The notes: generated from the letters alone by a model not told the origin. A stretch of 24,814 nt of DNA from a virus (IMGVR_UViG_3300033153_000945:1-24814); one strand, 5' to 3'. Positions 1 through 24,814 are shown, counted from the first letter of the stretch. A program made the numbers and translations.

Positions 1-3000
1 ATGTCTCGCTTGACTTCTCAAGCTCTAAGAACTCTATTTGAGTTTTAATATCACTTAACTCTGCAGTAAGCTCAACAACATCAACAGTAGTAGTTTTAGG
101 TTCTTCCTTAGTATCTTCCTTAACCTCTTCTTTCATAGGTTCTTTTTTAACTGGTGTTTCTTCGCGCATCTCAGCGTTCATAGCAGCAACATCAACTTCT
201 TCAGCAGCGTCCTTCTCGACGACAACAGTGTCGTCTACATCCTCAGTCTTCTTAGGAGCCTTAGGCGCCTCTTTCTCCTTAACAGGAGTCGTTGGCTCAG
301 TAGTTTCTTTCTGTGTCTTCTGAGTAGCTTCCTGAGCTTCTGGTGACGTCTTCTTGCCGTTAGCCATATCTTCTAAAGCATCAAGTTCTACCTGTTCTTC
401 TTGCATATCATTAAGCAAACTAGCAATAGTGGCAACTTTAGTATAAGTCTTACCACCATACTCCACTGAAATATTATCTTTAGTAGTATCACTAGCTAAT
501 GCTGCTCTCTTTGCAATCTTACTATTTAACGATGAACCAGCCTCTGGGTATGTCTTATTAGCATTCTCAGCTAAAGTCCAAGGCATCTTATTATCTTTAT
601 CCCAATTATCAAGTGCTTTCTGGAAAGGCTTAATCTTATCACGTTGACTAGCTACAAACTCTAATATACTCTTAACAGCTAAAGGATTCTTCCCACCAGT
701 TGCAATAGTATTAGCCCATTGTATAATACCAGGCTTAGCTCCTCCTCCGAGTAGCTTCTCCTTACGTACTTTAAAGTTAGACTGTAAGCCTTTAACTTTA
801 AGTTCTAACAATGTCTTCTGTGCAGGAGCTAGCCCACTACTATTAAGAGCTTTCTTAACCATATCAAGTGAAGCAGCAGAGCTTCCTATAATATTAGATA
901 TCTTATCAGAAGCAGATATAGCAGGGTCAGCCATTATATCATTCAACCCTTTAGTAGTTGTAGCAGTAGCCAGAGGCATCAGCCTCTGAATCTTAGCAGC
1001 CATAGCAGCTATCTTATTAGGCCCAGCTCCTGAGTCCATTACTTCTTGCATAATCTCAGATAGTTGATTAATAGGAGGAATAACACCACTAGCAATTTGA
1101 CTTGCATAATCAGTAGTATCTCCTTCAGCTTCAAGCTTACTAGCTTGAGTTACCCAGTTATCAATACCAGTTAATGCTTCATTATAAGCAGCATCAAACG
1201 TCTCACTAACGGCCATAAGTTTTTCATTCTTATCAGCACCTAGTTTCTCAGCATCATTAATAGCATCAACTTGACTTATAGTATCATCTTCTTTATTCAT
1301 CTGTGACACAGTCGCAGCATGTGCAACAGCATCAACAGGAGCAGCTACATTACCTTCTTCTTCAAGGTCTCCTCTATTATCAGTAAGAGGATTTAACTCA
1401 GCTTCTCTAATACCCTTAGCAGAAGTCTTTATAGCGTCTTCTTTAATAGGGTTAGCAGCTGCAGTAGCTCTAGCTGTATCAGAATTTCCTGTTACAGCGT
1501 CTTTAGCCTTAGTAGCAGCTTTCTTAAGTTTCTCAGCAGATGTTCCTAGTCCACCAGTAATAGTAGATACACCAGCACCTACAGAACCAGTGAAACCACC
1601 GGCTGCACCACCGGCAATTTGTGCTTTATACATCTCATCGAAGTCAAAACCTTTATCCTTAGCAGTGCCGTATTCTCTATTGAAGTAATCAAGAGCATAC
1701 TGTGCGCCCTCTTGAGAAGCCTCCTCCCCAATATTCAGTCCAACAGTTCCAAGCTTCTTAGCCACTTCTTTACCAAATGCTACTTGTTTATTCTTAGGAA
1801 CACTTTTAAGTAGTTTACCTATCATTTCTGCAGTAGCTGATTTACCTTTAACAGCTGACATAAACGGGATACGTTCTAGTCCGACTTTAGTAGCATCAAA
1901 AGCCGCCATTCTAGCTATCTCAGTAGCGCTAGGCTCTTTACCCTCATTATTCTTTTTATAAGTTTCAATGGAATCATTTGTCTCAGAAGCTATCATAGCA
2001 GCGAAACCTAGACCAGTAGCAGCAGTAACCATATAAGCTAATGATTGTGCAAATACATCAGGACCTGCTTTAGCAGCCTCATATATACCAGTAAAGTAGT
2101 TGCCTTCTTTAAAGTTCTTAAGAGAGCTTTCTACTAACTTCTCGGATGGTTCTCTATTATACCCAGTAGTCTCATCAGCCCATTTAGATTCTTTATACTC
2201 ATCAAAGAATGTACTAGCACGCTTGATATCATCAGGAGTACCGTAGTCTTCAAACCCTAGAGCTTGAGCAGCTTTACCAACTACGTTGGCAGTTGCAGTA
2301 GCAGCTGCATCAGCAATACCTGCAGCAGTAGTTAAAGCCCCAGCTCCGGCACCACTAGCAACATTACCTAGGTAAGAGCCTTCAAGGGCATCAGTAGTAG
2401 TTCCGCCGCGAATAATATTAAGGAAATCCTCTTCAGTCTTCGGACGAGCTTGGTAACCTTTTATATCAGATGCTTTAATATTAGCATTAGGATCTTTAGC
2501 GTGTGTAGCTTTAATCTGTTCCCATGCTTTACTTTTACTAGGCATTGGCTCAGCCTTAAGGGCCTCAGTAATATTAGATGTACGTTTCATATCAAACTGG
2601 TCATTCCATAAAGGAGCATCATTAACAGTATATTCAGAAGTACCAGCTTTAAATCTAGCATCATTTATATCATAAGCTTTCTTATTTAGAAGCGCATCAC
2701 TACCTGCAGACCTAGCAGATACTTGTCCAGCATGTGTATGAATATATTTTTCTAAATCCTCAGCAGCGCCTGTACGCATATAAATAACTGCACCATCAGG
2801 GTCTAAAGGATTTATACCTTCAGGACCAGGAGTACCATCATACCCTAGAGCAGCTCCACCAGTAGTAGGATTTACCTCACCCTTCTTAGCTCTATACTTA
2901 CTAAGATACGGGTTATAACTACGTTTATCAAGGTACCTAGCGACCATAGGAGCCTCAGCACCATACTTATCCCACATCTCTTGTTTTAAGTCAACTCTAG

Positions 3001-4051
3001 CTACTCCAAATTTTCTAGCAGTACCTTGGTTATTACTGCCTGAGTATACAGAGCTTACTTCATCATTAGGTACAAGCTTTTTAGTAACGTTACCATTACT
3101 ATCAGTAGCATGTGTATAAAACTTCCCAGTAGCATTATCTCTAGTTAATTGATTAGCACTTATTTTATTACCAACTTGTTCTTGGAAATCAACTGGTAAT
3201 TCGTAGTGAAGCATTTCTCCAGTAGACTTAGTGCCAGTACTGCCTTCAGCCGCTTTCTTGGCAAAGCTAGTATTAATAATTGCATCCATTACCTTGGCAC
3301 CAGCAACAGTAGCGTAGTTACCTAGTTTATTTTTCTTAGCATTATCTACTAACTTCATCTGAGCTGCATGTCCTTTAGTAGTAGAATCACCAGGAGCTGC
3401 ATACCCAGACTCTATAACACGTTTAGCGTATTCTTTATTATCTGCCATAAACCTACCGAAGTGTCCTTCTTTAGGTGTTAAGAAATTATAACTTGCATCT
3501 CTACCAGTATCAGGATTTGCTAAGTTATCTCTTTCAGCAAACCCTACAGCTTCATCACCAGTTCTATAGATATCAAACGCAGTAGGAGCATAGTCTTCAT
3601 CAATAAGACCTTGCTTCCTATAATCAGTAACCATAGCAGCAAGATCTTGTCCACTATCAGCGGCTATCTTATATGCGTCTGCTTGCCCAGAAGCCTCAGC
3701 ATATGCCTGTTCCTTTGTAAGCTCAGGGTGCATATAGGCATACTGTTTAAACATTTTTGTACGTTCATTATGGAGGTCACTTTCATGATATGTTTCAGGA
3801 GTATCTATTCCAAGTATCCTTATTAGGTTACTACTATCAGCATCATCATAAGCATCAGCTGCTAACGCATCAGCCATTTTCAATTGCTTAGAAGCTGTAC
3901 GTTCTGCTAACTTACGTTTTCTAGATGCATATGAAGGCTTAGTAAGGGATGTATTTATATTAAGTATATCGTTGAAGTTGCCTAGACCTGCACTAGGTGT
4001 CGTAGTAGAGGGCTGCGCATACTGTGCTGAGAGTTCTTGGAATGTTGGCAT
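1..4051 (-). CDS. Giant internal/ejection virion protein, C-terminus outside window
   Basis: I translated an open frame of 1350 codons from the ATG at 4051 to the window edge with no stop, so the C-terminus is missing. A Shine-Dalgarno AAGGA lies 6 bases before the ATG. The protein is rich in Ala, Lys, Asp and Thr. Glycine/alanine-rich hydrophobic stretches lie near residues 550-590, 670-695 and 810-835, and a charged Lys/Glu/Pro-rich linker starts near 1230. Residues about 66-90 contain IRILGIDTPET, which resembles the strand-loop of staphylococcal-nuclease-like domains. It is the last of three virion-type genes (170, 635 and over 1350 residues). That order and size pattern resembles T7 gp14-gp15-gp16, the proteins ejected with the DNA. 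The role as an ejection protein is inferred from size, composition and position; no transglycosylase domain was recognised. Confidence 0.8.
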   Translation of the reverse strand, partial: MPTFQELSAQYAQPSTTTPSAGLGNFNDILNINTSLTKPSYASRKRKLAERTASKQLKMADALAADAYDDADSSNLIRILGIDTPETYHESDLHNERTKMFKQYAYMHPELTKEQAYAEASGQADAYKIAADSGQDLAAMVTDYRKQGLIDEDYAPTAFDIYRTGDEAVGFAERDNLANPDTGRDASYNFLTPKEGHFGRFMADNKEYAKRVIESGYAAPGDSTTKGHAAQMKLVDNAKKNKLGNYATVAGAKVMDAIINTSFAKKAAEGSTGTKSTGEMLHYELPVDFQEQVGNKISANQLTRDNATGKFYTHATDSNGNVTKKLVPNDEVSSVYSGSNNQGTARKFGVARVDLKQEMWDKYGAEAPMVARYLDKRSYNPYLSKYRAKKGEVNPTTGGAALGYDGTPGPEGINPLDPDGAVIYMRTGAAEDLEKYIHTHAGQVSARSAGSDALLNKKAYDINDARFKAGTSEYTVNDAPLWNDQFDMKRTSNITEALKAEPMPSKSKAWEQIKATHAKDPNANIKASDIKGYQARPKTEEDFLNIIRGGTTTDALEGSYLGNVASGAGAGALTTAAGIADAAATATANVVGKAAQALGFEDYGTPDDIKRASTFFDEYKESKWADETTGYNREPSEKLVESSLKNFKEGNYFTGIYEAAKAGPDVFAQSLAYMVTAATGLGFAAMIASETNDSIETYKKNNEGKEPSATEIARMAAFDATKVGLERIPFMSAVKGKSATAEMIGKLLKSVPKNKQVAFGKEVAKKLGTVGLNIGEEASQEGAQYALDYFNREYGTAKDKGFDFDEMYKAQIAGGAAGGFTGSVGAGVSTITGGLGTSAEKLKKAATKAKDAVTGNSDTARATAAANPIKEDAIKTSAKGIREAELNPLTDNRGDLEEEGNVAAPVDAVAHAATVSQMNKEDDTISQVDAINDAEKLGADKNEKLMAVSETFDAAYNEALTGIDNWVTQASKLEAEGDTTDYASQIASGVIPPINQLSEIMQEVMDSGAGPNKIAAMAAKIQRLMPLATATTTKGLNDIMADPAISASDKISNIIGSSAASLDMVKKALNSSGLAPAQKTLLELKVKGLQSNFKVRKEKLLGGGAKPGIIQWANTIATGGKNPLAVKSILEFVASQRDKIKPFQKALDNWDKDNKMPWTLAENANKTYPEAGSSLNSKIAKRAALASDTTKDNISVEYGGKTYTKVATIASLLNDMQEEQVELDALEDMANGKKTSPEAQEATQKTQKETTEPTTPVKEKEAPKAPKKTEDVDDTVVVEKDAAEEVDVAAMNAEMREETPVKKEPMKEEVKEDTKEEPKTTTVDVVELTAELSDIKTQIEFLELEKSSET

Positions 4052-4084
4052 ATAATGTCCTTAATTATTTTAAGGACATTATAT
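4050..4084 (-). promoter_or_regulatory. Perfect 15-bp hairpin covering the giant gene's ribosome binding site
   Basis: Bases 4050-4064 and 4070-4084 are exact inverted repeats (arm TTAAGGACATTATAT in minus-strand sense) with a 5-base loop. The downstream arm contains the Shine-Dalgarno AAGGA (4062-4058) and the first two bases of the ATG. In any mRNA reading through from the upstream gene, the translation start of the giant protein would be paired. There is no U-run, so this is a poor intrinsic terminator. A translational control element fits better. Confidence 0.75.
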
Positions 4085-4086
4085 CA
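4078..4086 (-). promoter_or_regulatory. Extended -10 promoter candidate (TGATATAAT) for the giant gene
   Basis: In minus-strand sense the sequence matches the extended -10 consensus TGnTATAAT exactly. No good -35 hexamer is visible, which extended -10 promoters can tolerate. Transcription would start near 4071, just past almost all of the upstream hairpin arm, so this mRNA would have an open ribosome binding site. The TATAAT falls inside the palindrome, so it could be a by-product of it. Confidence 0.4.
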
Positions 4087-4093
4087 TAATTTA

Positions 4094-6001
4094 TTAACGT
4101 ATATTACTTATACTTGGATTAGGGGTTGTAACTAGTCCTGCTTTCTCTAATAACTCTCGCATTTTAGTATCTATAGCATCGTTAGATAACTTAGGATACT
4201 GCTCTTTAAGAGCTACTCTAGTAGCGTTCTCCCCATCTGCAACCATTACATCAAGTATCTTAGCATCTGGTTTAGACAAAGATTCTTTAGCTCTAGTTCT
4301 AGCAGCTTTTTGTTGGGTAGAGTCCCCTGTAAAGAATGCTCTTCCCTCATCAGTTGTCATATACTCTTTAGGACTACTTCTGAAGAAATTACCCACAGCT
4401 GTACCTGCATTATCTAAACCAGTTAATGCATCACTGATAAATCCTCCTACTGCCTGAGTTCCCTCACCTAAACCTGCAGCGCCATATAAGAGTCTATTAC
4501 CTAGCTGTGTAACACCTCTCTCAAAAGGAGAAATATTAGCATTCTCAGCAGCTTTAAAGTTCGCTGTAGCCTTATCACGTACAGTATCAAACTTGTTAAC
4601 CGGTATAGCTGTGCCACCACTAGCTTTTTTAATAGCTTCTATCTGCGCCGCATGTTCAGGAGAGCCAGGTTTGAATATACTGGCTTGATTAACTTTAGGT
4701 GTAATAGTAGGAGTACCACCTTGCACTGTACCTGTAGTAACAGACGTACTAGGAATATCAAACTTATCTATCTTAGTAGAAACTCTGGCACCTTCTTTAC
4801 CTGCTTTACCATAAAAGTCACTAATTACTTTACTAGCTAGTGCACCTTCATTGCCAGTTGCGCCACCAGTTGTCCCAAAAGTAGCCAGGTACCTTTCCCC
4901 AGCTTTACCCTTCTGCGTTATAAGCTGATCACGTTTAGCAGCAAACTCAGACTGTATAGCTTTTAACCCATCATAACTTTTACCTCCGCCAGCTCTTTTA
5001 GCAGCAAGTTTAGCAAGAGTATCTTCGAAGCCTTTTAGTTGTACTTCAGAATCTTTAGCAGTCCATGACTCTTCTGCCCCAGAAGAGTTAAGCATTGCCG
5101 CAGCAAAGAAATCATCTGGGTGAATAACTCCTTTATCAGCAAGTTCCTTGGCTTTAGCTATTAAATCCCCACCACCAAGTGCGTTAGGTCCCCAATCAGT
5201 ATTGGGAAAATTAGATTTAAGATCCATAACAAGTTTACTGAATCCAGAAGCGTTATTACCGTAAGAGCCTTTACCCTTACCAGCGCCTTTAGAGCTTTTC
5301 TTTGCAGCTACTAATTGCTTATCTAATGTATCTATTTTATTATCTATAAGCTCTTTAGCTATATCAAATCTAGCTTTACTAACTTCTTTATTAGGGCCAG
5401 CAGTTTGTTGTAATGAAGCATATGCTTTTGCATTAGCTATAGCAGTTGCTGGAGATGCTCCTGCACGAATAGCATTCTCTGCCAAACGTTTAGTATAATC
5501 TTGTGTATTTATAATATCAGTATTCTGCCCAGCAGCTATTACTGCATCACTAAGTGTTTTACTAGAAGCACTCTGATCTAATGGTCCACTGTCTAATCTG
5601 TTAAAACCGCTAGGATCTTTGGCATACAAAGCTTGCTGAGTAGGTGATAAGTCACTTCCATAAGCTTTAGTAAACTCTTCAGGGTTAGCTTCGTAAGCAG
5701 CACTAATTGACCTAGCTAATGTCTCATCCATAGTATTAGCAGCGGTATCAGTTATAGCTTTATCACTAGCTAACTTAGCTTGATAAGTATCTGCAGCCCT
5801 GCCCTCTTGTGCTTGTTGAATCCCAAGTAAAGCCTCAGCTCTAGTATTAGCAACAGTTTGTTGCTCTAGTCTAGCTTTCTCCCTAGCTTCAGCAGCTAGT
5901 CTGTCTTGGATTCCTCCAACACCAGATGTAAAGCCAGCTATCCCTTTTTGAGCAGAACCACCGAAGTTAGCTCTAATATCTCTCCATTGTGGTTGTGCCA
6001 T
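4094..6001 (-). CDS. Probable internal virion (ejection) protein, 635 residues
   Basis: This is a long, mostly helical, Ala/Lys/Gly-rich protein with no signal peptide and no recognised enzymatic motif. A charged, Gln-rich coiled-coil-like stretch lies at about residues 30-80, and a Gly/Lys/Ser-rich linker near 240-250. The start at 6001 follows an AGGA-type ribosome binding site (ATAGGATAAATAATG) and lies 3 bases after the end of the 170-residue gene. It is the middle member of the three-gene set that resembles T7 gp14-gp15-gp16 in order. I infer that it is carried in the virion and enters the host with the DNA. The family is not recognised with certainty. Confidence 0.65.
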   Translation of the reverse strand: MAQPQWRDIRANFGGSAQKGIAGFTSGVGGIQDRLAAEAREKARLEQQTVANTRAEALLGIQQAQEGRAADTYQAKLASDKAITDTAANTMDETLARSISAAYEANPEEFTKAYGSDLSPTQQALYAKDPSGFNRLDSGPLDQSASSKTLSDAVIAAGQNTDIINTQDYTKRLAENAIRAGASPATAIANAKAYASLQQTAGPNKEVSKARFDIAKELIDNKIDTLDKQLVAAKKSSKGAGKGKGSYGNNASGFSKLVMDLKSNFPNTDWGPNALGGGDLIAKAKELADKGVIHPDDFFAAAMLNSSGAEESWTAKDSEVQLKGFEDTLAKLAAKRAGGGKSYDGLKAIQSEFAAKRDQLITQKGKAGERYLATFGTTGGATGNEGALASKVISDFYGKAGKEGARVSTKIDKFDIPSTSVTTGTVQGGTPTITPKVNQASIFKPGSPEHAAQIEAIKKASGGTAIPVNKFDTVRDKATANFKAAENANISPFERGVTQLGNRLLYGAAGLGEGTQAVGGFISDALTGLDNAGTAVGNFFRSSPKEYMTTDEGRAFFTGDSTQQKAARTRAKESLSKPDAKILDVMVADGENATRVALKEQYPKLSNDAIDTKMRELLEKAGLVTTPNPSISNIR

Positions 6002-6004
6002 TAT

Positions 6005-6517
6005 TTATCCTATCTTAGAAGTATCTACAAATTTCTTAGCAGTAGCTGCTTTAGAAGCTGCAATTTGCTCTGGAGTCATTGCTCCACCACCAAGTGCTAG
6101 GCCAACATCAGCTGCATTTTGTAGCTGAGTATTGATTAGTTGCCCTTGATTAGCAAGATTTCTATTAGCAAGTGCTTTCTCAAAACCAAACTGGTCTTCT
6201 GCAAGTCCTAGTCCTTTATACGCTGTATATGCACTACCAAGTGCTCCAAGCCCTTGTGCTACGCCAAGTGCATCACCTAGACCAAATCCTCCACCAGCAC
6301 CTTGTGCTCCATACCCTTCATTGACAGTAGACTGCAAACCACCAGTATTCTTTAGATTAGTAAATGACTGATTTACACCAGCCTGCTCACCGGGTGTAAG
6401 CTTCACGAATGCTGCCTGGTCTAGTCCCTGGCTACCTAAAAACTGGCCAAAGTCAGTATTATTATCCCCAAATCCAAATAGCCCCAAGCCTCTAGATGTT
6501 AATGTATTCTCTGCCAT
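6005..6517 (-). CDS. Small internal virion protein, gp14-like position
   Basis: This 170-residue protein has a Gly/Ala-rich centre (about residues 66-105). It is followed by EDQFGFEKALANRNLANQ (about 107-124), a pattern I know from short internal virion proteins of many podovirus-like phages. The start at 6517 follows CAGGAG 7 bases upstream. It is the first gene after the promoter at 6548-6575 and is followed directly by the 635-residue gene. The hydrophobic glycine-rich middle could insert in a membrane during DNA ejection, as proposed for T7 gp14, but that is inference from position and composition. Confidence 0.65.
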   Translation of the reverse strand: MAENTLTSRGLGLFGFGDNNTDFGQFLGSQGLDQAAFVKLTPGEQAGVNQSFTNLKNTGGLQSTVNEGYGAQGAGGGFGLGDALGVAQGLGALGSAYTAYKGLGLAEDQFGFEKALANRNLANQGQLINTQLQNAADVGLALGGGAMTPEQIAASKAATAKKFVDTSKIG

Positions 6518-6547
6518 ATAAACTCCTGTTTTTAAATTAATTACGCC

Positions 6548-6575
6548 ATTATATCGTAATTATGTAATAAGTCAA
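6548..6575 (-). promoter_or_regulatory. Sigma70-type promoter ahead of the internal virion genes
   Basis: In minus-strand sense there is TTGACT (5 of 6 consensus) at 6575-6570, a 16-base spacer, and TATAAT (6 of 6) at 6553-6548. Transcription would begin near 6541, about 24 bases before the start of the 170-residue gene. The -10 box is flanked by TAATTACG and CGTAATTA, an 8-bp inverted repeat with a 9-base gap. That repeat could be a repressor or activator site, or a 5' hairpin. It lies in the 70-base gap after the 824-residue gene, one of the few gaps in the window. Confidence 0.7.
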
Positions 6576-6587
6576 ACTACTTATAGT

Positions 6588-9062
6588 TTACTTAACCCCA
6601 ATCTGAAAATACTTATCATAATCATAAATATTAGTATATGTTGCAGACCCTTTTAGTAAGTCCCAATCAAATTGCATTTCCTTAGCCTTGTAGTACACAA
6701 GGTCTGGCCCTTCTACATATCCTGTAGCAGGAGAAACAGTGGCTAACTCAAGTACTTTCTGTGTACTTATACCTCCACCTAAGGATTCCATTACTTTATC
6801 ATACTCCTCTGATCTATCTTCATAGACATTTGCGAATGCCTCACTCTCCCCTGCAAGCTTAGCAAGTTGGTACTCTGTATGGATATTTGAGAATTGTTTT
6901 ACAGTACTTCCCCATGTAGCTATAGATGTTTGAGAGAACTCAGTAACAGTATCTAATAAATCAGAAGCTGAGAGAAACCCCCCACTATTAGCAAAGGAGC
7001 TGGCCTGTAGTCCTGCAACTGTAGCAGCTATTACAGCTACTGCTCTAATCCATGGATTATCAGTAGCAGCAAATACCATCTCTAATGCAAAGGATATAGC
7101 AAAGGCTGATACTAGCTTAATTGCTATAGATGTTGCTACGGAACTAAGTGTTCCACCAGATGCGATAGAAGTTGCAATTATAATTACTACCGCTAAAATC
7201 TGCATAAATGGTGCAAAGGCTGCTGTCTCATACCAATCTAAATGTGTAACTTCTGCAGAGTACACAGAAAACCTTAGAGACTTAATCATAATTTCTGTTT
7301 GCTCTAAAGGGGTCATAATCTTTACCGAGTTAAACGATACAGGTATAGCGAAGTTAGGGTTATCAAGATCTGCAGAATATGCTCCCCATAATCCTTCTCT
7401 ATCAATATACGTAATACTTTGCATAGTTTCTAAGGTTATCTCTATATAATACTCTTCTACAGCCTGATGCCTCATAGTTAATGTTTTACCTGTTACAGTA
7501 TGCTCATAATGTCCTACAGGTCCCAGTATACCCGCATGTGCAATTCTTGATTGATTAGTCCAAACCATTGCAGTATTAAGTGGTAACTCTTCAAATGTAG
7601 CTATATGCTTTGTAACACCGTTATCAGAGGATTGTTTAAGATTAGGATCATCAAATATATAATCAAACATATAATAAAGAAACTTAGAGACTGTTACTCC
7701 TGTTTCTAGAGGTGATAATCCAAAATGTACAAACGCATCTTCTATACTATCAATATCTGGATTTTCACTTAGTTTATCTGTTATTTCCTCAATATCTACT
7801 CCAAGAAAATCTAGCATAACTTTACCATCTTGGTATCTAGGACTTTCCTTATCTTCATTAGTATTTACTGTAGCATTCCTAAGAGTAACTACAGGTAACA
7901 TCTCTAACTCCGTTAAGTACACATTATCCGTAGAAAGTTCTGGGTATAGTCCTGTAGACGAAGCATACAACCAATATAACCATTCTCCTGGCACAGTAGT
8001 ATAATATGTAACTACATAAAATTGCTCAGGTACAAATGCGTCTACATATAATATAGTTGAATCATATAGAACATCATACTCAGTAGTAGGTACAGCAACA
8101 GCATCTTCACTATCAGTCTCAGTACCAGTTGGAATTAATTCGTCATCATTACTAAGTTCTATTGTATCATCACTTATTACACCACTTTTAGTTCCTACTA
8201 CCTCAGTTCTCTCTGTAACAGTAGTATTCTTATTATCATAGTCAACTAATGTCCAATAATTTGTATCTGTCGGCAGATTTCCTAATGAATCTGCGATACA
8301 TATATAAGCATCTACAGTAGTTCCATTATCGTACATAACGTGATCATCTGTATAATATTGAGTAGCTGCATTATAAGTAGTATACTCTTCAATATATGGT
8401 GTAATTGTAATAGTTGTTGTTGTTGTAACAGTAGTAGTAACATCTTCATAAGATATTATAGCTACATCGTACCTGTCAAAAGTATAATTATAGTCTATAG
8501 AACTGACACTGTATATATGTGTTAAATATATTAATTCATTATTCCATGGAGTATAATCATAAGTATTTTGTAGCTCATAGCTAACATATTCAGTCTTGCT
8601 AGGAGTTTGTAGGTCAGATGTAATTATAGTCACATCAAGCCCTAAGCTATCATCAATAACATCTTTTACGGCATCATCATCCACAACTCTTGCTTGAAAA
8701 CTACTAGTAGGAAGCCCATCAACTGCTTTATTCTTACCATAGCTAAAATACTCTTGAAACCTTGCTCTAGATACGCTAGATACACGCATCATTTTTTCTA
8801 TTACGGTTGCATCTGGATCTGCTTGATGATCTAAAGCCAACTGTGCTAGCATATCAGCTAGCATACTATCATCAGCTATAATACGCTGTGAGCTAACTTC
8901 AGTTGATACTATATCTTCATCTTCAATACCAAACCATCCCATTATAATCTCTAGCAAAGGTTCTGTAATAGTGTCCCAAAAAGCTATAGCAGCTATTACT
9001 ACAATAGCAGCTACAGCATAATATGTTACTATTACATATACAGCAACTGCTACAAAGGGCAT
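6588..9062 (-). CDS. 824-residue membrane-type phage protein downstream of the acyl cassette
   Basis: The family is not recognised. Residues 3-29 form a strongly hydrophobic Val/Ala/Ile helix, likely a membrane span. A second hydrophobic, Ala/Ile/Gly-rich region covers about residues 615-690 and could hold two or three more spans. Between them the protein is rich in Tyr, Thr, Asp and Val, with a Thr repeat near 213-220, suggesting beta structure. The start at 9062 lies inside the end of the acyltransferase gene (13-base overlap), with AGGT 8 bases upstream. The next genes encode internal virion proteins after a separate promoter. It may be a virion component that meets the host membrane, or the target of the acyl cassette. 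Both are inference; its membrane-type ends and the gene coupling are what the sequence shows. Confidence 0.6.
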   Translation of the reverse strand: MPFVAVAVYVIVTYYAVAAIVVIAAIAFWDTITEPLLEIIMGWFGIEDEDIVSTEVSSQRIIADDSMLADMLAQLALDHQADPDATVIEKMMRVSSVSRARFQEYFSYGKNKAVDGLPTSSFQARVVDDDAVKDVIDDSLGLDVTIITSDLQTPSKTEYVSYELQNTYDYTPWNNELIYLTHIYSVSSIDYNYTFDRYDVAIISYEDVTTTVTTTTTITITPYIEEYTTYNAATQYYTDDHVMYDNGTTVDAYICIADSLGNLPTDTNYWTLVDYDNKNTTVTERTEVVGTKSGVISDDTIELSNDDELIPTGTETDSEDAVAVPTTEYDVLYDSTILYVDAFVPEQFYVVTYYTTVPGEWLYWLYASSTGLYPELSTDNVYLTELEMLPVVTLRNATVNTNEDKESPRYQDGKVMLDFLGVDIEEITDKLSENPDIDSIEDAFVHFGLSPLETGVTVSKFLYYMFDYIFDDPNLKQSSDNGVTKHIATFEELPLNTAMVWTNQSRIAHAGILGPVGHYEHTVTGKTLTMRHQAVEEYYIEITLETMQSITYIDREGLWGAYSADLDNPNFAIPVSFNSVKIMTPLEQTEIMIKSLRFSVYSAEVTHLDWYETAAFAPFMQILAVVIIIATSIASGGTLSSVATSIAIKLVSAFAISFALEMVFAATDNPWIRAVAVIAATVAGLQASSFANSGGFLSASDLLDTVTEFSQTSIATWGSTVKQFSNIHTEYQLAKLAGESEAFANVYEDRSEEYDKVMESLGGGISTQKVLELATVSPATGYVEGPDLVYYKAKEMQFDWDLLKGSATYTNIYDYDKYFQIGVK

Positions 9063-9541
9063 GTTTGTATACCTAACATATTGAATAATCTAGCAAACTT
9101 TTCCTGAAGGGGTTTAATATGTATAGATATTGGTGTGTTGTAGTTATGATTATTTCTAATACTACTACCAATAGCTAATGACTTAAAATCCCCAAGAGTT
9201 CTTTCATATACATCTACTAATATTTTATGTTTAGGGAATGTCTCAAATGCGGTTTTCATTAATAACATCATACTAATTGTATCACCACTTCCCCATATAC
9301 TAGTACCTACACCGTTACGTATTTCTACCAGGTTATACATAAATCCTAATAACACACCTTCACTTTCTATTTTATAAGCATATCCCGTGGTTATACTCTC
9401 AAACATTCTCTCCTTATACCCATCTACACTACCGCCATTAGCCAGAGCTTCAACTTTTAAATAATGTACTGCTATATCAGCTTCTACACATTTATATACA
9501 TCATACTTCTTATTTTGTTTTGTGTAGTATACAGCTTCCAT
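9050..9541 (-). CDS. Probable GNAT-fold acyltransferase
   Basis: This 163-residue protein has the size and general pattern of a single GNAT domain. An N-terminal helical part is followed by a strand pair near residues 52-73 (TGYAYKIESEGVLLGFMYNL) of the kind seen at GNAT strands 2-3. A mixed helix-strand region around residues 90-115 comes next (MMLLMKTAF...HKILVDVYE). No classical Q/RxxGxG/A acetyl-CoA loop is clear, so the donor may not be acetyl-CoA. The start at 9541 lies inside the end of the ketosynthase gene (32-base overlap), with AGGGA 6 bases before the ATG. With an ACP and a ketosynthase immediately upstream, an acyl-ACP-dependent transferase comparable in size to HlyC is a reasonable reading. 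The family call rests on pattern only. Confidence 0.45.
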   Translation of the reverse strand: MEAVYYTKQNKKYDVYKCVEADIAVHYLKVEALANGGSVDGYKERMFESITTGYAYKIESEGVLLGFMYNLVEIRNGVGTSIWGSGDTISMMLLMKTAFETFPKHKILVDVYERTLGDFKSLAIGSSIRNNHNYNTPISIHIKPLQEKFARLFNMLGIQTCPL

Positions 9542-10373
9542 AGAAATTCCCTAATCCTGACGCTACGCAAAGCACGTCATCTTTAATACTATCATCATCG
9601 ATAGCCATACAAAGCTCTAGAAGAGCACTTACACCTTGTGAATGTCCTACATCCTTCTTGTAATAAACAACCTCTCTACCACTAATAATGGAAGCCTCAG
9701 CAGCATTATTAGAAACAGTATTAGTCCCATGAGGCTTAACTGTACCACACTCACTATCAACCAAAGCATAACCATCAATACTGGTATGAAAAGGGTTCCT
9801 ATTATAGCTATAAGCCCACTTAGTGTCTGTAACTTCAAGGCTACTTTTATCCTTACTAAATCTTACAATGGCTATACCATCGCTAGGCATAACATCAATA
9901 CCATGTTCTTTAAATATACGAATAGTATTAAAACTAGTACGCTCTTCAGCAATTACTATAACTTCTTCACACACACCTTCATCTAACAGCTTTTGAGCTT
10001 CATAGATACTATGCATACTACTAGCGCATGTATTACTATTTATATTAGCATACACAACTAGCTCATTATTTTTCATATTACCAATCCATTGATGCATACT
10101 ATATGCAGTAGACTCTTTAATAACTCTAGAAGATTTATTATAAGAAACAGTTCCAACATACCTTGGATTAGTAGATGTAAGATCTCTACTTTCAGATTGA
10201 TGAATACCAAATCCTCCTGCATATAGTACAGCAGTAGGTTTAGTTAATGTAATAGTGGGAAACTTCTTCATGAATTGTGAAGTAGTAAAATCTTCTCTAT
10301 TAATGCCTTCTATCTCTAGATGGTCTACTGCATCTACATTAGCAGTTATATAGTCGTATTGTTTGATAAACAT
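9510..10373 (-). CDS. Compact beta-ketoacyl-ACP synthase (ketosynthase)
   Basis: Ketosynthases join a malonyl unit to an acyl chain carried on ACP. The catalytic set is visible in order: Cys116 in NTCASS (nucleophile elbow), His215 in VKPHGTNT, and His244 in KKDVGHSQGVSAL. Lys239 lies five residues before His244, as Lys335 does before His340 in FabF. At 287 residues it is much shorter than the usual about 410, but all active-site segments are kept, so it is compact rather than broken. The start at 10373 overlaps the end of the ACP gene by 28 bases and the acyltransferase starts inside its end, so the three are translationally coupled. No ketoreductase, dehydratase or enoyl reductase is present; it would depend on host fatty acid synthesis. 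It could condense chains or act only as a transacylase. Confidence 0.8.
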   Translation of the reverse strand: MFIKQYDYITANVDAVDHLEIEGINREDFTTSQFMKKFPTITLTKPTAVLYAGGFGIHQSESRDLTSTNPRYVGTVSYNKSSRVIKESTAYSMHQWIGNMKNNELVVYANINSNTCASSMHSIYEAQKLLDEGVCEEVIVIAEERTSFNTIRIFKEHGIDVMPSDGIAIVRFSKDKSSLEVTDTKWAYSYNRNPFHTSIDGYALVDSECGTVKPHGTNTVSNNAAEASIISGREVVYYKKDVGHSQGVSALLELCMAIDDDSIKDDVLCVASGLGNFYGSCILHKTK

Positions 10374-10600
10374 TTAGTAATCATTTCTTCAACAGAGATA
10401 GTAGGAAAATCAATAGTAGAGAATGGATCAACTTCTACAGGTATATCTGAAAAATATCCATACTTCTCATCTAACTCCAAAAATAAAACAGTATACCCAA
10501 AACTATCTAGCTCAGAGTCTATTAACTTAGAGGCAATAGTAACTCTACTGCCTTTCTCTTCTCTGATAGTGGTATTAATAAAATCTAATACCTCTTCCAT
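10346..10600 (-). CDS. Acyl carrier protein
   Basis: At 84 residues this is the normal ACP length. The core LIDSELDSFGYTVLFLELDE matches the ACP pattern, with Ser33 in the DS(L/F) motif as the expected phosphopantetheine attachment site, at the start of helix 2. Acidic residues follow, as is usual for docking to partner enzymes. The C-terminal PTISVEEMITKC fits helix 4. The start ATG overlaps the stop of the upstream 154-residue gene as TAATG, and the ketosynthase begins inside its 3' end. Activation would need a phosphopantetheinyl transferase, which is not in this window, so host AcpS is the likely source. Confidence 0.85.
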   Translation of the reverse strand: MEEVLDFINTTIREEKGSRVTIASKLIDSELDSFGYTVLFLELDEKYGYFSDIPVEVDPFSTIDFPTISVEEMITKCLSNNTTI

Positions 10601-11064
10601 TATGCTTCTCCGATTGGATCCGTTGTAACCGTAATATCCAGACTATCCATAGCGTCTAACATAACACTGTCAATAACATTAACTTTAATAGTATCAGGGA
10701 TTGCATTAGCATCCTGTGCAACTGAATAAGCAACTGACCAACTATCAAGTGTTTGTTTTAGTAACTTCTGCTTAGCATCATCATCAAAGCCTTTAGCTTG
10801 TCTAATAGCAAGAGCAGTCTGTGCTTCTGTAAGTGCAACTTTCTCTTCTGTAATAGCTTCTTGCATAGCAAAGCCTATACCGTTCTGCATAGCAGCAGGT
10901 ATCATAGCAGTATATACTTGACCAGCCTCTGCTTGAGTAATCTCATTAGCAACAATAGCTGCATTAACATGCGCTCTAGCTAGTGTAAGTAAATCACCTA
11001 TATAACCACCATCTTCAATAGTAGCAGTACCAATCACATCACTCCATAGTATATCAACAGCCAT
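10600..11064 (-). CDS. Small helical virion-type protein
   Basis: This 154-residue, mostly helical protein has the pattern ITQAEAGQVYTAMIPAAM...KGFDDDAKQKLLKQTLDSWSVAYS. I associate this with short structural proteins that follow capsid genes in several podovirus-like phages. A good ribosome binding site (AAAGGA) lies 6-7 bases before the ATG at 11064. It sits after the endonuclease VII-like gene, and its stop overlaps the ACP start. The role is not established; a minor virion or head-tail joining protein is possible. Confidence 0.5.
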   Translation of the reverse strand: MAVDILWSDVIGTATIEDGGYIGDLLTLARAHVNAAIVANEITQAEAGQVYTAMIPAAMQNGIGFAMQEAITEEKVALTEAQTALAIRQAKGFDDDAKQKLLKQTLDSWSVAYSVAQDANAIPDTIKVNVIDSVMLDAMDSLDITVTTDPIGEA

Positions 11065-11090
11065 ATAAATCCTTTAATTTAATCATATCA

Positions 11091-11110
11091 GAACCTTCCG
11101 TAGAAGGCTC
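11091..11110 (-). terminator. Hairpin after the endonuclease VII-like gene
   Basis: In minus-strand sense GAGCCTTC and GAAGGTTC pair over 8 positions (one G-U) around the loop TACG, 7 bases after the stop of the upstream gene. TACG is a plausible stable tetraloop. Only a weak AT-rich tail follows, with no clean U-run. A leaky terminator or mRNA-stabilising hairpin is as likely as full termination. Confidence 0.4.
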
Positions 11111-11117
11111 TATATAA

Positions 11118-11756
11118 TTATGCTTGTGTTAAATAATTTAGAGCTTTTTCTAATAGCTCTAAATCATCTTTAAACCCTCCAAGGGCAACATTACACTGGT
11201 GACAGAGTAGCCCTCTAACATCCCCAGTTAGGTGACAGTGATCAACTACTAAATGTTCTCTGAATGCATTTCTCTCACTGTAAGCCTTACATTTACATAT
11301 CTTACAACAGTTATGCTGTTCAGTCAGCATTATATCGTAATCTTTTAACGTTAAGTTATAGGTCTTTTTTAAGTGCCATTTACGTTGACTCTTTCTATAC
11401 TGGGCTTCTTGCTCCTCAGTCATAGGCGGTCTAGCGTTTTTATTTTTAATCGTTTTGGTAACGGCACATTGTTTACACATATTAGCTCTACCAAATCGTC
11501 CCCCGTTTGCTCGCTGAAATATTTCTAAGTCATCTTTAGTGAAGGCTTCAACACCACACTTATTACAAGTACGGAGAGGGTCCGACAACTTAAGAGGTAC
11601 ATTTGGCACAAAGGACTCTGTTCTATATTTCTTTGTATGACAAAGCTTACATGTATTAGCTCTACCATAGGGTGCTCTATTGTCTTTCATAAATTCATCA
11701 AGATCATCCCTAGTAAAGGCCTCTTTCCCACATTTACAAGTTCTTATAGCTTCCAT
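11118..11756 (-). CDS. Endonuclease VII-like HNH nuclease with duplicated zinc ribbons
   Basis: The C-terminal half matches recombination endonuclease VII. It has HNCCKICKC at about 148-155, then VVDHCHLTGDVRGLLCHQCN (about 170-189) with Asp172, His173, His175 and Asn189, and zinc-binding cysteines at 150/153 and 185/188. The N-terminal half holds two copies of a Cys-rich module: Cys7-x-Cys9...Cys36-xx-Cys39 and Cys64-xx-Cys67...Cys94-xx-Cys97. Each has the pattern EAFT(R/K)DDLxxF...(Y/F)GRANxCKxC. The duplicated modules are probably DNA-binding. T4 gp49 resolves branched DNA before packaging. This copy lies alone between structural genes, next to other free-standing nucleases, so it may instead be a homing endonuclease. 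The sequence cannot separate the two roles. Confidence 0.75.
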   Translation of the reverse strand: MEAIRTCKCGKEAFTRDDLDEFMKDNRAPYGRANTCKLCHTKKYRTESFVPNVPLKLSDPLRTCNKCGVEAFTKDDLEIFQRANGGRFGRANMCKQCAVTKTIKNKNARPPMTEEQEAQYRKSQRKWHLKKTYNLTLKDYDIMLTEQHNCCKICKCKAYSERNAFREHLVVDHCHLTGDVRGLLCHQCNVALGGFKDDLELLEKALNYLTQA

Positions 11757-11781
11757 CTACCAACCTTAAAGTTTTCTTAAA

Positions 11782-12363
11782 TTATGCAAGTTTGCTATTT
11801 CTCATCTTCTGCTGAGCCTTAAGCTCTTCCATCTCTTTCTCATCAAGAGGACTAACTTCAACAACAACAAATCTAGTCTTACGAATCATATTAACACCAC
11901 CACCTGGTCTCTTATTATGTACTACCATAGTAGCTTCTTTAAGATTACCAATAGCTCCACGTCTAACATATTGTGGCTCACCACTTAAGTCTACCCAATC
12001 AGTCTGTCTACCAATAAGTCTATTACCCCATGATACTGATATCATCTCATCTTTAGTTTGAGACTCTTGCATATCACGAACAATAACTCTATCTTTTTTA
12101 AATAGGTCTAATTTCATTAATTGGGATTTACTCTGCGGCTTACGTTTTGAACCATCAGTAACCGGTGCGGCTTCAGCAGCCTCTTTTTTCTCTTCGATCT
12201 TATCTTTATGAATTGCGTCTTGCGCTGCTTTAAAACTGTTTAAAGCCTCTAAATACTCTGTCTTATTAGGTTTAGCTGGGTTCTTAGCCGTAACTTTTAA
12301 ACCAAAATCTTCACAAGCTTCTTTAAGCTCAGCGTTTGTCATATCTTCAAATATAGTACTCAT
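11782..12363 (-). CDS. Protein with SAP/HeH-like N-terminus, downstream of capsid gene
   Basis: This 193-residue protein starts with a short helix-extended-helix pattern (MTNAELKEACEDFGLK...NKTEYLEALNSF, about residues 8-45) resembling SAP/HeH/LEM-type modules. A charged linker rich in Glu/Lys/Ala follows (about 46-80). The basic and beta-rich C-terminal part (about 80-175) includes VSWGNRLIGRQTDWVDL. The start follows AAAGGA 8 bases upstream. Its position right after the major capsid gene is typical of head-completion or capsid-associated proteins, but I do not recognise a named family. The 163 bases upstream (12364-12526) hold the post-capsid hairpin and no gene. Confidence 0.5.
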   Translation of the reverse strand: MSTIFEDMTNAELKEACEDFGLKVTAKNPAKPNKTEYLEALNSFKAAQDAIHKDKIEEKKEAAEAAPVTDGSKRKPQSKSQLMKLDLFKKDRVIVRDMQESQTKDEMISVSWGNRLIGRQTDWVDLSGEPQYVRRGAIGNLKEATMVVHNKRPGGGVNMIRKTRFVVVEVSPLDEKEMEELKAQQKMRNSKLA

Positions 12364-12474
12364 GTGTTATTTCCTTTGCGTGGGTAGGATAGACGGGATA
12401 ATTCCTCGTGGGACCTAGTGCCATTATGTTCTAGCTATTGCTATACCTTAATTAAATTGAATTGAATTATAATC

Positions 12475-12496
12475 AAGCACTCCTTAGAGGAGGCTT
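12475..12496 (-). terminator. Hairpin after the major capsid gene
   Basis: In minus-strand sense AAGC-CTCCT and AGGAG-(T)-GCTT pair over 9 bp with one bulged base and a 3-base loop, about 30 bases after the capsid stop. The tail is AT-rich (GATTATAATTC) without a solid U-run. It sits in the longest gap after the capsid gene, where phages often place a partial terminator or an mRNA-protecting hairpin. Confidence 0.5.
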
Positions 12497-12526
12497 AACT
12501 ATTAGTATAAATTAACCGAGGTTAGA

Positions 12527-13861
12527 TTATACGATTGGAGCACATACAGCGATTTGCATGATTCTCTCAGCTTTGTAGATAAGAGTACCGAAATACCATG
12601 CGATTGACATAGAACCATTTTTACCAAATGGATCGTTATGTGCATCAGCTTTAGGCATTGCAGTTTTAATTTGAGAAGAATCACCTTCAAAACCAACAGT
12701 AGCAAATGACTCAGAACCTACGAAAAGTACTGGGAATACATCGAAACAGTCATCACCAGCATCAGTAGCACCTATAGCTGCTGTTGAACTATGGTAACCA
12801 GCAGTATCGTTATCACCAGTATCATCTTTAGCACCAAGACCACGGTACTTTTGCATATTGTCAACTTCGATAAAACGGAATCTACCAATTTTACCAATTT
12901 CACCATCAGCAACTACACCAGCCTCAGCATATTGCTCAACAGGAACATACACATTAATTGAGTTATGTTGCATATCTTCTAACATTGGAGTTAGTTCTTG
13001 ACCAACATAAACATAGTAAGCTTTACCAACTACTTTAGTGTCAATCTTAGTTGAACCAGTAATTATTTTAGTATCACGAGGAACTAAAAGACGTTTAAGT
13101 TCTTGCTCCATAAGACGTAAGTCAGAGTAAGTTAATACTGCAGCTTGGTTACAAGTCTTAAGAGTAGTAGCAGTTGTACCACCGAAAGTTCTATTTACTT
13201 CAGAAGCAGATAGTAAATCAGCTTGAACTTGTGCCTCATAAAGGTCACCTTTAGCTTCACCAAGAGCTTTAGTTTTCTGAGCAAGTACACCTACTCTAGA
13301 ATCCATATCAATTGACTTTTGTGTAAACTTTAAGTGAATACCAAACTCAGAAACACTACCACGTACAGTAACAGATTTAGTGTTAACGCCGTTAACGTTT
13401 CCACCTTCCTCAGTTAGTGATGGGAAAGAACCAGTTACAACAGAATAATCTGCGTCTCCACCGTAAAGTGCACCAGCACCATTAGTTACAGTACCACCAG
13501 AAGCAGCAGCAACTGCAGCAACTTCAGCAGCAGTAGCATCAGCATAATCACGAGTCTCATGTGTACTAACTAGAACACCTGAAGTATTATAAGCGTAGAA
13601 TACTGACTGAATAACAGAAGCAGTTGTAGCATCAACACCACCATCTAAACGGTTAAGTTCATGTAAAATTGGGAACTGACGTTCTTTAACAATTTCATCA
13701 CCATAGTGTTTTGGTTGAGTAAGTCTATCACCTAGTTGAGTGAAAACTCTTTTCTTCATTGCTTCACGAACAGCACCTTTTGACCAGAACTTATCGTTAT
13801 ATTGTTCATCAATACCAGTTGACGTTAATTTACCTTCATTAAATAATGATTTAGTAGACAT
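12527..13861 (-). CDS. Major capsid protein, N4gp56 family
   Basis: This 444-residue protein forms the HK97-fold head shell. The N-terminal KERQFPILHELNRLDGGVDA (about 59-78) corresponds to the family's conserved 'PxLDxRNxxDxGIDA' segment. LYGGDADYSVVTGSFPSLTEEGG (about 121-143) and FGIHLKFTQKSIDMDSR also match well-conserved stretches of the N4gp56 family. The length is close to the usual 400-450. It starts after AAAGGA at 13861, 36 bases behind the acidic scaffold-like gene, in the normal portal-scaffold-capsid order. A hairpin follows the gene. Confidence 0.9.
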   Translation of the reverse strand: MSTKSLFNEGKLTSTGIDEQYNDKFWSKGAVREAMKKRVFTQLGDRLTQPKHYGDEIVKERQFPILHELNRLDGGVDATTASVIQSVFYAYNTSGVLVSTHETRDYADATAAEVAAVAAASGGTVTNGAGALYGGDADYSVVTGSFPSLTEEGGNVNGVNTKSVTVRGSVSEFGIHLKFTQKSIDMDSRVGVLAQKTKALGEAKGDLYEAQVQADLLSASEVNRTFGGTTATTLKTCNQAAVLTYSDLRLMEQELKRLLVPRDTKIITGSTKIDTKVVGKAYYVYVGQELTPMLEDMQHNSINVYVPVEQYAEAGVVADGEIGKIGRFRFIEVDNMQKYRGLGAKDDTGDNDTAGYHSSTAAIGATDAGDDCFDVFPVLFVGSESFATVGFEGDSSQIKTAMPKADAHNDPFGKNGSMSIAWYFGTLIYKAERIMQIAVCAPIV

Positions 13862-13897
13862 TTTAATCCTTTAATTTATTGTTTAAGGGGCGAGGGT

Positions 13898-15289
13898 CTA
13901 GCCTCTACCGCCTGATGCTAAGAAATCCATAAGATTATCTAGCTCTGCGCCTTCTACTTTTAATGGGTCGAATTTAGCCTTAGCTTTCGCTTTAGGTTTC
14001 TTTCTACTCATTGAAGCAGCTTTCTTACGCTGTTGAGTTAACTTAGCTTCCTGAGTAGCAGCCTTTAACTTATACTCCTCCTCTTTTCTAGATTGTTCTA
14101 TTTTAGCTTTTTCGTCATTGACGGTAGCTTTTTTAACAACCTTTTTAGGAGCAGTTGTCTCTTGTTTTTCAACAGGAGCAGGCTTACTAGCTTGTTCAGT
14201 TTGTAACTCTTTAACCGCCGTACGATACTTAGAAATTGAATTCATAGCACCGAATGACCCATTGTAATCTAATCTACTCATCTCAAGTATCTTATCCTGT
14301 ACAGCGTCATACGCTCCAGTCTCGATATGATTAAGTAAATCATTACGGACAGCATCATTGGCAACAAATTCCTGGAAGCTTTCAGCATCCCATTCTTTAC
14401 CAACTACCTGTCTAACGCTATCTTCAATACCTGAAGCCTTAGCACGTTCCATTGTATCTTCTATGATAATAGATTCTTGACTAGCTACATTGGATTTACC
14501 ATCGTAGTTAATCTTCTCCATATCAAGATCCAACGGATCAATGCCTAATGACTGCAAGTGTTGCTTAATAGCTTCCTTGTCTCCATCGACAAGGTTCATT
14601 GCTAAGTCAAACTTAGTCTGATCGTCTAGCATACCTCTCTCTTTAAGAGGGGCCATAAATGGACGATACTGCTTAAATCCTGCCATCTTCTCAGAAAATC
14701 CACCAGCCATTTGCTGGGACTGAATAATCTTTTGTGGATCAGCAAAACCTTTTACTTTTTTTCCGTTAACAACGAACTCTGTATTGACTACAGTCTCATA
14801 GAATTTCTTATAATCGATTTCATCTGTGTCTGAACCTTCACCGTCGCTAGTGTCCTCTGTGTCTGTGTCGTCTTCTGATTCCTCGTCAGCATCTTCTTCC
14901 TTAGACTTATCAGCTTCGTCAGCCTCTTTGTCTTCGTCTTCAATATCACCATCTTCATCATCTGAATTATCTTCATCTACTAGAGAGTCTTCTTCCTCAT
15001 CTTCATCTTCGTCTTCAGAGTCTTTATCAAGCTCACCGTCGCCAGCTTCATCAAGTTCCTCGTCATCCTCAGACTCATCATCTTGGTCTGTGTCCTCTTG
15101 GTCTTCGTTGTCTTCTTCGTCAAAGTCTTCCGCAGTATCTGCATCTTCTTCAACACCTTCATCCTCTTCTTCTGTATCAGCTTCATCAGCCTCTACATCA
15201 TCAGATTCCTCTTCAAACGTTCCGTGTAGCATTGCATCAAAAGTATCTTGATTAAATTCTACTTCTTCGTCTTTAATAGTGTCACTCAT
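13898..15289 (-). CDS. Acidic scaffold-like capsid assembly protein
   Basis: This 463-residue protein has an extremely acidic N-terminal third (about residues 25-158 are mostly Asp, Glu and Ser), a helical middle, and a Lys/Ala-rich basic tail (about 370-445). Position directly before the major capsid gene, acidic helical character and a basic C-terminus fit a scaffolding protein, which guides shell assembly and then leaves. The basic end would contact the capsid or DNA. Its ATG overlaps the stop of the 130-residue gene as TAATG. Scaffolds diverge quickly, so the call rests on context and composition. Confidence 0.7.
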   Translation of the reverse strand: MSDTIKDEEVEFNQDTFDAMLHGTFEEESDDVEADEADTEEEDEGVEEDADTAEDFDEEDNEDQEDTDQDDESEDDEELDEAGDGELDKDSEDEDEDEEEDSLVDEDNSDDEDGDIEDEDKEADEADKSKEEDADEESEDDTDTEDTSDGEGSDTDEIDYKKFYETVVNTEFVVNGKKVKGFADPQKIIQSQQMAGGFSEKMAGFKQYRPFMAPLKERGMLDDQTKFDLAMNLVDGDKEAIKQHLQSLGIDPLDLDMEKINYDGKSNVASQESIIIEDTMERAKASGIEDSVRQVVGKEWDAESFQEFVANDAVRNDLLNHIETGAYDAVQDKILEMSRLDYNGSFGAMNSISKYRTAVKELQTEQASKPAPVEKQETTAPKKVVKKATVNDEKAKIEQSRKEEEYKLKAATQEAKLTQQRKKAASMSRKKPKAKAKAKFDPLKVEGAELDNLMDFLASGGRG

Positions 15290-15681
15290 TAGTTATCTCC
15301 ATTTGCAGCGTAGTTAGCTGTTACTTGCTTGCGGTAGGTCTCTTCTCTAAGTATTTCATCAGGAGCCCTATTAGCATCAATTTCTACTGTACCTTCATAA
15401 TTGTCAGTACCAACATACCCTTTAAAGCGGCTAATCGCTCCTAGTCCTAAATGAATTTCTTCATCAGAGAGTGGTGACGCGCCAGTAGGATCTGTTAAGA
15501 TTTTGAATAACTTCTTTGCTTCAACTTCAATATAACCTTCTAATATAACATCTATAAAATCAGGGTTTTTCATGAGACGTTTTAATTTCTCACCTCGTTT
15601 GATTGCTGCATTACTTGTAGCTATTGCAGCGTCTATAGCTTCTAGTGTTTCTTTCAAGTTGCTTGACTCAGAGTCATCCAT
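15289..15681 (-). CDS. Conserved small phage protein next to the scaffold
   Basis: This 130-residue protein contains KRLMKNPDFIDVILEGYIEVEA (about 34-55), followed by a helical part with HLGLGAISRF. Short proteins with the pattern RLxKNxDFxxVIxEGYxxEEA are common beside portal and scaffold genes in podovirus-like phages; their function is not well defined. It starts at 15681 after AAAAGGA 8 bases upstream, and its stop overlaps the start of the scaffold-like gene. A head-assembly role is inferred from position. Confidence 0.55.
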   Translation of the reverse strand: MDDSESSNLKETLEAIDAAIATSNAAIKRGEKLKRLMKNPDFIDVILEGYIEVEAKKLFKILTDPTGASPLSDEEIHLGLGAISRFKGYVGTDNYEGTVEIDANRAPDEILREETYRKQVTANYAANGDN

Positions 15682-15905
15682 TGCTTGATCCTTTTATTCA
15701 GGTTGATTTTACTCATTGCCTTGTATGCTAGAGTTTAGAGGCTTCGAGTTCCTTGGCCTATGTTAGTTATTAACAGTAATTAATAATTAGCGGTATTGTA
15801 GTAAACTAGTACTTAATCTAACCTTAAAGTCCGTTACTATAGGCACTTATTGAGTATCTATAATAATATACTTTGTTTACCAAGCCAGAGGCCTGGTATA
15901 GGATA
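15682..15905 (-). other. Intergenic region, 224 bases, largest gap in the window
   Basis: I see no supported gene or tRNA here. It begins (in transcription order) with the hairpin at 15878-15898. A weak promoter-like pair overlaps this hairpin (TTGGTA, 17 bases, TAGATA, minus-strand sense), with 4 of 6 matches each, so it is not called separately. The rest is AT-rich, ending in the ribosome binding site of the 130-residue gene. Confidence 0.5.
15878..15898 (-). terminator. Hairpin after the 71-residue gene
   Basis: In minus-strand sense TACCAGGCC and GGCTTGGTA pair over 9 positions (one G-U) around a 3-base loop, starting 7 bases after the stop codon. No U-run follows (AACAAAG), so it may protect or terminate mRNA only partly. 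It closes one side of the small gene whose other side carries the hairpins at 16142-16159 and 16194-16220. Confidence 0.5.
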
Positions 15906-16121
15906 CTACAGCTTAACTGCAAGTAACCCAGAAGTAGTAACTGCATAAACATCGCCAGCAACTAAGCCACCATTACCAGCAGCAGTATCATCTGCATAAG
16001 TAGTTGCGCCAGCAACAGTTGGTATCTTAAGTGCACCAGTAACTGTAACCTCATCAGCAGTGCTTGCATCAACTGCAGCCTCTAATGTACGAAATCTATC
16101 TAAATCTAAAACTGTACCCAT
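15906..16121 (-). CDS. Small phage protein of 71 residues
   Basis: The ATG at 16121 follows AAAAAGGA at a good distance. The protein is Ala/Thr/Val-rich and ends in GGLVAGDVYAVTTSGLLAVKL. A closing pattern of the 'GLVAGDxYxxxTGxLxVxL' kind is frequent in small virion-associated or fibre-related phage proteins. It is the only gene here flanked by strong hairpins on both sides, which suggests its mRNA level is set separately from its neighbours, as for an abundant small head protein. The function is not recognised. Confidence 0.55.
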   Translation of the reverse strand: MGTVLDLDRFRTLEAAVDASTADEVTVTGALKIPTVAGATTYADDTAAGNGGLVAGDVYAVTTSGLLAVKL

Positions 16122-16141
16122 TGTACATCCTTTTTAAAATA

Positions 16142-16159
16142 ACAAGCTTTGAAGCTTGT
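16142..16159 (-). terminator. Hairpin with T-rich tail before the 71-residue gene
   Basis: ACAAGCTT and AAGCTTGT are exact inverted repeats separated by 2 bases; in practice about 6 bp with a 6-base loop. In minus-strand sense the repeat is followed by TATTTT, making it the most terminator-like structure in the window. It lies just ahead of the ribosome binding site of the 71-residue gene, so it could attenuate read-through into that gene. Confidence 0.45.
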
Positions 16160-16193
16160 ACATGTATATATACTATGGCTTCCACCAAACCTA

Positions 16194-16220
16194 GGTCTAC
16201 CTAGCCCTTCTAGGTAGACC
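16194..16220 (-). terminator. Perfect 11-bp hairpin after the 135-residue gene
   Basis: GGTCTACCTAG (16194-16204) and CTAGGTAGACC (16210-16220) are exact inverted repeats with a 5-base loop, 12 bases after the stop of the 135-residue gene. The tail (TAGGTTTGG in minus-strand sense) lacks a U-run, so an RNA-processing or stability element is possible as well as a terminator. Confidence 0.6.
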
Positions 16221-16232
16221 ATACATTAAAAC

Positions 16233-16640
16233 TTAAAACTGTCCTAAGCCTCCCAGTTGTTGGTCGGCTTGCATCATTTGCTGAACTTGGCCCATAGCAG
16301 CTTCTGCAATAGCAGGGTCTACTTCTCCAGCTTGTATTAACTGTGCTAGTTGTTCTTGGCCTATCTGACCTCTCAGAATACCATCAGCTAATTGTCCCAT
16401 CTGTACTTCTTGAGGAGTAATAGTAGGGCCTGCTTCTACAACATTACCTAACCCGCCTGCTTGTGCAGCAAGTATATCTCTCTCAGATATAGCTTGAGAT
16501 GCTTGAGCATTAGCTACATTAGCATTAGCCGCATTCAAAGCCGCATTAGGCGTATAATACGGGTTTTGTGGCTCTGCTGCCTGTGGAGCTCCTAGCCCCT
16601 GTTGTTGACTTGCTGGATGTTGTGGTACTAAATTTGGCAT
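16233..16640 (-). CDS. Gln/Ala-rich small phage protein
   Basis: This 135-residue protein has a Pro/Gln-rich N-terminus, an Asn/Ala-rich stretch (NAALNAANANVANAQASQ, about 32-49) and a helical Gln/Ala-rich C-terminus with several QLAQLIQ-type segments. There is no membrane span or catalytic motif. It sits between the portal and scaffold groups, a usual place for small head-assembly proteins. Its ribosome binding site (GGAAGGA) lies inside the last codons of the upstream GIY-YIG gene. Function not recognised. Confidence 0.5.
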   Translation of the reverse strand: MPNLVPQHPASQQQGLGAPQAAEPQNPYYTPNAALNAANANVANAQASQAISERDILAAQAGGLGNVVEAGPTITPQEVQMGQLADGILRGQIGQEQLAQLIQAGEVDPAIAEAAMGQVQQMMQADQQLGGLGQF

Positions 16641-16644
16641 ATGT

Positions 16645-17307
16645 TTATCCTTCCTCTTGGTTTAATAAGTACCAATCGTTATGGTGCTTTCGTTTGTAGT
16701 TGACTACCATCATAACTTTATCTAAAATTAAATTATAAGTAGTAACAAGTTCCTTCGGAGTACAATATATAACTCCATGTGTATCATGTGTAAAAGCGGT
16801 AACAGTAGTTGTCTTTTTAAAGTTATAAGGAGTATCTCCTACAACACTATATAAACACCAGCCAGCATAGCTATCTCTATTTTGAGTTATAACGCGGTAT
16901 ACCCCTCTAACTGTTATATCAAACTCAGTAGCTAGCTCTAAGGCAGTTACCTCTCTAATCCCATGTTCGAAGTGTACAAACTTATGAGTTATAGCATCAG
17001 TGCCAAAATAAGTGCCTCCCCCTCCCATATCAAGATTATACCCATTATCAAAAGTATCTTCCTTTTTAATATAATAACGTTCCAACTGATTAGCTTCTTC
17101 AATAGTATCTATACTATCAGCTAATATTTCATGCTCCCAGTTAGTACTGCCGTATAAAGAAATAGCCCTATGAAAGTGTAGCTGACTGCCTCTATTGGCA
17201 GTTTGCACATGTTCATTCCAGCGTACTTCCATAGTACGTTTAGTTTGACCTATATAGCTTTTACCAGATTTCATACTAGTGTGCTTATATATTACCCATT
17301 GTTCCAT
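16645..17307 (-). CDS. GIY-YIG homing endonuclease
   Basis: The N-terminal nuclease domain (about 1-98) has the paired strands VIYKHT (5-10) and SYIGQT (17-22) in place of GIY and YIG. It also has Arg29 in the following helix, the metal-binding Glu76 in NQLERYYI, and Asn91 in NGYNLDMGGG. The C-terminal part holds two tandem modules, about 110-152 and 172-214. They share the pattern F-x-H...HG...T-x-EL...Y/F...V...W-x-L, likely DNA-recognition repeats of the intron-endonuclease type. The gene begins 3 bases after the portal stop and its final codons carry the next gene's ribosome binding site. It is a selfish or site-specific nuclease inserted between portal and head genes. Confidence 0.85.
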   Translation of the reverse strand: MEQWVIYKHTSMKSGKSYIGQTKRTMEVRWNEHVQTANRGSQLHFHRAISLYGSTNWEHEILADSIDTIEEANQLERYYIKKEDTFDNGYNLDMGGGGTYFGTDAITHKFVHFEHGIREVTALELATEFDITVRGVYRVITQNRDSYAGWCLYSVVGDTPYNFKKTTTVTAFTHDTHGVIYCTPKELVTTYNLILDKVMMVVNYKRKHHNDWYLLNQEEG

Positions 17308-17310
17308 GTA

Positions 17311-19527
17311 CTATATCTCTGCTATAACTTTACCAGGAGTTCTGGTAAGTGCATTTTCTATATGTTTAAGCCCAGCTTGAGCTAACGTTTCTTGATCCTT
17401 AGCAGCTGCATTTACATCAGCCTCAAACTGCATATCCTGTACTTCATCACGGCGTTTATCACCGTTCTGTAAGTACATGAAACTTTGATCCAATATGTCT
17501 GTCTCAGACTGTATTTTCTCTGCAGTAGCTTGTGCTTGATTAGCTTTAGCTTGTTTAAGTACACTATCGCCTTTAACATTTTCTTCTGTTCTAGAAAGTC
17601 TTTCATGTATCTTAGCATCGTAATCTTCCAACTGTTTCATAGCTAAAGCATTTTTAAGTTTCTGCTCTTCTAATTGTAAAGCCATTATCTCTTGTTGCAT
17701 TGGATCTGGTTGAGGTTCAAATGTATCAACTGCTTCTGCTAAGTCATCTAACTTCCACAACTCTGCCATCTTAACATAATGCATCTTAGCAATACTAGGA
17801 TCCATATTAGCAGCATTAGTTTGCATAAGCTTCATAATCTTATTAGCTTGGTCTTCATCTTTCTCAGGAGTACTTACTTGAACTTTTAAATCAAAGTCAC
17901 CTTGTAAGTCATCTCTTTTAACAGTAACAAACTCACTATCAGTAATTCTTACTACTTCTTCTTTAGATAAGAATACTTGATTCATTGCTACAGTCATTCT
18001 AGCCATATCAACAAATAATAGGTCACTAAGTCTTCTAAGAATACTTAGCTCTCTTTTAGCAGTAGCATCCATAGAATCTCTATCTTGCTTAGTACCACCC
18101 ATCTTAGCGCCACCAGGACCACTAAAAGGTTTAGTACCTGTAAGTTCATTAGCATCAGTAGTTTGCCATCCAATAACATCAAAAGGAGTACTACCTACTT
18201 GCTGAACATCTTGACGATGTATAGCAGTCTTAGGATTAAACCCTGAACGGTAGTAAACAGTATTACCTTTTTCATAGCTATTCTTCTGAGAAGGGCTAGG
18301 AAAAAAGTTCTCATCAATAAACTCTTGACCAACAGCTTGCTTAGCAGTAATATCATGTATAGCTCTAGTCATCTTACCTACAGCATCTTGATTCTCTTTA
18401 AGAAGCTCTGCATCAGGCTCGCCATGAACACTTTTCTTAACAGGCATATATGTAGCAACACTGAATGGTAATCTTCCATGAGGAAAAGGATTCTCTTCTA
18501 AACGAACTAGTGTCTTACCAACCCAAGTACCAACTATACCGACTAGTGTACCATCACCTTGAATATCCCAATAACCCCAATACTCATATGCTCTTAATCG
18601 CTTTCTAGCCTTATCTTTGAATTTGAAGTTATTAGACTCATCTGATGCATGCTCATCATAAGCATCCTCATCACCATCTTCTTCGACAAAATCAAGGTTA
18701 TGATAAATACCATACTCTTCACCATCTTCATCTTTACCATACTCATCACTTTTTAACTCAGCATAAGATGTATCATATTCATGAATAACAAATAAAGCAT
18801 CTGCTGCTACACCATCACATGTAGGATCGATAGTTACATTAGCATTAATACATACTTCATAAGAAGGCTGATTCTTAGTAAGAATTTCCTTCTCTACCAT
18901 TTCCATCTCTACACCAATTTGTAAAGGCTCACCAGTCTCAAGCATAGCTCTAACTTGTTCTTGGCTCATCTCTCCAGTCTGAATAGCTTGTTGCATGATA
19001 GCGAGCGCTTCTTCTGGATTAGCATATACAGGAACTTCTTCCTCTACTTCTACTATCTTAGTTTCAGCATCCCAACCAGTCTTTACAATAACAGTACCTT
19101 CATCTACTACTGTTCTTACAATATCACTAACTAGTTTAGTTTTCTTAACTTTAGTATTCCATTGGAAATTTAATACTCTACCATTCTGCTTAGCCGCTTC
19201 AACATCTAAATGTGTAGAAGGAGCTACTCTAAATAAATTAGATGTACTTAAAAATGGGTCTTCTAAAGCAGGATACTTCCACTCGTTTTGTTTTCTTACA
19301 AGTTTAGGTCTAGCAGTAGACTTTCCAAGTCCTTGCACTATTATCTCAGGACCACCTTCTCTAGTTTCATCCCAGATAAGTAGTTTAGCCCTAAATTCGT
19401 CCTGTCCACTTTCAGCAGACTTACGGTCATTATCAAGATCAGCAAGCGTTGGAGCATTCTTCCAACTTGTCTGTAGTTTCTTCTTACGTTTAGGGACGTC
19501 TTCTACTTCAGTAATATCTTCTGCCAT
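17311..19527 (-). CDS. Portal protein
   Basis: This 738-residue protein should form the ring at the capsid vertex through which DNA passes. Supporting features are its size (close to the 700-770 of N4- and P22-type portals), its position ahead of scaffold and capsid, and portal-like segments. These include DPFLSTSNLFRVAPST, the central VATYMPVKKSVHGEP...ENQDAVGKMTRAIHD and the Gly-rich GTKPFSGPGGAKMGG near residue 470. A long charged, Gln-rich helix-forming C-terminus (about 620-738) fits a portal barrel. An acidic insert (about 255-290) is notable. It starts after AAAGGA, just downstream of the consensus promoter at 19554-19582. Confidence 0.8.
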   Translation of the reverse strand: MAEDITEVEDVPKRKKKLQTSWKNAPTLADLDNDRKSAESGQDEFRAKLLIWDETREGGPEIIVQGLGKSTARPKLVRKQNEWKYPALEDPFLSTSNLFRVAPSTHLDVEAAKQNGRVLNFQWNTKVKKTKLVSDIVRTVVDEGTVIVKTGWDAETKIVEVEEEVPVYANPEEALAIMQQAIQTGEMSQEQVRAMLETGEPLQIGVEMEMVEKEILTKNQPSYEVCINANVTIDPTCDGVAADALFVIHEYDTSYAELKSDEYGKDEDGEEYGIYHNLDFVEEDGDEDAYDEHASDESNNFKFKDKARKRLRAYEYWGYWDIQGDGTLVGIVGTWVGKTLVRLEENPFPHGRLPFSVATYMPVKKSVHGEPDAELLKENQDAVGKMTRAIHDITAKQAVGQEFIDENFFPSPSQKNSYEKGNTVYYRSGFNPKTAIHRQDVQQVGSTPFDVIGWQTTDANELTGTKPFSGPGGAKMGGTKQDRDSMDATAKRELSILRRLSDLLFVDMARMTVAMNQVFLSKEEVVRITDSEFVTVKRDDLQGDFDLKVQVSTPEKDEDQANKIMKLMQTNAANMDPSIAKMHYVKMAELWKLDDLAEAVDTFEPQPDPMQQEIMALQLEEQKLKNALAMKQLEDYDAKIHERLSRTEENVKGDSVLKQAKANQAQATAEKIQSETDILDQSFMYLQNGDKRRDEVQDMQFEADVNAAAKDQETLAQAGLKHIENALTRTPGKVIAEI

Positions 19528-19553
19528 ATTAATGTTCCTTTATTATTAGGGGA

Positions 19554-19582
19554 ATTATACTTAACAAATTCATTAATGTCAA
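19554..19582 (-). promoter_or_regulatory. Full-consensus sigma70 promoter for the head genes
   Basis: In minus-strand sense TTGACA (19582-19577) and TATAAT (19559-19554) both match consensus fully, with the optimal 17-base spacer. Transcription would start near 19547, about 20 bases before the portal ATG. The -35 box is centred in a small palindrome, TAATGT-TG-ACATTA, which could bind a regulator. It occupies the 57-base gap between the fibre and portal genes, so it should make the head operon independent of read-through and active with unmodified host RNA polymerase. Confidence 0.85.
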
Positions 19583-19584
19583 CA

Positions 19585-21405
19585 TTACGTAATACTAATA
19601 GACGCAATATCAAAAGATAAGCTTTCAAATGTCACATCTATTGCTACATTTGAGCGAATTCTTACTTTATGAACATTACCAGCTATCTCTTGCATAGGCC
19701 AACTAAAACTTAACGAATCCTCTGTAGCACTTCTTGGTATATTCTTAGCATAAGTATAGTGAATTGTTGCACCAGTTACATCATATAATTCAAGGTATAG
19801 CGTTCTAGTATTAGTTGAAGATATAAAAGATATCCCAGCAGTAAAATGAACTCTGTAGTCTCCATCATTAGGAAGAGTTATTTCACCAGTAGCCTCATTA
19901 ACTGTTGTAACAACTTCTCTTGTTAATGTATAATCAACAATATCCTGAGTTGTTACATCAACGTTGTACAATGGTGTGTCCTGCCCTTTCAAGCCACCAA
20001 GAACATTAGGGGTAACCTCGTTCACTTTAACATCTACTCTAAACTTACCAACAGATGCATCAGATACAAGTACACCTCCAACCTCAGTTCTAATTGCAGG
20101 AGCAGTTTTTGTGTATGTTCCAGCAATAGTATCACTAAGATAATATGGGCCACCAGCAGCTAATATACTAGTATCAAAATCAACAATACCACTAATAGCA
20201 ATTGCAGTACTTTCTCCATTTGCTACTTCTAATGTAGTAACACCAACAACGTTTGCATTTTCAAAACTATCAGCCTGTGCCTTAACTATCTGAGGAATAC
20301 CACCAGATACACCTTGTACCCTTACAGCCATACCTTCTTCTATTAAGGCACCTGAATTATTAATAACGTGCATATGTTGTCCATGGCCAGGACTAACTTC
20401 AATACCCTCAAATGGCCCCATTATATTAAATGTTCCAGTATTTCCGTCATAATAAAATTTACCTTCCTCGTAAGAAGGAGCAACGAAAACCGGATTAAGC
20501 TTAGCTTCATCAGGAGGAGTTTGTAATATTAATATATCATCTTCATTAGTAGTTACTCTAGCACTTAGTTCTTTTTCAGTCCAACTAGTCCAATCAGTAC
20601 CATCACCAGCTATAGATGTTCTTATATACTCTATACCGCTTGTTCCAGTATACCACTGTTCCATACCAGTTGCATCATCTATATATTTAACATATAATAT
20701 CCCTGATGTTTCTGCAGCAGGTATATTTAAACCAGTTACATCATCATATATACCAGATACTAGTATAGTATTAAGATTAGTAGTAGTCTCGTCTAGTCTT
20801 ATTGTAAGCTCTTTATTAATAGTAGCTATAGCAGCCTCAGCAGCAGCACGACTAGCTTCAATAGAAGTAATTCTTACACTCTCCGGAACTTCTGCCCATG
20901 CATCCCATTCACCTACACCTACTTTACTTCTTATATACTCTTTAGTATCAGAAGTTCTACTAAGTAGCTGTGTAACTAGATCCGTACCACCTGATACTTC
21001 TTCTATAATAACTAATGTAGCACTAGTTAAACTAAGAGGAAGATTATGGTCATCAGTAACGTTATACACACCAGCTATATAAATAACATCATCATCGATG
21101 TCTTCAGTTCCAGCAGGTATAACGATTTGACCTCTAATAGTATTAACACTTATAGCAGTCTCGTTAACTTGTCTACTAGCTTCTACTTCATCAATAGCTG
21201 CAGCTACATCAGTACCTACTATATCTTCCGTAGAAGTAAATGTAGTATCAGCAGCATCTACATTAGCCCACTCGACATCATAGTCAGTATCGGAAAGCTT
21301 CATTAAAACTTCTTTTGTTATACCGCCTGGATGTGTACTAGCTCCTGGAATACCAGCAATGCCCTGGGGACCAGCTGATATGACTTCTACTACTGTTATA
21401 GACAT
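19585..21405 (-). CDS. Tail fibre with collagen-like start and pyocin-knob domains
   Basis: This 606-residue protein begins with a short collagen-like stretch (GPQGIAGIPG, 12-21) followed by VLMKLSDTDYDVEW, a common phage fibre linker. Two related domains at about 97-173 and 205-278 have the pyocin-knob pattern: N-terminal 'GxYxVT', a hydrophobic strand, then 'EYIRS...WDAWAE' or 'EYIRT...WTSWTE'. A beta-rich middle follows. The last about 130 residues look like a jelly-roll head (TLYLELYDVTG...NVHKVRIRS), probably the receptor-binding tip. Its ribosome binding site AAAGGA lies within the last codons of the upstream HNH gene, which it overlaps by 10 bases. It would recognise the host surface. 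Confidence 0.8.
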   Translation of the reverse strand: MSITVVEVISAGPQGIAGIPGASTHPGGITKEVLMKLSDTDYDVEWANVDAADTTFTSTEDIVGTDVAAAIDEVEASRQVNETAISVNTIRGQIVIPAGTEDIDDDVIYIAGVYNVTDDHNLPLSLTSATLVIIEEVSGGTDLVTQLLSRTSDTKEYIRSKVGVGEWDAWAEVPESVRITSIEASRAAAEAAIATINKELTIRLDETTTNLNTILVSGIYDDVTGLNIPAAETSGILYVKYIDDATGMEQWYTGTSGIEYIRTSIAGDGTDWTSWTEKELSARVTTNEDDILILQTPPDEAKLNPVFVAPSYEEGKFYYDGNTGTFNIMGPFEGIEVSPGHGQHMHVINNSGALIEEGMAVRVQGVSGGIPQIVKAQADSFENANVVGVTTLEVANGESTAIAISGIVDFDTSILAAGGPYYLSDTIAGTYTKTAPAIRTEVGGVLVSDASVGKFRVDVKVNEVTPNVLGGLKGQDTPLYNVDVTTQDIVDYTLTREVVTTVNEATGEITLPNDGDYRVHFTAGISFISSTNTRTLYLELYDVTGATIHYTYAKNIPRSATEDSLSFSWPMQEIAGNVHKVRIRSNVAIDVTFESLSFDIASISIT

Positions 21406-22073
21406 AATTTATTTCCTTTGATTAAGTTATCCTTAGCAGATAATATCTGCAAGTTACTAGGAGTGTGAAAACCACATACAGTGTCACCTTGTAAAGGTAT
21501 TATATGATCTACATGATATTGAGTACCTTCTAATGAATTAAGCCAAAATGCTAACTTGTAAATCTCTTTAAAATACTTAGTATCCCAAGCATCTGTCCAG
21601 GCTGGAGTTGCTTTTAATTTATTAGCATGTCGTCTAGCCCACGCTTCATTTAGTTTATCCCTGTTAGCTTTTCTATACTTTCGAGCACGCTCTCTATACT
21701 TATCAGGATTTAATATACGATCAAGTCGTTTCCTATCAGCTGTAGCTTCCTTATTATCTGCATATCTAGCTCTTTCTTTAGCGTTAATTTTCTCTTTATT
21801 AACTTTTCTATAGCGGGCACCATTGGAGAGACATTTAGCTTTATTAGAGGCTCTATATGCTTTACTACGTTCTCTCTGTTTATCTATATTAGCATGGTAT
21901 CTGGCCCGCTCATTAGCGTTAAGTGTGCCTCTATCTTTATCTCTTAATTCAGCTGTTTTAATGTTTTTACACTTCTTACACTGCCCTCTTAGTCCATCGG
22001 TTGAGGATTTTCTGACACCAAACATATTAGTATCTTTACTGGTATTACAGGTACTACATATTTTATAACTCAT
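21396..22073 (-). CDS. HNH homing endonuclease
   Basis: This 225-residue protein has an N-terminal zinc ribbon (Cys6-xx-Cys9...Cys32-xx-Cys35), a long basic central region (about 50-150), and a C-terminal HNH domain YHVDHIIPLQG...SNLQIL...DN (His187, Asp189, His190, Asn207, Asn216). The centre repeats an 'ARYRxxNxxKxxxxxRxYR' pattern about three times and probably tracks along DNA. Its ATG overlaps the stop of the adaptor gene as TAATG, and its 3' end overlaps the fibre start while supplying the fibre's ribosome binding site. It is a free-standing nuclease inserted between tail genes. Confidence 0.85.
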   Translation of the reverse strand: MSYKICSTCNTSKDTNMFGVRKSSTDGLRGQCKKCKNIKTAELRDKDRGTLNANERARYHANIDKQRERSKAYRASNKAKCLSNGARYRKVNKEKINAKERARYADNKEATADRKRLDRILNPDKYRERARKYRKANRDKLNEAWARRHANKLKATPAWTDAWDTKYFKEIYKLAFWLNSLEGTQYHVDHIIPLQGDTVCGFHTPSNLQILSAKDNLIKGNKLCL

Positions 22074-22486
22074 TACTTAACCTTTCCTGCTATACTTCTA
22101 CTAACTGTTAAATCTCCAGCCAGTATTGTTGTTCTTTCATCGGCACCTAAATGGGTATTATGTAATTCAATATCATAATAACATTTAAGGAGCTTTCTTT
22201 CCTTATCGTTGTAGTTTAATAATGCTACTGTATCAATATCTTCAAACTTAATCTCTATTGTATACACTTGATCGACCTCGTCATAAACATAAGTAGTAGC
22301 AACAACTTCTGGTATGATAAACTCATCATCTAATGGTTTTCTCTTTACACCCATAGTAACAGTAACATCTTCAGATACATCTATTACAGCACCGTCTTCA
22401 TCTTTAACAGTAAGACGTATAAACTCAGTATCACCAGCTATAAAGTGAATTGGGTAGTCCTGCTCTTTTACTTTCTTAAATGCCAT
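22073..22486 (-). CDS. Probable tail-fibre adaptor / baseplate-type protein
   Basis: This 137-residue, beta-rich protein has FIAGDTEFIRLTVKDEDGAVIDVSEDVTVTMGVKRK near its start and YDIELHNT...RTTILAGDLTVSRSIA at the end. This is the pattern of small Ig-like phage proteins resembling the BppU N-terminal domain, which link fibres to the tail. The start follows AGGAGA. Before the HNH insertion it would have been directly next to the fibre gene, which supports a tail role. Confidence 0.6.
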   Translation of the reverse strand: MAFKKVKEQDYPIHFIAGDTEFIRLTVKDEDGAVIDVSEDVTVTMGVKRKPLDDEFIIPEVVATTYVYDEVDQVYTIEIKFEDIDTVALLNYNDKERKLLKCYYDIELHNTHLGADERTTILAGDLTVSRSIAGKVK

Positions 22487-22494
22487 ATAATCTC

Positions 22495-22935
22495 CTATAT
22501 AATTTGTATAGTGACTCTCTCACCATTTTCAATTTCTTTAAGAATCTTCTTATACATACTGGCGTACTTCAAAGTGCTACCAGTAACAGTTTGTCTATCG
22601 TAGCTAGAATCACATCCAGTACCTACTAAGATACATCCTTCTGTATGCTCATGCTTATTGCCAGTATGGATATAAACCCATTCAAATCCAGGAACGTCTT
22701 GAAGCCATAGCATACCTTTGTGAGTATCTCCGAACTTCTGTCCATACCTTTTGTTCATACCACCTTCTGTACGAAGCTTTATCTCGTACTCTCCGGCCGG
22801 TATCCTAGTACTACCAGGTATCTTTGGCTCATTGAAAGTATCCTCTAAAGTGAATCCTTCGAATGTTCCATTTAAACTAATAGTACCAATAGTACTCTTA
22901 TTGTTATCTTGTAATCTAACTACTTGAATAAACAC
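22495..22935 (-). CDS. DUF5675-family protein, possible cell-wall-related enzyme
   Basis: This 146-residue protein matches the DUF5675 pattern: an N-terminal strand VVRLQDN...STIGTISLNG, then EGFTLED...IPAGEYEIKL, then VYIHTGN...HTEGCILVG, with His90 and Cys101 in the conserved C-terminal motif. The spacing of a His, a Gly-Cys pair and nearby residues recalls L,D-transpeptidase-like active sites, but no enzyme activity is established for this family as far as I know. It starts with GTG, which overlaps the upstream TAG as TAGTG, behind AAAGGA. It lies between a membrane coiled-coil protein and tail genes. Confidence 0.7.
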   Translation of the reverse strand: MFIQVVRLQDNNKSTIGTISLNGTFEGFTLEDTFNEPKIPGSTRIPAGEYEIKLRTEGGMNKRYGQKFGDTHKGMLWLQDVPGFEWVYIHTGNKHEHTEGCILVGTGCDSSYDRQTVTGSTLKYASMYKKILKEIENGERVTIQII

Positions 22936-23429
22936 TAATGATCCTTTAGGTGTATATTAACACCACTCATGCCCTTAATAATCCCATAGTTTCTATTAAG
23001 GTACCTGTCATGCTCAGCTAGTTTATCGTCAACGTTCTTATCTCTAACTTCGCTAACAGACATATGTGTTTCACTTCTCGTGTCCAGTGTATGGATAGAT
23101 TGCACAAAATACGTACCAAAAGTAACAGCATATGTAATTAGTATTACCAGTGCCCATTTTATAAAGTATGGAGGAACTGCTGCTTTCTGCACAGTTTCAA
23201 GATCTTCTATTTTAGTATGGACCCTTTCAAATGATTCTTTTAAATTCTCATCCATATTAGAGAGCCTCTCAGCTTGTACATGTTGGTTACTTAGGACTTC
23301 TATAATATCTTCCATTTTCCTATTAGTAGTACCGACAGCATCTGCTAAATGCTCTATTGATTGACTCATAACCTCTATATGCTTATCATGAGTTATCACT
23401 AGATCTTTTACATCCTCGTCTTTCATCAA
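22935..23429 (-). CDS. Coiled-coil protein with one membrane span
   Basis: Of its 164 residues, 1-85 are charged and heptad-like (VMSQSIEHLADAV...MEDIIEVLSNQ...LKESFERVHTKIEDLE). Residues about 88-110 form a clear membrane helix (YFIKWALVILITYAVTFGTYFV). A short polar tail follows. There is no signal peptide, so the N-terminus is probably cytoplasmic. It could belong to a lysis set (holin-like or inner-membrane spanin-like), but has no motif that decides this. AAAGG lies 6 bases before the ATGATG start, and either Met could be used. The neighbouring genes also look envelope-related. Confidence 0.6.
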   Translation of the reverse strand: MMKDEDVKDLVITHDKHIEVMSQSIEHLADAVGTTNRKMEDIIEVLSNQHVQAERLSNMDENLKESFERVHTKIEDLETVQKAAVPPYFIKWALVILITYAVTFGTYFVQSIHTLDTRSETHMSVSEVRDKNVDDKLAEHDRYLNRNYGIIKGMSGVNIHLKDH

Positions 23430-23474
23430 TTACCTTTATACCTATTAAATTTTATTCCGAAAGTATACCATTAT

Positions 23475-24152
23475 TTATTTAAATTTACCAGCTATAGTAA
23501 ACCTACCATTAGTATTCGGATTCCAGCCAAAGTAAAATGTCCATGGTACATTTATAACAACAATCTTCTTAGGTACACTGCATAACCCAAAGAACCATTT
23601 ACGCTCTGTCATTACAGGTTTAATAAACTTAAAGTACTTGGCCATACTGAATATAAACCTACTCTGTTTCTTCTCAGTTAAGAACCATACTAGTTGATAC
23701 CCATTATCTCCATTAGAACTTCTTAATTTTCTATCCCAATCATAGTCACCAAAAGCTCTTTCAACATGTACTATTTCACTACTATTCCCAAAATATACAT
23801 AGTTAATATTATACATAGGATTTCTTACAGCATTCCATCCATAAGCACAAGCAAACGTTTGCCATCTAGTTAATGGTAATGTATATTTACTAAATACAGG
23901 ACTCTGTTCTCTATACCAGTTAGGACCTTCTTTTGGTTGATCATCATCATAATGCAGCCAGAAGAACCATTTAATAGGGCTAGCAAATATCTTTTCATGT
24001 CTGACGTAGTTTTTTCTTTCTACACCTTTCATTGTCCAACTGTACACTAAGTATACTATTGGATAGAATACTTTAGTCCATACACCTTTTAAGACTAGTA
24101 GCACTAAGAACCATATTGATAGCAGTACCGCACTTAACTTATTTATCTTCAT
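23475..24152 (-). CDS. Phage membrane protein of unknown function
   Basis: This 225-residue protein has one or two hydrophobic helices at about 7-40, then a soluble Trp/Tyr/Phe-rich part. WFFWLHYDDDQPKEGPNWYR and YGWNAVRNPMYNINYVYFG are conserved-looking segments similar to a group of uncharacterised phage membrane proteins; I am not certain of the family name. The ATG at 24152 lies within the last codons of the PLA2-like gene (14-base overlap) behind AAAGGAAG, so the two are translationally coupled. Confidence 0.55.
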   Translation of the reverse strand: MKINKLSAVLLSIWFLVLLVLKGVWTKVFYPIVYLVYSWTMKGVERKNYVRHEKIFASPIKWFFWLHYDDDQPKEGPNWYREQSPVFSKYTLPLTRWQTFACAYGWNAVRNPMYNINYVYFGNSSEIVHVERAFGDYDWDRKLRSSNGDNGYQLVWFLTEKKQSRFIFSMAKYFKFIKPVMTERKWFFGLCSVPKKIVVINVPWTFYFGWNPNTNGRFTIAGKFK

Positions 24153-24384
24153 TCACTTCCTTTATAGGGTTTATTGCTTTATCATAGAAATACCAGCCAA
24201 TCGTTCTAACTCCAGCAAACATAATTGATGCCATTACAATATTTGATTTTCTTCTTACACATCTAAATAGTAACTTATCAGCTTGATATCTAGTTAGTCT
24301 TTTATTAGCATACCTTCTGTCATGTAAAGCACAACACTCGGACCAGTTACCCTCAAACCAGAGAGTACAGTGGTCCTTAGCCAT
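24139..24384 (-). CDS. Small phospholipase A2-like protein
   Basis: This 81-residue protein contains GNWSECCALHDRRYA (12-26), which fits the CCxxHDxxY signature of phospholipase A2. His21 and Asp22 would be the catalytic pair, with Cys17, Cys18 and Cys41 as possible disulfide partners. Helical RYQADKLLFRCV and ASIMFAGVRTIGWYFY follow, as in short PLA2-like proteins seen in bacteria and phages. It lacks an obvious signal peptide. Such an enzyme could attack host membranes at lysis, or in entry if virion-borne. The start overlaps the stop of the upstream gene as TAATG, and the next membrane gene starts inside its end. The usual N-terminal calcium-loop pattern is only partly visible, so activity is unproven. 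Confidence 0.55.
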   Translation of the reverse strand: MAKDHCTLWFEGNWSECCALHDRRYANKRLTRYQADKLLFRCVRRKSNIVMASIMFAGVRTIGWYFYDKAINPIKEVNEDK

Positions 24385-24809
24385 TACCAGGCTTTAACTT
24401 CATTCGAGTAGCGAACAACTATATCACCCTCTACAAGAGTACCAACCTCATCTGCCAGCACATCTTCCGCAGTAATTGTGTAATCATAAGGAGTCTTCTC
24501 ATACAAGATACAAGCAGCTACATCAGCAAGTGCTTCTATCTCGAGAGCAACTTTCTTTCTAGTGCCAGATATATACGACTTGTACTGCTTCAATGCATTA
24601 GCATTAGCTATCACTTTATCAGCAAGTGCATCTACCGTTATACCAGCATACCCTGCCTCATCAAACAGCATACCACCAAGTAACGGAGTAGTCTGATGCT
24701 CTATAGCATCTGATTCTAACTCATTCCAAGAACTCATCTCACTAGGAGTGTATCCAATAGTTGCTGCTCCAAACTTACCATTAGCTACTACTTCTAGGTC
24801 TTTCAGCAT
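24384..24809 (-). CDS. Unknown phage protein, start uncertain at window edge
   Basis: The readable part is 141 residues, acidic and mixed helix-strand, with no signal peptide, membrane span or known motif. The ATG at 24809 lies 5 bases from the window edge. No ribosome binding site is visible there and the preceding codon is open, so the true start may be further upstream. Its stop overlaps the PLA2-like start. No function can be assigned. Confidence 0.5.
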   Translation of the reverse strand: MLKDLEVVANGKFGAATIGYTPSEMSSWNELESDAIEHQTTPLLGGMLFDEAGYAGITVDALADKVIANANALKQYKSYISGTRKKVALEIEALADVAACILYEKTPYDYTITAEDVLADEVGTLVEGDIVVRYSNEVKAW

Positions 24810-24814
24810 ACTAG

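What the first reader, a model, noticed from the sequence alone, without database searches (positions are those of the whole stretch)
9050..10600. Acyl carrier protein, ketosynthase and acyltransferase form an overlapping cassette inside a phage structural operon
Three consecutive genes encode an ACP (Ser33 in DSF), a ketosynthase with its full Cys-His-His-Lys set, and a GNAT-like acyltransferase. They overlap by 28 and 32 bases, and the next gene overlaps by another 13. An isolated phage ACP could be a chance acquisition. A coupled three-step set between virion genes suggests a dedicated acyl pathway used during particle assembly or infection. I am not aware of a described system with this layout.
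Basis: partly seen in the sequence, partly recalled or inferred. Interest (0 to 1): 0.88.

Follow-up and report, generated by a model that had tools for sequence, protein, structure and literature searches.

The report
Phage acyl-transfer gene trio
An uncultured N4-like bacterial virus carries, inside its particle-building genes, a small three-gene kit for making and attaching a fatty or related acyl group, and the same kit recurs in dozens of distinct viruses, which suggests an undescribed way for phages to chemically modify something, most likely a protein they use to inject their DNA.

Summary
In a 24.8-kb N4-like (Schitoviridae-type) phage fragment, three minus-strand genes with the stated 28-, 32- and 13-base overlaps encode an acyl carrier protein (ACP, Ser33), a FabF-type ketosynthase (KS; Cys116, His215, Lys239, His244) and a GNAT-fold protein (AlphaFold pLDDT 88.8; listed PDB fold matches are GNAT-type). 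They sit between orthologues of N4 gp54 and gp53 (tail plug), which are adjacent in N4 and 13 other schitoviruses checked. The trio is not a one-off: 47 viral KS clusters (90% identity) all have an ACP directly upstream and 42 of 45 testable ones a GNAT-type gene downstream, in schitoviruses and in P22-like podoviruses, with intact catalytic residues and strong purifying selection. Phage KS form one group apart from E. coli FabF/FabH. No paper describing the trio was found; a related ACP was reported as an auxiliary metabolic gene. Best reading: a dedicated acyl-ACP pathway (logic of NodF-NodE-NodA) that N-acylates a target, most likely a DNA-delivery protein encoded next door, by analogy with the acylated T3SS translocon and RTX toxins. 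The chemistry is inferred from sequence and fold; the target is not shown, and two searches for a target signature were negative.

The parts
10346..10600 (-). Acyl carrier protein, 84 aa, phosphopantetheine site Ser33 in LDSFG
   Evidence: Asp-Ser invariant in 21 relatives; profile best PDB match NodF 1.9e-5
9510..10373 (-). FabF-type (KAS I/II) ketosynthase, 287 aa; Cys116, His215, Lys239, His244; shorter than FabF
   Evidence: catalytic residues present in all phage relatives
9050..9541 (-). GNAT-fold protein, 163 aa, presumed N-acyltransferase
   Evidence: AlphaFold pLDDT 88.8, pTM 0.82; Foldseek PDB listed matches are acetyltransferases or complexes containing them, best 3.8e-5; no Pfam hit
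10600..11064 (-). Upstream neighbour: N4 gp54-like virion protein (phrog_2050)
   Evidence: 7.7e-15; N4 gp54 hits the same PHROG
6588..9062 (-). Downstream neighbour: N4 gp53-like tail plug protein (phrog_2220); candidate target
   Evidence: 1e-37; N4 gp53 hits the same PHROG; tail plug role of N4 gp53 from PMC12633501
6005..6517 (-). N4 gp52-like ejection protein (outer-membrane channel; phrog_2646); candidate target
   Evidence: (1.8e-14); role from PMC12633501
4094..6001 (-). Gene in the position of N4 gp51 (periplasmic tunnel); candidate target
   Evidence: position only; no PHROG match
2..4051 (-). Start of the gene in the position of the N4 virion RNA polymerase gp50, cut by the window end
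   Evidence: position and size

Best explanation
The trio is a phage-dedicated acyl-transfer pathway. Host phosphopantetheinyl transferase arms the phage ACP at Ser33; host FabD and the phage KS load and elongate (or select) an acyl chain on that ACP, with host FabG, dehydratase and enoyl reductase doing the reductive steps; the GNAT-fold protein then transfers the acyl group from the ACP to an amine. This is the logic of NodF (ACP), NodE (KS) and NodA (N-acyltransferase). The most likely target is a genome-delivery protein made at the same time from the same operon (gp53-like tail plug, gp52-like or gp51-like ejection protein), and the most likely benefit is better insertion into the host envelope, as reported for the T3SS translocon SipB acylated through its dedicated ACP IacP, and for HlyA. 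Shown here: gene identities, catalytic residues, GNAT fold (predicted), order, overlaps, conservation, selection, operon position. Inferred: phosphopantetheinylation, chain chemistry, acyl-ACP as GNAT donor, target and benefit.
For: ACP: Asp-Ser invariant in 21 members, best PDB profile match NodF. KS: Cys/His/Lys/His kept in every phage KS; His/His type as in FabF, not the FabH type. GNAT fold in both the schitovirus and the P22-like third protein, two high-confidence models whose listed PDB matches are GNAT-type; matches of the second include Rv1347c and the NcdE acyltransferase domain. Coupling: 47/47 viral KS clusters have an ACP directly upstream, 42/45 a GNAT-type gene downstream, with overlapping junctions. 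dN/dS medians 0.11, 0.038, 0.06. Location: between gp54- and gp53-like genes, next to the ejection cassette, and before a long internal-protein-like gene in P22-like loci. ACP + GNAT-like gene without KS in two cultured Alteromonas phages suggests acyl transfer is the core. Precedents: PMC5279801, PMC8339906, NodE/F in PMC5080398.
Against: No target signature: no Lys or Cys in the gp53-like protein is kept in trio phages and absent in trio-less ones. Gly2 of the downstream protein is enriched over other genes (12/21 vs 7%) but is as common in trio-less schitoviruses. The third protein lacks Pfam matches and the two GNAT families show no profile similarity to each other, so catalysis is not proven; a Pro-His motif common in its relatives is missing in the window copy. 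Most cultured schitoviruses do without the trio: 471 phage records have a relative of the portal, but only two phages have the ACP and none of these has the KS. One 128-kb contig has ACP-KS away from structural genes (L020).
Confidence: 0.5

Rival explanations
1. The trio makes a small acylated molecule, not an acylated protein: the GNAT joins the acyl group to an amino acid, polyamine or other amine (as FeeM, OlsB or LuxI do with acyl-ACP), giving a lipid or signal that acts on the host or on other phages late in infection.
For: GNAT-fold enzymes that use acyl-ACP often act on small amines (general knowledge of FeeM/FeeL, OlsB, LuxI, MbtK/MbtL); Foldseek matches of the P22-like protein include Rv1347c (MbtK) and NcdE; no protein target signature.
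Against: The genes are embedded in, and overlap with, virion genes in two podovirus lineages, where a freely diffusing product would not need to be; no further biosynthetic genes lie beside them.
Confidence: 0.2
2. The genes are auxiliary metabolic genes that boost host fatty-acid synthesis or membrane adaptation during infection, as proposed for the R22Y ACP.
For: ACP and FabF-type KS are fatty-acid synthesis enzymes; the R22Y authors propose this (PMC11705849); PHROGs files an ACP family under auxiliary metabolic genes.
Against: The phage KS form one group far from E. coli FabF and are 270-380 aa; they always travel with an ACP and nearly always with a GNAT-type gene; they lie in the structural operon; almost no bacterial genome contigs carry them.
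Confidence: 0.12
3. The proteins are structural or chaperone-like: ACP, KS and GNAT folds reused as assembly factors or minor virion parts without acyl chemistry.
For: T7 gp13 and P22 gp14, small proteins at the matching operon place, are annotated as assembly or internal proteins; the third protein is very divergent.
Against: Catalytic Cys, both His and Lys of the KS and the ACP serine are kept in every phage member; dN/dS of the KS is 0.038; non-enzymatic reuse would not need all of them.
Confidence: 0.13

Closest known systems
NodF-NodE-NodA (rhizobial Nod factor acylation)
   Same: Specialised ACP plus FabF-type KS plus N-acyltransferase; borrows the rest of fatty-acid synthesis from the cell; the phage ACP profile's best PDB match is NodF.
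   Different: Target there is a chitooligosaccharide; third phage protein has no NodA family match; phage setting is a virion operon.
IacP-SipB (dedicated ACP acylating the SPI-1 T3SS translocon, PMC5279801)
   Same: A dedicated ACP encoded inside an injection-machine operon; acylation promotes membrane insertion and pore formation.
   Different: A Cys is S-acylated there, whereas several gp53-like proteins and all gp52-like proteins examined here have no Cys; no KS-GNAT partners are described in the passages read.
HlyC / RTX toxin-activating acyltransferases
   Same: Acyl-ACP donor, Lys N-acylation of a membrane-active protein (PMC8339906).
   Different: Uses the canonical ACP of the cell, no dedicated KS; no HlyC profile match here.
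Alteromonas phage R22Y gp30 ACP (PMC11705849)
   Same: Same family and same operon place as the window ACP.
   Different: Described as an auxiliary metabolic gene; no KS at that place; the GNAT-like neighbour is not discussed in the passages found.
Caudoviricetes sp. MW202545 ACP-KS-small gene
   Same: Same order ACP, KS, GNAT-type gene next to structural genes.
   Different: P22-like podovirus; KS annotated as 3-oxoacyl-ACP synthase, neighbours as hypothetical proteins.

Membership tests
Acyl carrier protein (PP-binding, PF00550) | Ser in D-S-[LF] at the start of helix II | tested here: met
   Asp32-Ser33 invariant in 21 sequences
Acyl carrier protein (PP-binding, PF00550) | Profile match | tested here: met
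   window alone: none; 8 of 21 relatives match, best 1.8e-4; family profile matches ACPs in PDB, NodF 1.9e-5
Acyl carrier protein (PP-binding, PF00550) | Carries 4'-phosphopantetheine | not testable with these tools
   needs mass spectrometry
FabF-type (KAS I/II) ketosynthase | Cys-His-His with Lys | tested here: met
   aligned with FabF catalytic core
FabF-type (KAS I/II) ketosynthase | Curated profile above cut-off | tested here: met
   window itself below cut-off; relatives above: PF02801 5.9e-5 to 1.6e-16
FabF-type (KAS I/II) ketosynthase | Full length about 400 aa | tested here: not met
   287 aa in the window, mostly 273-383 aa in other phages; catalytic core kept
KAS III (FabH) | Cys-His-Asn triad | tested here: not met
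   third position is His244
GNAT superfamily | GNAT fold | tested here: met
   topology and (best 3.8e-5; listed matches are GNAT-type); TM-scores are modest, 0.38-0.57
GNAT superfamily | Sequence profile match (Pfam acetyltransferase families) | tested here: not met
   none
GNAT superfamily | Acyltransferase activity | not testable with these tools
   needs enzyme assay
NodF-NodE-NodA system | ACP, KS and N-acyltransferase encoded together | tested here: met
   (acyltransferase activity itself inferred from fold)
NodF-NodE-NodA system | NodA family acyltransferase | tested here: not met
   no NodA profile match
RTX toxin-activating acyltransferase (HlyC) | HlyC profile and catalytic His | tested here: not met
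   no match; no invariant His in the third protein
Auxiliary metabolic gene of host origin | Close to host fatty-acid synthesis genes in phylogeny | tested here: not met
   46 phage KS group apart from FabF/FabH; only few reference sequences used

The most novel reading that the evidence does not exclude
Podoviruses of at least two unrelated types encode their own protein-acylation system, ACP-KS-GNAT, that lipidates or otherwise acylates a DNA-ejection or tail plug protein before packaging, so that the injected channel inserts better into the host envelope; a class of phage protein modification that, to my knowledge, has not been described.
Probability: 0.42. Interest if true: 0.93.

Novelty: new variant of a known kind. 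Interest (0 to 1): 0.82.

Why it matters
How podophage ejection proteins pass from the capsid into bacterial membranes is an open question. If an acyl group helps, phages have converged on the same trick as RTX toxins and the T3SS translocon, and the hypothesis is directly testable in two cultured Alteromonas phages. It also warns against reading phage ACPs as metabolic helper genes by default. The cassette is common: one scan found at least 462 viral stretches encoding a KS relative.

Tried and rejected
Target search 1: N-terminal Gly of the downstream protein. G2 in 12/21 schitovirus-type and 8/20 P22-type loci, far above other genes, but N4 and the 13 trio-less schitoviruses checked also start Met-Gly (one of them from an internal start), so it is not trio-specific. 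Target search 2: Lys/Cys columns specific to trio phages in gp53-like proteins: none (only one Thr column); this also argues against S-acylation of a conserved Cys. Homology of the third protein with T7 gp13 or P22 gp14: profile comparison negative, with low power because single sequences were used. Similarity of the two GNAT families to each other by profile: none; the link is fold and position only. A recollection that Bordetella BPP-1 or Burkholderia BcepC6B carry ACP/KS genes: checked and not found in their annotation. Anti-phage defence families: none. Scan with the third-protein alignment found no loci and the gp53 alignment could not be used. The fabG-acpP-fabF prophage set of PMC8224337 differs from this trio.

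Full report
CHECK OF THE OBSERVATION. The window (24,814 bases; a virus record) is a fragment of an N4-like phage: major head protein, portal and other structural genes run on the minus strand.

WHAT THE THREE PROTEINS ARE. ACP: the window copy alone has no Pfam match, but 8 of 21 family members match PP-binding (best 1.8e-4), Asp32-Ser33 is invariant in all 21 and the family profile finds carrier proteins in the PDB, NodF first (1.9e-5). KS: weak alone, clear in relatives (PF02801 up to 1.6e-16); the profile aligns with E. coli FabF around Cys, His, Lys and His (E 2.8e-7). It is the His/His elongating type, not the FabH type. Of 87 KS sequences gathered, all have both His and the Lys, and 86 have the Cys; the exception is a bacterial MAG locus. 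Third protein: no profile match, but AlphaFold with a 20-sequence alignment gives pLDDT 88.8 and pTM 0.82 with GNAT topology, and the 50 listed PDB matches are acetyltransferases, complexes that contain them, or an uncharacterised protein among them. A viral-structure search also lists mainly N-acetyltransferase-type names among the matches that are named.

SURROUNDINGS. The gene upstream belongs to the same PHROG as N4 gp54 and the gene downstream to that of N4 gp53; the next to that of N4 gp52. In N4 gp53 is described as the tail plug, gp52 as the outer-membrane channel, gp51 as the periplasmic tunnel and gp50 as the injected RNA polymerase (PMC12633501; DEV: PMC10925440). In N4 and in 13 other cultured schitoviruses gp54 and gp53 are direct neighbours. 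So the trio is inserted between them, just upstream of the ejection cassette.

HOW WIDESPREAD. Close relatives of the KS were found in 28 IMG/VR loci from one scan and others from earlier scans; order and overlaps of the trio are kept in nearly all. In L016/L104 the GNAT-like gene lies upstream of the ACP. A second, larger set (about 70 of the 80 loci kept from one scan) are P22-like podovirus contigs with ACP (93-105 aa), KS (about 370 aa) and a 143-165 aa protein, followed by a long internal-protein-like gene. That small protein, unrelated by profile to the window's third protein, also folds as a GNAT (pLDDT 93.5). After clustering KS at 90% identity, 47 viral or phage-like clusters remained once five bacterial or MAG loci without the cassette were set aside; all 47 have an ACP directly upstream, and 42 of 45 testable ones a downstream GNAT-type gene (the GNAT profiles were built from members of these loci, so the count measures consistency, not independent discovery, and the loci come from a capped scan). 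The phage KS form one group apart from E. coli FabF and FabH (96/92 support; few outgroups and long branches). Purifying selection is strong in the P22-like set: median dN/dS 0.11 (ACP), 0.038 (KS), 0.06 (GNAT). Cultured phages hardly have it: two Alteromonas schitoviruses carry ACP + GNAT-like gene without KS; one metagenomic phage record has the P22-like trio.

HOW IT MOST LIKELY WORKS. An ACP + KS pair without reductases is enough to divert host fatty-acid synthesis to a special acyl chain; NodF/NodE do this and NodA transfers the chain to an amine (family knowledge; role of the pair in PMC5080398, whose text swaps the labels of NodE and NodF). A GNAT fold fits N-acylation with acyl-ACP, as in MbtK, FeeM and OlsB (general knowledge, not tested here). 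The position in the delivery operon points to a delivery protein as target. Two precedents make the benefit plausible: the T3SS translocon SipB is acylated through a dedicated ACP encoded in its locus, which promotes membrane insertion and pore formation (PMC5279801), and HlyA is activated by acyl-ACP-dependent lysine acylation (PMC8339906). The lack of the KS in the Alteromonas phages suggests that chain choice is optional and transfer is the core.

WHAT DID NOT WORK. No Lys or Cys in gp53-like proteins tracks the presence of the trio. The glycine at position 2 of the downstream protein is strongly enriched, but trio-less schitoviruses have it as well. Several gp53-like and all gp52-like proteins examined have no cysteine, so S-acylation of a conserved Cys as in SipB is unlikely for these. 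The target therefore remains inferred from position.

NOVELTY. Searches of the held open-access library found no description of the trio; subscription papers are not covered. The R22Y authors described the ACP as an auxiliary metabolic gene (PMC11705849). I rate it as a new variant of a known kind (dedicated acyl-ACP transfer modules) in an unexpected setting; it would become a new kind of phage system if the target proves to be a virion protein.

Noticed in passing
L129-L141 and N4 (L125:17541-20195, minus): The gp53 tail plug protein of trio-less schitoviruses starts with a conserved MGLFS[SG]K-like N-terminus in most cases, reminiscent of a lipidation signal although no acyl system is next to it.
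   Followed up: partly
L020:9657-10852: A 128-kb phage contig has ACP-KS overlapping by 10 bases, without a GNAT gene, among non-structural genes next to a clamp-loader-like ATPase.
   Followed up: no
L010, L011 (and L121, Sulfurospirillum MAG contig): A further phage lineage with a different capsid-like protein carries the same ACP-KS-third protein order (L121: KS only detected).
   Followed up: partly
window 11118-11756, 16645-17307, 21396-22073 (minus): Three HNH-like or GIY-YIG-like endonuclease genes, probably homing endonucleases, lie between structural genes (judged from sequence motifs, not searched).
   Followed up: no
L005:7371-8315 (MW202545.1): The annotated start of the KS is probably too late: the full-length relative aligns about 156 bases further upstream.
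   Followed up: no
L119 (Balneolaceae MAG contig JAGYJQ010000016.1): A P22-like phage trio on a contig binned as a Balneolaceae bacterium, a possible host clue for that lineage.
   Followed up: no
window 13898-15289 (minus): 463-aa protein with a very long acidic Asp/Glu-rich N-terminal half, in the place of N4 gp57, upstream of the major head protein; scaffold-like.
   Followed up: no
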